DNA of 64,000 nucleotides from NCBI RefSeq assembly GCF_018618415.1, contig NZ_JACSMA010000004.1:62001-126000 (forward strand), in the 5' to 3' direction. Below, piece by piece: positions 1 to 64,000 of this stretch. A model generated the notes under the pieces. The model ran no database searches and had not been told where the DNA came from. It was given only the letters and a program-made list of their open reading frames with translations. Each line of letters starts with the position of its first letter. The first letter of the stretch is position 1. The translations under genes were made by a program, and so were the position numbers. Source of the stretch: Exiguobacterium sp. s146 (lineage in GTDB: Bacteria; Bacillota; Bacilli; Exiguobacteriales; Exiguobacteriaceae).

Positions 1-15
1 AAGGGAGAGCCACTC

Positions 16-258
16 ATGCTATTTTATTTTCTCACCACGATTCTTTCGGTCGTCGGTTTGTCCGTCTCGCTCCAAACCGGTTTTTTCAAAGACCCGATCG
101 GTACATTCCTGTTCGCCGTATTGCTCGCCATGGGCTTATCTTCGTTTAAACAGTTAGTCGCACAAACGAACGTCTTATTGATTGAACGCCGCAACCAGAA
201 AAAAATCAAACGCATCGTGGCACGTATGCACTCGAGTACACGTAAACGTTCTACATAA
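16..258 (+). CDS. Small basic-tailed membrane protein, unknown
   Basis: Eighty residues with two hydrophobic stretches (about 1-20 and 29-47) followed by a lysine/arginine-rich tail from about residue 57 to the end. This predicts a two-pass membrane protein with a cytoplasmic basic tail. A ribosome-binding site (AAGGGAG) lies at positions 1-7, eight bases before the ATG. I do not recognise the family. The next gene begins about 80 bases on with its own ribosome-binding site, so the two may or may not be co-transcribed. No function can be assigned. Confidence 0.7.
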   Translation: MLFYFLTTILSVVGLSVSLQTGFFKDPIGTFLFAVLLAMGLSSFKQLVAQTNVLLIERRNQKKIKRIVARMHSSTRKRST

Positions 259-341
259 CGCTCGTCTTCACCCTCCACTTTTGTTATTCTATTGTAGACA
301 GAGAGCAAAACGGACTCAACCCGTAGGAGGCACAAACACGT

Positions 342-602
342 ATGAATGAAATCCCTTTATCGAACGAATGGTTATTGCGTTATTCACCTGTCATGGAGTT
401 ATGGCTGAAAGAAGATGGGATCTTGCTCGTCGATGATGACAACCGGATTCGACTCACCCTCGAAATCGGCACCGATCACGTCATGCAGTTCAAGAGCATC
501 GATCAAGACGGAGCTTACTTTGCTGTGGACCCGGTGAACAAACGAATCACGTTCGAACTCGAGGAAGAAGAAGAGGAAAGCGAATCTCGCTTCTGGGAAT
601 AA
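342..602 (+). CDS. Small acidic hypothetical protein
   Basis: Eighty-six residues, no membrane segment or signal peptide, with a glutamate run near the C-terminus (about 74-81). The alternating hydrophobic pattern suggests a small beta-rich soluble domain. The start is supported by TAGGAGG about 12 bases upstream. A hairpin with a T-rich tail follows at 616-652, so it probably ends its own transcript before plsC. Family not recognised. Confidence 0.65.
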   Translation: MNEIPLSNEWLLRYSPVMELWLKEDGILLVDDDNRIRLTLEIGTDHVMQFKSIDQDGAYFAVDPVNKRITFELEEEEEESESRFWE

Positions 603-615
603 GGATTCATGCCGA

Positions 616-652
616 AGAGTCGGATTCTCGTCCAGAGAAGAAGACTCTTTCT
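616..652 (+). terminator. Putative terminator after the small acidic gene
   Basis: AAGAGTC and GACTCTT form an outer stem, with an inner TTCTC/GAGAA stem, followed by TTCTTC. The U tract is imperfect, so termination may be partial. Confidence 0.45.
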
Positions 653-696
653 TCGTGTCCAGACCAATAGTTGAACGATTGAAAGGAGAATGACTC

Positions 697-1398
697 ATGA
701 TTCGCACCGCCATTTGGTTTATCACATTTTTTGCCGTCTTACCGCTGACGCTTCCCTTCTATCCGAAAGCGAAACGGCTGACGCCGCCTGAACGTTACGC
801 GTACGTTCAAACCGTTGCCTATACATGGGCAAGTTTCCTGCTCCGCATCGCCGGCGCCCGCGTCCGCGTGCACGGCCAGGAAAATATCCCGAACGAGCCG
901 GTCGTCTACGTCGCGAACCATCAAGGGAACTTCGATGTGCCGATCATGCTCACCGCTACGAAACATCCGAAAGCGTTCATCTCTAAAATCGAGGTACAAA
1001 AGTTCCCAATCATCCCACGCTGGATGGAGATGATGGGCTGTATCTTTATCGACCGCAGCGACCGTCGCCAATCGATTAAGGCCATCCGATCCGGCGTCGA
1101 GACGATTCAATCCGGCCAATCGATTATCGTCTTCCCGGAAGGTACACGCTCAAAAGGCGGACCGATTAAAGAATTCAAGGCCGGCAGTTTGACGCTCGCC
1201 ACCTCAAGTGGCGCCAAGATCGTCCCGGTCGCCATCAAAGGCAGCCATCATTTACTTGAGACGAAAAATCGCATCACCCCAGGAACGGTCGACGTCACCT
1301 TTTTACCGGTCATCGATCCGGCCGACGTCCCGAACAAAGAAATCGCCGCGCTTGCGGAGACGATGATTCGCCGCGTTGTTGAAGGAGAAGAATCATGA
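697..1398 (+). CDS. plsC: 1-acyl-sn-glycerol-3-phosphate acyltransferase
   Basis: Transfers the second acyl group to lysophosphatidic acid to make phosphatidic acid, at the inner face of the membrane. The 233-residue protein has an N-terminal hydrophobic segment (about 5-22), the HX4D catalytic motif in NHQGNFD (74-80), and FPEGTR (146-151) for glycerol-phosphate binding, all in the usual order and spacing for PlsC. A clear AAAGGAG precedes the ATG. Its stop overlaps the start of the ABC-F gene, which implies co-translation. Confidence 0.92.
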   Translation: MIRTAIWFITFFAVLPLTLPFYPKAKRLTPPERYAYVQTVAYTWASFLLRIAGARVRVHGQENIPNEPVVYVANHQGNFDVPIMLTATKHPKAFISKIEVQKFPIIPRWMEMMGCIFIDRSDRRQSIKAIRSGVETIQSGQSIIVFPEGTRSKGGPIKEFKAGSLTLATSSGAKIVPVAIKGSHHLLETKNRITPGTVDVTFLPVIDPADVPNKEIAALAETMIRRVVEGEES

Positions 1399-3287
1399 GC
1401 TTATTAACGATTGAAGGTATTCATAAAGAATTTGCAGATAAAGTGTTGTTCGATGACGTCACGATGACGATTCATCCCGGTAACCGTATCGGCGTGATCG
1501 GCGTCAACGGCTCTGGAAAATCGACGTTCTTAAAAATTGTCGCCGGCGTCGAGACGGCAGACCGCGGTTCGATGCAACATCCGAACGACTATCGGATTCG
1601 CTATTTGACGCAAACGGTCGACTTCGATTCAGGTCAAACGATTTTGGACGCCTTGTTCACGAGTGACACTCCATCCGTTCAAGCGTTGAAGCAATATGAA
1701 CTGGCCCGGCAAGCACTCGAGGCGAACCCGACGAGTGAGCAATGGCTGGCACGCTTCATGAAAGCCCAGCAGGCCGTCGATGCCGCCGATGCATGGGAGA
1801 CCGAGGCCAAGTTGAAATCGATTTTGAACCGCCTCGGCCTTCCGGACGTGACGGCCGAAATCAGTTCACTCTCCGGCGGACAACAGAAACGGGTCGCCTT
1901 GGCCGCCGCCCTGCTCGACGAAGCCGACCTGTTGTTGCTCGATGAGCCGACGAACGAACTCGATGCCGATACGATCGCTTGGCTCGAGACGGTCCTCGCC
2001 GATTACCGAGGCGCCATCTTGCTCATCACTCACGACCGCTATTTCTTAAATCGGGTCACGAACCACATCCTCGAGATTGCAGATGGGACGAGTTATTTCT
2101 ATGACGGAAACTACGAGCTCTTCCTCGAGAAACGGGCCGAGCGTAAGGCCCGGTCCCATTCGATGGAGCAGAAGCGCCAAAACATTTTACGCCGCGAGCT
2201 CGCCTGGTTGCGCCGCGGCGCCAAAGCCCGGACGACGAAACAAAAAGCGCGCATCCAGCGCGTCGAAGAATTGAAACATCAAGAGACGCTCGCCGAGGAT
2301 GAGGCGCTCGAAGTGTCCGTCGGGTCACGCCGCCTCGGGAAGAAAGTGATTGAAGTCGAGAACTTGTCATTCGGCTATGACGACAAGCTTCTCATTCAAG
2401 ACTTCACGTGGCTGTTCGGACGTCGGGAGCGATATGGCATCGTCGGACCGAACGGAAGCGGAAAGACGACGCTCATGAACCTGCTCGCTCATCGCCTTCA
2501 GCCGACGGACGGGACGGTCGTCCACGGCGAAACGGTCCATCTCGGGTATTACGGGCAACAAGTCGAATTTGAAGATACCTCACGCCGTGTCATCGATGAG
2601 ATTGAACGTATCGCCCAAGTCATCTATACGCCGGATGGCGAGACGATCACGGCCAGTCAGATGCTCGAACGCTTCTTGTTCACCCCGGACGCGCAATATA
2701 AACCGATTGCCAAACTGTCAGGTGGTGAAAAACGCCGCCTCGTCTTGCTCCGCATCTTGATGGATGAACCGAACGTGCTGTTTTTGGATGAGCCGACGAA
2801 CGACCTCGATACGGAGACTCTGTCTGTCCTTGAAGACTATTTGGAGTCGTTTCCAGGAACGGTCATCGCCGTCAGTCACGACCGCTATTTCTTAGACCGG
2901 ATCGCCGAACAGCTCATCGCCTTCGAAGACGGGACGATTAACGTCTATCACGCCGAATATAGTGATTATTTGGCCACGCTTCAAGAACAGACGAAGCAAC
3001 AAGTGAAAAAAGAATCAAAAGAAAAAAAAGAGCGCGTCAAAACCGATGTCGTCAAGTTCACCTTCAAAGAACAGAAGGAATGGGAGACGATTGAGGATGA
3101 TATCGCGTCGCTCGAGTCTGAGATTGAGGCGGCTGAGGCACGTCTTGCCACGGCCGGAAGCGATCTCGGGAAAGTGAACGAACTGTACGCCGAGATCGCC
3201 GCCTTGAAAGAGGCACTCGATACGAAAATGGAGCGTTGGGAATATCTATCGGAAATCGACGAACAAATTCAAGCACAGAAGAAATGA
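1395..3287 (+). CDS. ABC-F family ATPase (Uup/YfmR type)
   Basis: A soluble twin-ATPase protein without membrane segments; ABC-F proteins act on the ribosome, and the Uup/YfmR group helps resolve stalled or misfolded translation complexes. The 630 residues contain Walker A GVNGSGKST (36-44), signature LSGGQ (about 159) and Walker B LLLLDEP (about 179), then a charged inter-domain linker. A second set follows (GPNGSGKTT, LSGGEKRR, LFLDEPTND). A lysine/glutamate-rich C-terminal region (from about 535) looks like the coiled-coil arm of the Uup/YfmR group. It starts inside the plsC stop (ATGA). Whether it confers antibiotic resistance cannot be told; the Uup-like arm argues for housekeeping. Confidence 0.88.
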   Translation: MSLLTIEGIHKEFADKVLFDDVTMTIHPGNRIGVIGVNGSGKSTFLKIVAGVETADRGSMQHPNDYRIRYLTQTVDFDSGQTILDALFTSDTPSVQALKQYELARQALEANPTSEQWLARFMKAQQAVDAADAWETEAKLKSILNRLGLPDVTAEISSLSGGQQKRVALAAALLDEADLLLLDEPTNELDADTIAWLETVLADYRGAILLITHDRYFLNRVTNHILEIADGTSYFYDGNYELFLEKRAERKARSHSMEQKRQNILRRELAWLRRGAKARTTKQKARIQRVEELKHQETLAEDEALEVSVGSRRLGKKVIEVENLSFGYDDKLLIQDFTWLFGRRERYGIVGPNGSGKTTLMNLLAHRLQPTDGTVVHGETVHLGYYGQQVEFEDTSRRVIDEIERIAQVIYTPDGETITASQMLERFLFTPDAQYKPIAKLSGGEKRRLVLLRILMDEPNVLFLDEPTNDLDTETLSVLEDYLESFPGTVIAVSHDRYFLDRIAEQLIAFEDGTINVYHAEYSDYLATLQEQTKQQVKKESKEKKERVKTDVVKFTFKEQKEWETIEDDIASLESEIEAAEARLATAGSDLGKVNELYAEIAALKEALDTKMERWEYLSEIDEQIQAQKK

Positions 3288-3320
3288 AAAGAGGATCACG
3301 CGTCGGCGTGATCCTCTTTT
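3287..3320. terminator. Bidirectional terminator, 15-bp stem
   Basis: AAAAGAGGATCACGC pairs perfectly with GCGTGATCCTCTTTT across a GTCG loop. It touches the ABC-F stop codon and contains the stop codon of the converging acetyltransferase, serving both strands. Confidence 0.9.
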
Positions 3321-3841
3321 GTCATGTAACTATATACATACACGTCGTGGGCAAGGTCTCCTTGGCGCATATAGCGTGCAAGCATCCCTTCCCGGATGAA
3401 CCCGTTCTGTTCTAACATCTGTTGTGACGCGACGTTCCCGGTGAAGACGATGGCCCCGACCCGTTCCATCTCGCCTGTTTGCGCGGCATAGCCTAACGCG
3501 GCCTGGAGCGCTTCTGTCGCATACCCGTGACGCCAATGGTCTGGGTGAAGCTCGTAGCCCACTTCGGCACGGCGATGCCGCGGCGCCCGGTTGTGAAAAC
3601 CGATCGTCCCAATCAACTCGGACGACTGTTTCGTCACGATGCCCCAGCGCATGACGGCACCGGACTCGATTCCTTCGAGCATCCCGGTAAGCATCTGTTC
3701 CGTCTCTGAAATGGACGCATGAGGCTCCATCCCATAATACTGTAAGACGTTCGGGTCTGAAAAAATGCTGAATAGCCGCTCGGCGTCGTTCACGTCGAGT
3801 TGTCGCAACCAGAGCCGGTCCGTTTCAATCGTTGGAAGCAT
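3296..3841 (-). CDS. GNAT acetyltransferase (RimJ/RimL-like)
   Basis: A GCN5-related N-acetyltransferase of the RimJ/RimL type that would move an acetyl group from acetyl-CoA to a protein N-terminus or small amine. It has the opening TDRLWLRQL, the GTIGF strand, the pattern VGYELHPDHWRHGYATEAL for CoA binding, and a late NGFIREG motif. I prefer the ATG at 3841 over an in-frame GTG at 3850 because AAAGGGTGAAG is then correctly spaced. It directly follows liaR and probably rides on the lia transcript; its substrate is unknown. Confidence 0.82.
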   Translation of the reverse strand: MLPTIETDRLWLRQLDVNDAERLFSIFSDPNVLQYYGMEPHASISETEQMLTGMLEGIESGAVMRWGIVTKQSSELIGTIGFHNRAPRHRRAEVGYELHPDHWRHGYATEALQAALGYAAQTGEMERVGAIVFTGNVASQQMLEQNGFIREGMLARYMRQGDLAHDVYVYSYMTKEDHADA

Positions 3842-3846
3842 GCTCT

Positions 3847-4482
3847 TCACCCTTTACTGACGATATTATGTTGAAATGCATAGACGACCGCTTGCGTCCG
3901 ATCATAGACGTCGAGCTTCGTCAAAATGTTGGAGACGTGCGTCTTCACCGTCTTCAATGAGATGTATAGTTCGTCGGCGATGACTTGGTTCGACTTTCCT
4001 TCCGCCATCAATTGCAAAATCTCACGTTCCCGGGCCGTCAAACTCTCGTGCAACGTCTTTTCCGGATGACGGAGCCGTTCGAGCATCTTACCCGTCACTT
4101 GGGCGGCCATGACGGGATTGCCCGCTGCCGTTTGACGAATCGCATCGGCGATTTCATTGGCATTTGCCGTTTTCAAGACATAACTCATCGCCCCGGCCTC
4201 GATGACGGGATACACTTTCTCATCATCTAAGAAACTCGTCACGACCAAGATTTTAGCGTCTTTCCAACTCGCCTTGATCCGCTTGGTCGACTCGACCCCA
4301 TCGACAGGTTCCATCACTAAATCCATCAAGACCACATCCGGCTTTTCTTGGATGGCAATCTCGGCCCCAGTCGCGCCATCCGATGCCTCTCCGACGACTT
4401 CGATGTCAGGTTGCGTCGACAAAAACGCCGACACGCCGGCCCGTACCATCTCATGGTCATCAATCAATACGACTCGAATCAT
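3847..4482 (-). CDS. liaR: Envelope-stress response regulator LiaR
   Basis: NarL/FixJ-type response regulator, 211 residues: receiver domain with acidic pocket (DD at 8-9), phospho-acceptor D54 and conserved lysine in VVTSF context, then a LuxR-type helix-turn-helix (about 145-205, with LTAREREILQLMAEG and SLKTVKTHVSNI). In Bacillales LiaR/VraR activates genes answering cell-wall antibiotics. It overlaps liaS by four bases. Its predicted binding site is at 7426-7443 at the head of the operon, so the system should autoactivate. Confidence 0.9.
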   Translation of the reverse strand: MIRVVLIDDHEMVRAGVSAFLSTQPDIEVVGEASDGATGAEIAIQEKPDVVLMDLVMEPVDGVESTKRIKASWKDAKILVVTSFLDDEKVYPVIEAGAMSYVLKTANANEIADAIRQTAAGNPVMAAQVTGKMLERLRHPEKTLHESLTAREREILQLMAEGKSNQVIADELYISLKTVKTHVSNILTKLDVYDRTQAVVYAFQHNIVSKG

Positions 4483-5507
4483 TGTAACCCCTCCACTTGT
4501 TGTTTCACACGAACTTCAATCTGAGTACCGACGCCGGGCACACTGACGAGTCGTAACGTCCCGCCGACCTCAGCCGTCCTCTCTCTTATCGATTGTAAGC
4601 CATATGAGGCGACTTGTGTATCATCGACGTTAAAGCCGATGCCGTCGTCGTTTATTTTTAAGATGACCGTCTGTTGCACGGTCCGCATTTCGATTTCGAG
4701 TCGCTTCGCTTTCGCATGTCGAAGCGTGTTACTGATTGCTTCTTGCACGATACGGAACAGTTCGTTCTCGGTGTGACGCGACAACTCGACTTCTTCGAGC
4801 CGCCAAATGAGTTCGGTCGATTGTTTGCGCGACAGTTCTTCTAACAGTCGCTCGATCCCCGTCTTGAGCGTCATCCCTTCGAGTTCGACCGGGCGGAGTT
4901 GCAACAGTAGTGAGCGCATTTCGGCCTGGGCGGTTTGCGCCATCACTTCGACTTGCTCGATTTGTTTGGCGGCCACGTCCGGTTTCGCCTCGATCGTCTG
5001 CTTGGCGGCCGTCGTCATCATCGAGATGGCGTACAGTTGCTGGCTGACCGAGTCATGCAACTCTCGGGCGACACGTCGCCGTTCCTCAACTACGGCTTCG
5101 CTGCGCGCTTCCTCGACACTGACGGGCCGATCGCCGACCCGCTTTGCCATCTCGACCATTTCCGCGCGCTGTTTCGAGATGCGTGCGATTCGTTCGAGCG
5201 TGTCGCGATACGGCGACAACGGCCGGAACGTGATATCTTTTTGATTCTCGAGCTTCCATAAGGCGATGGCCACTTCACGGAAGTCACGGCGCAAATAAAA
5301 GTATGAGCCGACCCCGAACACGCTGCCGATCAAGACGGCGATGACGAGGATAGACACACCGAAAGGCAACCCTTCTTCACGTGTGAACAAATCTCGGAGT
5401 GAAGTCGAGTCACCTATTAGAAATGCAATCGTGACGAACAGTGCCGTCAACAGACTACTGAACAGCTGATGCCAGACGACGGTCCGTGGATACGAATCTT
5501 TCTTCAT
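4479..5507 (-). CDS. liaS: Envelope-stress sensor kinase LiaS
   Basis: Intramembrane-sensing histidine kinase of 342 residues: two membrane segments (about 15-31 and 50-72) with only a short loop between, a HAMP-like linker, a dimerisation helix with phospho-acceptor H151 in RELHDSVSQQL (HisKA_3 type), and an ATPase domain with NTLRHAKA and DDGIGF. The lack of an extracellular domain is typical of LiaS/VraS, which senses through LiaF. Start and stop overlap liaF and liaR by four bases. Confidence 0.92.
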   Translation of the reverse strand: MKKDSYPRTVVWHQLFSSLLTALFVTIAFLIGDSTSLRDLFTREEGLPFGVSILVIAVLIGSVFGVGSYFYLRRDFREVAIALWKLENQKDITFRPLSPYRDTLERIARISKQRAEMVEMAKRVGDRPVSVEEARSEAVVEERRRVARELHDSVSQQLYAISMMTTAAKQTIEAKPDVAAKQIEQVEVMAQTAQAEMRSLLLQLRPVELEGMTLKTGIERLLEELSRKQSTELIWRLEEVELSRHTENELFRIVQEAISNTLRHAKAKRLEIEMRTVQQTVILKINDDGIGFNVDDTQVASYGLQSIRERTAEVGGTLRLVSVPGVGTQIEVRVKQQVEGLQ

Positions 5508-6196
5508 ACGGTCATCACCTCGACACTTCCGCTCATGAGCACGATATGAATCCGGACTTTTCGTGTCGCCGCTGCATAATCGTCCGATGCCGTATAGAAG
5601 CGGCGATTGAATACGGGCGAGTAATTCGATTCGTCGACTTGAATCTTGCCGAAGCCGATGGAGGCGTCAATCGAATAATCGTAACCGGCCGGAATGAGGA
5701 TTCGGATGTCCCCGGCGAGGCCATTCAGTAGTAAGAACGTCTCTCCTTCCGGGATGATGGCGCGTGACAAGTCGAGTTCAACGTCACGCAACAAGAAGAA
5801 TTCATTCGTGTCTTGGAGCACGTAATGACCACTTTCTTTCGTCCCGAACGTAAACGCCTGTTCTTGCCGAATATGTGACTTGAACCGGCTCGATTCGAGC
5901 GGACGGTTTTTATACAGGCGATAGCCGAACATGAGCAGTAGTCCCGACAGCACAAACCCAAATGCCGCCGACGAAAAGATGAGTCCGACGAGCATGATGC
6001 CGCCAATCCCGTAAAAGATATAGCTGACCGGCTGATTGCCTTTGCGGCTGAAGCGCCGTCCGATATAAAGCAACAATAACGGAACGACCATGCTGAAGAG
6101 GACGCTGTTTCCACCCGTCACGATATCGATAAAGAGTCCAATGGCAAATAAAATAATCATGAATCCGATGATTTGGCGTGTGTTCCAACGTTCCAC
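5504..6196 (-). CDS. liaF: LiaF, membrane inhibitor of LiaS
   Basis: LiaF-family protein, 230 residues from a GTG start with GGGGGAAG just upstream; a longer reading without a ribosome-binding site was rejected. Four hydrophobic segments lie in the first 110 residues and a beta-rich C-terminal domain follows (the LiaF C-terminal region, with GDIRILIPAGYDYSIDAS). LiaF holds LiaS inactive in unstressed B. subtilis cells. The GTG and the hairpin just upstream suggest lower output than the preceding pspA gene. Confidence 0.88.
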   Translation of the reverse strand: MERWNTRQIIGFMIILFAIGLFIDIVTGGNSVLFSMVVPLLLLYIGRRFSRKGNQPVSYIFYGIGGIMLVGLIFSSAAFGFVLSGLLLMFGYRLYKNRPLESSRFKSHIRQEQAFTFGTKESGHYVLQDTNEFFLLRDVELDLSRAIIPEGETFLLLNGLAGDIRILIPAGYDYSIDASIGFGKIQVDESNYSPVFNRRFYTASDDYAAATRKVRIHIVLMSGSVEVMTV

Positions 6197-6238
6197 GTTG
6201 CTTCCCCCTCTCTGACAGTATGTACAATGAAGCAAAGA

Positions 6239-6271
6239 AGCGATGGCCCAACCATTCGTCGGACCATCGCT
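6239..6271 (-). terminator. Internal attenuator between pspA and liaF
   Basis: AGCGATGG and CCATCGCT form an 8-bp stem with a 17-base loop, followed on the minus strand by a weak T-rich stretch. Probably a partial terminator or processing stem giving more pspA than liaFSR mRNA. Confidence 0.5.
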
Positions 6272-6282
6272 GAACCGTTGCG

Positions 6283-6939
6283 TCAGTCTTGTTTGAAGCG
6301 ACGCTCGAGTTCTTTTAGTTTTGCTTCGAAATCATCTTCGTCCGCCGTATCGATTTTCTCTTCAGCGGCCGGTTCTTGTTTCTTCTCTTCTTCCGTGAAC
6401 GGATGCGTCTTCGACGTCTGCGCGCCGAAGATTTGATCGAGCGCACCTTTCAATAAATCCAGGTTTTCTCGCATCGCGAATTCATAACGTTTGTTTTGCA
6501 TCTCATCGAGTTTCAGTCGCATCTCGAGGGCACGGCGCTCGAGGGCATCGAGTTCACGCGCTCCTTCGTCGAGCAACCCTTCGAAATAGCGATACTGCTC
6601 GCCGTAATGTTTTGATTCAAGGGCGGCCCGTTCCGCAAGCTTCTCTTCGCCCGCTTGTTTGGCGAGCTCGGTCTGCTCGTAACGCTTGTCCGCCATCAGT
6701 TTGGCGTCATCACGTTTCGTCGCCAACTCATCGAGGAGCGCCTTTTGACGTTCGACGAGACGTTCGACCGACATCGCTTCTTTCTCAGCACCACGGATGT
6801 GGCGGTTTAACTCGGCTTCTCCGCTCGAACGCGGTGCCGAACGTGGGCCCTCTTTATCTTGGAACTTCTTCATCTCTTTCGATAATTCTTTCGTCAACTC
6901 GTTAGCTAAATCACGAAACTGGTCAAATGGTGTTTTCAT
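6283..6939 (-). CDS. pspA: PspA/IM30-family protein (LiaH-like)
   Basis: Mostly helical, highly charged protein of 218 residues with long coiled coils (about 45-160), an N-terminal amphipathic helix (KTPFDQFRDLANEL) and an acidic tail. This is the shape of PspA/LiaH, which assembles into large rings and supports damaged membranes. The ATG at 6939 has better spacing to AAGGAGG than the adjacent upstream ATG. Position between the liaI-like gene and liaF matches LiaH. The N-terminal part is shorter and more diverged than in B. subtilis LiaH. Confidence 0.82.
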   Translation of the reverse strand: MKTPFDQFRDLANELTKELSKEMKKFQDKEGPRSAPRSSGEAELNRHIRGAEKEAMSVERLVERQKALLDELATKRDDAKLMADKRYEQTELAKQAGEEKLAERAALESKHYGEQYRYFEGLLDEGARELDALERRALEMRLKLDEMQNKRYEFAMRENLDLLKGALDQIFGAQTSKTHPFTEEEKKQEPAAEEKIDTADEDDFEAKLKELERRFKQD

Positions 6940-6961
6940 CATAATATCCTCCTTGTGAAGC

Positions 6962-7345
6962 TTAGCGACGGTTTACAAATTTCTGCCACACTTGATCAAA
7001 CGATTGAAAGCTGCTCCGGTTCGCACGCGAGCCGTCCGCATTCAAAATCTCGACGTCTTGTTTTTGGTTGGCATACATCATATACCCTTTAAACAATACC
7101 CATGCCACCACAATCCCGAGTAACGCCCAAATGTTCGATAAAATTGTGATGATCCCGATCACGGCAAGCGCACCGTAACCGATTTTAGCGCCGACATGTG
7201 TCACGGCCATGAATCTGACTCCAGCCCACAGTGCTAAGAGCGCCCCCAAACCGAACATGATCATATTCGGTAAAAAGCCGATTAGAACGAGAACTAAAGA
7301 GATCGCGGCCACGATGAACAACACTTGTTTCACCTGGCGATTCAT
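6962..7345 (-). CDS. LiaI-like membrane protein
   Basis: 127 residues with about four hydrophobic segments in the first 90, then a soluble tail ending SFDQVWQKFVNRR. It is first in the lia operon, where B. subtilis has LiaI, the membrane anchor for LiaH. The N-terminal layout also resembles the LiaI/LiaF transmembrane region. GAGGAGGG precedes the ATG. Predicted role: anchoring the PspA protein at the membrane. Name by position and topology, not by a motif. Confidence 0.7.
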   Translation of the reverse strand: MNRQVKQVLFIVAAISLVLVLIGFLPNMIMFGLGALLALWAGVRFMAVTHVGAKIGYGALAVIGIITILSNIWALLGIVVAWVLFKGYMMYANQKQDVEILNADGSRANRSSFQSFDQVWQKFVNRR

Positions 7346-7375
7346 CTATCATCCCTCCTCGTTAAGTACACTCTT

Positions 7376-7443
7376 ATCATAATACGTTATTTTTTATGGC
7401 GCGACGAGCGCAAGGCCCGTTTTCCCTCAGTCTGTAGACCGAG
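7376..7443 (-). promoter_or_regulatory. lia operon promoter with LiaR/VraR box
   Basis: CTCAGTCTGTAGACCGAG (7426-7443) is an inverted repeat matching the TCAGTCT-N2-AGACYGA boxes of LiaR/VraR. A minus-strand -10 (TATTAT or TATGAT, 7376-7384) lies downstream with no good -35, as expected for an activator-dependent promoter; the box ends about 18 bases above the expected -35. Confidence 0.75.
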
Positions 7444-7468
7444 ATGAGAGCGTTCTCAAATCCTGTGC

Positions 7469-7474
7469 TATACT
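7469..7474 (+). promoter_or_regulatory. Extended -10 promoter for the leader ORF and rsgA
   Basis: TGCTATACT is an extended -10. The -35 is poor. It lies only 26 bases from the LiaR box, so transcription could be affected by the lia system. Confidence 0.5.
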
Positions 7475-7506
7475 TGAGGCATCGAACAATGAAAGGATGA
7501 TGTTTT

Positions 7507-7575
7507 ATGAGCACCTTAGTCAACGCAGTACACATCTTGTCAGCCAATCGGAGGGCGACTGTCCTCCACCACTAA
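7507..7575 (+). CDS. Leader peptide ORF upstream of rsgA (22 codons)
   Basis: ATG at 7507 is preceded by AAAGGA at a good nine-base distance and reads 22 codons (MSTLVNAVHILS then ANRRATVLHH) to a TAA at 7573. The stop directly abuts the ribosome-binding site (GAGGAGG) of rsgA, whose TTG start is at 7590. Two mutually exclusive hairpins lie in its second half. This looks like a regulatory leader peptide, although translation is not proven. Confidence 0.6.
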   Translation: MSTLVNAVHILSANRRATVLHH

Positions 7576-7582
7576 GAGGAGG
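7550..7582 (+). promoter_or_regulatory. Alternative hairpins controlling the rsgA ribosome-binding site
   Basis: GGAGGGC (7550-7556) pairs with GTCCTCC (7561-7567) over a GACT loop. The CCTCC of that stem (7563-7567) can instead pair with GGAGG at 7578-7582, which is the rsgA ribosome-binding site. The two structures cannot coexist. The first hairpin is the stronger and leaves the site open; a ribosome on the leader would melt it. Confidence 0.6.
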
Positions 7583-7589
7583 ATTCTAT

Positions 7590-8564
7590 TTGAATCAAAC
7601 AACAATCACAACGGGACGTGTCACAGCACAGTTCCAACATATGTACACGGTCACGACCGATAATGCAGCCTACACGTGTAGCGTCACTGGGAAATTTCGG
7701 CACGAGGCCGAAAGTGAGCGCGATTATCCGGTCATCGGTGACTTCGTCGAGTTCACCGTTCGTGAACACGGTCAAGGCGTGATTCGACGTCTCCTTGAGC
7801 GGCGCACTGTCCTATCACGGGCAGCGGCCGGCAACGAGACGCGTGAACAGCTGATCTGCGCGAACGTCGACTTCATCTTGATCACGATGGCATGCGGGCA
7901 CGACTTCAATCTGCGCCGGCTCGAGCGCTATTCGCTCGCCGCGTGGGAAACCGGCGCCACGCCGCTCATCGTCTTGACGAAATCGGACCAAGTCGACAAC
8001 GCGGATGCACTCGTCGACGAACTCACGTTGACAGTGCCTGGCGTCGACGTCTTCCCTGTCAGTTCAGTCACTGGGGACGGCGTTGAAGCGTTGCGAGCCG
8101 CACTGTCGAGCGGAAGCACGATCGTCCTCGTCGGATCGTCCGGTGTCGGGAAATCGACGCTGACGAACGCGCTCGCCGGGACGGACGTCGCCGAGACGCA
8201 GGCCGTCCGCGAGAGCGATGAGCGCGGCAAGCACACGACGACCCATCGGGAACTGTTCCAAATCGACGACTTGTTCGTCATCGATACACCCGGAATGCGT
8301 GAATTCGGTCTTTGGGACGGGGCCGATCACCTCGACGAGACGTTTCGGGATATCGAGGCGCTCGCCGAGACGTGTCGGTTCCGGGACTGTTCGCACGGCA
8401 ATGAACCGGGATGCGCCGTCCGAGGCGCCATCACAGTCGGAACGCTCGACGCGAAACGCTATCAAAGCTTCGTCAAACTCGAGCGTGAGCTCCGCTATGC
8501 CGAGAAACGGCAAGCGGAAGCGGCACGTCTCGCCGAGAAGAAGAAACGAAAAACAAAAGCATGA
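7590..8564 (+). CDS. rsgA: Ribosome small-subunit GTPase, RsgA paralogue
   Basis: Circularly permuted GTPase that checks late 30S ribosome maturation. From the TTG at 7590 it is 324 residues: an OB-like N-terminal domain, TKSD (130-133) ahead of the P loop GSSGVGKST (182-190), DTPG (232-235), and a C-terminal zinc knuckle (C262, C267, H269, C275). The TTG is chosen because GAGGAGG lies seven bases upstream and similarity to the family begins there; upstream codons look non-coding. Motif wording (RLERYSLAAWE) resembles the second, longer RsgA paralogue of some Bacillales rather than the one beside prkC. A terminator follows. Confidence 0.9.
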   Translation: MNQTTITTGRVTAQFQHMYTVTTDNAAYTCSVTGKFRHEAESERDYPVIGDFVEFTVREHGQGVIRRLLERRTVLSRAAAGNETREQLICANVDFILITMACGHDFNLRRLERYSLAAWETGATPLIVLTKSDQVDNADALVDELTLTVPGVDVFPVSSVTGDGVEALRAALSSGSTIVLVGSSGVGKSTLTNALAGTDVAETQAVRESDERGKHTTTHRELFQIDDLFVIDTPGMREFGLWDGADHLDETFRDIEALAETCRFRDCSHGNEPGCAVRGAITVGTLDAKRYQSFVKLERELRYAEKRQAEAARLAEKKKRKTKA

Positions 8565-8570
8565 ACACGA

Positions 8571-8603
8571 GGGAGTCACGGAAACAGCCGTGTCTCCCTT
8601 TTT
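8571..8603 (+). terminator. rsgA terminator
   Basis: GGGAG-T-CACGG pairs with CCGTG-T-CTCCC over an AAACAG loop and is followed by five T. Confidence 0.85.
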
Positions 8604-8770
8604 ACACCGCATCATTTAGCACCATCTCCTATCACCAGTCCTTCTTTTGTGAACAATCGTTCAGAAATAGTTCGCCTAAATGCAGGTAAAACCCTCGAAA
8701 GTAAGCGGTTTCTCCGTTACAATGGACTCGTATTATCACAGATAAAATCGCTAGATATAGGGAGAGACTT

Positions 8771-9997
8771 ATGAAAACATTGAACGAACGCGCACTCGAG
8801 ATGCACGCCATGCACCACGGAAAATTGGAAACGACACCGAAAGTCGACGTCGACACGAAAGAAGCGCTCAGTCTCGCTTATTCACCAGGTGTCGCCGAAC
8901 CGTGCCGCCGCATCGCTGAAGATAAAGAACTGTCTTACGACTATACACTCCGTGCCAACACGGTCGCCGTCGTCTCGGACGGAAGTGCCGTCCTCGGCCT
9001 CGGCAATATCGGTCCAGAGGCCGCGCTCCCGGTCATGGAAGGGAAAGCCGTCTTGTTCAAAAGCTTTGCCGGGGTCGATGCGTTCCCCATCTGTCTCGAC
9101 ACGCATAACGTCGACGAGATCGTCCGGACGGTCGAATTGCTTGCGCCGACGTTCGGTGCCGTTAACTTAGAAGACATCAAGGCGCCCGAATGTTTCGAGA
9201 TCGAGGCGCGCCTGAAACAGACGCTCCCGATTCCTGTCTTCCATGACGACCAACACGGGACAGCCATCGTCGTCTTGGCCGGTCTCGTCAACGCGTTGCG
9301 TCTCGTCGATAAGACGATGCCTGAACTCCGTGTCGTCATGAACGGTGCCGGGGCCGCCGGCATTGCCATCGCCAAATTATTGAAGCGTTTCGGCGTCGAA
9401 GATCTCGTCATCTGTGATACAAAAGGCGCGATTTATGAAGGACGCGTCGAAGGGATGAACCCGTTCAAAGATCAAATCGCTAAAGCGACGAACCGGAAGC
9501 AACACGAAGGGTCGCTCGCCGACGTGCTTCAAGGGGCCGACGTCTTTATCGGTGTCTCGGCGGCTGGTGCCGTCACGGAAGACATGGTCCGCTCGATGGC
9601 CGTCGACCCGGTTATCTTCGCCCTCGCGAACCCGATTCCGGAGATTATGCCGGACCTCGCGACAAACGCCGGGGCGCGTGTCGTCGCGACCGGCCGTTCC
9701 GATTTCGCCAACCAAGTGAACAACGTCCTCGCTTTCCCAGGCATTTTCCGGGGCGCACTTGACGTTCGCGCCAGCGAAATCAATGAGGAGATGAAGGAAG
9801 CCGCTGTTCACGCGATTGCCGACTTGTTGACCGAGGAAGATTTGGCGAACGGCGTCGTCATCCCGAGCCCGTTCGATGAACGCATCGCACCGGCCGTGGC
9901 AGTTGCGGTCGCCAAAGCCGCCGTCGAGACCGGCGTCGCCAAACGTCCGCTCGATGAAGCCGCCATCCGCCAGCATGTGAGTCAAAAACATCTGTAA
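8771..9997 (+). CDS. Malic enzyme (YtsJ-like)
   Basis: Oxidatively decarboxylates malate to pyruvate with NAD(P)+. The 408-residue length fits the short bacterial class. Visible are the catalytic tyrosine/SPG motif SLAYSPGVAEPC (about 34-45), VSDGSAVLGLGNIG, the metal-binding FHDDQHGT, and the nucleotide fold MNGAGAAGIAIA; the C-terminal half has FALANPIPEI. AGGGAGAG precedes the ATG. Cofactor preference (NAD or NADP) cannot be read from the sequence. It converges on pflA with a shared terminator, tying it loosely to pyruvate metabolism. Confidence 0.92.
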   Translation: MKTLNERALEMHAMHHGKLETTPKVDVDTKEALSLAYSPGVAEPCRRIAEDKELSYDYTLRANTVAVVSDGSAVLGLGNIGPEAALPVMEGKAVLFKSFAGVDAFPICLDTHNVDEIVRTVELLAPTFGAVNLEDIKAPECFEIEARLKQTLPIPVFHDDQHGTAIVVLAGLVNALRLVDKTMPELRVVMNGAGAAGIAIAKLLKRFGVEDLVICDTKGAIYEGRVEGMNPFKDQIAKATNRKQHEGSLADVLQGADVFIGVSAAGAVTEDMVRSMAVDPVIFALANPIPEIMPDLATNAGARVVATGRSDFANQVNNVLAFPGIFRGALDVRASEINEEMKEAAVHAIADLLTEEDLANGVVIPSPFDERIAPAVAVAVAKAAVETGVAKRPLDEAAIRQHVSQKHL

Positions 9998-10000
9998 TCC

Positions 10001-10037
10001 AAAAACTGCGCAGACCAATAAGGTCTGCGCAGTTTTT
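10001..10037. terminator. Bidirectional terminator between malic enzyme and pflA
   Basis: AAAAACTGCGCAGACC pairs perfectly with GGTCTGCGCAGTTTTT over a five-base loop; pflA's stop codon starts at its edge. Confidence 0.95.
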
Positions 10038-10754
10038 TTAGACGGTTCCTTGCAAGATCCCTTCCGCCCATTCGACTTCTTCCGTCGTCGGTGGTTTGAT
10101 CCCTTTGAGCGGATAGTCGAGCCCGAGCGCCTCCCATTTATAGACGCCCATCTCATGGTACGGCAAGATTTCGACTTTCTCGACGTGGTCGAGCTTTTGA
10201 ATGAACGCTGCCGTGCGACGCAGCGCCCCTTCATCGAGTGTCCATTCCGGGACGAGGACGTGGCGAATCCACATTTTCGTTCCGCGCTCGGATAAGTGTT
10301 CAGCGAGCGCGAGCGTGTTGACGTTGCTGCGTCCTGTTAGTTTCTTACACATCTCATCGTCGATATGTTTAATATCAAGCAACACGAGATCGGTATGGTC
10401 TAAAATGGCATCCAAGTTAGGGGGACGGAGTGCACCCGACGTGTCGAGTGTCGTATGGAGCCCGTGTTTCTTCGCTTCACGCAACAACGCCTCTAAAAAC
10501 TCTGGCTGCGCGAGCGGATCGCCCCCAGAAATCGTGATGCCGCCTTTTGACGCTTCCATGAACGGACGATAGCTGAGCGCTTCCTGAATGACGTCCTCGG
10601 CCGAACGATGGTTATTCTTTTTGAAATCCCACGTGTCAGCATTATGGCAATACAAGCAACGAAGCGCACAACCTTGTAAAAAGACGATAAAACGAATTCC
10701 CGGGCCGTCAACGGTTCCAAACGATTCGACCGAGTGTACATATCCCATTGTCAT
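10038..10754 (-). CDS. pflA: Pyruvate formate-lyase activating enzyme
   Basis: Radical SAM enzyme that installs the glycyl radical on PflB under anaerobic conditions. The 238-residue protein carries the [4Fe-4S] motif C29-x3-C33-x2-C36 (GCALRCLYCHNAD), followed by GGITISGGDPL for SAM binding. GGAGG is eight bases before the ATG. It follows pflB by 56 bases, a gap that contains a GC-rich stem (10778-10799); co-transcription is likely. Confidence 0.95.
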   Translation of the reverse strand: MTMGYVHSVESFGTVDGPGIRFIVFLQGCALRCLYCHNADTWDFKKNNHRSAEDVIQEALSYRPFMEASKGGITISGGDPLAQPEFLEALLREAKKHGLHTTLDTSGALRPPNLDAILDHTDLVLLDIKHIDDEMCKKLTGRSNVNTLALAEHLSERGTKMWIRHVLVPEWTLDEGALRRTAAFIQKLDHVEKVEILPYHEMGVYKWEALGLDYPLKGIKPPTTEEVEWAEGILQGTV

Positions 10755-10777
10755 CGAAATGACCTCCTAACGAATGA

Positions 10778-10799
10778 GCGGCCCTCAGGTGAAGGCCGC
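10778..10799 (-). other. Intercistronic stem between pflB and pflA
   Basis: GCGGCC and GGCCGC pair over a ten-base loop with no U tract. It may stabilise the pflB 3' end or damp read-through into pflA. Confidence 0.5.
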
Positions 10800-10810
10800 C
10801 AAGCCTTTGT

Positions 10811-13057
10811 TTACAATGAACCGTGGAACGTCCGGTTGATGACGTCGATTTGTTGTTCACGTGTCAACTTGATGAAGTTGACCGCGTATCCTGAGACACG
10901 GATGGTGAGCTGTGGATATTCTTCCGGATGTTCCATCGCATCGAGTAACGTCTCACGGTTGAAGACGTTGACGTTCAAGTGATGTCCTTTATGTTCGCCG
11001 CCCATATAGCCGTCAAGCAGTGCCGCCAAGTTGAGTTCACGGGCCACTTCTTCTTTGCCGAGCGCTTTCGGGACGATCGAGAACGTGTAGGAGATGCCGT
11101 CTTGCGCGTGTTCGAACGGAAGTTTCGCGACTGACGAGAGCGACGCGGCAGCCCCTTTCGTATCACGGCCGTGCATCGGGTTCGCGCCTGGTGCGAACGG
11201 TTCGCCGGCGCGGCGTCCGTCCGGTGTGTTTCCTGTCTTCTTGCCGTAGACGACGTTTGATGTGATCGTCAACACCGATTGCGTATGGAGCGCGTCGCGG
11301 TACGTTTTATGCTTGCGCACTTTTTCCATGAACGACTCGACGAGCTCGACAGCGATTGCATCGACACGGTCGTCGTTGTTGCCGAATTTAGGGAAGTCGC
11401 CTTCCGTCTCAAAATCGACGGCGATGCCTTGATCGTTGCGGATTGGTTTCACGGTCGCGTATTTGATAGCTGACAGGCTGTCCGCTGTGACCGAAAGGCC
11501 GGCGATGCCGCATGCCATCGTCCGTAAAATTTCAGGGTCGTGAAGCGCCATCTCAATCCGTTCATACGCATATTTGTCATGCATGAAGTGGATGACGTTG
11601 AGCGTGTTGACGTAAAGCTCGGCGAGCCAATCAAGCGTGCGATCAAAGTCGGCGTACACTTTGTCGTATGTGAGTACGTCTTCGGTGTTCATCTCCCACA
11701 CTGGTGCGATTTGATCACCGCTCTTCTCGTCGCGTCCTCCGTTCATGCTATAAAGGAGTGCTTTCGCCATGTTGGCGCGGGCACCGAAGAACTGCATCTG
11801 TTTCCCGATTTTCATCGGTGACACACAGCAGGCGATGCCGTAGTCGTCGCCGAACTCTGGAAGCATGAGGTCGTCGTTCTCATATTGGATAGCAGACGTC
11901 TCAATCGACATCTTGGCACAATATTGTTTGAAGCCTTCTGGCAATCTTGTCGACCACAGCACGGTCAAGTTCGGTTCTGGTGCTGGCCCGAGGTTTGAGA
12001 GTGAATGCAAGAAGCGGAACGAGCTCTTCGTCACGTTCGAGCGACCATCCTCGCTCATCCCACCGATTGACTCGGTCACCCACGTTGGGTCACCCGAGAA
12101 CAATTCATTATAGTCAGGTGTGCGCAAGAATTTGACGATTCGGAGCTTCATGATGAAGTGGTCGACGATTTCTTGGACGTCCGACTCGGTCAAACGACCG
12201 ACTTCAATGTCACGCTCGGCGTATACGTCAAGGAACGTCGAGACGCGTCCGAGCGACATGGCGGCCCCATTCTGTTCTTTGACGGCTGCGAGATAAGCCA
12301 AGTACACCCATTGGTACGCCTCTTGTGTGTTTTCCGCCGGACGGCCAAGGTCGAACCCGTACGCCGCACCGAGTTGTTTCAATTCTTGCATCGCCCGGAG
12401 CTGTTCCGACATTTCTTCACGCGTCCGAATATCTGCCTCGGACAAGAAGCCGCCACGGTTTGCCAAGTCTTTTTTACGTGCCGCAATCAAGAAGTCCAAC
12501 CCGTACAAGGCAACGCGACGATAGTCACCGATAATCCGTCCCCGGCCATAGGCGTCAGGAAGTCCTGTGATGATCCCTGATTTCCGTGCCGCTCGCATCT
12601 CAGGTGTGTACGCATCGAAGACACCTTGGTTGTGCGTTTTGCGAATTTCCGAATAAATCTTTGTGATTTCAGGGTTCGGCTCAAAGCCATACGATTCTAG
12701 TGCAGCGTCGACCATCCGAATACCACCGTTTGGATGGATTGAACGTTTGAACGGCTCATCCGTTTGAACGCCGACTACTTTCTCGAGTTCTTTATTTAAG
12801 TATCCAGGACCGTGCGAGACGATCGTCGACGGATTGTTTTGATCGACCGCCCAAACACCCCCGCGCTCCCGCTCTTCTTTCGTCAATTCCATCACTTGCG
12901 CCCAAAGCTGATTCGTCGCTTCGGTCGGCCCCGCTAAGAACGAATCGTTCCCGGTGTACTCGTGTCGGTTTAAACGGATAAACTCACCGACGTTCACTTC
13001 ACTCGTCCACTGCCCAGGAACAAATCCTGACCAGGCTGATTTAATTTCGGTTGCCAT
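10811..13057 (-). CDS. pflB: Formate acetyltransferase (pyruvate formate-lyase)
   Basis: Cleaves pyruvate with CoA to acetyl-CoA and formate in anaerobic sugar fermentation. The 748 residues match full-length PflB. Catalytic cysteines C410-C411 lie in GIACCVSPM, and the radical glycine is G723 in RVSGYAV near the C-terminus. GGAGTG precedes the ATG. It heads the pflBA operon; its upstream region holds Rex-like, cre and Fnr-like sites, consistent with redox, carbon and oxygen control. Confidence 0.97.
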
Positions 13058-13143
13058 TGTGGGTCACTCCTCATAGTTGAGATAACTGCGTGTTTGCTAT
13101 ACGTTGAGTGTACGTGAAAACGTGAACATTATGTTTTACATTA

Positions 13144-13161
13144 TTGTGAAAGTTGTAACAA
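13144..13161. promoter_or_regulatory. Rex-like operator upstream of pflB
   Basis: TTGTGAAAGTTGTAACAA matches the 18-base Rex consensus TTGTGAA-N4-TTCACAA at 12 of 14 defined positions. Rex is the NADH/NAD+ sensing repressor of fermentation genes in Bacillota. No rex gene is in the window. Confidence 0.5.
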
Positions 13162-13190
13162 TCTCATGAACGTTGGCGTAAAGCCGTTTT

Positions 13191-13204
13191 TGTAAGCGCT
13201 TTAA
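13191..13204. promoter_or_regulatory. cre site (CcpA) in the pflB upstream region
   Basis: TGTAAGCGCTTTAA fits the cre consensus TGWAANCGNTNWCA with one mismatch and overlaps the -35 (TTGTAA, 13190-13195) of a plus-strand promoter whose -10 is TATACT (13212-13217). Confidence 0.55.
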
Positions 13205-13319
13205 ATTCTGTTATACTATATTTTCTTTGAACGATGAAACAGATAAATTACGTCACGACAGGATTTATCTCGATTCTGTATCATCTCAATTTGATTGTGA
13301 CGATTTATACAGTTTTTAG

Positions 13320-13335
13320 TGTGATGTATATCACG
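13320..13335. promoter_or_regulatory. Fnr box between pflB and the unknown gene
   Basis: TGTGATGTATATCACG matches TGTGA-N6-TCACA at 9 of 10 positions. On the minus strand a CACAAT sequence sits where a -10 would put the box near -40, so activation of pflB from a distal promoter is plausible; control of the plus-strand gene is also possible. Confidence 0.65.
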
Positions 13336-13417
13336 ACTCGGGGATAGAACTTGAATTTTTGCCTTACATCGGACACAATGAAGGCAGAACATTGTAGAAG
13401 AGGAAGGGGTTCTTCCC

Positions 13418-13840
13418 ATGACGTACGAATTATTGACAGCCGATCACGACTTGAAAGCCGGTGACCGCATCTCCCTTAAAGTAGAAGCGAACGGTGAACA
13501 ACGTGACGGATTTATCACAGAATTTGAAGACGCAGGTTTTTGGATTCGGTTTGACGACGATATCGAAAACGAGGATTTCATCGATTACCGCGACAATTTG
13601 CTCGCGGCGCTCATCTCGCGCCCGATTGACGTCGCAGCGACGTATCCAGAACTCGCCGCCTATGAGCGCTTGACGAAAGAATTGCAATATCGCGTGTATC
13701 AAGGATTCACCGTTGAAGGTGTTGAGGCAACGCCTGAGCAAATCGATGTGCACATCAAACTCATCGAAGACGGACAGACGTACACACAGACACTCCGCTC
13801 TTCATTCGACCAAGACACGGAACATGTTCGTTATATTTAA
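13418..13840 (+). CDS. Hypothetical protein divergent from pflB
   Basis: 140 residues, soluble, acidic, rich in short beta-like stretches. The N-terminal part (GDRISLKVEANGEQRDGFI, about 15-33) has the look of a small SH3/KOW-type barrel, and the middle is helical (AYERLTKELQYRVYQGF). Not recognised. The start ATG is preceded by AGGAAGGGG, which can fold back on the directly following TTCTTCC, so the ribosome-binding site may be partly masked. Sharing the upstream region with pflB suggests oxygen- or carbon-responsive expression. Confidence 0.7.
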   Translation: MTYELLTADHDLKAGDRISLKVEANGEQRDGFITEFEDAGFWIRFDDDIENEDFIDYRDNLLAALISRPIDVAATYPELAAYERLTKELQYRVYQGFTVEGVEATPEQIDVHIKLIEDGQTYTQTLRSSFDQDTEHVRYI

Positions 13841-13894
13841 AACGGGGAGCACTTATGCTTCCTTTGTTTTTGCCCCACGATAAGGAGAAATGAT

Positions 13895-15061
13895 ATGAAC
13901 TTTACAAAACCATTTATTAACGAAGCCTGGGATCGCCTCGGCTTCACTGAACCGATGCCGGTTCAAGCCGAAGCGTTCCCGCTTCTGTTAGACGGAAAAG
14001 ACGTCACGATCGAAGCGCCGACAGGTACCGGGAAGACTCTTGCTTATTTGTTACCCGCCATTGAAAAGATCGACGCTTCGAACGATCGGATTCAAGTCGT
14101 CATCGTCGCGCCGACGCGTGAACTCGTCATGCAGATTCAGACGGTCGCACAACGCTTCACCGAGAAAGGTGACGTCCGCATCGCCTCGTTCATCGGTGGT
14201 GTCGAGTTGAAACGTCAAATCGACCGCTTGAAGAAAAAGCCGCATTTGATTGTCGGGACACCGGGCCGACTCGTCGAGCTCATCGACAAGAAAAAATTGA
14301 AGCTTCATGAGACGCACACGATTGTCCTCGATGAAGCCGACCAAATCATCGATAGCGGTTTGACTGAGGCTGCCGAGCGCATCATCAAACACACGGCGCA
14401 CGAGCATCAAATCGCCCTCGTATCGGCGACGCTAACGGATACGCTCCAAGAATGGGCTGCCCCGTTCTTGAACGAACCAGGCCATGTGAAAATTGAACGG
14501 GCCGTAAGTGAAAAAGTGACGTACGGCTACATGTTGACGACGCGCCGCTATAAGCCAGAATTGCTTCGCCGTTTGTCACACGTCAACGGCGTCAAAGCGC
14601 TCGCTTTCATTAACAACCGCTCGTTCTTGCCGCCGCTCCGCGGCGAGCTCGACAAGATGAAAGTGAACTACCGCATGCTCGACAGCTTGAAAGGGAAACG
14701 TGAACGCGTGGAGACGCTCCGCGAGTTCCGCAAAGGCGATTATCCGCTCCTCATCACGACGGGTCTCGCCGCCCGCGGTCTCGACATCGAAGAAGTGACG
14801 CACGTCGTCCACTTCGACTTGCCGGAATCGATCGATGACTTCATTCACCGCTCGGGCCGGACGGCACGCGGCAATGCAGCCGGTACCGTGCTCTCGCTCG
14901 TGACGGAGGAAGACTTGACGCACTTGAAATCGTTCGCCCGCCAACTCGGCGTCGAATTGAAAGAACTCGAGATTTACCGTGGCGATGTCATCGAGAAACG
15001 CATCGAGGATAAACCGCCGGTCGTGAAGCGCCCTGCGAACAAACGAGGACCGCGCCGATGA
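13895..15061 (+). CDS. DEAD-box RNA helicase (YfmL-like)
   Basis: ATP-dependent RNA helicase of 388 residues with the full motif set in order: Q motif region (TEPMPVQAEAF), Walker A APTGTGKT, APTRELV, VGTPGRL, VLDEADQ, VSATL, then TTGLAARGLD and HRSGRTARG. The short C-terminus with a basic end (KRPANKRGPRR) resembles B. subtilis YfmL, linked to ribosome assembly and cold growth. AAGGAG precedes the ATG. Its stop overlaps the next gene by four bases. Confidence 0.92.
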   Translation: MNFTKPFINEAWDRLGFTEPMPVQAEAFPLLLDGKDVTIEAPTGTGKTLAYLLPAIEKIDASNDRIQVVIVAPTRELVMQIQTVAQRFTEKGDVRIASFIGGVELKRQIDRLKKKPHLIVGTPGRLVELIDKKKLKLHETHTIVLDEADQIIDSGLTEAAERIIKHTAHEHQIALVSATLTDTLQEWAAPFLNEPGHVKIERAVSEKVTYGYMLTTRRYKPELLRRLSHVNGVKALAFINNRSFLPPLRGELDKMKVNYRMLDSLKGKRERVETLREFRKGDYPLLITTGLAARGLDIEEVTHVVHFDLPESIDDFIHRSGRTARGNAAGTVLSLVTEEDLTHLKSFARQLGVELKELEIYRGDVIEKRIEDKPPVVKRPANKRGPRR

Positions 15062-15702
15062 AAAAAGACCGGAAAGTAATTCCATTCCCTTTGCTTGTAG
15101 AAGAGTCCGAATTGCTGGCCGAGCTAAAAAAGTTATATGAGCAAGCCGCGCTCGCGCGCAGCACACATTGGACAAACTATATTCAAGAAATCGCCTCGGA
15201 AGGCACGTGGCAGTTGAAAGACGCCGAGCTGTTCCGCGACCTGTTCATCGACTGGGCCGTCTTCTTCGAGACGGACGAGGACGGGATGACACCGCACGGC
15301 CGCTACTTGGCGGATCAAAAAAACGACATGTCCCCGGCCTTGTATCACGCACTACGTGGTTTGGCAGTCCCACGTTGCTCGGTGTTTGAAGTGACCGAGG
15401 ACGACGGCTTACGCGACTGGGAGACGAAAGAGACGTATCGCGTCAACCTCCCGGAAAAACGTGAGGTCGGCGACATCATGCTCGGCAAACTGCTCGACAT
15501 CCGTGGCAGCTGGCGTTTCGGATCGGCATTCCTCGCCCTTCCGGCGAAGATGGCCGGTAACGTGTCGGACCTGTATATCGACTTCACCGACGAGGTCGGT
15601 CCGGGTGCGTTCCTCGACCAGTTCCCAGAGTTCTGTGCAGAACTGATTGATATGTTGCTCGATTTAGAAGACGGGGTTATCGTCCCGAAACCATCAAAAT
15701 AA
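15058..15702 (+). CDS. Hypothetical protein coupled to the DEAD-box helicase
   Basis: 214 residues, no membrane segment, tryptophan- and acid-rich, apparently alpha/beta. Family not recognised. The ATG lies inside the helicase stop codon (ATGA) with only a weak GAGGA upstream, so translation probably depends on the helicase. That coupling suggests a shared role in RNA or ribosome metabolism, which is inference only. Confidence 0.7.
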   Translation: MKKDRKVIPFPLLVEESELLAELKKLYEQAALARSTHWTNYIQEIASEGTWQLKDAELFRDLFIDWAVFFETDEDGMTPHGRYLADQKNDMSPALYHALRGLAVPRCSVFEVTEDDGLRDWETKETYRVNLPEKREVGDIMLGKLLDIRGSWRFGSAFLALPAKMAGNVSDLYIDFTDEVGPGAFLDQFPEFCAELIDMLLDLEDGVIVPKPSK

Positions 15703-15730
15703 CCGAGAGGCGGCCGCCTCTCGGTTATTT
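15697..15730. terminator. Perfect loopless palindrome terminator
   Basis: AAATAACCGAGAGGCGG is followed directly by its reverse complement, 34 bases in all, between converging genes; it contains the stop codon of the plus-strand gene. Confidence 0.9.
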
Positions 15731-15731
15731 G

Positions 15732-16832
15732 TTAGTCCACATAATATTCTGTGTTGGACACCAACGCTTTCGCCTCTTCGTTCGTCGCTTTCACGACAGC
15801 GCTCGAGATGGCTTTTCCGTCTTGATAGACGTCGATGACGGCCCCGTCTTTCGTCGGGCGCGCGTGATACAGTTGGTCACCGACATATGACGTCGTGCCA
15901 ACCGAGCCATCGATGACTTGTCGCGTCGATTTCTTCCCCGTCTTCAAGTCGACGACGAGCTCGGTCCCATCTTCCTGCAAGGCGATCAATCGATCATCAT
16001 AGACGGTCGAATTCCACATGTCTGCGTCCGGCGTCAATTCAATCACTTGCTTCGTGTCCACATCGTATGCATAAACTCCAACTTTGTCCTGCTCGCTAAC
16101 ATATGATTCTCCGCCTTCGGTGACGGTCGTCTGTTCGGTCATGTCAACTGGGATGAATCGATTGTCAGCGGCAATCGTCGCCATATAAGGACGGAAGGCC
16201 CAAGAAGTTCCTCTTACCGTGGAAATCGCCTCGTCTCCCAGCTCCAAACTTTCCATCGTGATCTGTTTCGCGTCCTCATCGAACTTGGCGATTTTCGTTT
16301 CTGCATTTCCCCCATATCCGTTGCGATAAATGACATGTATGTTTCCATCATGAACGAACAGACCCGCCCAAGGGCTATCCATGATTTCCGCCGAACCGTT
16401 GACGTCTTTACCGAAAACGTGTTTGGTCACGTCTTCTCCGTTCAATCGGAATACGATAATCTCTTTATTGCCATTCTGACCGACCCCAATATAGCCGTCA
16501 GGTGTCCGAATCGATTGTACGAACGTTAGACCCGAGAGCTGTCGATAAAATCCGCGAACGGAAGAATCGACCTCGTCTTCATACGCCAACGCCTGTTCGA
16601 TATAACTCAAATTTGTCGTCACACGACTCCCATCGGTCGTCAAGTCAAAACGTTCCTTGTCTCCCTCTTCCGTATTGTAGTACAAGTTTATCGTCTGCTC
16701 TTCCCAAATCTCTGGATTCGACGTGACGGCCAACTCCCACTCGGCTTTTGTGTCCCGCATATCGACAGCAAACGTCCCAAGACCGATGATCACAACCGCT
16801 CCGAGCGCGGCCACATTCCACATTCGTTTCAT
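15732..16832 (-). CDS. Exported propeller-like protein of the ytr-type operon
   Basis: 366 residues beginning MKRMWNV with one N-terminal hydrophobic segment (about 4-22) acting as signal anchor; the rest would be outside the membrane. Repeated short motifs such as GYIGVGQNGNKEIIVF, HDGNIHVIYRNG, DKVGVYAYDVDTKQV and DDRLIALQEDGTEL look like blades of a beta-propeller. The start at 16832 has GAGGTG seven bases upstream; an earlier start lacks one. It overlaps nothing but follows the permease by ten bases. Not recognised as any B. subtilis Ytr protein; it could sense or scaffold for the transporter. Confidence 0.75.
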   Translation of the reverse strand: MKRMWNVAALGAVVIIGLGTFAVDMRDTKAEWELAVTSNPEIWEEQTINLYYNTEEGDKERFDLTTDGSRVTTNLSYIEQALAYEDEVDSSVRGFYRQLSGLTFVQSIRTPDGYIGVGQNGNKEIIVFRLNGEDVTKHVFGKDVNGSAEIMDSPWAGLFVHDGNIHVIYRNGYGGNAETKIAKFDEDAKQITMESLELGDEAISTVRGTSWAFRPYMATIAADNRFIPVDMTEQTTVTEGGESYVSEQDKVGVYAYDVDTKQVIELTPDADMWNSTVYDDRLIALQEDGTELVVDLKTGKKSTRQVIDGSVGTTSYVGDQLYHARPTKDGAVIDVYQDGKAISSAVVKATNEEAKALVSNTEYYVD

Positions 16833-16842
16833 ACGTTTCACC

Positions 16843-17649
16843 TCACACACTTAGTTTCTTCGTCAAGTAACGACGAGCAATCCAGATTGCCGCAGTCATC
16901 CATCCAATCAAACCGAGCAAAATCAAAAGCATCAACTCGTCCATGAACAACCGGTTTTCTAGGAAATAGAACGTCAGCACAGGAACGAGAATCAGCGTCC
17001 CGAGAATCAACATCGCAAGGATAGGCGCCCATAATGTCCGTTGCCAAAGGCTCCGTTCCATCAATACGAACGCGAAAATGTATAAGATGACAAGCACAAT
17101 CAGTACTTGATGAATCAGAAAATTGACGAATGAGGCGGGATACATGACGGAGAGCGCCCCATCGAAGCGAATCGCTTGTTCGAACGTCCCGCTCACCGGA
17201 ATCATCTGGGAATCAAACCATCCGGTGAACGCTATGTACTGAAGTTTGAGCGCAATCCATTGAACCGATAAGAGACCGAGCACCATCAACATCATCGTTG
17301 CGAGCTTCGCACCAAAGACGAGCATCCGTTGTTGCGGCATGAGCAATAAGCGCATCATGAACGTCCCACGACCTTGGAAGTCGCGATACCAAATCCAAAA
17401 GCTATAGAGCAACATCGCAGCGACGGCCACCCCAATTGACAAAATGAACGGCACCCCACCAATATAATTGCCGAACGTCAAGACGTAATCCGGCGTACCG
17501 GTACGACGAATCTCTTCATACATGTTCGTCTCACTCCAAAGAAAGACCCCAAGCCAGGTGAACTGGGTGACGACGAGCAGTGTGATCAAGATGAGATACG
17601 GTTTCGTCATCCGCTCGACTTCCCATCCGAGTAATTTCAATAAGTTCAT
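16843..17649 (-). CDS. ABC transporter permease, ytr-type operon
   Basis: 268 residues with about six membrane segments (near 20, 60, 100, 160-185, 200-220 and 235-255), without the binding-protein-dependent EAA loop. It overlaps the ATPase gene by four bases. Topology and context (GntR regulator, ATPase) fit an ABC-2-like permease of the B. subtilis YtrC/YtrD kind, associated with cell-wall stress. The substrate is unknown. Confidence 0.8.
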   Translation of the reverse strand: MNLLKLLGWEVERMTKPYLILITLLVVTQFTWLGVFLWSETNMYEEIRRTGTPDYVLTFGNYIGGVPFILSIGVAVAAMLLYSFWIWYRDFQGRGTFMMRLLLMPQQRMLVFGAKLATMMLMVLGLLSVQWIALKLQYIAFTGWFDSQMIPVSGTFEQAIRFDGALSVMYPASFVNFLIHQVLIVLVILYIFAFVLMERSLWQRTLWAPILAMLILGTLILVPVLTFYFLENRLFMDELMLLILLGLIGWMTAAIWIARRYLTKKLSV

Positions 17650-18326
17650 GCGCCGTACTCCTCTCTCATGACATCGACGATTGACTTCCCATGAATGAAG
17701 CGGACGTCCTCGACGTCGAACTCACGGACGATCCGACCGCGGTTCAACATAACGGCCTTGTCGACCAAGTATTCGATATCTTCAATCTCGTGCGTCGTAA
17801 TCAAGACACCGCGGTCTTCCATGATGTCACTCGAGAACAACTCGACGATCTGTTCTTTCGAGAACACGTCGATGCCCGAGAACGGTTCATCGAGCAACAA
17901 ATAATCCGGGTCTTGCGCAATCCCAAGCGCCAAATTCACTTTGGCGAGCGTCCCTTTCGACAGCTCGTTTAACTTGTCCTCCGGGAACAGCTTAAACTCA
18001 TCGACGAGACGGGCGAACAAGTTCGGGTCGAACGTTGGATAAAAATCGCGCATAAATGCCTCGCACTGTTCAATCGTAAAATGAATCGGGAACGTCGAAT
18101 GGTCCGGTACGAACGCGACGCGATTCAAATCAATCGGTTTGCCGTCGACGAGCACCGTTCCCTTGTCGAATGGCGTCAGTCCCATGATGCCTTTTAAAAT
18201 CGTCGATTTCCCGGTACCGTTCAATCCGATTAAACACGTGATTTCCCCTTTTTGGGCCGTGAACGATACGTCTTCGATAACTTGCTTTTTGCGGTAACGT
18301 TTCTTAACTCCCAGTACTTCGATCAT
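17646..18326 (-). CDS. ABC transporter ATPase (YtrB-like)
   Basis: 226 residues from the ATG at 18326, chosen because GGGGAGGGG lies about eight bases upstream and the ABC domain begins there (MIEVLGVKKRYRKKQ). Walker A is GLNGTGKST (about 35-43). The usual LSGGQ is replaced by LSKGTLAKV, as in several ABC-2 ATPases, followed by LLLDEPFSGID and a switch histidine in ITTHEIED. It begins inside the 3' end of the gntR gene. Confidence 0.9.
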   Translation of the reverse strand: MIEVLGVKKRYRKKQVIEDVSFTAQKGEITCLIGLNGTGKSTILKGIMGLTPFDKGTVLVDGKPIDLNRVAFVPDHSTFPIHFTIEQCEAFMRDFYPTFDPNLFARLVDEFKLFPEDKLNELSKGTLAKVNLALGIAQDPDYLLLDEPFSGIDVFSKEQIVELFSSDIMEDRGVLITTHEIEDIEYLVDKAVMLNRGRIVREFDVEDVRFIHGKSIVDVMREEYGA

Positions 18327-18696
18327 CGAGATTCCCCTCCCCGTATTGCCGTTTGATTTTATCGACAAGCTCATCCATCGTGACATCGAGTTCTTGAATC
18401 GATTCGACGAAGACGGCGACCGCCTCATCGACAAGTTCCGTCCGGATGCGTTTCAATACGTGTTCATCGGTCGTCACGCGGCTCGGACGGTTGCGTTCGG
18501 TCGTAATCAATTGTTGTTCCTCCATCTCCTTGAACGCCTTTTGGACGGTGTTCGGATTGATTTTCAGTTCGGTCGCGAGCTCGCGTCGCGACGGCATCTC
18601 TTCGCCCGCCTGCAGTTCACCAAGCGCCATCTTCTTTTTGAAGTAATCGACGACTTGCATATAAACCGGGGCTCTCGTGTTGAATTGTATGATCAT
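18304..18696 (-). CDS. ytrA: GntR-family repressor, YtrA subfamily
   Basis: 130 residues: an N-terminal winged helix-turn-helix (about 10-75; MPSRRELATELKINPNTVQKAF) and only a short helical C-terminal dimer arm, the defining shape of the YtrA subfamily. GAGGTG precedes the ATG. Two inverted repeats related to AGTGTA...TACACT sit over its promoter, so it should repress its own operon; YtrA in B. subtilis binds such repeats and responds to some cell-wall antibiotics. Confidence 0.88.
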   Translation of the reverse strand: MIIQFNTRAPVYMQVVDYFKKKMALGELQAGEEMPSRRELATELKINPNTVQKAFKEMEEQQLITTERNRPSRVTTDEHVLKRIRTELVDEAVAVFVESIQELDVTMDELVDKIKRQYGEGNLDDRSTGS

Positions 18697-18711
18697 GTTG
18701 TCACCTCTCTA

Positions 18712-18774
18712 AGTGTATGATGAGTCTAATACACTATCTAACTGTATTATCATCATAATACACTAACGAGTCAA
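18712..18774 (-). promoter_or_regulatory. ytrA promoter with two YtrA operators
   Basis: -35 TTGACT (18769-18774), 17-bp spacer, -10 GATAAT (18746-18751) on the minus strand. Inverted repeats AGTGTAT-N10-ATACACT (18712-18735) and ACTGTATTAT-N4-ATAATACACT (18741-18764) cover the -10, spacer and start region. Confidence 0.8.
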
Positions 18775-18794
18775 CAGTTTTTCCCAAAACAAAA

Positions 18795-18825
18795 ACGCAC
18801 CCGCCTATATATGGATGCGTCAACT
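18795..18825 (-). terminator. Terminator of the uridine-kinase-like gene
   Basis: On the minus strand GACGCA and TGCGT form an interrupted stem followed by TTTTTG; it overlaps the 3' end of the gene. Confidence 0.55.
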
Positions 18826-19425
18826 GGATTGGACAATTCGATCAGCCTTATCTTTCGGGTTGATGGTCTTCAGATAATGCGCCTCCCCTAGCCAATACCG
18901 GCGTTCGTACTTGGCGAGCCGCTCCGCCAAGTCACCGATATACGTATCTCGATGCAGCACACGTTCATAACGGACCTCCTGCGGACAGTCGAGATAGACG
19001 ACGTAATCGAAGTAAGCGTGCCATTCGTCACGGAGTAAAAAAATGCCTTCAATCAGGATGAGTGCATCGGCTGCGACCTCGAGTGGTCGCATGACGATTT
19101 CGTCCCGATCGCGCTCATAATACGGCAACGTCAGATTCGTCTGCCCTTCCCGAAGCGGTTTGAACAAGGTCTCCACGAGCAAGTCGACATCCCATTGGAG
19201 CGCATAATATTCCATCGCCTCTGACTGCCCCGTCGCGTAACGTCGGTGCCGCTCGACGATGAAGTCGTCTATATGGAACACCACTTCACTCGGTGCGGTC
19301 CCGCGCAGTTGTTCAACCAGTGTCGTCTTCCCCGCCCCACTCAATCCGTCGATGGCGACGAGGAACGGCCGGTCTGCCTTGCGTTCCGTATATGCACGGT
19401 GAATATCTGTTCGAAGTCGCTCCAT
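18820..19425 (-). CDS. Uridine kinase-like P-loop protein
   Basis: 201 residues from MERLRTDI. Walker A is GLSGAGKTT (about 23-31), followed by the uridine-kinase-like HIDDF (about 50) and an IEGIFLLRDEW segment, so it belongs to the uridine kinase/phosphoribulokinase superfamily; the true phosphate acceptor is unknown. The ATG at 19425 has GGGGAG eight bases upstream; earlier in-frame starts lack one and run through the oxidase terminator. It stands alone, as a terminator precedes and follows it. Confidence 0.78.
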   Translation of the reverse strand: MERLRTDIHRAYTERKADRPFLVAIDGLSGAGKTTLVEQLRGTAPSEVVFHIDDFIVERHRRYATGQSEAMEYYALQWDVDLLVETLFKPLREGQTNLTLPYYERDRDEIVMRPLEVAADALILIEGIFLLRDEWHAYFDYVVYLDCPQEVRYERVLHRDTYIGDLAERLAKYERRYWLGEAHYLKTINPKDKADRIVQSS

Positions 19426-19447
19426 TTTCCCATCTCCCCACATGAAA

Positions 19448-19476
19448 AAGTCAGCCCTAAAATACAGGGCTGACTT
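19448..19476 (-). terminator. Terminator of the oxidase operon
   Basis: AAGTCAGCCCT and AGGGCTGACTT form an 11-bp perfect stem over seven bases, followed by TTTTC on the minus strand. Confidence 0.9.
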
Positions 19477-19480
19477 CAGT

Positions 19481-21166
19481 TTACCAGAGCACCCAACCTT
19501 TCGCTCCCGGCGGTGCACTCTCAATCAAGTGCCAAATTGGAATCGTATAAGCGAAGGCGATCAAGACGAATGTAACCGTGATCCAAAGCTTCCAGTTCTC
19601 GAAGAAACGCGGTGTCTCCATCGCCGCCTCTTCCGTCTCGGCGAGCGGGAACTCCTCTTCGCCTTTCGGCGCGAGGAACGACAAGTTGAACATCGAATAG
19701 ACGAAGATGAGGACCGAGATCAACAGGATCGTTCCGCCGATCGCCATCGCGATGTGGTATGGGATCCATTCGTGCGTGAGCGCGTCCGAGAAGTACGTCG
19801 CCGGACCGGTCCGACGCGGGTTCCCTTGTAATCCCGAGATGTGCATCGCGTAGGACATGATTGACATCCCGAACGCCCACGTGCCCGCTTGAATCAATCC
19901 GAGGCGATTCATCGCTTTCGTGAGCGTGCGGCCGCGCAATACCGGCACGAGCCAATATGCCGTTCCGAAGAACGTCAAGGCGACGGCCGTCCCGACCGTG
20001 ATATGGAAGTGGCCCGTGACCCAAAGCGTGTTGTGGACCATCGCGTTCAATTGGTGCGATGCGTTGATGATGCCGCCGGCCCCGGCCGGAATGAAGAACA
20101 ACATGCCAACGAACGGAGCGAGGAAACGGACATCTCTGTACGGCATCTTCTTGACCCAACCAAAGAGACCGCGAGCTCCAAGGGCCCGACCGCGCAACTC
20201 AAACGTCGCGAAGAGTGAGAACGCCGTCATGAACGACGGGATGACGACGAGGAACGTCAAGATGACTTGGACGAACTTCCAGAACGGCTCAATCCCCGGT
20301 TCCGTCAATTGGTGGTGGAAACCGACCGGAAATGAGAATAACAGGAACAACAAGAATGCCATCCGTGCGAGCGCGTCCGAGAAGATTTTGCCGCCGATGA
20401 CTTTCGGCACGACCGTATACCAGACGATATATGCCGGCATGAGCCAGAAATAGACGAGCGGATGACCGAAGTACCAGAACAGGGTCCGGCTCAACTCGAT
20501 TCCGACCGTGTCTTTCCAGCCGAGGGAGAGCGGGAGCAGTTGAAATAAAATCGTCCCGGCGACACCGAGCGTGGCGATGACCCACAAGAGCATCGTCATG
20601 ATACTCATATACGCTGGGAGCGGCGGATGAACGCCTGGATTCTCCCGTTTATAGTCCGCATACATCCGGAACATGGCGAACGCCGACAACCACGTCCCGA
20701 CGACGAACAAGACGAGACCGATATAGAACACCGGGTCGGCCATAAGCGGTGCATAGAACGTGTAGAGCACGGTCGCTTTGTTGGCGAGCACCATGATCGT
20801 GACGAGCACGGCCCCGGCGATAATCATCCAAAATCCGAGCCAAGCGACTCGCGTCGGGAACGATTCAAAGCGTCCGAACGACTTGGCGAGGAGCGCGTAG
20901 AGCAGACCGATGATAAACATCGTCGTGAATACGAGGCCGAGCATGATACCGTGGGCCGTCAACAGTTGATAATAGCCGAATACTTCCGGGATGACCCCTG
21001 TCCGGATGAGCGTCTGCATGAGACCGGCTAATCCACCGATCAAGACGGCGAGGACCGAGATGACGACGTGCGCATAGGCAAGGCGTGCTTCTTTCGCACC
21101 GATGCTCGGCACCGGTACACCGCGTTCCATCTCCCACTGTTTTAATTTCGAGGCTACGTCGTTCAT
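19481..21166 (-). CDS. b(o/a)3-type cytochrome oxidase subunit I
   Basis: Catalytic subunit of a proton-pumping heme-copper oxidase in the membrane, reducing O2 to water. 561 residues with about 13 membrane segments. Metal ligand motifs are visible: TAHGIMLGL (heme), WYFGHPLVYFWLMPAY (CuB His-Tyr region), HHQLTE (CuB His pair) and VTGHFHITVG near the end. The sequence resembles the ba3 (B-family) subunit I rather than caa3 or quinol aa3 enzymes. It overlaps subunit II by four bases. Confidence 0.92.
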   Translation of the reverse strand: MNDVASKLKQWEMERGVPVPSIGAKEARLAYAHVVISVLAVLIGGLAGLMQTLIRTGVIPEVFGYYQLLTAHGIMLGLVFTTMFIIGLLYALLAKSFGRFESFPTRVAWLGFWMIIAGAVLVTIMVLANKATVLYTFYAPLMADPVFYIGLVLFVVGTWLSAFAMFRMYADYKRENPGVHPPLPAYMSIMTMLLWVIATLGVAGTILFQLLPLSLGWKDTVGIELSRTLFWYFGHPLVYFWLMPAYIVWYTVVPKVIGGKIFSDALARMAFLLFLLFSFPVGFHHQLTEPGIEPFWKFVQVILTFLVVIPSFMTAFSLFATFELRGRALGARGLFGWVKKMPYRDVRFLAPFVGMLFFIPAGAGGIINASHQLNAMVHNTLWVTGHFHITVGTAVALTFFGTAYWLVPVLRGRTLTKAMNRLGLIQAGTWAFGMSIMSYAMHISGLQGNPRRTGPATYFSDALTHEWIPYHIAMAIGGTILLISVLIFVYSMFNLSFLAPKGEEEFPLAETEEAAMETPRFFENWKLWITVTFVLIAFAYTIPIWHLIESAPPGAKGWVLW

Positions 21167-21636
21167 TTAGCCACCACCTTAATTTTTGTCGACATCATGT
21201 GATGTCCGGTCCCACAATATTCGTTACAAAGGATTAAATATTCGCCCGCTTCATCAAACGTATACGTGAGCGAGTTGATATGACCGGGTACGACCATCAT
21301 ATTGACCGGTGTGCCCGTCAACTGGAAACCATGGACGACGTCCGGTGATGTGACGAGAAACGTGACTTTCGCCCCTTTTGGAATCTCGACGTTGCCCGGC
21401 GTGAACGTGAACGCTTGCGCGACCATGACGAGTTCATATTCGTTATCGTCAATTTTATGAAGTCCCGGTTTGTCGAACGGGGCGGTTTGATGTACTTTCG
21501 CCGGATCGATCAAATCCGCGTCCGAGGCCGGTTGATTGCCTGCGGCAAAGGCAGAGATGCCAAGTACAGTCAAAAACACGCCTAATAGAATGATGCCGAA
21601 TACAAGCCAATATTTCTCAAGTTTATGAATATGCAT
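21163..21636 (-). CDS. Cytochrome oxidase subunit II (CuA)
   Basis: 157 residues: one N-terminal membrane anchor (about 10-32) and a cupredoxin domain outside the membrane. The CuA site is intact, with an upstream HGFQL histidine and CNEYCGTGHHMM near the C-terminus. The single anchor and short length fit ba3-type subunit II, which takes electrons from cytochrome c. GGAGGAGAG precedes the ATG. Confidence 0.92.
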   Translation of the reverse strand: MHIHKLEKYWLVFGIILLGVFLTVLGISAFAAGNQPASDADLIDPAKVHQTAPFDKPGLHKIDDNEYELVMVAQAFTFTPGNVEIPKGAKVTFLVTSPDVVHGFQLTGTPVNMMVVPGHINSLTYTFDEAGEYLILCNEYCGTGHHMMSTKIKVVAK

Positions 21637-21657
21637 ATGCTGCTCTCCTCCTGCTCG

Positions 21658-21777
21658 TTATCGCGTCACAAATAAGTAAAACACCGACGACCACATGGCA
21701 ATGATGACGCCCGCGACAATCATGACCGATGTGAACGTGCCTTTTAAGTTCGGTTCTTGTCCATCGTTTTTCTCCAC
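21658..21777 (-). CDS. Oxidase subunit IIa-like small protein (39 aa)
   Basis: A 39-residue reading frame from a GTG start (MEKNDGQEPNLKGTF), then one membrane helix (SVMIVAGVIIAMWSSVFYLF) and a TRN-like end (VTR). AAAGGGG sits about ten bases upstream. It is first in the oxidase operon, 21 bases before subunit II. In ba3 oxidases a single-helix subunit IIa supplies the missing second helix of subunit II, which is exactly what is absent from the subunit II here. Easily missed because of length and GTG start. Confidence 0.82.
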   Translation of the reverse strand: MEKNDGQEPNLKGTFTSVMIVAGVIIAMWSSVFYLFVTR

Positions 21778-21811
21778 GTGAAGGACCCCTTTCCCTTTGA
21801 TTTCCACTTTT

Positions 21812-21855
21812 ATTGTATGAAATGGGATGAGGATTAATATGTGACATTTATCACT
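21812..21855 (-). promoter_or_regulatory. Oxidase promoter with Fnr box at about -41.5
   Basis: TGTGACATTTATCACT (21840-21855) matches TGTGA-N6-TCACA at 9 of 10. A minus-strand -10 TACAAT (21812-21817) puts the predicted start near 21806 and the box centre near -41.5, the classic Fnr activation position; no -35 is needed or seen. Confidence 0.75.
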
Positions 21856-21927
21856 CCAAAAGTGACAATCACATCAAATTTGCGTAGTTTCCACACATAA
21901 AGTTCACATTTGATACAAAGCCATACA

Positions 21928-21967
21928 AAAAAGGCGATCGTCCCGACAGCGGTCGAGTCAATCACCT
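21928..21967 (-). terminator. fnr terminator
   Basis: On the minus strand GGTGATTG pairs with CGATCGCC, with an inner CTCGAC/GTCGGG stem, followed by six T. It separates fnr from the oxidase promoter. Confidence 0.75.
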
Positions 21968-22016
21968 GTTCGTTTGCGCACACTGTGACAAGAAAAAATG
22001 TGGCAACACTTGAATA

Positions 22017-22727
22017 TCAAAGCCGACAGATGCCGGCAGGACAGCCTTCACAATAACAGAGCTCTTTCAAGAAATCGATGTTATGCAAAATCATCTCGGT
22101 CCCCGTCGTCGTCAACATGCCTTCCTTCCGCCACTGGTTCATCATCCGATTGACCGTCTCGCGAGGTGCACCGATCAGCTGGCCGAGCTCCCCGTCTGAC
22201 GGATGTTTCGGTACGATGATCCCTTCTGCTGACTCGACACCGTCCATCGCCGCCATGCGCAATAACGTGGAGGCGAGTGCACCCGGTTTTCCGTAAAGCA
22301 GCAAGTCACGTAGTTTCATCTCGGACTGCTTGCGCATCATCGACGTCCATCGTAGTACTTCAGTGGCCAACTGCGCATCGCGCCGCACGAGTTCATCCAT
22401 CTCTTGCTTCGAGATCCAACCAATGACGCTGTCCGTTGTCGTCTCGATGCTATATGAGCTCGGGAACACCTCATCGATATCGAACTCCCCGAAGAAGTCG
22501 TCCGCCCCATACATGAACATGATGAGCGCGCTCCCTTTTTTCGTCAGCTTCGTGAATTTGACGGAACCGCTCTTCAAATAAAAGAACTTGTTGCACTTCT
22601 CGCCTTCCCAACAAACGATGCTCCCTTTCGAATGATCCTGAAACGTCATCATCTCGAGCAAGAGCTGTTTCGTCTCTTGCGAAAAGACAAAGCTGTTCGG
22701 TTTGGTCGTTCCGCATTTCATGGTCAT
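22017..22727 (-). CDS. fnr: Oxygen-responsive regulator Fnr
   Basis: CRP/FNR-family regulator of 236 residues: cyclic-nucleotide-binding fold (about 20-130), then helix-turn-helix with APRETVNRMM, whose E-x3-R fits a TGTGA half-site. The C-terminal CEGCPAGIC gives C-x2-C-x4-C, the [4Fe-4S] pattern known from B. subtilis Fnr, unlike the N-terminal cluster of E. coli. The ATG at 22727 is eight bases after GGAGGGAG; an upstream GTG is less likely. Boxes for it lie at the neighbouring oxidase, near pflB and weakly at its own promoter. Confidence 0.9.
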   Translation of the reverse strand: MTMKCGTTKPNSFVFSQETKQLLLEMMTFQDHSKGSIVCWEGEKCNKFFYLKSGSVKFTKLTKKGSALIMFMYGADDFFGEFDIDEVFPSSYSIETTTDSVIGWISKQEMDELVRRDAQLATEVLRWTSMMRKQSEMKLRDLLLYGKPGALASTLLRMAAMDGVESAEGIIVPKHPSDGELGQLIGAPRETVNRMMNQWRKEGMLTTTGTEMILHNIDFLKELCYCEGCPAGICRL

Positions 22728-22789
22728 GTTGTCTGCTCCCTCCACTAATCGTAGACCGATTAAGTCTCGTACGTCATGTGTATGGCTAT

Positions 22790-22842
22790 ATTATACAAGA
22801 CGTCTAGAGCTAGTTTCATAAAAGTATGTGACATTTCAAACA
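22790..22842 (-). promoter_or_regulatory. fnr promoter with weak Fnr box
   Basis: A minus-strand -10 TATAAT (22790-22795) has a poor -35. TGTGACATTTCAAACA (22827-22842), one perfect half-site and one partial, lies about 50 bases above the predicted start. Autoregulation is possible. Confidence 0.45.
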
Positions 22843-22869
22843 ATCTTCTTATTCTGTGGGCACAAAAAA

Positions 22870-22890
22870 GACTGCAGGCTCCCTGCAGTC
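22870..22890 (-). terminator. Aldehyde dehydrogenase terminator
   Basis: GACTGCAGG and CCTGCAGTC with a three-base loop, followed by TTTTTTG on the minus strand. Confidence 0.9.
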
Positions 22891-22898
22891 TAGTCGAA

Positions 22899-24284
22899 TC
22901 AACGGTAGACGAGTCGAATCAACTTCTCGGCCGCCTTGAAATTCGGGTAACGAATCGGTAAATCGAACTTCGTCGTATTTCGTAAAATCGATTTGGCGTG
23001 ACTGAACGTCTCAAAGCTATAACGTCCGTGATACGAACCCATCCCGCTCTCACCGACGCCGCCGAACGGCAGGTTCGGGTTAGTCAAATGCATGAGCACG
23101 TCATTGACGCAGCCTCCGCCAAACGTGAGATGTTTCATCACGGTCTGCTCCACCGCTTTCGTCTCGGTGAACAAATAGAGCGCGAGCGGATGTGGGCGCG
23201 ATGACACGAACTCAATCACTTCGTCGAGTTGCCGGTACGTGAGGACTGGTAGAATCGGTCCGAAAATCTCATCTTTCATGACGTCCGCACCCTCTTCGAT
23301 GTCCGTCATCACGGTCGGGGCAATCTTCAATTGGTCCCGGTCCGTCTGTCCTCCGAAGTAAACGTTTCCTTCTGTCAAATATCCGGTCAAGCGGTCGAAG
23401 TGGGTCTCATTGACGATTCGTGTGAACCGTTTCGTCCCGACGCCGTTCCCGAACATCGTGAACGCCTCCCGTTTGATGGCCTCGAGGAACGCCTCCCGTT
23501 TGGATTCATGGACGAGGACGTAATCCGGGGCGACGCATGTCTGCCCGGCGTTCATCCATTTGCCCCAGGCGATACGCTTGGCCGCAATCTCGATATTGGC
23601 ATCGTCATGGACGATGGCCGGTGATTTCCCACCGAGCTCGAGCGTGACCGGCGTTAAATGCTTCGCCGCCGCCTTCATGACGATTTTGCCGACCGGTGTC
23701 GACCCGGTGAAGAAGATATGGTCCCACTTCTGGGCGAGCAACTCGGTCGCCACGTCCTTATCCCCTTCGACGCTGACGACGTAGCGGTCGGTGAACGCCC
23801 GCTCGAGCACTTTCGTGATCATTTGGGCGACGTTCGGTGTCAATTCCGAAGGCTTCACGACAGCCGTGTTCCCGGCGGCAATCGCTCCGATGAGCGGCGC
23901 CATCGCCAGTTGAAACGGATAGTTCCATGGGGCGATCACGAGTACCGTTCCGTAAGGTTCATACATGACCTCACTTTGCGTTCCGAGATGGATTGAGGCG
24001 CCACGGACACGTTTCGGGCGCATCCAACGCTTCAACTCACGCATCGTCCGAGTGATTTCGTCATAGACGAAACCGATCTCAGTCGTGAACGCGTCGAGTT
24101 CTGATTTGTTCAAATCCTGCTCCAACGCTTGAAGAATCTCAGCTTCATGATGCTTGATCGATTCTTTCAAGAACGTCAACATGCTGAGTCGGAATGCGAG
24201 CGACTTGGTCGCTTGCGTCCGAAAGAAGCGACGCTGTTTACGAATAAGCTCTTCGATGGTCAACTGTTCGATTGGTGCGAGCAT
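22899..24284 (-). CDS. Class 3-type aldehyde dehydrogenase (YwdH-like)
   Basis: Oxidises aldehydes to acids with NAD(P)+. 461 residues from ATG 24284, chosen for GGGAGG seven bases upstream. Family marks include FTGSTPVGKIV for cofactor binding, LELGGKSP with the general-base glutamate, and NAGQTCVAPDYVL with the catalytic cysteine; VAPDY after the cysteine and the short length are typical of ALDH3 enzymes for medium/long-chain aldehydes. It stands alone; physiological substrate unknown. Confidence 0.9.
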   Translation of the reverse strand: MLAPIEQLTIEELIRKQRRFFRTQATKSLAFRLSMLTFLKESIKHHEAEILQALEQDLNKSELDAFTTEIGFVYDEITRTMRELKRWMRPKRVRGASIHLGTQSEVMYEPYGTVLVIAPWNYPFQLAMAPLIGAIAAGNTAVVKPSELTPNVAQMITKVLERAFTDRYVVSVEGDKDVATELLAQKWDHIFFTGSTPVGKIVMKAAAKHLTPVTLELGGKSPAIVHDDANIEIAAKRIAWGKWMNAGQTCVAPDYVLVHESKREAFLEAIKREAFTMFGNGVGTKRFTRIVNETHFDRLTGYLTEGNVYFGGQTDRDQLKIAPTVMTDIEEGADVMKDEIFGPILPVLTYRQLDEVIEFVSSRPHPLALYLFTETKAVEQTVMKHLTFGGGCVNDVLMHLTNPNLPFGGVGESGMGSYHGRYSFETFSHAKSILRNTTKFDLPIRYPNFKAAEKLIRLVYR

Positions 24285-24374
24285 AAATCTGCCTCCCTTG
24301 GATGATAACGCTAGCTCCATCTTATCATCTTCACTCGGTCAGCGACCATTTTGAACCTTCGAGGCACGTCCGTC

Positions 24375-25532
24375 CTATCTGACAGGCACGTCCCATTTCT
24401 TCGTTTGTTGCATGACGACAAAAATCAAACCGGCGAGGAGCAAGATACCACCCGTCACCGTAAACTTTTGCGTCAGCGAAACCGGGAGCCAACCTAACAA
24501 CGCCGATCCCGTCACCGTACCGAGCGAGAAGAACGCATAAAAATAGCCGTACGACTTGCCGCGATTGGTCTGATTCGTCGCTTTAATCAACATTGTGTTG
24601 ACGGCCGGGAATAAGATGGCGAACCCGATGCCATACAAGGCGAGGACACCGTACAAGAGGAGCGACGTCTCAGATTGACCAATCAACAGTTGGCTCACCC
24701 CGAGAATCCCGACACCGAGCGCTGCCAATTTGGCCGGCTCGACTTGGTCGAACAAGCGGTTCGTCGGCAAGACGAACACGAGCACCGCCATGATGCCAAA
24801 CGTGCTGAGCAACGTCCCGCTCAAACGGGAGTCGTACCCGAGCGATTGCACGTAAAGGGGAAGCAAGTACGCAATCGCCCCCTGTGAGAACATCAGGAGG
24901 AAGGCACCGATATACGCCTTCACCACGTCTCGCTCGAGCCGCGACGTCCCCTCCTCTGCACGATGCGACGTCTCAAGCATCAACTTCGACGGGCGCAAAA
25001 AGACGAGCGCGAGGAGCGCGACCGCCAACCCGAACAGCGCGACGTACGTGAAGACGACAGGGACCGTCGTCTGGCTAGCCATGATGCCGCTGAACGCCGG
25101 GCCGACGATGGCTGCCAAGCCGACAAAACTACCGGTCAACGCCACCTTTTTACCTTGTCGGTTCGCGGCGGTCAGATTGGCGGACAACGTGAACGCTGCC
25201 GGAACAATCAAACCGGCGACGAAGCCGTGCGCGACCCGGACAATCAACAGTGCCGTCGCCGTGTCGACGAGGTGGTACGACACGAGACTGAGGCTCGACA
25301 GCACGAGACCGACGAGCAAAATGACGATCGGACCGATCCGGTCGGTCCAGATGCCAGATAAAATGTTGCCGAACGTGTTCGACAACGAGTAGATGGCGAT
25401 GACGAGCCCTGCGAGGAACGGTGTCGCGCCGACCGATGTCGCAAACGTGCTCATGACCGGTAGCTGGGCGAATAAATCAAAGAAGGCAAAAAAGACGATA
25501 CTATAAATGACAAACGCGGACGCTTTATTCAT
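24375..25532 (-). CDS. MFS transporter, 12 TM
   Basis: 385 residues with about twelve membrane segments and an MFS loop motif after segment 2 (GIWTDRIG). Closest in style to small-drug and sugar-efflux exporters; substrate not assignable. The ATG at 25532 is eight bases from AAGGAG, and an upstream GTG is too close to it. It is a single-gene unit downstream of the deoD terminator. Confidence 0.82.
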   Translation of the reverse strand: MNKASAFVIYSIVFFAFFDLFAQLPVMSTFATSVGATPFLAGLVIAIYSLSNTFGNILSGIWTDRIGPIVILLVGLVLSSLSLVSYHLVDTATALLIVRVAHGFVAGLIVPAAFTLSANLTAANRQGKKVALTGSFVGLAAIVGPAFSGIMASQTTVPVVFTYVALFGLAVALLALVFLRPSKLMLETSHRAEEGTSRLERDVVKAYIGAFLLMFSQGAIAYLLPLYVQSLGYDSRLSGTLLSTFGIMAVLVFVLPTNRLFDQVEPAKLAALGVGILGVSQLLIGQSETSLLLYGVLALYGIGFAILFPAVNTMLIKATNQTNRGKSYGYFYAFFSLGTVTGSALLGWLPVSLTQKFTVTGGILLLAGLIFVVMQQTKKWDVPVR

Positions 25533-25638
25533 GGTCACAACTCCTTGATCCAGCCCGCTGCGGGAACTGTTCGTTTCAGCTTCAGTCTAGCCTGCCGGTT
25601 TCACTTTGTATACACGGGAAGGCGCGCGGACACAAAAA

Positions 25639-25667
25639 CGCCTTACAAACCAGTGGTCTGTAAGGCG
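25639..25667 (-). terminator. deoD terminator
   Basis: CGCCTTACAAACC and GGTCTGTAAGGCG pair with one mismatch over a three-base loop and are followed by TTTTTG on the minus strand. Confidence 0.88.
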
Positions 25668-25673
25668 CGCTCA

Positions 25674-26387
25674 TTAATTTGTGACTTCGACCGCTGTGTC
25701 GAGTGCGACACGAATCATCTCGTCAAACGTCGACTGACGCTCTTCCGAAGTCGTCTCTTCCCCTGTCAACAAGTGGTCTGAGATCGTGAGAATCGTCAAC
25801 GCGTTCACTTTATGTTTCGCAGCGAGTGTGTAGAGACCTGCCGCTTCCATCTCGATGGCGAGGCAACCGAAGTCGGCCCACTTCTTGAAATGGTGGAAAT
25901 CATCTTGGTAGAACTGGTCGGCTGTAAAGATTTGACCGACTTTGACCGGGATGCCCGCTTTCTCGGCGTTCATATACGCACGATGTAGGAGGTCGAACGT
26001 CGCTGTCGGTGCATAGTCCATGCCGTTGAAACGAACCCGGTTTTGGGCCATCTCACTCGAGGCGCTCATCGCGATGACGACGTCACGTACTTTGACGTCC
26101 TCCTGAATCCCGCCGGCGGTACCGACACGAATCAAGTTTTTGGCACCGTATGACATAATCAATTCGTTCACGTAAATCGACATCGACGGAACACCCATCC
26201 CCGTCCCTTGAACAGAAATGCGCTTCCCTTTATACGTCCCAGTGAAGCCATACATGCCGCGTACTTCGTTGTATAACTCGACGTCCTCGAGGAACGTCTC
26301 CGCGATATATTTCGCACGCAACGGATCTCCTGGCAATAATACCGTTTCTGCGATTTGTCCTGCTTCTGCCCCAATGTGTACACTCAT
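25674..26387 (-). CDS. deoD: Purine-nucleoside phosphorylase DeoD
   Basis: Cleaves purine (deoxy)nucleosides with phosphate in nucleoside salvage. 237 residues typical of the hexameric trimer-type PNP: opening [20 protein letters not shown], phosphate-binding RVGTAGG, and IEMEAAGLY, with the catalytic aspartate in [18 protein letters not shown] precedes the ATG. Only 15 bases separate it from the response regulator upstream, so it may be expressed with the two-component genes. Confidence 0.95.
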
Positions 26388-26402
26388 GATTAAATTCCTC
26401 CT

Positions 26403-27110
26403 TCAAGATAATCGTTGGCACTGCTCCCGATATTCATTCGGGGTGATGCCAATCTGTTTTTTGAAGACTTTCCGGAAATACTTATCATCCGAAAAGCCGA
26501 CCGCTTGGGCGACTTCATAAATACGTTGTCTACTCGTCTCAAGGAGACGTTTCGCCTCGAGCATCCGGATCGACAGCAAGTAGTCGGATAAGTTGACGCC
26601 GTACTGCTGTTTGAAGCGACGCGATATGTATTCGCGGCTCAAGTAAAAGCGCTCACTCATCCCTTGTAAGCTGAGTTCTTCCGCATAATGGCGTTCGATG
26701 AACGCGCCAATCTGTAGAATCGGATCGTCTTCGTCAGGAGTGACGTCGGCGAGGGCACGTGCGAGCGTCTCGTTCAACACGTCCGGGTCAATCGGCTTCA
26801 ACAAGTAATCGAAACTGCCGAGCTGAATTGCACGCCGCATGTACGAATATTCGTCATAGCCCGTCAAGACGATCAGTTTGACCGTCTCCGCCTCCGTATG
26901 GACCCATTCCATCAACTCGATGCCGTTACATCGAGGCATTTGCAGGTCCGACAAAATCAACGACGGTCGTTCTTTGGCGATGATTCGTTTCGCTTCTTCC
27001 CCGTCTTGTGCCTCCATCACTTTCGTGACGCCGAGCCGTTCCCACTCCCCGAGTAGTTTCACCGCTTCCCGTACCGGCGACTCATCATCCACAATCAACA
27101 CTTTTGTCAT
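26403..27110 (-). CDS. AraC-type response regulator (YesN-like)
   Basis: 235 residues from ATG 27110, which overlaps the kinase stop by four bases. Receiver domain with LIVDDESPVR, phospho-acceptor aspartate in LILSDLQMPRCNG and a lysine near LLKPIDP, then a C-terminal AraC double helix-turn-helix (about 140-235; GFSDDKYFRKVFKKQIGITP). Partner of the adjacent YesM-type kinase. Such pairs usually govern carbohydrate uptake or use in Bacillales; the target is not shown by sequence. Confidence 0.9.
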   Translation of the reverse strand: MTKVLIVDDESPVREAVKLLGEWERLGVTKVMEAQDGEEAKRIIAKERPSLILSDLQMPRCNGIELMEWVHTEAETVKLIVLTGYDEYSYMRRAIQLGSFDYLLKPIDPDVLNETLARALADVTPDEDDPILQIGAFIERHYAEELSLQGMSERFYLSREYISRRFKQQYGVNLSDYLLSIRMLEAKRLLETSRQRIYEVAQAVGFSDDKYFRKVFKKQIGITPNEYREQCQRLS

Positions 27111-28855
27111 GACGCATCCGCCTCCTTTACGGCCGGGAAACACATGACAATACGAAATCCGCCTGTCTCTGGTGTAGCCAACATAAACTGAGCCTCCCGA
27201 TTATAGTTTAACATGAGTCGATCCCGAATGTTCTTTAAACCGGTGCCTTCCGCCCCATTCAATGGCTGGGTCGATACTTCGATCCGTTCTTTCAAAAGTG
27301 CCAACTCTTCCTCCGGAATGTCGCGTCCGCTATTCTCACAATGAATCACAAGATTTGGTCCCGCTTGATGAATTCGCACCGAAAAACGGTTGGCCGCTGT
27401 CGCACCGTCGCGCTCAAACCCATGCTTGAAAAAGTTCTCGGCGAGCGGTTGTAAAATCATCTTCGGGACAATAAAGTCATGGAGCGCGTTCGGCACATCG
27501 ACCTCGACCTCGAATTGATCAGGAAAACGCACTTGCTGCAGCCGCACGTATGAGGTTAAATGGTCGACTTCCCGCTTCAGCGTCACGAGCGACTCGTCAG
27601 GATGCATCGTATAGCGCATCATCGAAGACAGTTGAGTGATCAACCGATACACCGTCTTGCCGTCCCCTTTCAGCGCGAGCGTCCCAATCGATTGCAGGGC
27701 GTTGAACAAGAAGTGGGGATTCGTCTGGGCTTGGAGCGCCCTTAGCTCATTCGTCCGATTCTCGAGCGCCAATCGGTATTCGCGTTGAATCAAATCATCG
27801 ATTCGTTCAATCATCCGTTTGAATTGGCGTCCGAGCACGCCGAACTCATCATTTCCGAGGGAATCGAACGAGACCGTCATATCTCCTTGTTCGATTCGCC
27901 AAATGTTCGAAGTGAGCGTCTTAATCGGCGTCGTCAAACGCATCGAGGCGTAGGTCGCCCCAATCAATGCCAATATGAGCGACACCATCCCGACGACAAA
28001 GATGATGAATGACGTCCTCGACGCCGGCTCGGTCAACAGGCGATCCGGTATCGATTTCCCGACGTAGAACGTCTGATTCTCGAATTCGAACGATTTGACG
28101 ATGCGATGATGCTTCCCATCGCTCGACAGCGAGTTAGTCGATCCATTTTGCGGGATGTCACCGTCACCGAGTTGCGCGAACACTTGATTGCCGCCCCCGA
28201 CGAACCAAAGGCTCTCGCTCGGATTGTTCTGTAGCGAGGCGAGCTGACCGATGAAGACCTCTTCTGGGATATCAATCGACAAAATCGCGAGCGGTTGATC
28301 CGTCTCGATTTTATCGAGTCGGAAATGGAGCGTGACGACTTCCTCTTCTGAGACGAGCGGACCGAAATCATGATACGGCACGAGCGGATGTGAGGCCTCG
28401 AGCAAGACGCGACTCTCCTCGTACTTCAATAGCTGTTGTTGAATCGCGCTCGGCTCACGTTTCGAGCGGGGGGACACTTTCATCTTATAGGCGGCGAACG
28501 AGTCCATGTCCTCGAGCATGAGTAGTTGGATTTGGGCCACATCCTCACGGGATAAATACATCCCGAGCAGCGCCCGTCGGACCTCGAGTTCGGTCTGTTC
28601 GAGCGACAGTCCCGGCCCGTACTCGAGAATATCGAGCACGTCCCGATTCGCATACAGACTCGTCGGCAAACGGCTCAAATCCGAGACATATCGCTCCATT
28701 TGCAGCGTTCCACGTTCAAGTGACCATTCGGTGAGCTGAAGCCCCCTTTCCCGCTCCCGGTCTTTGATGTACCAAAACGAAATGATTGTCGCCAAAATGA
28801 CGGGAACGATAATCGTCAGTGCGATCATTCCCGTCAGCTTCGTCCGAATGCTCAT
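27107..28855 (-). CDS. LytS/YesM-type sensor histidine kinase
   Basis: 582 residues: membrane helix (about 8-28), large extracellular sensor region (about 30-270, Cache-like), second helix (about 280-305), HAMP (about 306-360), then a His_kinase domain with phospho-acceptor in QTNPHFLFNALQSIG and an ATPase domain ending GTGLKNIRDRL. Start ATG has GGAGG at eight bases. A cre-like operator lies just upstream (28895-28908). Together with the AraC-type regulator it probably senses an extracellular sugar or its binding protein. Confidence 0.92.
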   Translation of the reverse strand: MSIRTKLTGMIALTIIVPVILATIISFWYIKDRERERGLQLTEWSLERGTLQMERYVSDLSRLPTSLYANRDVLDILEYGPGLSLEQTELEVRRALLGMYLSREDVAQIQLLMLEDMDSFAAYKMKVSPRSKREPSAIQQQLLKYEESRVLLEASHPLVPYHDFGPLVSEEEVVTLHFRLDKIETDQPLAILSIDIPEEVFIGQLASLQNNPSESLWFVGGGNQVFAQLGDGDIPQNGSTNSLSSDGKHHRIVKSFEFENQTFYVGKSIPDRLLTEPASRTSFIIFVVGMVSLILALIGATYASMRLTTPIKTLTSNIWRIEQGDMTVSFDSLGNDEFGVLGRQFKRMIERIDDLIQREYRLALENRTNELRALQAQTNPHFLFNALQSIGTLALKGDGKTVYRLITQLSSMMRYTMHPDESLVTLKREVDHLTSYVRLQQVRFPDQFEVEVDVPNALHDFIVPKMILQPLAENFFKHGFERDGATAANRFSVRIHQAGPNLVIHCENSGRDIPEEELALLKERIEVSTQPLNGAEGTGLKNIRDRLMLNYNREAQFMLATPETGGFRIVMCFPAVKEADAS

Positions 28856-28894
28856 CCGCGTATCGCCTCCTCGTTGTCATTATATCACGGCTTA

Positions 28895-28908
28895 TGCAAG
28901 CGTTTGCA
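28895..28908. promoter_or_regulatory. cre/LacI-type operator upstream of the YesMN pair
   Basis: TGCAAGCGTTTGCA is a near-perfect palindrome around a central CG, typical of LacI-family sites. It has two departures from the strict CcpA consensus, so another LacI-family protein is possible. Confidence 0.5.
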
Positions 28909-28924
28909 ACAATTGAAAATAAAA

Positions 28925-28956
28925 AGGTTTATGACCGTTGTTTCGGCCATAAACCT
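28925..28956 (-). terminator. M48 protease terminator
   Basis: AGGTTTATG and CATAAACCT form the base of the stem, with CCG/CGG inside, followed by TTTTTA on the minus strand. Confidence 0.85.
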
Positions 28957-28962
28957 CGTTGG

Positions 28963-30162
28963 TTATTCGTATGATTGAATCAAGTCGATGATGCCTCTCG
29001 GTTGCCCGGAATCAGCTGCGAGTTCAGCCGGCGTCATGCCGTCCTGGTTCTCGAGCGAGACGTCGGCGCCGTTCTCAAGCAACAAACCTACCGTATCGAT
29101 GTCGACGCCTTCATTGTAGAGCAAGTTATGAAGCGGCGTATCACCGTACAAATCTTGTGTGTTGACGTCGGCCCCTTCTGCCAATAGGACCTCGAACTCC
29201 TCATACGTTGCAGCATTATAGGCAAGCTCTTGAATTGGTTCTTCCGCGAAGCCATCCAGCGAACCAAACCCTTCCGAGAAGCCTGTCAATCCGTCGCTCG
29301 TGAACAACCAAGCGACAATCGCCACGTTGACAACGACGCTCAATACGATTGTCCCGATAATCGACCCTTTGACATACCCCGCCGTCTTGAAGACCGGAAC
29401 GTTCGTTTCACCGGCGTTCGTCGCAATCGCTGCGATCCGTTTCGGAAGCGGTGGATGCGTGGATAACAGCTCACTCAACTTGGCAATAAATCCGTTCTCA
29501 CGGCTCGCTTCATATAAGTAATCAAACTCACTCACTTCTTTTGCCAACTTTCCACCAATCGCAAGAATCGTGAGGGCACGTTTCGATGCCGAATGGTCTT
29601 GAATATGGTGGGCCGCCATGCGGTCACACGTAAACTCACACGCACGCGAATAGGCCGACCCTAAAAACGGAATCCAGCCGCCGAGCATCATCGCCCATTG
29701 TTTCTGGACATGGTTGCGGCGAATGTGCGCCAACTCATGCGCAATGACAAATTCGACTTCTTTAGCGTACCCTTCGCGTGACAATTCCACGACGTCCGAA
29801 TAGAGGATGACCATGTTCTTTTGGAAGAAACGAGTCGCGAACGCGTTCAAGACGCCTCCGGCTTGAAGAATGTACACGTCCGGGAGTAAGCGAACTCCCA
29901 TCTCCTGTCCAACACGCTGATACGTCTGGTACAGGTCGGCGAATTGTCGCTCCGTGACTTTGACGCCATTCGTGCGAATATATCCGATTTGGAGCCAATG
30001 TGTGAATAGAGACAGTGCTAAAATCGTTCCGATCACCCACAAAAAGATACCGAGCGAGGCAATCGTGAAGACAATCCCTAAAATAACCGTCAACACGCTG
30101 GCGGCGACGAGCAATCCAAAATACAATTTTTCATTCTTATGTACCAATTGCGATTGTTTCAT
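28963..30162 (-). CDS. M48 membrane metalloprotease with C-terminal ankyrin repeats
   Basis: 399 residues. Two N-terminal membrane segments (about 15-60), a zinc peptidase domain with VIAHELAHIRRNH (HExxH near residue 147) and the later glutamate region, another membrane segment (about 265-290), then two to three ankyrin repeats in the last 90 residues (EGADVNTQDLYGDTPLHNLL and ENGADVSLENQDGMTPAELA). HtpX-like M48 proteases degrade faulty membrane proteins; an ankyrin tail is not part of the ordinary HtpX plan. The ATG at 30162 has AAGGGGA upstream. Confidence 0.88.
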   Translation of the reverse strand: MKQSQLVHKNEKLYFGLLVAASVLTVILGIVFTIASLGIFLWVIGTILALSLFTHWLQIGYIRTNGVKVTERQFADLYQTYQRVGQEMGVRLLPDVYILQAGGVLNAFATRFFQKNMVILYSDVVELSREGYAKEVEFVIAHELAHIRRNHVQKQWAMMLGGWIPFLGSAYSRACEFTCDRMAAHHIQDHSASKRALTILAIGGKLAKEVSEFDYLYEASRENGFIAKLSELLSTHPPLPKRIAAIATNAGETNVPVFKTAGYVKGSIIGTIVLSVVVNVAIVAWLFTSDGLTGFSEGFGSLDGFAEEPIQELAYNAATYEEFEVLLAEGADVNTQDLYGDTPLHNLLYNEGVDIDTVGLLLENGADVSLENQDGMTPAELAADSGQPRGIIDLIQSYE

Positions 30163-30230
30163 GTAAAAATCCCCTTCATTTTCCATATGAAGTCCATTAT
30201 ACCGGATAAATGGATGTATTCAACAAAAAA

Positions 30231-30262
30231 AATAGAAACTGACACGGGCCTCAGTTTCTATT
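30231..30262 (-). terminator. Terminator of the glucose/sorbosone dehydrogenase-like gene
   Basis: AATAGAAACTGA and TCAGTTTCTATT form a perfect 12-bp stem with an eight-base loop, followed by a T run on the minus strand; the gene's stop codon lies inside. Confidence 0.9.
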
Positions 30263-31367
30263 CAATCGTCAGGCGATATAGCTGGTCATCTCCACTTCCA
30301 GGGTTACCACGTCCGTCCGTATTGTTCGTGATGAAGTAAAGTCCATCATCCTCCAACCAAACGTCACGGATGCGACCTTTGTCTTCGACGAGCGGGATGA
30401 CCTCTCGTGATTCCCGGTCGATGGCGACAAGGCGATTCCCACGAAGCGTCGCCATATAGACGTAACGGTCGTCGGCGACGATTCCCGACGGTGCCCACGA
30501 CGTCTCTCCGACTTCGAACCATGGTATCTCAAGACCAGCTTGCGTCTGATCCGCCTCGATGAGCGGCCATCCATAATTGTTGCCTTCTTCAATGATGTTC
30601 ACTTCATCATGACCGGACGCCCCATGTTCACTCGCATAGAGCGTATCCTCGATGTTCGTCAAGCCTTGTGGATTACGGTGGCCGGACGAATAAATCCAAT
30701 CGACCGGTTCTCCTTCACCCGATAATGGGACACGAAGTATTTTCCCGGCAATCGATGTCTCGTCTTGAGCCAATTCTGGCACGAGCGCATCTCCCGTCGT
30801 GACCCAAAGCACGTCACCATCGAGCAGCAATCGTCCGCCGTTATGGAACTGGGCTCCTGGAATCTCATCAAGCACGACTGCCATCTCTTCGAACTGTTCC
30901 CCGTTCCACGTCAACTCGACGACCCGGTTCAGTACGTCACCAGGTGTCCCATACGTATGATAGGCGTATAGTTGGCGCGACGTCGCAAAATCTGCGGTCA
31001 CGGCGAGTCCGAGGAGACCGCCCTCCCCGATTTCAAGTACGTCCTCGTCCAAGATGACGGGTTGTCGATCGAGATTCCCGTCCGCATCGATGACGGCAAT
31101 CGTACCGCCGCGTTCTGAGATGAGCCATCCGTCTTCGGTGCGTGCTACCGACCATGGCGCGTTCAAGTCTTTAGCGACCGTTTCGGTTGCACCGAATGTC
31201 AGCGAATCGTCTGCTTCCGATGCCGGCTCATCGACCGGTGTCTCTTCCACAGGTGTTTCTTCGGTCGACTCTTCAACCGGTGCCTGTTCGGGTTCCGGCG
31301 TCTCGGTCGACTCTGACGTACAACCCGCCACAAAGACGAGCGACAAAATCAGCATCCATCGTTTCAA
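30258..31367 (-). CDS. Sorbosone/glucose dehydrogenase-like lipoprotein
   Basis: 369 residues from a TTG start eight bases after GGAGG. A lipobox (VAGC, cysteine near 16) is followed by a threonine/glutamate/proline-rich linker (about 17-55) and a six-bladed propeller of the PQQ-dependent glucose/sorbosone dehydrogenase family (FHNGGRLLLDGD, SSGHRNPQGL, HGASGHDEVN, NNYGWPL). Expected to be tethered outside the membrane, acting on an aldose. Cofactor supply is unproven. It lies 35 bases after the MFS pump gene with no terminator between, so they probably share a transcript. Confidence 0.85.
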   Translation of the reverse strand: MKRWMLILSLVFVAGCTSESTETPEPEQAPVEESTEETPVEETPVDEPASEADDSLTFGATETVAKDLNAPWSVARTEDGWLISERGGTIAVIDADGNLDRQPVILDEDVLEIGEGGLLGLAVTADFATSRQLYAYHTYGTPGDVLNRVVELTWNGEQFEEMAVVLDEIPGAQFHNGGRLLLDGDVLWVTTGDALVPELAQDETSIAGKILRVPLSGEGEPVDWIYSSGHRNPQGLTNIEDTLYASEHGASGHDEVNIIEEGNNYGWPLIEADQTQAGLEIPWFEVGETSWAPSGIVADDRYVYMATLRGNRLVAIDRESREVIPLVEDKGRIRDVWLEDDGLYFITNNTDGRGNPGSGDDQLYRLTIE

Positions 31368-31402
31368 GAGAATCGCCTCCTTTTCCCCATCATACCGTGT
31401 CT

Positions 31403-32863
31403 TCAGTTATCGCGTGAAGGTTCGGGTGGGCTGGCCGGTAAACGGAGTGCAATTAAGAGTGCGATGAACGCGGCGAGTGCTGCGCCGATGAACACGGTAT
31501 TCAATCCTGTGGCGATGAGTTGCTCCCCTTGTGCCCGGACGGTCGCGTTTAGCGCCTCGGTCATACTTCGGTTGAAGAACGATTCGAGGGAGACACCGCT
31601 TAACCCGGCCTCCTCACGGAAACCGCTGAGGACGATAAAGTTGAACACGGCACCAAACACGGCGACCCCTAGCGTCTGGCCTACGGTGCTCAAGAATGAG
31701 TTCGCTGCCGTCGCGGTTCCCCGTTGTCGATAAGACACGACAGTCTGTAAGACGACGATGAACATCGGCTGCGATAAGCCGAAACCGACCCCGATGATGG
31801 CCACGGCGAGATAGACGAACAAGTCCGAGCTCGATTGTGTGAGCAACGTCAAGATGATTGTTCCCATCAGCAACAAGCTCATCCCCGTCACAGCACGACG
31901 ACGCGGTGAGGCTACACCAAGTGTGCGACCTCCGATAATCGACGTGAACGTCCAAGCGACCGAGAGCGGCATGAGCATGAATCCGGCTTCCGTCGCCGAT
32001 TTACCAAGTACAGCCTGGGCCCAAATCGGGATATAGGCCGACATCGAGACGAGCACCCATGCCGCGAAGAAGACGGCACCATTGATGGACGCGATGATCG
32101 GTTGTTTCAATAAATCGAGTGGCAATAACGGTGTTTTCGCACGCCGTTCTGATAAAAAGAAACTGGTGAGCAACACGACACTGAACACGGCACTGACAAC
32201 GATTGATGGCGTCCAGACGTTCGTCTCGCTGAAGGTGATCAAGCCGTACAAGAACGCCGTCGTCCCGAACGCGAACAAGAGCGCCCCTTTGACGTCGATC
32301 CGCTCCGTCGTCTCGGTCACCGTCTCTTTATAGAAGACAATGATCATGATGAACGATAACAGTGCGAACGGGACGTTCAAGAGAAAGACGTAGCGCCAAG
32401 ACAATGTCTCGACCAAGAATCCGCCAATGACCGGGCCAAGTACACCCGATACACCCCAAACCGCGCTTAAGATGCCTTGAATCTTGCCACGTTCCTCATA
32501 CTTATATAAGTCGCCGATGATCGTCATCGAAATCGGTAAGACCGCCCCGGCGCCAAGCCCTTGAAGCGCCCGGAAGACAATCAATTGCTCCATCGAGGTG
32601 GCGAGGCCGCAAAGAAGCGAGGAAATCGTGAACAAGCCAATCCCGAATAACAACACCCGTTTACGGCCGAACAAATCGGCCACTTTTCCGTAAATCGGCG
32701 TCGATACCGCCGTGAACAGCAAGAAGGCTGCGAACACCCAACTCACGAGGGCGGCCCCGTTCAATTCGCTCGCGATGACCGGTGTTGCGACCGAGACGAC
32801 CGTCCCTTCAATCGCCGCTAAAAAAGTCGCCAATAACAATGCGACCGTGACATTCTTTCTCAT
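31403..32863 (-). CDS. MFS multidrug efflux pump, 14 TM (DHA2/EmrB type)
   Basis: 486 residues with about fourteen membrane segments. It carries motif A in GKVADLFGRKRVLL and motif C in GVLGPVIGGFL, marking a proton-coupled antiporter of the DHA2 group. Two methionines are possible; the one at 32863 is nine bases from GGGGAG while the earlier one abuts it. Upstream are a 13-bp palindrome placed between predicted promoter elements and a stable leader hairpin, suggesting regulated expression. Confidence 0.87.
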   Translation of the reverse strand: MRKNVTVALLLATFLAAIEGTVVSVATPVIASELNGAALVSWVFAAFLLFTAVSTPIYGKVADLFGRKRVLLFGIGLFTISSLLCGLATSMEQLIVFRALQGLGAGAVLPISMTIIGDLYKYEERGKIQGILSAVWGVSGVLGPVIGGFLVETLSWRYVFLLNVPFALLSFIMIIVFYKETVTETTERIDVKGALLFAFGTTAFLYGLITFSETNVWTPSIVVSAVFSVVLLTSFFLSERRAKTPLLPLDLLKQPIIASINGAVFFAAWVLVSMSAYIPIWAQAVLGKSATEAGFMLMPLSVAWTFTSIIGGRTLGVASPRRRAVTGMSLLLMGTIILTLLTQSSSDLFVYLAVAIIGVGFGLSQPMFIVVLQTVVSYRQRGTATAANSFLSTVGQTLGVAVFGAVFNFIVLSGFREEAGLSGVSLESFFNRSMTEALNATVRAQGEQLIATGLNTVFIGAALAAFIALLIALRLPASPPEPSRDN

Positions 32864-32886
32864 TTGTTTCATCTCCCCAATAAAAT

Positions 32887-32983
32887 AGTGGTGCCGGAAA
32901 GGTCCGAGCACCACTTCAACTGTCTATTATTTTGTGCGAGCGACGCTCGTTTGACAAGCCTCAACTTCGGTCCAGGTTTGTCA
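32887..32983 (-). promoter_or_regulatory. MFS pump promoter, operator and leader hairpin
   Basis: On the minus strand a -35-like TTGTCA (32952-32957) is followed by the perfect palindrome CGAGCGACGCTCG (32937-32949) in the spacer and an AT-rich -10 region (32927-32934). A wider inverted repeat TGACAA-N-CCT...AGG-N-TTGTCA covers 32952-32983. AGTGGTGC/GCACCACT (32887-32915) forms a stem just before the ribosome-binding site. Confidence 0.5.
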
Positions 32984-32992
32984 TGACTAAAA

Positions 32993-33030
32993 AACACAAG
33001 CGGCGAAGGGGTCATTTCGCCGCTTGTGTT
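32993..33030 (-). terminator. Binding-protein gene terminator
   Basis: AACACAAGCGGCGAA and TTCGCCGCTTGTGTT form a 15-bp perfect stem followed by TTTT on the minus strand. Confidence 0.92.
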
Positions 33031-33034
33031 GCTG

Positions 33035-34330
33035 TTATTTCGCCTTATCGGCCCATACTTTCGTGAAGTCTTGGAGCATCTCGTCGCCGGTCTTTTGACC
33101 GCCAACGTACGCTTGCATCAACGCGCCGTACTCGTTGACCGCACCATCCGGATACTTGAACCAGTTCCATGAGATCGTCTTGCCTTCATTCGAGTAGGCT
33201 AAAATGTCATCAGCCAACGGTCCGAGGTCATTCGCTTCAATCGACTTGAACGCCGGGATGAATTTGAACTTATTGACAATGTAATCTTTTCCGGTGTCGG
33301 ATGTCGCCATCCATTCGAGGAAGTCTTTCGCTTCTTCTTTATACTTCGAGTTTTTGTTGACGACCCAGTTGTTCGGGACGCCGACCGGGAGACGGTCCAT
33401 CTTCTCTTTGTCATCGTTGATTGGAATCGGCACGAAGCCCATCTCGATATCCGGATTCACGTCGAGAATCATCTGTTGCGCCCAGTTCCCTTGTTGCAAC
33501 ATCGCCGTCTCACCTTGAGCGAACTGTGTGACTTGCGTGTTATAGTCCGTTGTGAGCGGATTCTTATTACCGTACTTAATTGTGAGGTCGAACAGTTTCA
33601 AGAATTGTTGGAACTGCTCATTGTCCTCGAATTTTTCTTTATTCTCGTTGAGCGCCTGGATGAACGCATCCGGGTCGTCTTGCTGTGCCATCGGAATGTT
33701 GAGCAAGTGAATACCCAGAATCCAGAATTCAGCGTATCCGACCGAGAACGGCGTGATGCCGGCCTTGTCCAACTTCTCCGCCGCATCCGTCAACTCAGAC
33801 AACGTCTTCGGTAACTCACTGATGCCCGCTTTCTCGAACAGCTCCTTATTGTAGATGAAGCCGTATCCTTCCAAGTTCATCGGCATCCCGTACAGTTTTC
33901 CGTCCATCGTCATCGGTTCCTTGGCCACTTCCGTCAAATCACCGACCCATTTCTCGCCCGACAAATCTTCCAATTTGTCTTTCCATGTCTGAGCTTCGGT
34001 AAAACCACCGTTATTGAAGATATCCGGCTCGTTGCCCGACGCGAACTGTGACTTGAGCGCAGCGCCATAATCGGCTCCACCTCCGACCGTTTGGACAGTC
34101 ACTTTGACGCCCGTCTCTTCCTCGTATTCTTTCGCCATCGCTTCGAGATCTTTGGCGATTTCCGCTTTGAACTGGAAGACGTTCAACGTGACGTCTTGCT
34201 TGTCCCCGTTATCCGCGTTCGCATCGTTTGATCCTTCATTTTCCGTAAGCGACCCGCCGCCACAGGCCGCAAGCGTCAATACCATCCCAGCCGTCATGAC
34301 GGCGGTTGATAATCTCCATTTACGTTTCAT
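33035..34330 (-). CDS. Sugar ABC transporter substrate-binding lipoprotein
   Basis: 431 residues from ATG 34330 with GGAGG upstream. Signal peptide and lipobox LAAC (cysteine near 23), then a type 1 extracellular solute-binding protein fold (VTVQTVGGGADY, GNEPDIFNNGG, AMLQQGNWAQQ). Expected to capture an oligosaccharide outside the cell and deliver it to the MalF/MalG-like permeases 1.6 kb away. The specific sugar is not evident. No ATPase gene is present, so a shared ATPase such as MsmX is likely. Confidence 0.9.
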   Translation of the reverse strand: MKRKWRLSTAVMTAGMVLTLAACGGGSLTENEGSNDANADNGDKQDVTLNVFQFKAEIAKDLEAMAKEYEEETGVKVTVQTVGGGADYGAALKSQFASGNEPDIFNNGGFTEAQTWKDKLEDLSGEKWVGDLTEVAKEPMTMDGKLYGMPMNLEGYGFIYNKELFEKAGISELPKTLSELTDAAEKLDKAGITPFSVGYAEFWILGIHLLNIPMAQQDDPDAFIQALNENKEKFEDNEQFQQFLKLFDLTIKYGNKNPLTTDYNTQVTQFAQGETAMLQQGNWAQQMILDVNPDIEMGFVPIPINDDKEKMDRLPVGVPNNWVVNKNSKYKEEAKDFLEWMATSDTGKDYIVNKFKFIPAFKSIEANDLGPLADDILAYSNEGKTISWNWFKYPDGAVNEYGALMQAYVGGQKTGDEMLQDFTKVWADKAK

Positions 34331-34392
34331 TTCGCTTCCTCCTAAGTATAGAGTCGACAATCTTTCAACATTCGGTACACCCTAACTTTAGA

Positions 34393-34411
34393 TGAAAACG
34401 CTTCCATTATA
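34393..34411 (-). promoter_or_regulatory. Binding-protein promoter with cre
   Basis: -10 TATAAT (minus, 34406-34411) is directly followed by TGAAAACGCTTCCA (34393-34406), a cre with one mismatch that covers the transcription start, suggesting glucose repression by CcpA. Confidence 0.6.
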
Positions 34412-34454
34412 TAGGTGTCAAAATTGACGTCTAGGGTGGAAAATGTTGCACAGA

Positions 34455-34493
34455 AAACCAGGACTTTCTTTATGGAAAAGAAAGTCCTGGTTT
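34455..34493 (-). terminator. asnA terminator, 17-bp perfect stem
   Basis: AAACCAGGACTTTCTTT pairs with AAAGAAAGTCCTGGTTT over a five-base loop, with further T on the minus strand. It isolates asnA from the binding-protein gene. Confidence 0.93.
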
Positions 34494-34509
34494 AGTTTCT
34501 TCTATATAA

Positions 34510-35493
34510 TTACAACAGGCTGATTCCAGCTTCTTCACATGCTGTGACCATCTCGCTCGGCCAGACCGACGATTGAACTTCACCGATATGGCGGGCGCGT
34601 AGCAGGTACATCGCGATACGTGATTGTCCGATGCCACCCCCGATTGTGAGCGGGAGACGTCCTTCAAGGACCGCTTGATGGAACGGATACTTCCGTTTGT
34701 CTTCAGCTCCGGCTGTCACCAATTGCTCGGCAAGTGCCGTCTCGTCGACACGGATTCCCATCGACGACAGTTCGAACGCTGATTCGAGTTCCGGGTGCCA
34801 GACAAGGATATCGCCGTTGAGCGACCAGTCGTCATAGTCCGCCGCGCGACCGTCGTGCTTATCGCCTGAAGCGAGTGCGCCGCCGATTTGCGATAGGAAG
34901 ACTGCGCCGTGCGCTTTACAAATCGCGTGCTCCCGTTCTTTTGGCGTGAGGTCCGGGTAAAGGTCTTCTAGCTCTTGGCTCGTCAAGAAGTGAATCGACT
35001 CCGGCAAGATTGCCTCAATCCCGTACATCGATTCGACCGTCTGTTCCGTCTCGCGGAGCGCCGCATAAATCGATTCGACCGTTGCCTTCAAGTACTCCGT
35101 CGTCCGGTGTTCCCGGGCGATGACGCGTTCCCAGTCCCATTGATCGACGTGGAGTGAGTGTGTCGCGTCGAGTTCTTCATCCCGACGGATGGCGCGCATC
35201 TGGGTGTACAACCCTTCACCGACTTCGAATCCGTAGCGGCCGAGCGCTTCGCGTTTCCACTTTGCGAGCGACTGAACGATTTCGAGCTCATGTCCTGGAT
35301 ACTGCGTATCGAACTGGATGATGCGTTCGACACCGTTCAAGTGGTCGTTGACACCGCTCGCCGATGTGACGAACAGCGGGGCCTGAACTTGTGTGAGTCC
35401 GAGCGCCGTGCTGAACTTGTCTTCGAATGTCGCCTTCACTACTGTAATCGCCTGTTGTTTTTCCTTCATCTTGCTCATTGCTGTTGTTGTCAT
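34510..35493 (-). CDS. asnA: Aspartate-ammonia ligase
   Basis: Makes asparagine from aspartate, ammonia and ATP (class II synthetase-like fold). 327 residues from ATG 35493, the usual AsnA length; recognisable stretches include [29 protein letters not shown]-like [18 protein letters not shown], and [14 protein letters not shown] near the end. GGAGGAAG precedes the ATG. Controlled by the T-box directly upstream and flanked by its own promoter and terminator. Confidence 0.95.
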
Positions 35494-35535
35494 GTTTTCT
35501 TCCTCCAATTGTGGGATTTCGGGATGGAGCAATAG

Positions 35536-35789
35536 AAAAAAGCCCTCCAATCCCATGGACTATGGGACGGAAGGCTTCAAGCTCCGCGGTGCCACCCAAA
35601 TTAGTAGACGAATCTACTCACTTTTTCGAGACGAACATCTCGTAGTTCCGATAACGGGGAACGGTCCGGCTACGTCTACTTGCAAAGCGTTCGGGTAGCG
35701 ACTCCAGGAGGTTCTTCGACAGAGATTTCAGTCCGGGCTCTCACCTTCCCCGGCTCGCTTTGCTTACGTCTTCTGTGTACTCGTCCTTT
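35536..35789 (-). promoter_or_regulatory. T-box riboswitch, asparagine
   Basis: On the minus strand: a stem I with the GGTGAGA-type apical region (around 35740), an AAC triplet (Asn codon) in the specifier-loop position (near 35713), the T-box GGGTGGCACCGCGG (35585-35599 region), then a terminator hairpin (35540-35577) with a T run. Uncharged tRNA-Asn should stabilise the antiterminator and turn on asnA. Confidence 0.92.
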
Positions 35790-35817
35790 CAATGTCGTTC
35801 ACAATTGAATTGACCCA

Positions 35818-35846
35818 ATTATTATCAATATTCAGACGAATGTCAA
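35818..35846 (-). promoter_or_regulatory. asnA promoter
   Basis: Consensus -35 TTGACA (35841-35846), 17-bp spacer and -10 AATAAT (35818-35823) on the minus strand, just upstream of the T-box leader. Confidence 0.8.
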
Positions 35847-35866
35847 TCACTTTTTTTAAAAAAATT

Positions 35867-35891
35867 CTCCCCCGTGTAGCGGACGGGGGAG
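35867..35891 (-). terminator. Terminator of the permease operon
   Basis: CTCCCCCGT and ACGGGGGAG with a seven-base loop, followed by a T-rich tract on the minus strand. Confidence 0.9.
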
Positions 35892-35906
35892 ATCCCTTGG
35901 GAAGGG

Positions 35907-36812
35907 TTATTTGATCGAGCCGCTCGTAATCCCTTTGATAATATGCTTTTGCATACCGAAGAAAAAGACGAGGAGCGGAACGATCCCAAGGACTAAACCA
36001 GCAAGTGCCAAATCCCATTGTTTTGTATATTGTCCGAAGAAATAGAACGTCGCGAGCGGAATCGTCCGCAGCTCGATGTCTCGGAGGACAAGCGAAGGTA
36101 AGAGGAAATCGTTCCAAATCCAAAGACTGTTCAAGATGACGATCGTCACCGTGATCGGCTTGAGGAGCGGGAACACGATGCGCCAAAACACGCCCCATGT
36201 CGAACAACCGTCAATGATGGCCGCTTCCTCAATTTCTTCTGGGATCGATTTCATGAATCCATGATAGAGGAACACCGAGATGCCCGATCCAAACCCAAGA
36301 TACATGACCATCAGCCCCCAGTGGCTATTCAACAGGCCGAGGATGCTCGACACTTTCACGAGCGGAATCATGATGGACTGGAACGGGATGACCATCGCCG
36401 CGACGAACAAGAAGAAGATAACGGTCGAAATCCAATGTTTCGTCCGAACGAGCTTCCACGCCGCCATCGAGGTGAACAGCACAATCAGAAGGTTCGCCCC
36501 GGCCGTGATGAGAAGCGAGTTCAAGAAGACACGTCCGTAGTTCATCGCCTCCCACGCTTCTGTATAGTTCGACGCAAGCCAAACGTTCGGCAAGGCGGAC
36601 GTGTTCGTGTAAATCTCGGCAATCGATTTGAACGAGTTGACGATGACGTAATAGAACGGGACGAGATATAACAGTCCGAGTAAAATCGCCACCAGTTCGA
36701 CGAGCCCGAGACCGGCCGTATACCCACCCGCCCGCAGCGGTTTTTGCGGTAACAATCGCTGTGGGGATGAGTCAACCTTCGCTTCGATGCGTTCAATTTT
36801 TTCTGTCGTCAT
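35907..36812 (-). CDS. Sugar ABC permease, MalG/LacG type
   Basis: 301 residues, about six membrane segments, with the ATPase-docking EAA loop EEIEEAAIIDGCSTWGVF (about 195-212). Type of inner-membrane permease that pairs with a MalF-type partner for oligosaccharide import. A basic/acidic N-terminal extension of about 30 residues precedes the first helix. It overlaps the upstream permease by four bases, so the two are translationally coupled. Confidence 0.92.
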   Translation of the reverse strand: MTTEKIERIEAKVDSSPQRLLPQKPLRAGGYTAGLGLVELVAILLGLLYLVPFYYVIVNSFKSIAEIYTNTSALPNVWLASNYTEAWEAMNYGRVFLNSLLITAGANLLIVLFTSMAAWKLVRTKHWISTVIFFLFVAAMVIPFQSIMIPLVKVSSILGLLNSHWGLMVMYLGFGSGISVFLYHGFMKSIPEEIEEAAIIDGCSTWGVFWRIVFPLLKPITVTIVILNSLWIWNDFLLPSLVLRDIELRTIPLATFYFFGQYTKQWDLALAGLVLGIVPLLVFFFGMQKHIIKGITSGSIK

Positions 36813-37714
36813 GCCTCCACCTCCCGCTTTTTCGTCAAGTAGACTTGAGTGACGGTAATCGCTGCGACGACAAGGAAGAAGATGACCGCTTTCGCCGACC
36901 CGAGACCGTAATTGTTATTCACGAACGATTCCGTATAGATGTTCAAGGCGAGCATCTCGGTCGATTTGAACGGTCCTCCGTTCGTGAGCGACAAGTTCGT
37001 ATCGAACACTTTGAACGACCAGGAAATCGTCAAAAATAGACAGATGGTAATTGACGGCATAATCATCGGTAACGTGATGTGACGCAACATCTTCAACCGG
37101 TTCGCCCCGTCAATCTTAGCCGCCTCCAGCAAATCCGTAGGCACGTTTTGGAGCGCCGCGATGTAGATGACCATGACGTAACCCCCGCCTTGCCAGATGG
37201 CGACGATGACGATGCCCCAAAAGGCGGTCTGGGCGTCACCGAGCCACGGCAGTTCAAACAGACTCCACCCGGTCAGTGCCCCAATCGATTCAAAGCCCTT
37301 CACATAGATAAACTGCCAAATGAACCCGAGAATGAGCCCGCCAATCAAGTTTGGCATGAAAAAGACAGTGCGCAGGATGTTGCGCGTCTTAATGTTCATC
37401 GTCAACAGTAAGGCCAGCAAGAAACCGACGACATTCGTCAAGATGACGGCCACAATCGTGTATTTCGTCGTGATCCAGAACGAGGCACGGAACTGTTCAT
37501 CTTCGAATAAAATCCGCTGATAGTTGTCCCATCCGATTACGTTCAACTGACCCGTCACACCGTTCCAATCCGTGAAACTGTAATAAATTCCGTTTACGAA
37601 CGGTATGAGCACAATCGCCACAAACGCCAAAAAGGCCGGACCGACGAATGCGATAAAACTCGCCGGCTTCTTCCAATTCCGTCTTCGCTTGTGTTGTTTT
37701 GATGTTTCTATCAT
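36809..37714 (-). CDS. Sugar ABC permease, MalF/LacF type
   Basis: 301 residues from ATG 37714, eight bases after GGAGG (an ATG two codons earlier is too close). About six membrane segments and the EAA loop TDLLEAAKIDGANRLKML (about 205-222). Partner of the MalG-type permease. A cre lies just upstream (37757-37770). No ATPase is encoded nearby. Confidence 0.92.
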   Translation of the reverse strand: MIETSKQHKRRRNWKKPASFIAFVGPAFLAFVAIVLIPFVNGIYYSFTDWNGVTGQLNVIGWDNYQRILFEDEQFRASFWITTKYTIVAVILTNVVGFLLALLLTMNIKTRNILRTVFFMPNLIGGLILGFIWQFIYVKGFESIGALTGWSLFELPWLGDAQTAFWGIVIVAIWQGGGYVMVIYIAALQNVPTDLLEAAKIDGANRLKMLRHITLPMIMPSITICLFLTISWSFKVFDTNLSLTNGGPFKSTEMLALNIYTESFVNNNYGLGSAKAVIFFLVVAAITVTQVYLTKKREVEA

Positions 37715-37756
37715 GTTCATCGCCTCCACTATCAACTTACCTTCCCTAGACAAAAA

Positions 37757-37770
37757 TGAAAACGGATACA
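37757..37770. promoter_or_regulatory. cre upstream of the sugar permeases
   Basis: TGAAAACGGATACA matches TGWAANCGNTNWCA with one mismatch, 43 bases before the permease start. A block to transcription or promoter repression by CcpA is expected. Confidence 0.6.
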
Positions 37771-37956
37771 TTTGACGGAAAGGGTGGAATATATTGTACT
37801 CAATGGGTGAATTCTACGATACGATGCGTTATGATAAACTCAATGACAAACCGAACGAGTCTTTTTCAATCAATGATTAAATCTTGATTCTAAGTCGATT
37901 CACGAATGAAATGGAATAAATAGATCACAACGTTCGAAGGTGGAGGGATTTTATAC

Positions 37957-39642
37957 ATGACGACGATTAAACCGTTATCCGACCTAACGATTGCCCAACA
38001 AGCCGAGATGTTGCCCGTCAAACAGATTGCAGAAAAACTCGGCTTACAAGAAGATGACCTCGACCTATACGGGAAATATAAAGCCAAGTTATCATTTGAT
38101 GTCATCGAGCGGATGACGACGCGCGAAGACGGGAAACTCATCCTCGTCACGGCGATCAACCCGACTCCGGCCGGCGAAGGAAAGTCGACTGTGACCGTCG
38201 GGCTCGGCCAAGCGCTCAACCAACTCGACAAACGAGCGATCGTCTGTCTGCGTGAACCGTCGCTCGGTCCGACAATGGGCTTAAAAGGCGGCGCCGCCGG
38301 CGGAGGGTTCAGCCAAGTGTTGCCGATGGAAGACATCAACCTTCACTTCACAGGCGATATGCACGCCATCACTTCAGCTCATAACACGATTAGCGCCATG
38401 CTCGATAATCATCTTCATCAAGGGAACGACCTTGGGATTGACGTCCGGAAAATCGTCTGGAAACGTGTGCTCGACTTAAACGATCGGGCACTTCGGCACG
38501 TGACGGTCGGACTTGGCGGTAGTGCCCATGGTGTGCCCCGTGAAGACGGCTTTGATATCACGGTCGCATCTGAAATCATGGCGATCCTCTGTCTCGCTGA
38601 TTCCTTGACCGATCTCGAGGCACGCATCAAGCGAATCGTTGTCGCATACGATCGGGACAATGAGCCAATCACGGCCGAACAAATCGGTGCGGCCGGTGCC
38701 GCCACACTGCTGTTGAAAGAAGCGTTCAAGCCGAACTTGGTGCAGACACTTGAACAGACACCCGCCCTCGTTCACGGTGGTCCGTTCGCCAATATCGCCC
38801 ACGGATGCAACTCGTTAATCGCGACGAAAACCGCGCTCAAACTTGGCGAATACGTCGTCACCGAAGCTGGTTTCGGAGCCGATCTCGGCGCCGAGAAATT
38901 CTGTCATATCAAGTCACGCATCGGAAAATTGAATCCAGACGCCGTCGTTCTCGTGGCGACAGTCCGCGCTTTGAAAATGCATAGTGGTGTCGCCAAGGAC
39001 CAACTTCACGTCGAGAACGTCGGAGCTGTCGGAAACGGGTTAAAATTGCTCGCCAAACATGTCGAGACGATGGGGAAACTCGGCTTGCCGACCGTCGTCG
39101 CCCTCAACCGCTTCAATTCAGATACAGTCGAAGAATTGGCGGCCGTCCTCGATTGGTGTGAAGCGAACCACATTCGAGTGGCGCTCAGTGAAGTATGGTC
39201 GAACGGCGGACAAGGGGGCCGTGCCCTCGCCGAAGCCGTCATCGACACAATCGAGTCAAATGAGAGTGCGTTCACCCCGCTCTATGCGTTGACCGATTCA
39301 ATCGAACAGAAGATCTTAACGATTGCTCGTGAAGTGTACGGGGCGGCCGATGTCACTTTTACCGCGACCGCGAAGAAACAGATGGCGCAAATCGAGGCAA
39401 ACGGCTGGCAGCACTTGCCGATTTGTATGGCGAAGACGCCGTTCTCACTCTCGGATGACCCGACAAAACTTGGCTACCAACACGGCTTCACCGTGACGGT
39501 ACGAGAATTGAAGCCGTCGGTCGGTGCTGGTTTCCTCGTCGCCTTGACCGGTAACGTCTTGACGATGCCAGGTCTGCCGAAACAGCCGGCTGCCTTGAAT
39601 ATGGGGATTGACGAGACCGGGAAAGCGATCGGTTTATTCTAA
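37957..39642 (+). CDS. fhs: Formate-tetrahydrofolate ligase
   Basis: Joins formate to tetrahydrofolate with ATP, giving 10-formyl-THF for purine and methionyl-tRNA formylation. 561 residues, full length; P loop in [14 protein letters not shown] (about 66-79), plus [19 protein letters not shown], and a C-terminal [21 protein letters not shown] precedes the ATG. With pflBA in the same genome, formate from pyruvate cleavage can feed one-carbon metabolism through this enzyme. Confidence 0.97.
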
Positions 39643-39662
39643 ACGACAACGGAGGGATCGAG

Positions 39663-40586
39663 ATGGACGTCACGGAACATACGTATGCGGACGGATATCG
39701 GACGCAATTACTGCACATCAAGGCCAGACAACCGATTGGAAATTGTTTTATTTTCCATGGGATGCTCGAACATCATCGACGTTATGTCGAATTCGCTGAT
39801 TTTTTGTCAGAAATTGGATTCAACGTGTTCCTGTGTGACCTTCGTGGCGCAGGCTCCTTGGCCCGGACTCAGTCCACTTACGCCCACCTGTCGCCCCACG
39901 AAGGGTTTGAGCAAATGGTCGACGACGCCATCTCGCTCCTCGACCATTATCAAGATGAATTGCCGACCGTCGTTCTCGGCCATAGTTTCGGTTCGTTGCT
40001 CGCACGTCGACTCGGCCAACAGTTAGGTCATCGCTTGGCCGGCGTCATCGCCGTCTCCCCGCCTCCACATTCCGGATTGATTGGACGGGCCGGACTGTAC
40101 GCGATTGATTTGGCCATCCGGTTCAAAGGGAGCACACATGAATCGCGCTTGTTCGAACGCTTGTTGTTCGGACGGTACAACTTGAAATTTTTACCCGCCA
40201 CGACCGAGAGTGATTGGATTTCAAGTGTCCCCGAGGAAGTGGCCGCCTATGTAAATGATCCAGACTGTGGCGGGATTCCGACGCTCGGCTATTTACATGA
40301 GGTAGCAAAAGCTTCGCTCGATGTGACCTCTGTTGCCAGGATTCAGGAACATCCGAAAACACTCCCGATTTTGTTCGTCGTAGGCGCCGATGATCCCGTC
40401 GTCCATGACGGAGAAGGACTCGCAGGAATCGTCCGCAAACATCAGGCCGCCGACATCGAATTGACCGTGCTATCTTATGATCAGGCTCGTCACGAGGTGC
40501 TCCGTGAGCGTCAACGTCAAGACATCTGGACGGACATCGGTGACTGGATGCATCACACGATTCGAATCGCAAAAAGAACCTCCTAG
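39663..40586 (+). CDS. Alpha/beta hydrolase (monoacylglycerol lipase-like)
   Basis: 307 residues, soluble. Serine nucleophile in LGHSFGSLLARR (about 101), cap-like stretch in the middle, an acid in VVGADDPVVHD (about 240) and histidine in QARHEVLRE (about 278), in the order of the serine hydrolase triad. Resembles PldB/monoacylglycerol lipases. ACGGAGGG precedes the ATG; it lies 20 bases after fhs, so read-through is likely. Confidence 0.85.
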   Translation: MDVTEHTYADGYRTQLLHIKARQPIGNCFIFHGMLEHHRRYVEFADFLSEIGFNVFLCDLRGAGSLARTQSTYAHLSPHEGFEQMVDDAISLLDHYQDELPTVVLGHSFGSLLARRLGQQLGHRLAGVIAVSPPPHSGLIGRAGLYAIDLAIRFKGSTHESRLFERLLFGRYNLKFLPATTESDWISSVPEEVAAYVNDPDCGGIPTLGYLHEVAKASLDVTSVARIQEHPKTLPILFVVGADDPVVHDGEGLAGIVRKHQAADIELTVLSYDQARHEVLRERQRQDIWTDIGDWMHHTIRIAKRTS

Positions 40587-40604
40587 GAAATGGAGGTTCT
40601 TTTT
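40571..40604. terminator. Terminator after the hydrolase
   Basis: AAAAAGAACCTCC and GGAGGTTCTTTTT form a 13-bp perfect stem with an eight-base loop. Confidence 0.93.
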
Positions 40605-40753
40605 GTTTACCAAATTCATACATTGGATTTCTAATTCATTTACCTTTTTTGTAATTTAGATTCTTCTTTCCATTTTTTAAGTGCGCTATACTTAGACCGC
40701 ACACTATAAAAATACATGTATTTTGATACGTATTCACCGAAAGGGGTAACACA

Positions 40754-43723
40754 TTGAAGCCAACCATCACACGATTGAGCACAGCCGTCCTCATCTCTAG
40801 CACAGTGTTGAGTACGCTCGTTCCCGCTCACTCATATGCAGCAACATACGAAGGAACAGTGAATACATCCATTTTGAATGTCCGTTCCGCCACATCTACC
40901 ACTTCGGATATTGTCGGGAAGTTGACCGAAGGCGAGACCGTTCAAGTGTATTCCACAAACGACACTTGGGCTCAAATTGAATTCGAAGGCGAAAAGCGCT
41001 ATGTATCAACGACTTATTTGACGCTCAAATCGACCGTCGCGAAAACGGCGACGACCGCCTCGACGACCTCTGCTTTCAAAGCGGATGCGAACGTCAACTT
41101 GCGCTCATCGACCTCGACGTCGGCCACCGTCTTGACGACTATCCCGAAAGGGGCGACCGTCACGTACATCTCGTCACACGGGGCAACCGGCTCGTGGATG
41201 AAAGTGACGTACGGCAAATACACCGGCTATGTCGTGGCTAAGTATTTTACGCCGTCAGCTCCTGTTGAAACGCCATACTATGCGAACAAGACCGCCGTAC
41301 TCTACAACTCAACCGGTTCGGGCGCAACGAAACTCGCGACGATTCCGGCTGGTGCCAAAGTGACGCATCTCGCCTCGCTCGGCGCGACAGGGTCATGGTT
41401 TAAAATCCAATACGGCACGAAAATCGGCTACGCGCCAGCCCGTAACTTCTCGACGTCACTGTTGACTCCGGAAACGTCGACACCTGAAACGACGACACCT
41501 TATTTTTCAATCACAAATGTCGCCCTTTATAACAGTTCGGCCTCTGGGGCGACGAAAATCGCGACCATCCCGTCAGGTGCTCAAGTCGAGCAAATCGCCA
41601 TGGCTGGACTCAGTTCGTCGTGGTTCAAGATTCGTTACAATGGCGTCACCGGTTATGCCGCCGCCCGTAACTTCTCGAAGACGAAACCGGAAGTCATCGT
41701 CCGGACGCCTTATTACGCCGCTCGCGATCTCGTCTTATATAAATCGTCTGCCTCGGGTGCAGACCGTCTCCGGACAATCCGTGCCGGCAGCAAAGTGACG
41801 CAAGTGTCGGATTCTGCGCTTGCGAGCTCATGGTTTAAAATCGAGTATGACGGTGTCACCGGCTATGCCGCGGCTCGTAACTTCTCGACGACTCCACCAG
41901 AAGTGATCGTCATCAAGCCTTATTACGCGATTCGGAACGTCGCGATGTATAATTCGTCTGCCTCAGGCGCAACGAAAATCGATACGATTCCATTCGGTGC
42001 AAAAATCGAGCAAATCTCTCAAAGCGGTTTGTCGAGCTCATGGTTCAAAGTCCGCTATGACGGGAAAACCGGTTATGCTGCTTCACGTCACTTCTCAGTC
42101 GAAAAACCGGAGGTGATCGTCGTGACGGATTATTACACGACACAACGAGTCGTCCTCTATGACCGGTCCGCTTCACCGAAAACAAAAATCGCTGTCATTC
42201 CGACAGGGACAAAAGTTCAACAAATTTCGGAGGCCGGCTTGACCAGCTCGTTATATAAAATCAAGTACGGCACGCTCACCGGCTATGCGACCGCAAGTTA
42301 TTTTGCGGACAAACCGCCAGTGCCAGAAGAACAGCTCGAATCAGAACGAGAAGTCGAGGTCGTCGTCGCCAACAACGGGACGCTGAACGTGCGCAATAAA
42401 GCAGTCGATGGCGCCGTCATCGGGACGCTCGCGAACGGGACGGTCGTCAAAGTGAAGCCGATCGTCGGCAGCGACTGGGGTGTCATTTCGTATCTCGTCA
42501 ACGGTTCGCTCGTGAAAGGATATATCTCGCTGACATATACGAAACCGTATACGCCACCTGTCGCCGGCAGTAAAGAGATGGTCATCACAGAGACGCCTTA
42601 CCCATACACGCTCGCGTCGATGGTGACGACGCAACGCAACGTGTTCGCCCAGTCGGACGCCTTCCGTGCTGCGAACGCCTATGTACCGAAAGCATTTATC
42701 ACTCGTGCGACACCGACCGCCACGACGGGGACGATCAGCTCGACGGAACTGTTCACGACTTCATTCCAATATTTGAAGGCGACCGCGTCATCCGCCGCGG
42801 CTAACTTGAGCGGTTTATCGACGAATACGAAACTCGAGTACCTCGGGACAGAAAAAGTCGGTTCGACGACGTGGTATAAAGTGAAGTCTGGTCTATTGAC
42901 CGGATACGTCAGCGCTGCCAACGTCGCTGGTAACGTCAACGTATTGAAAGACGCTTCCATGACATCGCACTCGTTCGGGGTGCTCAACCCAGGTGAGACG
43001 GTGACCATCACCGGTGAGCTCGGTCAGTATTACACGATCAGCTACTATCGCCCGAGTGGATACAACATTCGTGTCTATGACCGGAATTGGCGTCTTGCGA
43101 CGGATGAGGAAATCACACGTCAGGTGTCTCCGTCTTCGTTCGCCACGACGTCACGGGAATATTTTCAGTTCCTCGATTTGTCGAAGGGGGCCGATTTGAC
43201 GGCGCCTGTTTTGAACAAATCGCTCGTCGGCAAAGGAATTTTAGACGGCCGTGGTCAAGCGTTCATCGACGCCTCACGTACGCACAACGTCAACGACATT
43301 TATCTGTTGTCACATGCGTTGCTTGAGACGGGTCATGGCACGTCCGCTCTCGCCACCGGGATTCTCGTCTCGAGCGTCGACGGTAAGGCCGTCACACCGA
43401 AGACCGTTTACAACATGTACGGCATCGGTGCGATTGACGGAAACGCCCACGTCAAAGGTGCCGAGCGCGCTTATAAAGAAGGTTGGTTCACGCCGGAAGC
43501 CGCCATCATCGGTGGAGCCAAGTTCATCGGGGATTCGTATATCAACAATCCAAGCCGGAAACAGAATACGCTCTACAAGATGCGCTTTAATCCATCAAAT
43601 CCTGGCACGATGCAATATGCCACGGATATTGCTTGGGCGACGAAACAGACGACCAACATTTACAACATGTATCAACAGCTCGAATCCTATACACTTTACT
43701 TCGATGTTCCAAAATTCCAGTAA
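40754..43723 (+). CDS. Secreted multi-SH3b N-acetylglucosaminidase (autolysin)
   Basis: 989 residues from a TTG start preceded by AAAGGGG. Signal peptide to about residue 30 (ending SYAA). Eight SH3b modules follow to about residue 600; modules 3-7 are close copies (about 70 residues each) with SGATK.xTIPxGAKV, SSSWFKI and TGYAAARNFS. Two further SH3-like units precede a C-terminal GH73 domain with catalytic glutamate in LLETGHGTS and VYNMYGIGA. Cuts peptidoglycan glycan strands; likely a cell-separation autolysin similar to LytD. Confidence 0.92.
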   Translation: MKPTITRLSTAVLISSTVLSTLVPAHSYAATYEGTVNTSILNVRSATSTTSDIVGKLTEGETVQVYSTNDTWAQIEFEGEKRYVSTTYLTLKSTVAKTATTASTTSAFKADANVNLRSSTSTSATVLTTIPKGATVTYISSHGATGSWMKVTYGKYTGYVVAKYFTPSAPVETPYYANKTAVLYNSTGSGATKLATIPAGAKVTHLASLGATGSWFKIQYGTKIGYAPARNFSTSLLTPETSTPETTTPYFSITNVALYNSSASGATKIATIPSGAQVEQIAMAGLSSSWFKIRYNGVTGYAAARNFSKTKPEVIVRTPYYAARDLVLYKSSASGADRLRTIRAGSKVTQVSDSALASSWFKIEYDGVTGYAAARNFSTTPPEVIVIKPYYAIRNVAMYNSSASGATKIDTIPFGAKIEQISQSGLSSSWFKVRYDGKTGYAASRHFSVEKPEVIVVTDYYTTQRVVLYDRSASPKTKIAVIPTGTKVQQISEAGLTSSLYKIKYGTLTGYATASYFADKPPVPEEQLESEREVEVVVANNGTLNVRNKAVDGAVIGTLANGTVVKVKPIVGSDWGVISYLVNGSLVKGYISLTYTKPYTPPVAGSKEMVITETPYPYTLASMVTTQRNVFAQSDAFRAANAYVPKAFITRATPTATTGTISSTELFTTSFQYLKATASSAAANLSGLSTNTKLEYLGTEKVGSTTWYKVKSGLLTGYVSAANVAGNVNVLKDASMTSHSFGVLNPGETVTITGELGQYYTISYYRPSGYNIRVYDRNWRLATDEEITRQVSPSSFATTSREYFQFLDLSKGADLTAPVLNKSLVGKGILDGRGQAFIDASRTHNVNDIYLLSHALLETGHGTSALATGILVSSVDGKAVTPKTVYNMYGIGAIDGNAHVKGAERAYKEGWFTPEAAIIGGAKFIGDSYINNPSRKQNTLYKMRFNPSNPGTMQYATDIAWATKQTTNIYNMYQQLESYTLYFDVPKFQ
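41266..42305 (+). repeat. Five tandem SH3b-coding repeats
   Basis: Five consecutive units of about 205-210 bases within the autolysin gene encode near-copies (YY...VxLYNSSASGATK...TGYAAARNFS). Recombination between them could alter repeat number. Confidence 0.75.
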
Positions 43724-43730
43724 GACACAA

Positions 43731-43763
43731 AGAGACACGCAGCCGACGATGGCGCGTGTCTCT
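43731..43763. terminator. Bidirectional terminator after the autolysin
   Basis: AGAGACACGC and GCGTGTCTCT with a 13-base loop between converging genes. Confidence 0.8.
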
Positions 43764-43765
43764 TA

Positions 43766-44179
43766 TTATGTCCATTCGATTGAGTCGACGATTGCTTCAA
43801 TCTCTACTTTCTCATTCGTCACTTCATCGGCGACGTACGTCAAAAACAAAAGTCGTTTCCCGTCTGTAAGTGACCAGACGTCAAGATGCATCCCATCTTC
43901 GATTCCGCTCGCATAGGCCGTCGTCATACCACCTGCGTCTGTCGTGACACTCGGTGCGACTTTGACGTCGATTGGGAACTCGCCTAAAAACGTGTTTAAC
44001 TCTTGGAGAGCTGCGTCACTCGGTGCTTGTTCTTCCTCTGCTTCATAGATGGACATTTGAAGCGTTCCTTGGGCGTCGGCCTCAACCGAATAAAAGCTGA
44101 CGTGATCTTCTTCTTCATTGTATTCAAAGTGTTCTGGGTAGGATAGACGGATCCAACCGTCAATCTCGTATTCCTTCAT
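43766..44179 (-). CDS. Hypothetical protein, last of an immunity-like trio
   Basis: 137 residues, soluble and acidic, with alternating beta-like stretches (GWIRLSYPEHFEY, HVSFYSVEADAQGTLQMSI, KRLLFLTYV). Not recognised. It overlaps the previous gene by four bases. Small acidic proteins arranged like this often act as immunity proteins to polymorphic toxins, but no toxin is present, so the role is only suggested by its neighbour. Confidence 0.65.
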   Translation of the reverse strand: MKEYEIDGWIRLSYPEHFEYNEEEDHVSFYSVEADAQGTLQMSIYEAEEEQAPSDAALQELNTFLGEFPIDVKVAPSVTTDAGGMTTAYASGIEDGMHLDVWSLTDGKRLLFLTYVADEVTNEKVEIEAIVDSIEWT

Positions 44180-44730
44180 GCTGTTTGCTCCTTCGTCTTC
44201 TTAAATGCTAGACCCGTCACCATCTTCGCTTGGAGCGCATATTTGAGGCGCTCGGTCACATAAAGACGTTGACTGTTTTGGTCCTGGGCAATCATGTGCC
44301 CGAATAAGTTCAGTCGTACAGTTTGTTGTGATAAAAAATAGAGTCGATTCGGGTCTAACGGTCGATATTCGCCTGAATCTTCGAGATGCTCAATCTCGAA
44401 GCGACGCAATACGTTGAGCGCGCAATATTGATCCGTTTTCCCGGTGCTCGTATGCACCTCGACTCGAACGAGCTGAATATCGTACGGGCATAGGTTCATA
44501 AAAATCGGACCGATTCGCTCATGGATGAGCAATACACCCATATCTGTCTCAATCAAATCAGGGAGCGCCTGCTTCTCTTGTGAGATGCTCAAGACGACAT
44601 AAGGACGTTCTGTGGGTGCGAGCAATTCCCCTTTAAAAAAGCGGAATCGTTGGATGCCGGTCAATACACGGGCTCGCCAGGCACTGCCCCGAGCTTCCGC
44701 TTCAATCCGATATAGCCTTTCTCGACTCAC
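44176..44730 (-). CDS. Imm11-like (DUF1629-type) protein
   Basis: 184 residues from a GTG at 44730, with GGGGGAG five bases upstream. The C-terminal pattern RLYVTERLKYALQAKMVTGL is like the conserved end of the Imm11/DUF1629 immunity family, and an RLYFLSQQTVRLNLFG stretch fits its beta-sheet core. If correct, it would bind and block a toxin. Second of three tightly packed genes. Assignment rests on one motif, so moderate only. Confidence 0.5.
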   Translation of the reverse strand: MSRERLYRIEAEARGSAWRARVLTGIQRFRFFKGELLAPTERPYVVLSISQEKQALPDLIETDMGVLLIHERIGPIFMNLCPYDIQLVRVEVHTSTGKTDQYCALNVLRRFEIEHLEDSGEYRPLDPNRLYFLSQQTVRLNLFGHMIAQDQNSQRLYVTERLKYALQAKMVTGLAFKKTKEQTA

Positions 44731-44732
44731 GA

Positions 44733-45092
44733 CTACTCCCCCTTCATTTGTTCGAGCGACGCGACGAATCGTTCCCACTCCTGGTCGTCACAGACGACCT
44801 TACTTTCAATTCCCCATTCTTCCTCGATCTTCAAACGTACTTCGTTCGTTTCGAGATGACGCGTGAGCTGTAGCGGTCCGATTTGAACGGATAGCGGTTC
44901 GACGATAAACTCCTTCGTCGCCGGACTGATCCATTTCAAGCGTTCCGTACGTAGAATCACTTGCCAGTCCGACTCATGGCTAATCGAAAACATCCATTGA
45001 CGAAGCTTCGTCTCCTGGTTGGTCTGTTTGGCTTGTTTCATCATCCGAAACCCTTCGCTCATCATCTGTAAATAGGATTTTCGCTCACTCAT
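44733..45092 (-). CDS. Hypothetical protein, first of an immunity-like trio
   Basis: 119 residues from MSERKSYLQ, with a helical N-terminal third (FRMMKQAKQTNQETKL) and a beta-rich remainder (DWQVILRTERLKWI, PLSVQIGPLQLTRHL). No signal or membrane segment. Two bases separate its stop from the next gene's GTG, so the three genes form one operon. Not recognised. Confidence 0.62.
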   Translation of the reverse strand: MSERKSYLQMMSEGFRMMKQAKQTNQETKLRQWMFSISHESDWQVILRTERLKWISPATKEFIVEPLSVQIGPLQLTRHLETNEVRLKIEEEWGIESKVVCDDQEWERFVASLEQMKGE

Positions 45093-45169
45093 GCCCCATC
45101 CACTCCTCTCCTCTATTATCTTAGCAAGACGACCTAGCCGCAACAACCAATGTTTTTTCAAAAAAGGGT

Positions 45170-45197
45170 TTGCAAAGCTAAAATCCTGTGCTATTAT
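45170..45197 (+). promoter_or_regulatory. tRNA-Gly operon promoter
   Basis: -35 TTGCAA (45170-45175), 16-bp spacer, and an extended -10 TGCTATTAT (-10 at 45192-45197), 24 bases before the first tRNA. Confidence 0.75.
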
Positions 45198-45220
45198 ATT
45201 ACCGTAACGTTAAGCGTTTC

Positions 45221-45294
45221 GCGGGTGTAGTTTAATGGTAAAACCTCAGCCTTCCAAGCTGATGACGAGAGTTCGATTCTCTTCACCCGCTCCA
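45221..45294 (+). tRNA. tRNA-Gly (TCC anticodon), copy 1
   Basis: GCGGGTG acceptor stem pairs with CACCCGC; the anticodon loop is CTTCCAA (anticodon TCC); the T loop is GTTCGATTC; CCA is encoded. All arms fold. Confidence 0.95.
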
Positions 45295-45310
45295 TTTTAA
45301 AATTTCATAT

Positions 45311-45384
45311 GCGGGTGTAGTTTAATGGTAAAACCTCAGCCTTCCAAGCTGATGACGAGAGTTCGATTCTCTTCACCCGCTCCA
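45311..45384 (+). tRNA. tRNA-Gly (TCC anticodon), copy 2
   Basis: Identical over all 74 bases to the copy 90 bases upstream, with only a 16-base AT-rich spacer between them; CCA is encoded. Confidence 0.95.
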
Positions 45385-45445
45385 ATTACCGACATATACG
45401 CGAGAATTTGCTCGCACACATAACCGCACGGGACACCGTGCAACC

Positions 45446-45476
45446 AGCAGAACGTCATTCGACGTTCTGCTTTTTT
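45446..45476 (+). terminator. tRNA operon terminator
   Basis: AGCAGAACGTC and GACGTTCTGCT over a four-base loop, followed by six T. Confidence 0.92.
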
Positions 45477-45563
45477 GTTTTTCGGCATAATAGCGTTGAT
45501 TCCGACAACGCTTAAATGGTGTTAATTCGGGAAAAGGATGGAAGACAAGAAGGAGGGATTCCT

Positions 45564-46364
45564 GTGATTCAAGTACGTCTTCAACCGTTTACCGTATACG
45601 AGAGTGCTTTGATGCGCACGACTTCGACATTGATTGAGACGAACGAGAGCTTGATTGTCATCGATCCGACCTGGTTGCCCGAAGAAATCGCCACGATTCG
45701 CCGGGACGTCGAATTACGACGCCGAGGAAAAAAACTGTATGTCATCTATACACATCAGCACTACGACCATATCATCGGGGCTTATGCGTTCCCAGACGCT
45801 ACCGTCATCGCATCCCAAGCGTTCGTCGAGACGGATGCGAGTTCTCAACTTGATGCGATTCAATCCTTCTACGAACAGTATTACATCGATCGTCCCATCG
45901 TTAAACCTGCTGTCGATATTATGATTTCGGAAGACGGCACCCTCGCCCTCGGCTCTACGCCGATCACGTTTCTATTGACGCCTGGCCATGAGTCGACCCA
46001 CATGTCGTTAATTATCGAGCCGTTGCGCTTACTCGTGTGTGGGGACTACGCTTCCAATATCGAGCCTCCGTTCATCGAACACGATGCCGAGGCGTATTTG
46101 ACATCATTGCAGAAGCTTCAAGCAGCCATTTATGAGTATGAGATTCGCTGGCTCATTCCTGGTCACGGTGACTTGTGTGACGACCGGAGCAAAATGATGG
46201 AGCGATTGAGCGCCGCCGAAGAATATATCCTCGCTTTACCAGAAGAACGCGTCTGGTCTCCACATTGGCCTGAACATGCTTTCTTCCAACGCGTCCATGA
46301 ACGTAATCGGAAACACGTCGAGCAAAAAGCGAAAGATCGCGAGTCGCGACAACAAGATTATTGA
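45564..46364 (+). CDS. Metallo-beta-lactamase-fold hydrolase
   Basis: 266 residues from a GTG at 45564, with AGGAGGG upstream. Zinc-binding motif HQHYDHIIGAY (HxHxDH type, with H-Q-H-Y-D-H), later histidine in TPGHESTHMS, bridging aspartate in VCGDYAS and final histidine in IPGHGD. A glyoxalase-II-like hydrolase; substrate unknown. Stands alone between the tRNA terminator and its own hairpin at 46374-46402. Confidence 0.88.
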   Translation: MIQVRLQPFTVYESALMRTTSTLIETNESLIVIDPTWLPEEIATIRRDVELRRRGKKLYVIYTHQHYDHIIGAYAFPDATVIASQAFVETDASSQLDAIQSFYEQYYIDRPIVKPAVDIMISEDGTLALGSTPITFLLTPGHESTHMSLIIEPLRLLVCGDYASNIEPPFIEHDAEAYLTSLQKLQAAIYEYEIRWLIPGHGDLCDDRSKMMERLSAAEEYILALPEERVWSPHWPEHAFFQRVHERNRKHVEQKAKDRESRQQDY

Positions 46365-46373
46365 CGCAAAAAA

Positions 46374-46402
46374 ATCGCAACGTCTCCCCAAGACGTTGCG
46401 AT
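46374..46402. terminator. Bidirectional terminator
   Basis: ATCGCAACGTCT and AGACGTTGCGAT pair over a short loop between the hydrolase and the tiny minus-strand gene. Confidence 0.88.
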
Positions 46403-46420
46403 TCCCCCTATTATGTAGAC

Positions 46421-46525
46421 CTATTTCTTTGTGACGCGTTCTGAACGGACCGTGAACATACGGTCAATCCCATAAATGGTCACGCCGGTGACAGCGAGCA
46501 ATCCAATCATAGCTGATGAAAACAT
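46421..46525 (-). CDS. 34-residue single-pass membrane protein
   Basis: ATG at 46525 reads MFSSAMIGLLAVTGVTIYG, then a short positively charged tail ending VTKK. One membrane helix is predicted. GGGGGT sits about seven bases upstream, a minus-strand -10 TATAAT lies at 46575-46580, and a terminator follows its stop. This full set of signals supports a real small gene. Function unknown. Confidence 0.6.
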   Translation of the reverse strand: MFSSAMIGLLAVTGVTIYGIDRMFTVRSERVTKK

Positions 46526-46574
46526 TGACCATACCCCCATTGTTCACAAATTCGTCATAATCACCCCGTGCCTT

Positions 46575-46613
46575 CATTATAGAAGAAACGTTTCTAAAAA
46601 GAAAGCGTTTTCT
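46575..46613 (-). promoter_or_regulatory. Promoter of the 34-residue gene with stacked palindromes
   Basis: -10 TATAAT (46575-46580). The perfect palindrome AGAAACGTTTCT (46583-46594) lies in the spacer and a cre-like AAGAAAGCGTTTTCTT (46598-46613) over the -35 position. Confidence 0.5.
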
Positions 46614-46713
46614 TATAACTTTCTTCACAATTTTGTCATGCCACTTCCTTTCCTTTTGCTTGTCTAGCCTTGCGCAAATATGTGTAGGTTTTGTGGAATC
46701 TGGGAATACACTC

Positions 46714-46719
46714 TATAAG
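46714..46719 (+). promoter_or_regulatory. Promoter of the 68-residue gene
   Basis: -35 TTGTGG (46691-46696), 17-bp spacer, -10 TATAAG (46714-46719). Confidence 0.5.
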
Positions 46720-46760
46720 AATAAAAGAGACAGAAAGCTGTTCGTTGAGGAGGAAGAGGC

Positions 46761-46967
46761 ATGATCAAGTATGGCACGTTGGTGCGGGTCGAAGGGAAAT
46801 ACGCCGTGTTACGTTGGAACAACGGCTCAAGTTTTATCCCGAGACGATTCTTGCCATCAGAAGCACGTGTTGGCGATACCATCATTCGAGATAACCACCA
46901 TTACTATCTCGAAGAAGACATGACACCGAATTTCGATGCGCTGATTAAACAACATTATAAAAAGTAG
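46761..46967 (+). CDS. Small DUF3006-like protein
   Basis: 68 residues. The pattern (basic start RVEGKYAVLRWNNGSSFIPRRFLPSEARVGDTI, written here in part) with an IPRRFLP core and GD resembles the small DUF3006 domain, a short beta protein of unknown function. GAGGAGGAAGAGG precedes the ATG. Own promoter and terminator hairpin (46970-47004). Confidence 0.65.
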   Translation: MIKYGTLVRVEGKYAVLRWNNGSSFIPRRFLPSEARVGDTIIRDNHHYYLEEDMTPNFDALIKQHYKK

Positions 46968-46969
46968 AC

Positions 46970-47004
46970 AAAGACAGACCGGTCCTTATCCAGTCTGTCT
47001 TTGT
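46970..47004. terminator. Terminator between small gene and thioredoxin-like gene
   Basis: AAAGACAGAC pairs with GTCTGTCTTT, serving converging genes. Confidence 0.8.
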
Positions 47005-47008
47005 CCGT

Positions 47009-47563
47009 TCATTTCGTTTGGTCATGCAACCAATCGAAATCGACCGGTCCGACTTGTTTGGCCGTAATCACGCCGTCCGGACCAATCACGTAGGTGGTCG
47101 GGAGCGCGACGACCCGATACGTTTTCTCCACCGAGCCCGTTTCATCTAATAGAATCGGGAAACTGACCGGCACTTCTTGTAAAAACGCATCGACGTCTCG
47201 TTTACCGAGCCGCTCATTTTTTGTCGCGTTCACCCCGAGTACCGGGATGCCTGTATCCTCGCCGAACTCAATCAATTCTGGCAACTCTTCCCGGCACGGT
47301 GGACACCATGTCGCCCAAAAGTTCAAAATGACTTGTTGCCCTTCATAATCGGCGAGCGACACCGATTGCCCTTCGGTCGTCTCGAGCGCGAACTCTGGCG
47401 CCCGCTGCCCGACCTCAAGACCGCCGAGCACGTCGTCGTCCGTGGCGACTTCGACCGGCCGTTCACTCTCTTGACTCGTCTTGTACTCGTCGTATCCTTG
47501 ATAAGCCAATCCTGCGATGAGGCCTGCCATGATGAGACTGATCGCTAGTTTATGGAATCGCAT
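47009..47563 (-). CDS. Membrane-anchored thiol-disulfide oxidoreductase (ResA/TlpA-like)
   Basis: 184 residues: signal anchor (about 5-22), then a thioredoxin fold facing outside with active site WATWCPPCREELPEL and a cis-proline in ALPTTYVI. ResA-like proteins reduce apocytochrome c or other exported thiols. AAGGGG precedes the ATG. No cytochrome c maturation genes are adjacent, so the target is open. Confidence 0.9.
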   Translation of the reverse strand: MRFHKLAISLIMAGLIAGLAYQGYDEYKTSQESERPVEVATDDDVLGGLEVGQRAPEFALETTEGQSVSLADYEGQQVILNFWATWCPPCREELPELIEFGEDTGIPVLGVNATKNERLGKRDVDAFLQEVPVSFPILLDETGSVEKTYRVVALPTTYVIGPDGVITAKQVGPVDFDWLHDQTK

Positions 47564-47637
47564 GATTTACCCCTTGTTCTGTGGACTGTTCACTCCTAAA
47601 CTTAACTTATCACATCATTCAAAGGAGAGTAACTATC

Positions 47638-48489
47638 TTGCAACTTCACAATGAGAAAGTTAGCGTCACCCTAAAAGCGCATGGTGCCGAAATGACGAGT
47701 TGGAAAGTCAAGGGAACGGAACTCCTTTGGCAAGGCGACCCGACGTATTGGGGACGCCAAGCCCCGATCCTGTTCCCTTTCGTCGGAAGGTTACTTGACG
47801 ACCGCTACTTATATGACGGACTGACATACGCGATGAGCCAGCACGGATTTGCACGAGACGAACTGTTCGAAGTCGCCGAGGCAACGGACACACACGTCCG
47901 CTTCATTCTTCGTGATTCGATCGAGTCACGAAAACACTATCCGTTCTCATTCGAATTGAACGTCATCTATCGCTTGATTGGCGAAGAGTTGAGCGTGACG
48001 TACCGCGTCGTCAACCGGGACGACGTCGTCCTTCCGTTCAGTATCGGCGGACACCCGGCTTTCAACATTCCGTTCGCCGGAGGGACGTTCGAAGACTACA
48101 CGATTGACTTCGGCGAGACGCGGACGCTCGACCGCTTGTTGCTCGAAGGGCCTTATTTGACCGGTGCTTATCAACCGCTCGGGGAACGTCGTTACATCCC
48201 GTTGACGCATCATTTGTTCGACCAGGATGCCCTGATCTTTGAGCAAATCGAATACGCGGCGCTTCGACATCAGCCGAGCGGTCGGGCGATTGTCATGGAG
48301 TCTCCCCAGTTCACCCACTTCGGAATCTGGTCACCACCGCATTCCGACGCCCCGTTCGCTTGTCTCGAGCCTTGGTTCGGACACGCCGACTATAAAGGAC
48401 ACCGGAAAGATATCCGGCAGAAAGAAGACATCCAACTGCTCGACCCCGGCGAATCGTTCGAGGCGACTTACACCTTGTATATGGAATAA
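47638..48489 (+). CDS. Aldose 1-epimerase family protein (LacX-like)
   Basis: Interconverts alpha and beta anomers of sugars. 283 residues from a TTG at 47638, chosen because AAAGGAGAG lies upstream and the family starts there (MQLHNEKVSV). Typical stretches: LLWQGDPTYWGRQAPILFP, SIGGHPAFNIPF with catalytic histidine, and FACLEPWFG. Stands alone. Substrate unknown. Confidence 0.88.
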   Translation: MQLHNEKVSVTLKAHGAEMTSWKVKGTELLWQGDPTYWGRQAPILFPFVGRLLDDRYLYDGLTYAMSQHGFARDELFEVAEATDTHVRFILRDSIESRKHYPFSFELNVIYRLIGEELSVTYRVVNRDDVVLPFSIGGHPAFNIPFAGGTFEDYTIDFGETRTLDRLLLEGPYLTGAYQPLGERRYIPLTHHLFDQDALIFEQIEYAALRHQPSGRAIVMESPQFTHFGIWSPPHSDAPFACLEPWFGHADYKGHRKDIRQKEDIQLLDPGESFEATYTLYME

Positions 48490-48490
48490 A

Positions 48491-48521
48491 AAACGTGCTG
48501 ACCGCATCGGTCAGCACGTTT
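48491..48521. terminator. Bidirectional terminator after epimerase
   Basis: AAACGTGCTGACCG and CGGTCAGCACGTTT form a perfect 14-bp stem with a three-base loop. Confidence 0.93.
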
Positions 48522-48523
48522 TG

Positions 48524-48742
48524 TTAAAAGCGACTGTCTTGCTCCGCCTCATACTCTGAAGGCGGTTTTTTCATGACGATGGCAAGGACGATGTAAATCA
48601 GTATGCCCGGACCACCAAAGAGCGCGAAGACGACGAAGATGATTCGCATCAACGTCACATCGACCCCTAAATAATTCCCGAGTCCCGAACAGACACCAGC
48701 AATCATTTGATTAGACGGATCTTTATACAGTTTTCGTTCCAT
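48524..48742 (-). CDS. PspC-domain membrane protein
   Basis: 72 residues. N-terminal PspC signature (KLYKDPSNQMIAGVCSGLGNY, first part) and the IFVVFALFGGPGILIYIVLAI membrane helix, followed by a short acidic tail. PspC-like proteins take part in membrane-stress response; here it is apart from the lia locus. AAGGTG precedes the ATG. It trails the NAD(P)-binding gene by 27 bases and is probably co-transcribed. Confidence 0.85.
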   Translation of the reverse strand: MERKLYKDPSNQMIAGVCSGLGNYLGVDVTLMRIIFVVFALFGGPGILIYIVLAIVMKKPPSEYEAEQDSRF

Positions 48743-48769
48743 CAAGACACCTTCTCCTCCAGTTTCTCG

Positions 48770-49474
48770 TTAACGCTGTGGTCGACGGAGCGTCGTTCTG
48801 CCGCCTGTCGCCACTTCTCCGCGACTGTCAAAATCAAGTGCATCATTGATTGGGGTATTGCCTGATTTGACTTCAATCCGACGTCCGTATAAGCCTCGAT
48901 TATCGAGCGAGGCGGCGATGATGGTCGCAACGTCCGTTTCAGAAATCGTTGCGCCACTCGCATCACTTAAATCTTCCGATGCCTCAATCGAGCCTTTCCC
49001 TGGACCATCTACGATTGTCACTGGGCAAATGATCGTGTAGTTTAAACCGCTATGTTCGATATACTCGTCGGCTGCATTGTTTGCCGACAAGAAGTTGAAA
49101 TGTTCTTTTGGTGCAGCGTCCGGTTGATCGGCGCCATAAGCGCTGAGCAAGACGACGTGACGGACACGTTCTTTTTTAGCAGCATCGATGGCTTTCATGG
49201 CGACGTTGCGGTCAAGCAGTTCAATCTCCTTGCTCGATCCATCTGCCCCGGCCGTTGCTGCGATGATGACGGCATCCTGTCCGGAAGTCGCGTCATGGAT
49301 TCCTTTATCCAGCTCTTTCTCGACGTCGACGGTGAGCACGCGCGCACCCATTTTCTCATACTCTGCCTGTAGTTCAGGATAACGAATTAAAGCGGTCACT
49401 TGATGCGTTTTCGCTAAACTTTTTAATACACGTCTACCGATCTTTCCTGTTGCTCCAATGACTAAAACTTTCAT
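48770..49474 (-). CDS. NAD(P)-binding SDR-like protein (YhfK-like)
   Basis: 234 residues with the Rossmann start VIGATGKIGRRVL (GxxGxxG, about 5-17), typical of atypical short-chain NmrA/YhfK proteins. The canonical YxxxK pair is not obvious, so it may bind NADP without catalysis. GGAGGG precedes the ATG. Downstream PspC gene probably shares its transcript. Confidence 0.85.
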   Translation of the reverse strand: MKVLVIGATGKIGRRVLKSLAKTHQVTALIRYPELQAEYEKMGARVLTVDVEKELDKGIHDATSGQDAVIIAATAGADGSSKEIELLDRNVAMKAIDAAKKERVRHVVLLSAYGADQPDAAPKEHFNFLSANNAADEYIEHSGLNYTIICPVTIVDGPGKGSIEASEDLSDASGATISETDVATIIAASLDNRGLYGRRIEVKSGNTPINDALDFDSRGEVATGGRTTLRRPQR

Positions 49475-49553
49475 TCAAATTTCCCTCCTCAAAAGAGTAG
49501 TTCATTTGATTAAATTTCCTCTTTCGGGGTGGAATCAAACCCTTTTCGCAAAA

Positions 49554-50828
49554 TTATCTCACGGTTCCCCACATTGTTAAGTCGAGGGCGTCGCGAACGG
49601 CTTGTACACTCGCTTCGGTCGGTTGGTAGTAGTAGACGTTATCGATATAGGCGTCTTCCCCTTCGATTTGCAATTTATCCACTTGTGGTTGTAGCGCCAT
49701 CGTCATTCCGATCGATGCCATCTGCAACGGGTTCATCTCAAGTCCCATCTCATCTTTCATAAAGCGATACGTGGCCGGGATTTTCGTCCATCCCGTCGGA
49801 CTGGCCAATTTATCGGCGACGGCCGACATGACCTCGGTCTGTCGGTTCGAGCGCGCCCCGTCCGTATCGGTTTTCCGATGACGGGCGTAGGCGAGCGCCA
49901 TATCTCCGTCCATGGCGTACGAGACGCCTTCCGTATATTCGTACGTCTGATTGAAGCCTTTCTCACTGAATGAGTGGGTCGCCGTCACATTGACGCCGCC
50001 AACCAAATCAATCAGTTCCATGAACGTTTCGAACGTGATGACGACTTGACCGTCGACCGACGCCTCGGTCAATCCTTCTACCGCGCCAACGGTACAGTCA
50101 GCACCGCCATAGGCGAATGCATGGGTGATTTTATCACCTTCCCGTTCCGGTTCACACGGAATCGCCGTATACGTGTCACGTGGAATCGAGACGTTTTGGA
50201 CGGTGCGGGAACGTGGGACAAATTCCATCAGCTGCAACGAGTCGGTCCGTGACCCGGATAACGATTCTCCGACACGGGCATCGCTACCCATGACTAAGAA
50301 CGTGACCGGACTTGTCGCCATATAGCCGGCTACTAATCCGAGCAACAATAAAATTGCGAGCACTTTTCCTTTCCATCTCCGACGGTGCGGCTTCTCTTTC
50401 GGTGCAGCAGTGGCCGCATCGCGTCGCTCGTCTTTCCGTTTCGGTTCACGCGTATCTCGAACAGGTTCACGTCGTTCGTCTCGGCGCGGCTTCGCTTTGC
50501 GCTTCTTGCCGAACGGCAGACTGAAGCCACGGTTGCGTAATTTTGATGTTTTCCGCTTCGACTCCGCCTTTTTGTTCGAGGCATGCGCGGTCCGTGCGTC
50601 ATCGGCTTGCCGATTCAAAAACGGATGCTCGCCCTGCTCTGTATCTGTCGAACGATTGGAATCATTCGTAAATCTGTCTTCTACAGGCCCTTGGTGCTGG
50701 GGCGTCTCGTGACGAGCGTCTTCCTCTAGTCGAGTTTGTTCGTCCAGCCGGGCTTGTTCGGTTAATCGTTCGCGTTCAAGCTCCCGTCGCCGGCGCTCGA
50801 CACGTGATAAGTGTTGATCGTCATTCAT
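49554..50828 (-). CDS. LytR-CpsA-Psr ligase with long charged N-terminus
   Basis: 424 residues. The first ~150 are extremely charged and low in complexity (RRRRELERERL, then KRKAKPRRDERRE), then one membrane helix (about 155-172) and an outside LCP domain with FLVMGSDAR, RTDSLQL, SIPRDTYT and ARHRKTD arginine motifs. LCP enzymes attach anionic polymers to peptidoglycan. The cytoplasmic tail is much longer than usual and would be disordered. Promoter TTGTCA-17 bp-GATAAT at 50863-50891. Confidence 0.9.
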   Translation of the reverse strand: MNDDQHLSRVERRRRELERERLTEQARLDEQTRLEEDARHETPQHQGPVEDRFTNDSNRSTDTEQGEHPFLNRQADDARTAHASNKKAESKRKTSKLRNRGFSLPFGKKRKAKPRRDERREPVRDTREPKRKDERRDAATAAPKEKPHRRRWKGKVLAILLLLGLVAGYMATSPVTFLVMGSDARVGESLSGSRTDSLQLMEFVPRSRTVQNVSIPRDTYTAIPCEPEREGDKITHAFAYGGADCTVGAVEGLTEASVDGQVVITFETFMELIDLVGGVNVTATHSFSEKGFNQTYEYTEGVSYAMDGDMALAYARHRKTDTDGARSNRQTEVMSAVADKLASPTGWTKIPATYRFMKDEMGLEMNPLQMASIGMTMALQPQVDKLQIEGEDAYIDNVYYYQPTEASVQAVRDALDLTMWGTVR

Positions 50829-50862
50829 ATGCTGTACCTCTAGTATGGTTAGATTTTTCTAC

Positions 50863-50891
50863 ATTATCATCGACAATCGCTATTCTGACAA
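50863..50891 (-). promoter_or_regulatory. LCP gene promoter
   Basis: -35 TTGTCA (50886-50891), 17-bp spacer, -10 GATAAT (50863-50868) on the minus strand, 35 bases before the start codon. Confidence 0.75.
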
Positions 50892-50901
50892 CGGTTAGGG
50901 C

Positions 50902-50928
50902 AAAAATCCGTCTTAAGCATGAGACGGA
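50902..50928 (-). terminator. Orphan minus-strand terminator
   Basis: TCCGTCT and AGACGGA pair over an eight-base loop, followed by TTTTTG on the minus strand. It lies upstream of the LCP promoter and no annotated minus-strand gene ends there. Confidence 0.6.
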
Positions 50929-51030
50929 AGGGTTGTTTTAAACCGAAACCGGGAAAGGAATAATAATTGGTGTCTGCCCATCTGTGGATTGGTAGATTGT
51001 TCGACGTCCTCTCGAAAGGAGGGAGAGCTA

Positions 51031-51945
51031 ATGCGTATCGGGAAGTTACGGATGTTGTTGGAACAATACGGTGAAGCCACGCTTCGCGATGTAATTGTCG
51101 AGATGTATCGCAACATTCCAAAAAACGTGATTGAAGAGAAAGACATCGACTTTATGGTCAGCCAGTTCACGCGCTATAAAGAACAAAAGTCATCAGACGA
51201 ACGGCATTCGCTCTCGCAAACCATCATCCTCGCTGAGCGCTTTGTCGAATTGGCATATGACCATCTCTATTTAGTGCCCAATCAAGTGATGAGCGAACGG
51301 GATCAAAAAAACTGGTACATTCACGCTAAAAAAATCATTCGTGACCTCGTCCATTATGCTGACGAGGAGCTTGAGGCTCGGACAATGTATGAAGAGATGT
51401 TCTTGTTGCTGTCATCTTCTGCTGGAGAAGAGCCCCTCTTCACAACGAGTGATCCGTTTCGGTTATTGAAGTTGTCTCAAACCACGATGTTATCCCAATT
51501 GATTCAGTATTATCAACTCGACGCTCCCGCCCCTGCCGTTTGGATTGATCGCGCTTTGTATACCGCACTCCATGTCCCAAAAGATGTCGATTCTACCCGG
51601 GTTGATTTACTTTCGACCCTCCTCGAGCAGTCATATAGCATAGCTGAATGGAACTTGCTCCATGAACGCCTCACCACATTGTGCGACCGTACGTTAGCGA
51701 AAGCCCAGACAGACGACAATGCACTCGCCAATTATCAGGCTTTAAAGATGCTCGAACTAGAGTTGCTCGTTGAACGTGGCCTTTTATCCGAGGCCGAACA
51801 AAAATTGTTCGCCGAATATATCCCCTTCTTCTCACATCGTTCCGAACCGTTCAAAGTGTATGTCAATATGCTCGAAAGCCATGGCCATACGGATGAGACG
51901 AAACGATTGCGACGTCTTGCGAAAGAAAAGCGCATTCAGTTGTAA
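51031..51945 (+). CDS. Hypothetical helical protein
   Basis: 304 residues from ATG 51031 after AAAGGAGGGAG; earlier in-frame starts lack a ribosome-binding site. Nearly all helix, with leucine-rich amphipathic segments and no signal peptide, perhaps a TPR- or HEAT-like solenoid. Not recognised. Single-gene unit. Confidence 0.72.
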   Translation: MRIGKLRMLLEQYGEATLRDVIVEMYRNIPKNVIEEKDIDFMVSQFTRYKEQKSSDERHSLSQTIILAERFVELAYDHLYLVPNQVMSERDQKNWYIHAKKIIRDLVHYADEELEARTMYEEMFLLLSSSAGEEPLFTTSDPFRLLKLSQTTMLSQLIQYYQLDAPAPAVWIDRALYTALHVPKDVDSTRVDLLSTLLEQSYSIAEWNLLHERLTTLCDRTLAKAQTDDNALANYQALKMLELELLVERGLLSEAEQKLFAEYIPFFSHRSEPFKVYVNMLESHGHTDETKRLRRLAKEKRIQL

Positions 51946-51968
51946 CCTCGTCCCACATACAAAAAAAG

Positions 51969-51997
51969 GAGTCAATCGACATCGTCGTTTGACTCCA
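51969..51997 (-). terminator. Terminator for the small exported gene
   Basis: GGAGTCAA and TTTGACTCC form a stem, with seven T following on the minus strand. Confidence 0.65.
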
Positions 51998-52134
51998 ATA
52001 CATGATATGAACGAGGGGTGTTCATCTGAAAAGGAGGGGAAGTTGGTGCAGAACTTCCTTCCTACACGTTTAGTATAAATCAGATTTGAAACCGCTTCCG
52101 TTTTAGATATTGCATTTTTGTGAACGTTTTCACG

Positions 52135-52359
52135 TTATTCGATGGCGTTGATGATGCCAAGACCGATGACGGACAATAATACAATCAAAACAAAAATAAA
52201 AACCATCTCATTCGGGGATCGAAACCCTTCGTATAGCTCTACCGCCTCGTCGACGATGACATTCTCATGGACCACAATCGGTTCTGAGTCTGCTTGCGCC
52301 ACGAGCGGTGTGCCCGCCAACAACACTACTATCAACCATAAGCCTGTCAAATATCGCAT
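52135..52359 (-). CDS. Small exported membrane protein, unknown
   Basis: 74 residues: signal peptide (about 1-22, ending AQA), a short acidic outer segment (about 24-48) and a C-terminal membrane helix (about 50-72). So it should sit in the membrane with a small extracellular loop. GGAGACG precedes the ATG. Not recognised. Confidence 0.68.
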   Translation of the reverse strand: MRYLTGLWLIVVLLAGTPLVAQADSEPIVVHENVIVDEAVELYEGFRSPNEMVFIFVLIVLLSVIGLGIINAIE

Positions 52360-52689
52360 AATCGTCTCCTCGGTTCGTTTCTGTACGTCCAGTATAGCAT
52401 GCCTTTTTTCAGAGCTATAATGCGATTTTTCTTCGAATTTTCCGCCGCTAAATAATTCTCACACTATGATCTTTCAGAAGACACACGATTATTTTTTTCA
52501 ATTCACTATGACGTAAACCCATTACCCAAGCCATTTCTCTGCTTATTTTAAACGTGATGCTCAACATATCCCCTCAAAACCACCCCTATTTTAACCAAAA
52601 AATGTTCATCATTTTAATACAAGTATTTTTAAGTGGTAACGCTTACAATTTAAGGGTGTTCCAATAATTGTAGAAAGTAGGTTGCTTTC
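52360..52689. other. AT-rich gap with one cre-like site
   Basis: About 330 bases without a convincing gene, clearly more AT-rich than the rest of the window. The only defined element is TGGTAACGCTTACA (52634-52647), a cre with one mismatch read on the other strand, 43 bases before the next gene. I see no repeat or terminator. Confidence 0.5.
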
Positions 52690-53559
52690 ATGAAGCATAC
52701 CTTTGTCGTCAAGGAAAGCCGACAGCTCAAACCACATGAACGGTCCATGCTCCACGCGCTCTATCCAACGGGTCAAATCCCACATCTCTTCTGTCTGCCA
52801 GTTGACCGTTACCACTATACGGGATGGTTTCGGAACGAACCGGTCGCCGCGGTCACAGTAGACTGCAAAGATTTTGAATCCTCCCACGTCATCCACTTGA
52901 GCGACATCATCGGTAAAAATCGGATGATGTTATGTGGTTTAATCGATCGGGTCCTGTTCCAAATTCGATTAGAGAGTTGTGATCGCACAACGGTTTCATT
53001 ACATCTGCCAAGTGACGCGCCAGACGATTTGTTTAACAGTCTCAAGAATATCGGGTTTCTTCCCTGCCTTGAAGCGACGTCATACGAGTTCCCTTTCGTT
53101 CCGTATGAAAAAACAACCTTTGAACAATGGCAATTTTGTATCGAGTATCCGGAAACACATGGAGATTGGTTACGAAACCGAAATCAATATTTCTGGCTCT
53201 TGCCTGGAGCCACCCCACTTACGGTTCGGACACTTGATTTTCTCCATCGAAGGCAAACGATTTTTTACTCACTGAAATGGAAGGGCACCGTGGTAGGCAC
53301 CATGTACGGTGAAATTAAGCAACGTCAATTGCATCTCCACGAGTTGCATATCATGGGCCAACATGAATTTGTTCAAGAAGGCATTTCATTTTTTCAGCAA
53401 TCCTACTTCAATAAATTTAAAGAAACAGAACTGATGCTTGTCACCGCGACCACGATGCAGACACATGTCCTGCACGCTTTATACGAACAAGGTGCCCGTC
53501 CGACACCCGCGTCTAGTTATACATTATTGAAGTACTTGACCCCTTCCACAACGACCTAA
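52690..53559 (+). CDS. Hypothetical GNAT-like protein
   Basis: 289 residues, apparently two tandem acetyltransferase-like halves (about 1-130 and 140-285), but neither shows a clear acetyl-CoA R/Q-x-x-G-x-G/A loop, so activity is doubtful. Rich in aromatic residues. The ribosome-binding site (AGTAGG) is weak. Its codon use is less GC-rich than its neighbours, hinting at acquisition. Function unknown. Confidence 0.6.
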   Translation: MKHTFVVKESRQLKPHERSMLHALYPTGQIPHLFCLPVDRYHYTGWFRNEPVAAVTVDCKDFESSHVIHLSDIIGKNRMMLCGLIDRVLFQIRLESCDRTTVSLHLPSDAPDDLFNSLKNIGFLPCLEATSYEFPFVPYEKTTFEQWQFCIEYPETHGDWLRNRNQYFWLLPGATPLTVRTLDFLHRRQTIFYSLKWKGTVVGTMYGEIKQRQLHLHELHIMGQHEFVQEGISFFQQSYFNKFKETELMLVTATTMQTHVLHALYEQGARPTPASSYTLLKYLTPSTTT

Positions 53560-53561
53560 TA

Positions 53562-53615
53562 AAAAACACGAAACGCCCGCGGTCCGTCAATCAGACTCGT
53601 TCGTTTCGTGTTTTT
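53562..53615. terminator. Bidirectional terminator with long loop
   Basis: AAAAACACGAAACG and CGTTTCGTGTTTTT form a perfect stem with a 26-base loop. Confidence 0.75.
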
Positions 53616-53985
53616 ATTCGGCAGCGTTTGTCGAGTCCATCGCGAGCGGCGGCATCTTTTCAAAGAGATTGGTCCGAAGACCCGTATCACGTCGGTCCAA
53701 CGATTCAATCCGATCGAACTGAATTTCACGATCCGTCACACTGAACCAGTACGTGATGTGAGGCTCATCTGTGAACCGCAGGGCATAGTTCGAACCGTTC
53801 AAGTGAAAGTCCACTTCTGTGGATAGAAGTTCAGATGGACCAATTTTTTTATGGGTCGTCAAGCGTTCCAGAACGACTTGCTCTTCATTGATCCGATAAT
53901 CGACAAACGTCGCAAGTGAGAGTCCAAACACAAATGACACCAGCGCGAACGCGCTGATCAATCCAAGAGTGATCTTTCCGTTCAT
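53614..53985 (-). CDS. Small membrane-anchored protein (DUF3139-like)
   Basis: 123 residues from ATG 53985, with GGGAGGG upstream. One N-terminal helix (about 7-28) and an exported alpha/beta domain (YRINEEQVVLERL then TEVDFHLNGSNYALRF). The topology resembles DUF3139 proteins; I am not certain. It diverges from the VOC gene. Confidence 0.6.
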   Translation of the reverse strand: MNGKITLGLISAFALVSFVFGLSLATFVDYRINEEQVVLERLTTHKKIGPSELLSTEVDFHLNGSNYALRFTDEPHITYWFSVTDREIQFDRIESLDRRDTGLRTNLFEKMPPLAMDSTNAAE

Positions 53986-54088
53986 TTCGCCGTCCCTCCC
54001 TCTTTTAGTATATCGGATTCCGACAAAACGTTGTGAAGTGACAATTTGTTCAAGTTTCGTCAAACTAGAGCAAGAGGAGGGAACAACT

Positions 54089-54502
54089 ATGCATATTGAC
54101 CACACCGGAATCGCCGTCCGTGACTTAGACGAGGCGATTACTTTTTACACGACCGTTCTCCAAGGGAAGTTGGTCGACCGTTATACGAACACGGCCGTCG
54201 GCGTCGAGACAGAGATTGCTGTCATCCACGTGGGTGACGACGTGATTGAACTGTTATTACCGACGAGTCCGACCAGCCCGATCGCTCGTTTTATGAAAGC
54301 ACGTGGTAAAGGGGTGCACCATATCGCCTACCGCGTCGATAACTTGGACGAATCGATCGAGTCGCTCAAACGAGACGGCGTGACTTTTTTAGAGGACACG
54401 TTACGGACGACGGCGAAAGGCCGTCGCCTCATCTACATGGATCCCCGCCATTCTGGAGGCGTCATCGTTGAACTATGTGATTATCCAACAATAAAGCAGT
54501 GA
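54089..54502 (+). CDS. VOC-family protein (methylmalonyl-CoA epimerase-like)
   Basis: 137 residues from ATG 54089, after GAGGAGGG. Paired beta-alpha-beta-beta-beta modules of the vicinal oxygen chelate fold with likely metal ligands in HIDHTGIAV (His), HHIAYRV (His) and VIVELCDY (Glu). Closest in layout to methylmalonyl-CoA epimerase or glyoxalase. No mutase genes adjoin, so the substrate is open. Confidence 0.85.
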   Translation: MHIDHTGIAVRDLDEAITFYTTVLQGKLVDRYTNTAVGVETEIAVIHVGDDVIELLLPTSPTSPIARFMKARGKGVHHIAYRVDNLDESIESLKRDGVTFLEDTLRTTAKGRRLIYMDPRHSGGVIVELCDYPTIKQ

Positions 54503-54520
54503 GGGCTCCCCTCACTGCTT
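54494..54520. terminator. Shared terminator overlapping two stop codons
   Basis: AAGCAGTGAGG and CCTCACTGCTT with a five-base loop; it contains the stop codons of both converging genes. Confidence 0.9.
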
Positions 54521-55561
54521 TTGTAATGCCTGCTCGATGATATCACGGTTCTTCGTTTTCAACCGTTCGTTATGAGATGACACCATCGCCGTCTTCGTCG
54601 CGTCCGGATCGATGAACGTTTTCGCTCGGTTGACTGCATTGGCCGCATCTTGGAAAGCACCTGCAATCAGATGGACTTTCCCTTCATGCGTCAAGATGTC
54701 GCCCGCTGCATATAAACCTGGCACCGACGACTCACTGCTCGCATTGCCTTTCACGTAAAAATCGTTCACCATCTCGACTTGAAGCTCACATTCCCCAAGA
54801 AGCGCCGTATCCTGCTCATACCCATGGTTGATGACGACTTCGTCCACTTCCACGACCTCACGGGCACCGGTCCCGCAATCGACGAGAGCGACGGCATGAA
54901 TCGTCGTCCCGTCCTGGGAAATCAAATCCTCGATTTGCGTATGCAGTCGACAATCGACGCGTCCACACAAAAGCTTATCGACTTGCGACTCATGTCCTTT
55001 GAGCGCCTCTTTCCGGTACGTCAAAATGACACGCTCGGCAATCGGTTCAAGTTCGTTGGCCCAATCGATTGCGCTGTTGCCGCCCCCCGAGATTAACACG
55101 GTCTTCCCTTTGAATGCCATGAGCGATTTGACCGTATAGTGTAAGTTGGAGACTTCGAAGCGCTCCGCACCGCTAATATCGATTTTCTGCGGTTGCAGGA
55201 TCCCGCTCCCTGTCGCGACAATGACCGTTTTCGATCGATGTTGGCCGTGCGTCGTATCTAACACGAAATGGCCATCATGATCTTTTGTCATCGATTCGAC
55301 TTTTTCGCCGAGCACGACGGTCGGATCAAACGTCAAGCCTTGTTCTACCAACTGTTCGATGAGTCGGGCCCCGGTCGTCGGCGTGACACCGCCGACATCC
55401 CAAATCATCTTCTCTGGATAGACATGGATCTTGCCGCCGAGATGGGGTTGAAACTCAATCAATTTCGTCTTCATCCCTCGCAAGCCGCTGTAAAACGTCG
55501 CATATAGCCCGGCTGGTCCGCCTCCAATAATCGTTATATCATATAGGTCTTGTTCGCTCAT
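54512..55561 (-). CDS. Ferredoxin/flavodoxin-NADP+ reductase, type 2 (YcgT/YumC-like)
   Basis: 349 residues, thioredoxin-reductase-like fold without the CxxC pair: FAD motif IIGGGPAGLYA (about 10-20), NADP motif LISGGGNSAIDWA (about 160-172), and C-terminal LYAAGDI. Moves electrons between NADPH and ferredoxin/flavodoxin. The Fur-type box upstream and divergence from an iron-siderophore ATPase fit B. subtilis YcgT, which is iron-regulated. Confidence 0.9.
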   Translation of the reverse strand: MSEQDLYDITIIGGGPAGLYATFYSGLRGMKTKLIEFQPHLGGKIHVYPEKMIWDVGGVTPTTGARLIEQLVEQGLTFDPTVVLGEKVESMTKDHDGHFVLDTTHGQHRSKTVIVATGSGILQPQKIDISGAERFEVSNLHYTVKSLMAFKGKTVLISGGGNSAIDWANELEPIAERVILTYRKEALKGHESQVDKLLCGRVDCRLHTQIEDLISQDGTTIHAVALVDCGTGAREVVEVDEVVINHGYEQDTALLGECELQVEMVNDFYVKGNASSESSVPGLYAAGDILTHEGKVHLIAGAFQDAANAVNRAKTFIDPDATKTAMVSSHNERLKTKNRDIIEQALQKQ

Positions 55562-55594
55562 CGTCCTCACCCTTTCTTAAAACTCCAGCGCCAC

Positions 55595-55609
55595 TGATTC
55601 TCATTCTCA
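55595..55609. promoter_or_regulatory. Fur box for the reductase gene
   Basis: TGATTCTCATTCTCA, read as TGAGAATGAGAATCA, is a Fur-type sequence 33 bases above the reductase start. Confidence 0.6.
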
Positions 55610-55664
55610 TTCACTATACCTCGAATTCGTCCGCTCGACAATCTATTTTGACTTCAAACAAACA

Positions 55665-55719
55665 TTGACACAATGTACAGTGCTTGCTATAGTAAACTCG
55701 ATATTGAGAATCATTATCA
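55665..55719 (+). promoter_or_regulatory. Siderophore ATPase promoter with Fur box
   Basis: -35 TTGACA (55665-55670), 17-bp spacer, extended -10 TGCTATAGT (-10 at 55688-55693). TGAGAATCATTATCA (55705-55719) differs from the Fur consensus by one base and lies over the transcription start. Confidence 0.9.
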
Positions 55720-55750
55720 TGGGCGTCATCTACGGAAAGGGGAATCCATC

Positions 55751-56599
55751 ATGTCACGCATACATACGACGGAGATCGAGGTCGGATACGGCGACAAGAC
55801 GATTGTAAAACAATTGAGCTTGTCGATTCCTGACCATAAAATCACGACGATTATTGGACCGAACGGTTGTGGAAAATCGACGCTCTTAAAAGCGATGACC
55901 CGGATTCTTTCGCCATCTTCCGGTGCTGTGCATTTGGACGGGGCCGATATCGCGAAATGCAATACGAAAGAGATCGCCCGGAAAATGGCCATCTTGCCGC
56001 AAACGCCAGAAGGTGCGGGCGGCTTGACGGTGGGCGAACTCGTTTCCTATGGTCGCTTCCCTTATCAATCCGGATTTGGACGCCTCTCAAAACATGACCA
56101 CGAAGTCATCGATTGGGCACTCGAAGTGACTGGAACGCTCGCTTATAAAGACCGCAGCGTCGACGCCCTGTCTGGAGGACAACGTCAACGCGTGTGGATT
56201 GCGATGGCACTTGCCCAAGAGACCGACTTAATCTTCTTGGACGAACCGACGACATATCTCGATTTGGCCCATCAGCTTGAAGTGCTCGAACTGCTCGAAA
56301 CGCTCAATCGTGAGCAAGGACGGACCATCGTCATGGTGCTCCACGATTTGAATCAGGCCGCTCGCTTTGCCGATCATATCGTTGCGATGAAAGACGGAGA
56401 GGTGCTCGCGACCGGTTCGGCCGAGGAAGTCATTTGTCCGCTCGTACTCAGACAAGTGTTCCATATCGATGCCATCATCGGACGTGACCCCCGGACCGAG
56501 AAACCGATGTGCCTTACCTACCACTTGATTAAAGACGAGCCAAAAGAAGCGCCGCCTGCCCAGCAGGCTGCCGCAACCTTACTTGCCAATGCCCGTTAA
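55751..56599 (+). CDS. Iron-siderophore ABC transporter ATPase (YusV/FecE-like)
   Basis: 282 residues from ATG 55751 after AAAGGGG. Walker A GPNGCGKST (about 36-44), Q loop ILPQTPEG, signature LSGGQRQRVWIA, Walker B LIFLDEPTTYLD and switch histidine in VMVLHDLNQ. The FecCD-type ATPase that powers siderophore import. No permease or binding-protein genes adjoin, as for yusV in B. subtilis, which serves several systems. Strong Fur control is predicted. Confidence 0.92.
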   Translation: MSRIHTTEIEVGYGDKTIVKQLSLSIPDHKITTIIGPNGCGKSTLLKAMTRILSPSSGAVHLDGADIAKCNTKEIARKMAILPQTPEGAGGLTVGELVSYGRFPYQSGFGRLSKHDHEVIDWALEVTGTLAYKDRSVDALSGGQRQRVWIAMALAQETDLIFLDEPTTYLDLAHQLEVLELLETLNREQGRTIVMVLHDLNQAARFADHIVAMKDGEVLATGSAEEVICPLVLRQVFHIDAIIGRDPRTEKPMCLTYHLIKDEPKEAPPAQQAAATLLANAR

Positions 56600-56608
56600 T
56601 TTCCCTGA

Positions 56609-56637
56609 ACGTCCCGCACATCGCGGGACGTTTTTTG
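56609..56637 (+). terminator. Siderophore ATPase terminator
   Basis: ACGTCCCGC and GCGGGACGT over a five-base loop, then six T. Confidence 0.92.
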
Positions 56638-56705
56638 TCTCCTGCACGTTAGAGAGGAGGAAGACACGGGTAATACATCGAAGGTATTGAAAAAGGAGGC
56701 ACGCT

Positions 56706-57260
56706 ATGGATTGGCTGGATGGATTATTCATTCTCACCTCGGTCGCTTGGCTATATGAAATTTGGCGGTACCGAAACCGGTCCGAACCGACCGATGGCGC
56801 CAGTGAGCACGCCAGTTTTTATATCGTCTCATTGATGATGGTCGCCGTATTCGCCGTCTCGATCGGACTTTCTGCTTGGACGGATACTCGTCAGGCCACC
56901 CTGCAACGCCTGCTCGGGCTAAGCGGGTTCATCGCCGGTGTCTCACTTCGCTATTGGGGTATCCGACAATTGCGCCATCAGTTCACCCGCCACGTCGTCG
57001 TCCGACCCGCGGATGAGCTCGTCAGTTCGGGACCGTATCGTTATTTACGCCACCCCCTGTATACGGGGCTCTTATTTATCACGTTCGGATTTTCACTCTT
57101 TTTCGCGCACTGGACAATCGCGCTCGTCGGTACCTGTTTGATGGGTCTCGCCCTCTTATGGCGCATCCATATCGAGGAGAAGATGTTGACGTCTCACTTC
57201 GGTGTGACGTACCAGACGTGGGCCAAGTCGCGTAAACGCCTGATCCCGTTCATTTATTAA
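56706..57260 (+). CDS. Isoprenylcysteine methyltransferase-type membrane protein
   Basis: 184 residues with about four to five membrane segments. The C-terminal half has LVSSGPYRYLRHPLYTGLL and EEKMLTSHFG, the SAM-binding pattern of ICMT/PEMT-like methyltransferases. Bacterial members have mixed or unknown substrates. AAAGGAGG precedes the ATG. Confidence 0.85.
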   Translation: MDWLDGLFILTSVAWLYEIWRYRNRSEPTDGASEHASFYIVSLMMVAVFAVSIGLSAWTDTRQATLQRLLGLSGFIAGVSLRYWGIRQLRHQFTRHVVVRPADELVSSGPYRYLRHPLYTGLLFITFGFSLFFAHWTIALVGTCLMGLALLWRIHIEEKMLTSHFGVTYQTWAKSRKRLIPFIY

Positions 57261-57268
57261 TAAACAAA

Positions 57269-57306
57269 AACAAGCACGCTCGTCTTCATTGACGGGCGTG
57301 CTTGTT
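57269..57306. terminator. Bidirectional terminator
   Basis: AACAAGCACGC and GCGTGCTTGTT pair over a loop that itself can pair (TCGTC/GAC). Confidence 0.88.
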
Positions 57307-57309
57307 CGG

Positions 57310-58119
57310 TTAGACAGAGAAACGTCCGAGCAACCGGACAATGATGAATCCGGCTAAGAACGACAGGATACTGAGTACCCACATCATCGTCGTGTCCGGC
57401 AAACCCGGGAACACGACCGCGAGCGAGCCGATGACGAGCCCGATGATGACCGAAAACGTCATGCCCGGAAAATGACCGAGCAAATAGCGAATCACTTTAC
57501 TACTGACGATAAAACCGACGGCCACTCCAAGACCGACGATACCGATAATGAGCAGGTTCAAGTTCGACAAGGCGCTGATGACGGTCGGATACACCCCAAT
57601 CAAAAGCAATACGAACGAGCCACTGATTCCCGGCAATAACATCGCCATACTGCCAAGCCAGCCCGAGAAGAACAAGAGAATCGTCGTCCCGGTCGACAGT
57701 TCCGTGATGATGGCCGTATCTGCTGGTTTGATGATGGCCATGCTGGCCACAAGAATCGCCCCGATGACCATCGCGACGATATGTACCGGTCGCATGACGG
57801 CTCTCGTACGAAATTCAAAGAAGAGCATCGGGATAATCCCGAGAATCAATCCGATGAAAAAGAACTGGGTCGGTTCATAATATTCGAGCAACAAAAACTC
57901 AATCACACGGCTGAGTCCTAAAATCGCCCCTGCCATTCCGATCCCGAGTGGAATCAAGAATAAGAGGTGTTGTTTCCAATGCCGACTGAAGATCCCGCTG
58001 ATCGCTTCAATCAAACGGTCATAAATTCCTAAAATGACTGCAATCGTCCCGCCGCTGACGCCAGGAATCAAATCGCTTGTTCCCATCGCGATGCCGCGCA
58101 ACATATTCTTCCACTCCAT
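57310..58119 (-). CDS. DUF368 polyprenyl-phosphate transporter (PopT-like)
   Basis: 269 residues with about eight to ten membrane segments and the family opening MGTSDLIPGVSGGTIAVILGIYDR (part shown), whose motif IPGVSGG recurs as LLPGISGSFVLL in an internal repeat. DUF368 proteins (PopT) return undecaprenyl phosphate across the membrane for cell-wall synthesis. The ATG at 58119 is seven bases from AAAGGAG. Confidence 0.88.
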   Translation of the reverse strand: MEWKNMLRGIAMGTSDLIPGVSGGTIAVILGIYDRLIEAISGIFSRHWKQHLLFLIPLGIGMAGAILGLSRVIEFLLLEYYEPTQFFFIGLILGIIPMLFFEFRTRAVMRPVHIVAMVIGAILVASMAIIKPADTAIITELSTGTTILLFFSGWLGSMAMLLPGISGSFVLLLIGVYPTVISALSNLNLLIIGIVGLGVAVGFIVSSKVIRYLLGHFPGMTFSVIIGLVIGSLAVVFPGLPDTTMMWVLSILSFLAGFIIVRLLGRFSV

Positions 58120-58202
58120 ACACAATCTCCTTTTTCTCTCTTCATGTTATCAAGCCTATAGTATAGCCGAGTCTCGACCGGTTTGCATCGGTTTCGTGAC
58201 GT

Positions 58203-58769
58203 TCAGACGTCCTCACTGACCGTGAGCGTCATATAATCGAACCGTCCCCCAGATATCTCAATCTCTTTCTCTTTTATAAAGCCGAGCCGTTCATACAAGC
58301 GACCGGCTGCCGGATTCGTTTGGTCGACGTTGAGCGTGACGCGGGGAATGTTCGTCGCACGTGCATGAGCAATCGCCTGTTGAATCAAGCTCGTGCCGAT
58401 GCCGCGTCCGCCGAACGTCGCATCGACGGCGACCGAGTCGATATACAGGACGTCCCCTTCCGTTTCGACATCTAACTCGTCTGGCTGCCCCTTTGTCCGC
58501 AGCCAAGCTTTAATCGGTTCATCGAGCAAGGCCGCCTGCTCACCATGATACGCAATCAGGATACCTGCAATCGTCGCATCGGATTCGGCCACCCATATGT
58601 TCTCGTAGCTCAAACGGTTGCCAGGCCGACCAATCCACATCGCGAGTCGATCGAGCACGTGCTGTCGATCGGATGTGCCGGTCAATGAATAGGCGATTTC
58701 ATGAATCGCCGTGTAGACGAGCGGTGCAATCTGCAACTGATCGTCCGGTGTCGCTTTTCGAATATTCAT
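58203..58769 (-). CDS. GNAT acetyltransferase
   Basis: 188 residues from ATG 58769 after GGAGG. Acetyl-CoA loop in DATFGGRGIGTSLIQQAI (about 113-130), followed by VDQTNPAAGRLYERLGF, the common small-molecule or peptide GNAT layout. Substrate unknown. Confidence 0.85.
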   Translation of the reverse strand: MNIRKATPDDQLQIAPLVYTAIHEIAYSLTGTSDRQHVLDRLAMWIGRPGNRLSYENIWVAESDATIAGILIAYHGEQAALLDEPIKAWLRTKGQPDELDVETEGDVLYIDSVAVDATFGGRGIGTSLIQQAIAHARATNIPRVTLNVDQTNPAAGRLYERLGFIKEKEIEISGGRFDYMTLTVSEDV

Positions 58770-58869
58770 AACTATCGCCTCCACTCATCAGTCTAGCATA
58801 AAGCTATCATCTAGTGGTTTGTCAGTTCGTGAAGTGTGGGATGATAGAAACAAAAGGGAGGAATGCATG

Positions 58870-59619
58870 ATGAAAGCAATTTTGACAGGGATGAACGGGA
58901 CCGTCGCCCCGGTCGTCGCCGAGACGTTGACGCGACATGGCATCGAGCCTGTGGCGTGGGACCGAACGAAAGTATCGACGACAGACGAGGCCGAGATGCG
59001 ACGCTTTATCGAATCGGTACGTCCAAACTACTTTCTCCATATCGGCATGGGTGCCGTCGAATGGGCCGACACGCTCGCTCGACTATGCGGAGAATATAAG
59101 ATCCCGTTCCTGTTCACGAGCACCGTCTCGGTGTTCTCCGACAACGTGACAGGACCAATCACACCGGACACACCTCCTGACGCGACCGATGAATACGGGG
59201 CTTATAAGCGAGCGTGCGAGGAGACGATCGCTCGGACCAATCCCGGGGCTCAAATCGTACGGCTCGGTTGGCAAATTGGGGATCGTGCCGGGTCGAATAA
59301 CATGATGGATTATTTCGAGAACGAGATGAAGCGACATGGCGTCATCGTCGCGAGCGCTCACTGGTATCCGTCGTGCTCGTTTTTGGAAGATACGGCCGAT
59401 GCCATTTTCGAGATTTTGACGAAACGTGGAGCCGGACTCTACCAATTGAACGGCAATTCGAGTCACTCGCTTTATGACATCGCGCTGGGGCTCAAAGAGT
59501 TACATGATACATCGTGGCAAGTCGAGCAGACCGCTGAACCGAAGCGTGACAATCGCATGGTCGATACGAATATCACGATTCAACCGATTACAAAACGGTT
59601 AGCGTTACACACGAAATGA
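58870..59619 (+). CDS. RmlD-like NAD(P)-binding sugar-nucleotide protein
   Basis: 249 residues. Rossmann start ILTGMNGTVAPVVAETL (about 3-19), an FTSTVSVF strand, then YGAYKRACEE with the Tyr-x3-Lys pair (about 117-121) of extended SDR enzymes such as dTDP-4-dehydrorhamnose reductase. No other sugar-nucleotide genes are near, so the substrate is open. GGAGG is eight bases before the chosen ATG. Confidence 0.85.
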   Translation: MKAILTGMNGTVAPVVAETLTRHGIEPVAWDRTKVSTTDEAEMRRFIESVRPNYFLHIGMGAVEWADTLARLCGEYKIPFLFTSTVSVFSDNVTGPITPDTPPDATDEYGAYKRACEETIARTNPGAQIVRLGWQIGDRAGSNNMMDYFENEMKRHGVIVASAHWYPSCSFLEDTADAIFEILTKRGAGLYQLNGNSSHSLYDIALGLKELHDTSWQVEQTAEPKRDNRMVDTNITIQPITKRLALHTK

Positions 59620-59641
59620 GTCGCCCGCGGGCGACTCATTT
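59614..59641. terminator. Perfect loopless palindrome terminator
   Basis: AAATGAGTCGCCCG is followed directly by its reverse complement; it spans the stop codons of two converging genes. Confidence 0.88.
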
Positions 59642-60884
59642 ATTCGTTCTCTTGAATGTGCGTCAGCACGATCCCGCTCTTCGGTAAACTTGGCAAGTCG
59701 ACGAAGCTATAACTTAGGTCTTGCGGCGGAATCTCGTAACGGTAACGGGTCAGGAACACGTCTATCGTCTCGCGCATGATGGCAATCGTCACGTGCTCTC
59801 CAGCACAGCGATGACCAAAATCAACATCCCCACCACCTTGCGGAATAAATGTGAACGGACTTTCTGTCCAGTCTTTGAATCGATCCGGGTGGAATGTATC
59901 CGGTTCCGTCCATAAGGAAGGATCGTGATTCGTCCCATATAAGTCGAGCAACACGAGCGTCCCTTTTTCGAACACAAATCCGTCCCACTCGAAATCTTGC
60001 TTGACCCTGGCCGCTGTCACGGGGAAGAACGGATAGAAGCGTCTCACTTCCTGCACGAACAAAGTCGGGTCAGTCTCACCTCGCGCCAATCGGGCCCGAG
60101 CTTCCGGAAATTGATGGAGCGCCAGCACGGTGAACAACACATAAATCGAGACGGCCACGGTCGGCCGCAATATATTAATCACTTCGACGGCAACGACGTC
60201 TGCCGGAAGCAGCTTCCCCGCCTCATCCCGATGCCAAGAAAATTCATATAACGCCGTCTGTTCGTTCGGGAGAAGCCGGTTCGTCCGCACTTCCTCGACC
60301 ATGCCCCGCACCCATGCCTCGGCCGAGGAACGGGCCGCTCGCCCCCGAACATGTTTTGGCCCGAGGGCAGTCCCCGATTCAAATAACAGTCGCATCTCGT
60401 CCATCCGTTTTGTCACTTCATGCTCACCGAGCGGAACCCCGGCCCACTCACAGACGGCCCGCATGAGCACTTCTTGCGCCATGTCGTAAAGTACGATTTC
60501 TCCTACGGAAGCGTCAAGCGCTCGTTCCCACTCCCGACTGATAAGCTTCGTTAACCGTTCAATATTTTGAGGGAGCATGAGCGACATAAACATCTGTTTG
60601 CGATGTGTATGGGCCGACCCGTCTAACGTTTGCACACCATCCTCACCGAATAGTGTTTTCAGCAACCGTTTCGGTGCCGCATCTTTGCGTACGAACTTGT
60701 CAGCGTCATAAAACAACGCTGCCGCCTCACCGCCTCCGAGACAGATAACGCGTTCGCCGAGCAAACGTGTTTCAAACAGATTGGACTGAAAGCTCTTTCG
60801 ACGGTTCGGGACGTATAAATATCCCTCCCGCAAAAACGCTAGACTATGGTCTAGTCCTTCCTCTTTCGGAATCGGTCGCTTCAT
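59640..60884 (-). CDS. Cytochrome P450, CYP152 fatty-acid peroxygenase type
   Basis: 414 residues from ATG 60884 (nine bases from GGGGAGG). Heme-cysteine loop near the end reads FGHRCAGEHVTI, and the I-helix region reads LRPTVAVSIYVLFT, in which an Arg-Pro pair replaces the usual acid-alcohol pair. That is the mark of CYP152 enzymes (such as P450 BS-beta/YbdT), which hydroxylate fatty acids with hydrogen peroxide and need no reductase. Single-gene unit. Confidence 0.92.
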   Translation of the reverse strand: MKRPIPKEEGLDHSLAFLREGYLYVPNRRKSFQSNLFETRLLGERVICLGGGEAAALFYDADKFVRKDAAPKRLLKTLFGEDGVQTLDGSAHTHRKQMFMSLMLPQNIERLTKLISREWERALDASVGEIVLYDMAQEVLMRAVCEWAGVPLGEHEVTKRMDEMRLLFESGTALGPKHVRGRAARSSAEAWVRGMVEEVRTNRLLPNEQTALYEFSWHRDEAGKLLPADVVAVEVINILRPTVAVSIYVLFTVLALHQFPEARARLARGETDPTLFVQEVRRFYPFFPVTAARVKQDFEWDGFVFEKGTLVLLDLYGTNHDPSLWTEPDTFHPDRFKDWTESPFTFIPQGGGDVDFGHRCAGEHVTIAIMRETIDVFLTRYRYEIPPQDLSYSFVDLPSLPKSGIVLTHIQENE

Positions 60885-60967
60885 CGTAATCATCCTCCCC
60901 TTCTTTTCTATAGAGGATGTTCCCCTGTTCTTAGCGAACAAACCTAGTAGGGAAAGGGGGGAAAGCG

Positions 60968-61327
60968 ATGCTATCTTTCATCTTGACGTTCCGGCGCATG
61001 TTCCGCGGGATTTGGCGTGGCTTGAAGGACGCCGAGTTCCAAGTCTTATTCAGTCTCGCACTGCTGACCATCCTCTCTGGGACGCTGTTCTACTCACGCT
61101 TCGAAGACATGCGCTGGCTCGACGCCCTGTATTTCAGTGTCGTCACATTGACGACGATCGGTTATGGTGATTTTGTCCCGACGACCGATCTCGGCAAAGT
61201 GTTCACCATCGGCTACGTCATCACCGGTGTCGGTATCATGGTCGGTTTCATCACGAAAGTGTTCGACCGTCTCCAGCAAGCACGGCTCGAAGAGGTCCGC
61301 AAACGAAATACGCCACCGTCCCCGTGA
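60968..61327 (+). CDS. Two-pass potassium channel
   Basis: 119 residues: membrane helix (about 25-43), pore helix and selectivity filter TLTTIGYGDF (about 59-68), second helix (about 75-97) and a short basic tail. No RCK domain, so it would work as a simple pore. GGGGGGAAAG precedes the ATG. Confidence 0.9.
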   Translation: MLSFILTFRRMFRGIWRGLKDAEFQVLFSLALLTILSGTLFYSRFEDMRWLDALYFSVVTLTTIGYGDFVPTTDLGKVFTIGYVITGVGIMVGFITKVFDRLQQARLEEVRKRNTPPSP

Positions 61328-61342
61328 GGATGGTGGCGTATT
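61307..61342. terminator. Bidirectional terminator
   Basis: AATACGCCACC and GGTGGCGTATT pair; it overlaps the end of the channel gene and precedes the symporter stop. Confidence 0.85.
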
Positions 61343-61345
61343 GGT

Positions 61346-62704
61346 TTAAGAGGCTTTTCGATTTCGATTTTCGAGTTCGAGCTGGTGATTGAATCGCTTC
61401 GTCTCGGCGATGACGACGCCTGACAAGAACAGCAAACCAATCAAGTTCGGGATGGCCATCAAGCCGTTAAATACGTCCGAGAGCGCCCAAACCAAGTTGA
61501 GGTTCGTCGTCATCGCACCGAGACCGGCGACAAGGACGAAGGCGATTCGATACGGGAGAATCGATTTTTGACCGAACAAGTAATGAATCGACCGTTCGCC
61601 GTAATACGACCAGCCGAGCACCGTCGAATAAGCGAACATGACGAGTCCAATCGTCACGATATAACCGCCGGCCGGTCCGAGGAACTGTTCGAACGTCGCC
61701 GTCGTCAATTCGACCCCTTCAAGGCCCGAACCGATTTGACCGCCCATGACGAGCGTAATGCCCGTGACCGAACAGACGATGAGCGTATCAAGAAACACTT
61801 GCGTCATGGAGACGAGCGCCTGACGTCCCGGCATGTCCGTTTTAGCAGCCGCTGCTGCAATCGGGGCTGAACCGAGACCGGCCTCGTTCGAGAAGACGCC
61901 GCGCGCCACACCGTAACGAATGGCGGCACCGATTGCTCCGCCTCCGATCGCCTCGGCGCTGAACGTGCTGCTGAAGATGAGGGCAATCGCATCCGGGATG
62001 AGCGTATAGTTCATCACCATAATCAACAAGCCGCTGCCGAGATAAAAGACGATCATGACCGGCACGAAGTAACTGACGACGCGGCCGATTGATTTGACAC
62101 CGCCCAAAATGACTGCACCTGTGAAAATCATAATCAAGATACCGGAGATATACAACGGCACGTCAAACGTCGTCTTGAGCGCCATCGCCACCGAGTTCGT
62201 CTGCACCCCATTCCCGATCCCGAACGCGGCAAGCGAGGCGAATGCCGCGAATGCGACGGCGAGCCAACGTTGATTCAATCCACGTTCTAAATAATACATC
62301 GGACCGCCGGCCATTTGCCCGCGCTCATCGGTCACCCGATATTTCACGGCGAGCACGGCTTCGGCGTATTTCGTCGCCATACCGAAGAATCCGGATACCC
62401 ACATCCAGACAATCGCCCCCGGTCCCCCGAGCACGACCGCGGTCGCGACCCCGACGATATTCCCCGTACCGACGGTTGCCGCGAGCGCCGTCATGAGCGC
62501 TTGAAAGTGGCTGATATCCCCTTTCGATGATTGGTCTTGGTTTTTAGAAAACGCGAGCTTCAATGCATACGGCAACTTCGTGACTTGAAGCCCCCCGAGC
62601 CGTACCGTCAAGTAGATGCCTGTCCCCACAAGCAAAATCAATAATGGTGGTCCCCACACAAAGTTCGAAATCGTACCGATGAGTTCACTGAACGATTGAC
62701 TCAT
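61346..62704 (-). CDS. Sodium/alanine symporter (AGCS family)
   Basis: 452 residues with about ten to eleven membrane segments. AGCS signatures include ALAATVGTGNIVGVATA and GPGAIVWMWVSGFFGMATKYAE (part), then FSNEAGLGSAPIAAAAA. Imports alanine or glycine with sodium. GGGGAAGGGG precedes the ATG. A TTGACA at 62767-62772 on the minus strand may be its -35. Confidence 0.92.
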   Translation of the reverse strand: MSQSFSELIGTISNFVWGPPLLILLVGTGIYLTVRLGGLQVTKLPYALKLAFSKNQDQSSKGDISHFQALMTALAATVGTGNIVGVATAVVLGGPGAIVWMWVSGFFGMATKYAEAVLAVKYRVTDERGQMAGGPMYYLERGLNQRWLAVAFAAFASLAAFGIGNGVQTNSVAMALKTTFDVPLYISGILIMIFTGAVILGGVKSIGRVVSYFVPVMIVFYLGSGLLIMVMNYTLIPDAIALIFSSTFSAEAIGGGAIGAAIRYGVARGVFSNEAGLGSAPIAAAAAKTDMPGRQALVSMTQVFLDTLIVCSVTGITLVMGGQIGSGLEGVELTTATFEQFLGPAGGYIVTIGLVMFAYSTVLGWSYYGERSIHYLFGQKSILPYRIAFVLVAGLGAMTTNLNLVWALSDVFNGLMAIPNLIGLLFLSGVVIAETKRFNHQLELENRNRKAS

Positions 62705-62833
62705 ATTGAATTCCCCTTCCCCTTATGTAATCGTACATCTCTATTTTTTCAGAATACTTAGAAGATTGTCAAAAGTATTGTAATAAAACAACGATGTGAT
62801 TTTGAAGCTGTATCTCAAACAGCGAGCCGCCAC

Positions 62834-63103
62834 TTAGACGTCTCGCTGAGAAAGGGGTTTTTCGGGTTGTAAAGGGGCGCGCCAATCAAATTCATCCGGC
62901 ACGTAGTCGAGTCCGCCCGAATGAAACGGTTGACATCGCAATAGACGGCGTGTCGTCAAATATCCGCCTTTGAGCGCACCATGCTTTTCAATCGCCTCGA
63001 TTCCATAATGGGAACACGTCGGATAAAAGCGGCAAGTCGGTGGTTTCAACGGTGAGATGAACCGTTGATACCCTTGAATCCCCCGCACTAACACTCGTTT
63101 CAC
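62834..63103 (-). CDS. yidD: Membrane protein insertion efficiency factor YidD
   Basis: 89 residues from a GTG at 63103, eight bases after GGAGG; the family normally begins MKR..., and the ATG two codons earlier is too close to the site. Conserved core [22 protein letters not shown] (part) with its cysteines, and [17 protein letters not shown] small amphipathic protein that aids YidC. Usually beside rnpA and yidC, so this stand-alone position is different. Confidence 0.93.
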
Positions 63104-63137
63104 GTTCATCGCCTCCAGTTTGATTACAGCCATAATA

Positions 63138-63155
63138 GCTCGAAGTGGCGAGCTT
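63138..63155. other. Short hairpin in the yidD-proC gap
   Basis: AGCTCG and CGAGCT pair over a six-base loop in the divergent intergenic region; no U run, function unclear. Confidence 0.35.
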
Positions 63156-63307
63156 GTCATCTATGACGTATGCGACGATTGAATGACAAACCGGCCATCT
63201 TTTTTTCCTTTGTTTTACAATTTGAGCACGATGGGCGCTATTTCCCGCATCATTTGTTATGATAAGCAACATGTATACGACCGAATCTATATGAAGAGGT
63301 GACGAGA

Positions 63308-64000
63308 ATGAATATTTTAATGGTAGGTGCAGGATCGATGAGTGAGTCACTCGTACGCGGATGGCTCGCCTCAGGTGTGTCGCCTGAACACATCACGATG
63401 ACGAACCGGAGTGACCGGGCCCGTTTGACCGAGCTGCAAACCGAGCTTGGCGTGCAGATCGTCGACGAAGAGGATGTCAACGCGTATGACATCGTCGTCC
63501 TCGCGATGCAACCGGACGGGGTCATTCCTTACGTGCAATCGAAAACGTGGAGCACCCCGCTCCTCGTCTCCGTCGCAGCCCACATCGAGCCGAGCGAGCT
63601 TGAGGAGGCGTCAGGTCTTCCAGCCGTCTGCGCGATGCCGAACACCCCGGTCGCTCATCGGAGCGGAATGACCGGACTGTGGTTCGGCCCTGAGACGGAT
63701 GATGTCGTTCGCGAGACCGCGACGGCGCTGTTTGAACGCGTCGGACGCACGGCCGTGACGGATGCGAAGACGATGTCCGCCTTCATGGCTGCCGCTGGAT
63801 GCAGCCCCGCTTTCTTTTATGAAATCGTCGGCTCGATGACACCCGTCTTGACCGATGCCGGTTTCGATGAAGCGACGGCGCGCCAAATCGTCGCACAGGC
63901 GATGAAAGGTTCGGCCGAGCTGTTGCTTCACGAGACACGGCCGACAAACGACTTGATTGCGGACGTGGCTGCCCCGAACGGTCCGACCGACCGAGGTGTC
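63308..64000 (+). CDS. proC: Pyrroline-5-carboxylate reductase (3' end missing)
   Basis: Last step of proline synthesis: reduces P5C with NAD(P)H. Reads MNILMVGAGSMSESLVRGW from ATG 63308, with GAGGTG upstream, and stays open to the window end (231 codons seen). Rossmann motif GAGSMS (about 7-12), AMPNTPVAHRSGMT (about 110-123) and the C-terminal AAPNGPTDRG helix region are present. About 30-40 residues should lie beyond the edge. Confidence 0.93.
   Translation, partial: MNILMVGAGSMSESLVRGWLASGVSPEHITMTNRSDRARLTELQTELGVQIVDEEDVNAYDIVVLAMQPDGVIPYVQSKTWSTPLLVSVAAHIEPSELEEASGLPAVCAMPNTPVAHRSGMTGLWFGPETDDVVRETATALFERVGRTAVTDAKTMSAFMAAAGCSPAFFYEIVGSMTPVLTDAGFDEATARQIVAQAMKGSAELLLHETRPTNDLIADVAAPNGPTDRGV

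Follow-up and report, generated by a model that had tools for sequence, protein, structure and literature searches.

Conserved leader ORF and competing hairpins upstream of an rsgA paralogue: a candidate translational switch of possibly inverted polarity

In the window analysed here, a stretch of 64,000 nucleotides from Exiguobacterium sp. s146, an rsgA paralogue is preceded by a short leader ORF that carries an SD-like segment (arm 1) and an anti-SD segment (arm 2) complementary to the ribosome-binding site (SD) of rsgA. The same order of leader ORF, arm 1, arm 2, stop codon, SD and TTG start is common to all 38 genomes of the family that we compared, 19 from the window's genus and 19 from its sister genus. 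Our preferred reading, to which we give slightly less than even weight, is that the leader switches translation according to where a ribosome stands on its 21-22 codons, with a polarity inverted relative to that of the erm and cat attenuators.

The rsgA paralogue and its leader

The features of the locus that concern the leader are as follows.

7469-7474, plus strand: likely -10 element TATACT with TG in front (by eye, from sequence and alignment)
7492-7497, plus strand: SD-like AAAGGA of the leader ORF, 9 nt 5' of the leader ATG (sequence and alignment)
7507-7575, plus strand: leader ORF of 22 codons, MSTLVNAVHILSANRRATVLHH, with a TAA stop (ORF list and comparison)
7546-7551, plus strand: leader codons 14-15 (Asn-Arg), outside the stem at their changing bases and within or beside the predicted critical ribosome position
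7550-7556, plus strand: arm 1, GGAGGGC, SD-like
7561-7567, plus strand: arm 2, GTCCTCC, anti-SD, with either arm 1 or the rsgA SD as partner
7578-7582, plus strand: SD of the rsgA paralogue, GGAGG
7590-8564, plus strand: rsgA paralogue, 324 aa, TTG start, GTPase domain (NCBIfam, Pfam)

Judged by its profile matches, the product of 7590-8564 is a member of the RsgA GTPase family. It scores 168.5 bits against NCBIfam TIGR00157 (cut-off 100), and 168.6 and 36.6 bits against Pfam RsgA_GTPase (cut-off 30) and RsgA_N (cut-off 27); the narrower models NF008931 (175.5 vs 360) and NF008932 (105.1 vs 483) stay below their cut-offs. A Cys/His segment of the protein, CRFRDCSHGNEPGC, was spotted by eye and resembles the RsgA zinc site. 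The original prediction for this DNA had called the gene an RsgA paralogue, and the label is correct because the same genome encodes a second RsgA that is 33% identical to this one.

That prediction had also placed before the gene a 22-codon ORF with its own ribosome-binding site, ending two bases before that of rsgA, together with a 7-bp hairpin (7550-7567) whose 3' arm could pair instead with GGAGG at 7578-7582. Both descriptions agree with our analysis. The leader stop ends at 7575, leaving 2 nt before the rsgA SD, and arms 1 and 2 form a stem of seven pairs with the loop GACT. With the elements folded in isolation, RNAfold gives -12.5 kcal/mol for the arm 1:arm 2 hairpin of the window and -9.5 kcal/mol for arm 2:SD.

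If TATACT is the -10 element, the transcript likely starts about 26 nt 5' of the leader ATG; TATACT is not in the computed list of promoter-like sites. We also observed that the block 7481-7513 (ATCGAACAAYGAAAGGATGATGTTTTATGAGCA), which begins at the presumed start of transcription, ends with the first base of leader codon 3 and encloses the SD-like AAAGGA, is invariant in all 19 genomes of the window's genus save at one site. This invariance goes beyond the needs of an SD and a start codon.

On its own the window says little about whether the element is more than chance. The fold of 7490-7630 is not unusual (z of -0.92; 40 of 200 shuffles do as well). A genome-wide count gives one hit for the pattern GGAGG-N4-14-CCTCC-N8-20-GGAGG, and because its backwards control also occurs once, the single sequence proves little. 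It is conservation, present in 38/38 genomes of the family and in 0/72 stretches outside it among the matches listed, that lifts the element above chance.

Conservation within and outside the family

The rsgA paralogue is present in 19/19 genomes of the window's genus. In every one of them the leader is exactly 22 codons long and ends in TAA, with 2-3 nt from stop to SD and 14-15 nt from stop to TTG. All 19 genomes of the sister genus have a leader of 21-22 codons together with the hairpin, 5-7 nt from stop to SD and 17-19 nt from stop to TTG. In that genus the leader varies in length by a whole codon, while the distances 3' of the stop vary by single bases. The start codon of rsgA is TTG in 38/38.

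For a view beyond the family we used 398 Bacilli genomes drawn evenly from the class, of which 184 carry the rsgA paralogue; 146 of the paralogue-bearing genomes lie outside the family. The scan that recovers the leader in 38/38 genomes within the family was applied to 72 stretches from 71 of these 146, taken among the matches listed (two of the 72 had no start codon for the scan). Of these 72 stretches, 4 have an ORF that is preceded by some SD and ends close to the SD of rsgA, 4 have an anti-SD within 40 nt, and none has both. By this sample, then, the leader element looks family-specific.

A comparison of upstream regions for conservation and covariation had been proposed as a check, with orthologues lacking the ORF and stems named as the contrary case. 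The check came out in favour of the element, as the ORF and both alternative stems are kept in 38/38 with paired changes between the genera. The contrary case does not occur in the family and does describe the sample outside it, where 0/72 stretches among the matches listed have leader plus anti-SD.

Selection on the RNA and on the peptide

In the alignment of the 38 leaders the seven stem pairs occupy the same columns, and 99.5% of 210 cells are paired (30 distinct rows). Between the genera three stem pairs have changed on both sides and one has gone from G-U to G-C, and the CCTCC core is complementary to the SD in 38/38 although the helix has changed. The reading frame through the stem also differs, being CGG AGG GC. 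in one genus and CAG GGA GGG G.. in the other, so coding for the peptide does not account for the stem. With paired changes preserving the stem, and a different frame read through it, selection appears to act on the RNA. All of this covariation sits on the branch that separates the two genera, and slippage of the helix by one base about an unchanged GGAGG/CCTCC core could account for it; it may represent a single event. Two of five covariation measures are not above shuffles, 122/500 and 500/500 of which score at least as high.

We counted codon changes by parsimony on the rsgA tree for the 19 genomes of the window's genus. Leader codons 2-11 show 19 silent and 50 replacement changes, codons 12-17 (SANRRA) show 10 silent and 0 replacement changes, and codons 19-20, which lie in arm 2, show no change at all. 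For comparison, 315 rsgA codons show 1077 silent and 362 replacement changes. Fisher tests against codons 2-11 give 3e-4 for codons 12-15 and 1.4e-5 for codons 12-17, these codon ranges having been picked after seeing the data. The TCAGC of codons 12-13 does not vary at the DNA level and has a possible GCTG partner in some genomes, and the conservation of S12-A13 may reflect RNA pairing instead of the peptide. Codons 16-17 overlap arm 1. Because of these two circumstances, only codons 14-15 (AAT/AAC, CGG/AGG; 5 silent and 0 replacement changes) speak for a peptide constraint free of the RNA. The leader peptide is not conserved in the sister genus, where the leaders end in GG(V/I)xLP. Taken at the level of sequence, constraint acts on both the RNA and the peptide, at different places.

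Sensing of Arg codons was considered as the signal and not adopted. Across 46 long ORFs of the window, AGG is used least of all Arg codons (18 of 923), but at codon 16 the AGG is part of the stem, and the sister genus lacks Arg at this position.

Predicted folds and the position of the ribosome

Mutually exclusive stems that overlap the leader ORF, one of them with the downstream SD, are present in 38/38 genomes. When the elements are folded in isolation the arm 1:arm 2 hairpin is the stronger in 38/38, and when the whole leader is folded this upstream hairpin is predicted to be favoured in 32/38, the window included. Its predicted probability is at least 0.82 in 18/19 genomes of the sister genus. 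Arm 2:SD is favoured in the naked full-length leader of the remaining 6/38, five of the 19 in the window's genus (L013, L015, L016, L017, L020) and one of the 19 in the sister genus (L032). An SD that is open by default is thus a majority prediction and no rule. A conserved upstream segment pairing with arm 1 was also tried as a further element and rejected, as the core pairs upstream at a probability >0.25 in only 2/38 (L013, L032).

We calculated the opening energy of the SD on the naked leader and with a ribosome placed at each codon in turn, folding only the RNA beyond the ribosome. In the window's genus the mean is 4.2 kcal/mol with no ribosome, meaning that the SD is not free there even when the upstream hairpin wins. 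With the P-site at codons 5-10 it falls from 3.8 to 2.9 kcal/mol, rises to 6.6, 6.6, 6.5 and 8.3 kcal/mol at codons 11-14, returns to 4.2 at codon 15 and is 2.8-2.9 kcal/mol at codons 16-19. With no ribosome, opening of the sister-genus SD is predicted to cost 1.1-1.3 kcal/mol. The peak in that genus is 8.2-8.9 kcal/mol at codons 12-14 in leaders of 21 codons (n=10) and 8.0-9.3 kcal/mol at codons 13-15 in leaders of 22 codons (n=9), with shoulders of 3.6-6.1 at adjoining codons and 0.2-3.2 elsewhere.

If the first free base is placed anywhere from 13 to 18 nt beyond the P-site, the peak in the window's genus does not leave codons 10-15. At its peak the predicted SD opening energy rises above the ribosome-free value in 38/38 genomes. 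Shuffled leaders, run for three genomes of the 38, match the rise in 2/300 cases for L001, 2/300 for L016 and 0/300 for L033. In the window's genus the predicted critical range of ribosome positions overlaps codons 12-15 of the conserved peptide segment.

A candidate switch and alternative readings

For the switch that we prefer, we infer both the signal and the sign. With arms 1 and 2 paired, arm 2 could not hide the rsgA SD. A ribosome pausing with its P-site at about codons 11-14 (to codon 15 with a shorter footprint) would cover arm 1 and not arm 2; the uncovered arm 2 would then pair with the SD, and rsgA would be off. On advancing, the ribosome would cover arm 2 and free the SD, and it would terminate 14-19 nt short of the rsgA start, a position from which it may reinitiate. 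Because the conserved codons 12-17 lie at the predicted critical ribosome position, the data suggest a programmed or conditional pause there in the window's genus. Slow Arg decoding, a nascent-chain effect, and a drug or another ribosome state are candidate signals. Our confidence in the sign of the switch is moderate because the default state varies, with 6/38 leaders predicted to prefer arm 2:SD and a mean SD opening energy of 4.2 kcal/mol in the window's genus. Autoregulation by RsgA itself, which the original prediction had found attractive, is conjecture.

Simple translational coupling would account for the locus in another way, and we regard it as fairly unlikely. The leader would be translated constitutively, the terminating ribosome would unfold the region and reinitiate at the TTG, and the hairpin would only pace the ribosome or keep the SD untrapped. 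The close spacing from stop to SD (2-3 and 5-7 nt) and from stop to start (14-15 and 17-19 nt) in 19/19 genomes of each genus is what coupling would call for, as is the TTG in 38/38, and the predicted opening energy of the SD in the window's genus goes down from 4.2 to about 2.8 kcal/mol once a ribosome is at codons 16-19. However, coupling leaves unexplained why arm 1 is an SD copy and arm 2 an anti-SD in both genera and why codons 12-17 change only silently, and the sister-genus SD is predicted to be easy to open with no ribosome at all.

In erm and cat leaders a stalled ribosome exposes an SD that is otherwise masked. An attenuator of this same polarity is a doubtful reading here, less probable again than coupling. 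In it a leader segment further upstream, CAGC, would pair across arm 1 in unstressed cells and arm 2 would hide the SD, until a ribosome pausing at about codons 7-10 took CAGC away, freed arm 1 for arm 2 and turned rsgA on. Against the 6/38 naked leaders that prefer arm 2:SD stand the 32/38 that prefer the upstream hairpin, and the probability of that hairpin is at least 0.82 in 18/19 sister-genus leaders. The required CAGC-GCTG stem is present in the predicted arm 2:SD folds of L016 and L020, but it is short (4 pairs) and, inspected by eye, is altered or weakened in places across the genus. With a ribosome at codons 8-10 the mean SD opening energy of the window's genus drops from 4.2 to about 3 kcal/mol, in the direction that this polarity predicts. 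For genomes like L016 and L020 a four-element, erm-like reading would survive.

It is very improbable that the 22-codon stretch instead extends RsgA at its N-terminus or is an ORF by chance: in the window the rsgA frame continues without a stop back to an ATG at 7497, but this ATG shares bases with the SD-like AAAGGA, an open leader frame of unvarying length is present in 19/19 genomes of the window's genus, and the extension was rejected on finding the rsgA frame closed a few codons before the start in 6/19 of them (open frame 326-328 aa).

The neighbouring lia-type operon

Two further features lie upstream of the leader.

3847-7345, minus strand: divergent lia-type operon encoding a LuxR-family response regulator, a HisKA_3 kinase, LiaF, a PspA/IM30-like protein and a small protein (Pfam)
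7427-7442, no strand assigned: palindrome TCAGTCTGTAGACCGA, LiaR/CesR-like, between the rsgA paralogue and the divergent lia-type genes (pattern search)

The response regulator, the HisKA_3 kinase and LiaF score above their Pfam cut-offs, the PspA/IM30 match is sub-threshold (21.9 vs 33.9 bits) and the small protein has no Pfam match. The first two divergent genes adjoin the rsgA paralogue in 30/30 loci with enough DNA, in both genera, and this adjacency would link the second RsgA to cell-envelope stress.

The pattern TCRGTCTNNAGACYGA, which was drawn from the sites themselves, has exactly one site per genome in 19/19 genomes of the window's genus, always beside the rsgA paralogue and with no control match; in the sister genus it is found in 0/19. 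Compared with the lactococcal CesR motif as given in the available passages of its report (PMC4447274), the sites of the window's genus fit at 15/16 positions in 16/19 genomes, the palindrome of the window among them, and at 14/16 in 3/19. The best upstream segment of each sister-genus genome fits that motif at 12-14 of 16 positions, a range that carries no chance control. The same passages state that in S. mutans the inverted repeat alone is insufficient for LiaR binding (PMC4447274). The rsgA paralogue is perhaps in, or beside, the LiaR regulon, and the candidate site could serve either promoter.

Joining these parts gives a family-wide hypothesis that is speculative and, as a whole, unlikely: a pause on the leader, at SAN-R in one genus and at another peptide in the sister genus, would close the SD of a stress-linked second RsgA, such that this 30S assembly factor would be made only with free elongation on the leader, under transcription controlled by LiaR. 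The sensor would have been kept as RNA and its peptide trigger exchanged.

Comparison with known leader-controlled genes

The original prediction had likened the layout to that of erm and cat leaders and also to stop-coupled reinitiation, which the spacing would allow. The likeness to erm and cat stands in kind, as leader peptide, competing hairpins and SD sequestration are shared and the leader ORF and mutually exclusive hairpins are conserved; at the sequence level a short ORF with its own SD lies just upstream in 38/38. It probably does not stand in sign. The downstream SD of erm and cat is hidden by default, whereas it is predicted not to be hidden in the default fold of 32/38 leaders here, where the upstream hairpin is favoured, the polarity is predicted to be the reverse, and the SD is predicted to become hidden when a ribosome is at about codons 11-14.

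Among the mechanisms compared, the nearest described one is, from the passages available, the mgtQ leader of mgtB in Salmonella (PMC8092293). There too a short ORF overlaps alternative stem-loops that mask or free a downstream ribosome-binding site at the translational level (PMC8092293). The mgtQ leader has four elements (1:2 and 3:4 versus 2:3), and slowed leader translation is expected, in the parts of that report on which we draw, to raise mgtB (PMC8092293). Our leader has three elements, and its peptide and gene are unrelated; with three elements, slowing of leader translation should therefore turn rsgA off, the reverse of mgtQ.

Other systems share single aspects, as far as the relevant passages of their reports describe them. 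In the toiL leader of topAI in E. coli, stall positions on the leader ORF alter structure at the downstream ribosome-binding site, but the gene is unrelated, is repressed by default and relieved by stalling, and has a link to Rho termination (PMC12121999). The orf34 leader of speF in Salmonella has two consecutive Arg codons in its conserved part, and ribosome progress sets alternative folds of the mRNA; it differs in acting also via Rho and RNase G (PMC6386406). The sister genus here lacks the Arg pair. The WblC-activated RsgA/EngC paralogue of Streptomyces coelicolor is likewise a second RsgA under a stress regulon (PMC7157823). Its activation runs through a promoter-binding regulator, the uORF in that case belongs to wblC, and the passages at hand describe no rsgA leader (PMC7157823).

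The original prediction knew of no described leader peptide for RsgA, and our literature search, whose coverage of subscription journals is thin, likewise found none. The conserved leader-peptide element with competing hairpins is of a known kind. If the preferred reading is true, a leader peptide controls a ribosome-assembly GTPase, and slowed leader translation shuts the gene rather than opening it. The element would be a small and direct system for asking whether cells tune 30S assembly factors to elongation status, and if sister genera have exchanged the peptide on a retained RNA switch, the case would illustrate how sensors of this type acquire a new trigger.

Other upstream elements

Some stretches outside the family carry elements of their own before the rsgA paralogue. 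In L096, from an unrelated family, GGAGGA, TCCTCC and AGGAGGA follow one another in this order, with no matching leader ORF. Five genomes of family f3 (L055, L059, L062, L070, L103) share by eye a recurring terminator-like hairpin, CCATG...CC(A/G)TGGT plus a stretch of T, in which the loop is similar; this hairpin may mark where the upstream gene ends, or it may be an attenuator. In six Bacilli of other families (L058, L060, L065, L085, L088, L094) a recurring motif of the type GAGG(GG)ATTTCTCCGTGATC was noticed by eye tens of bases 5' of the SD of the paralogue. An Rfam search of the whole window at gathering scores gave three matches, none near 7400-7600, and identified a T-box leader at 35560-35801 on the minus strand (105.3 bits).
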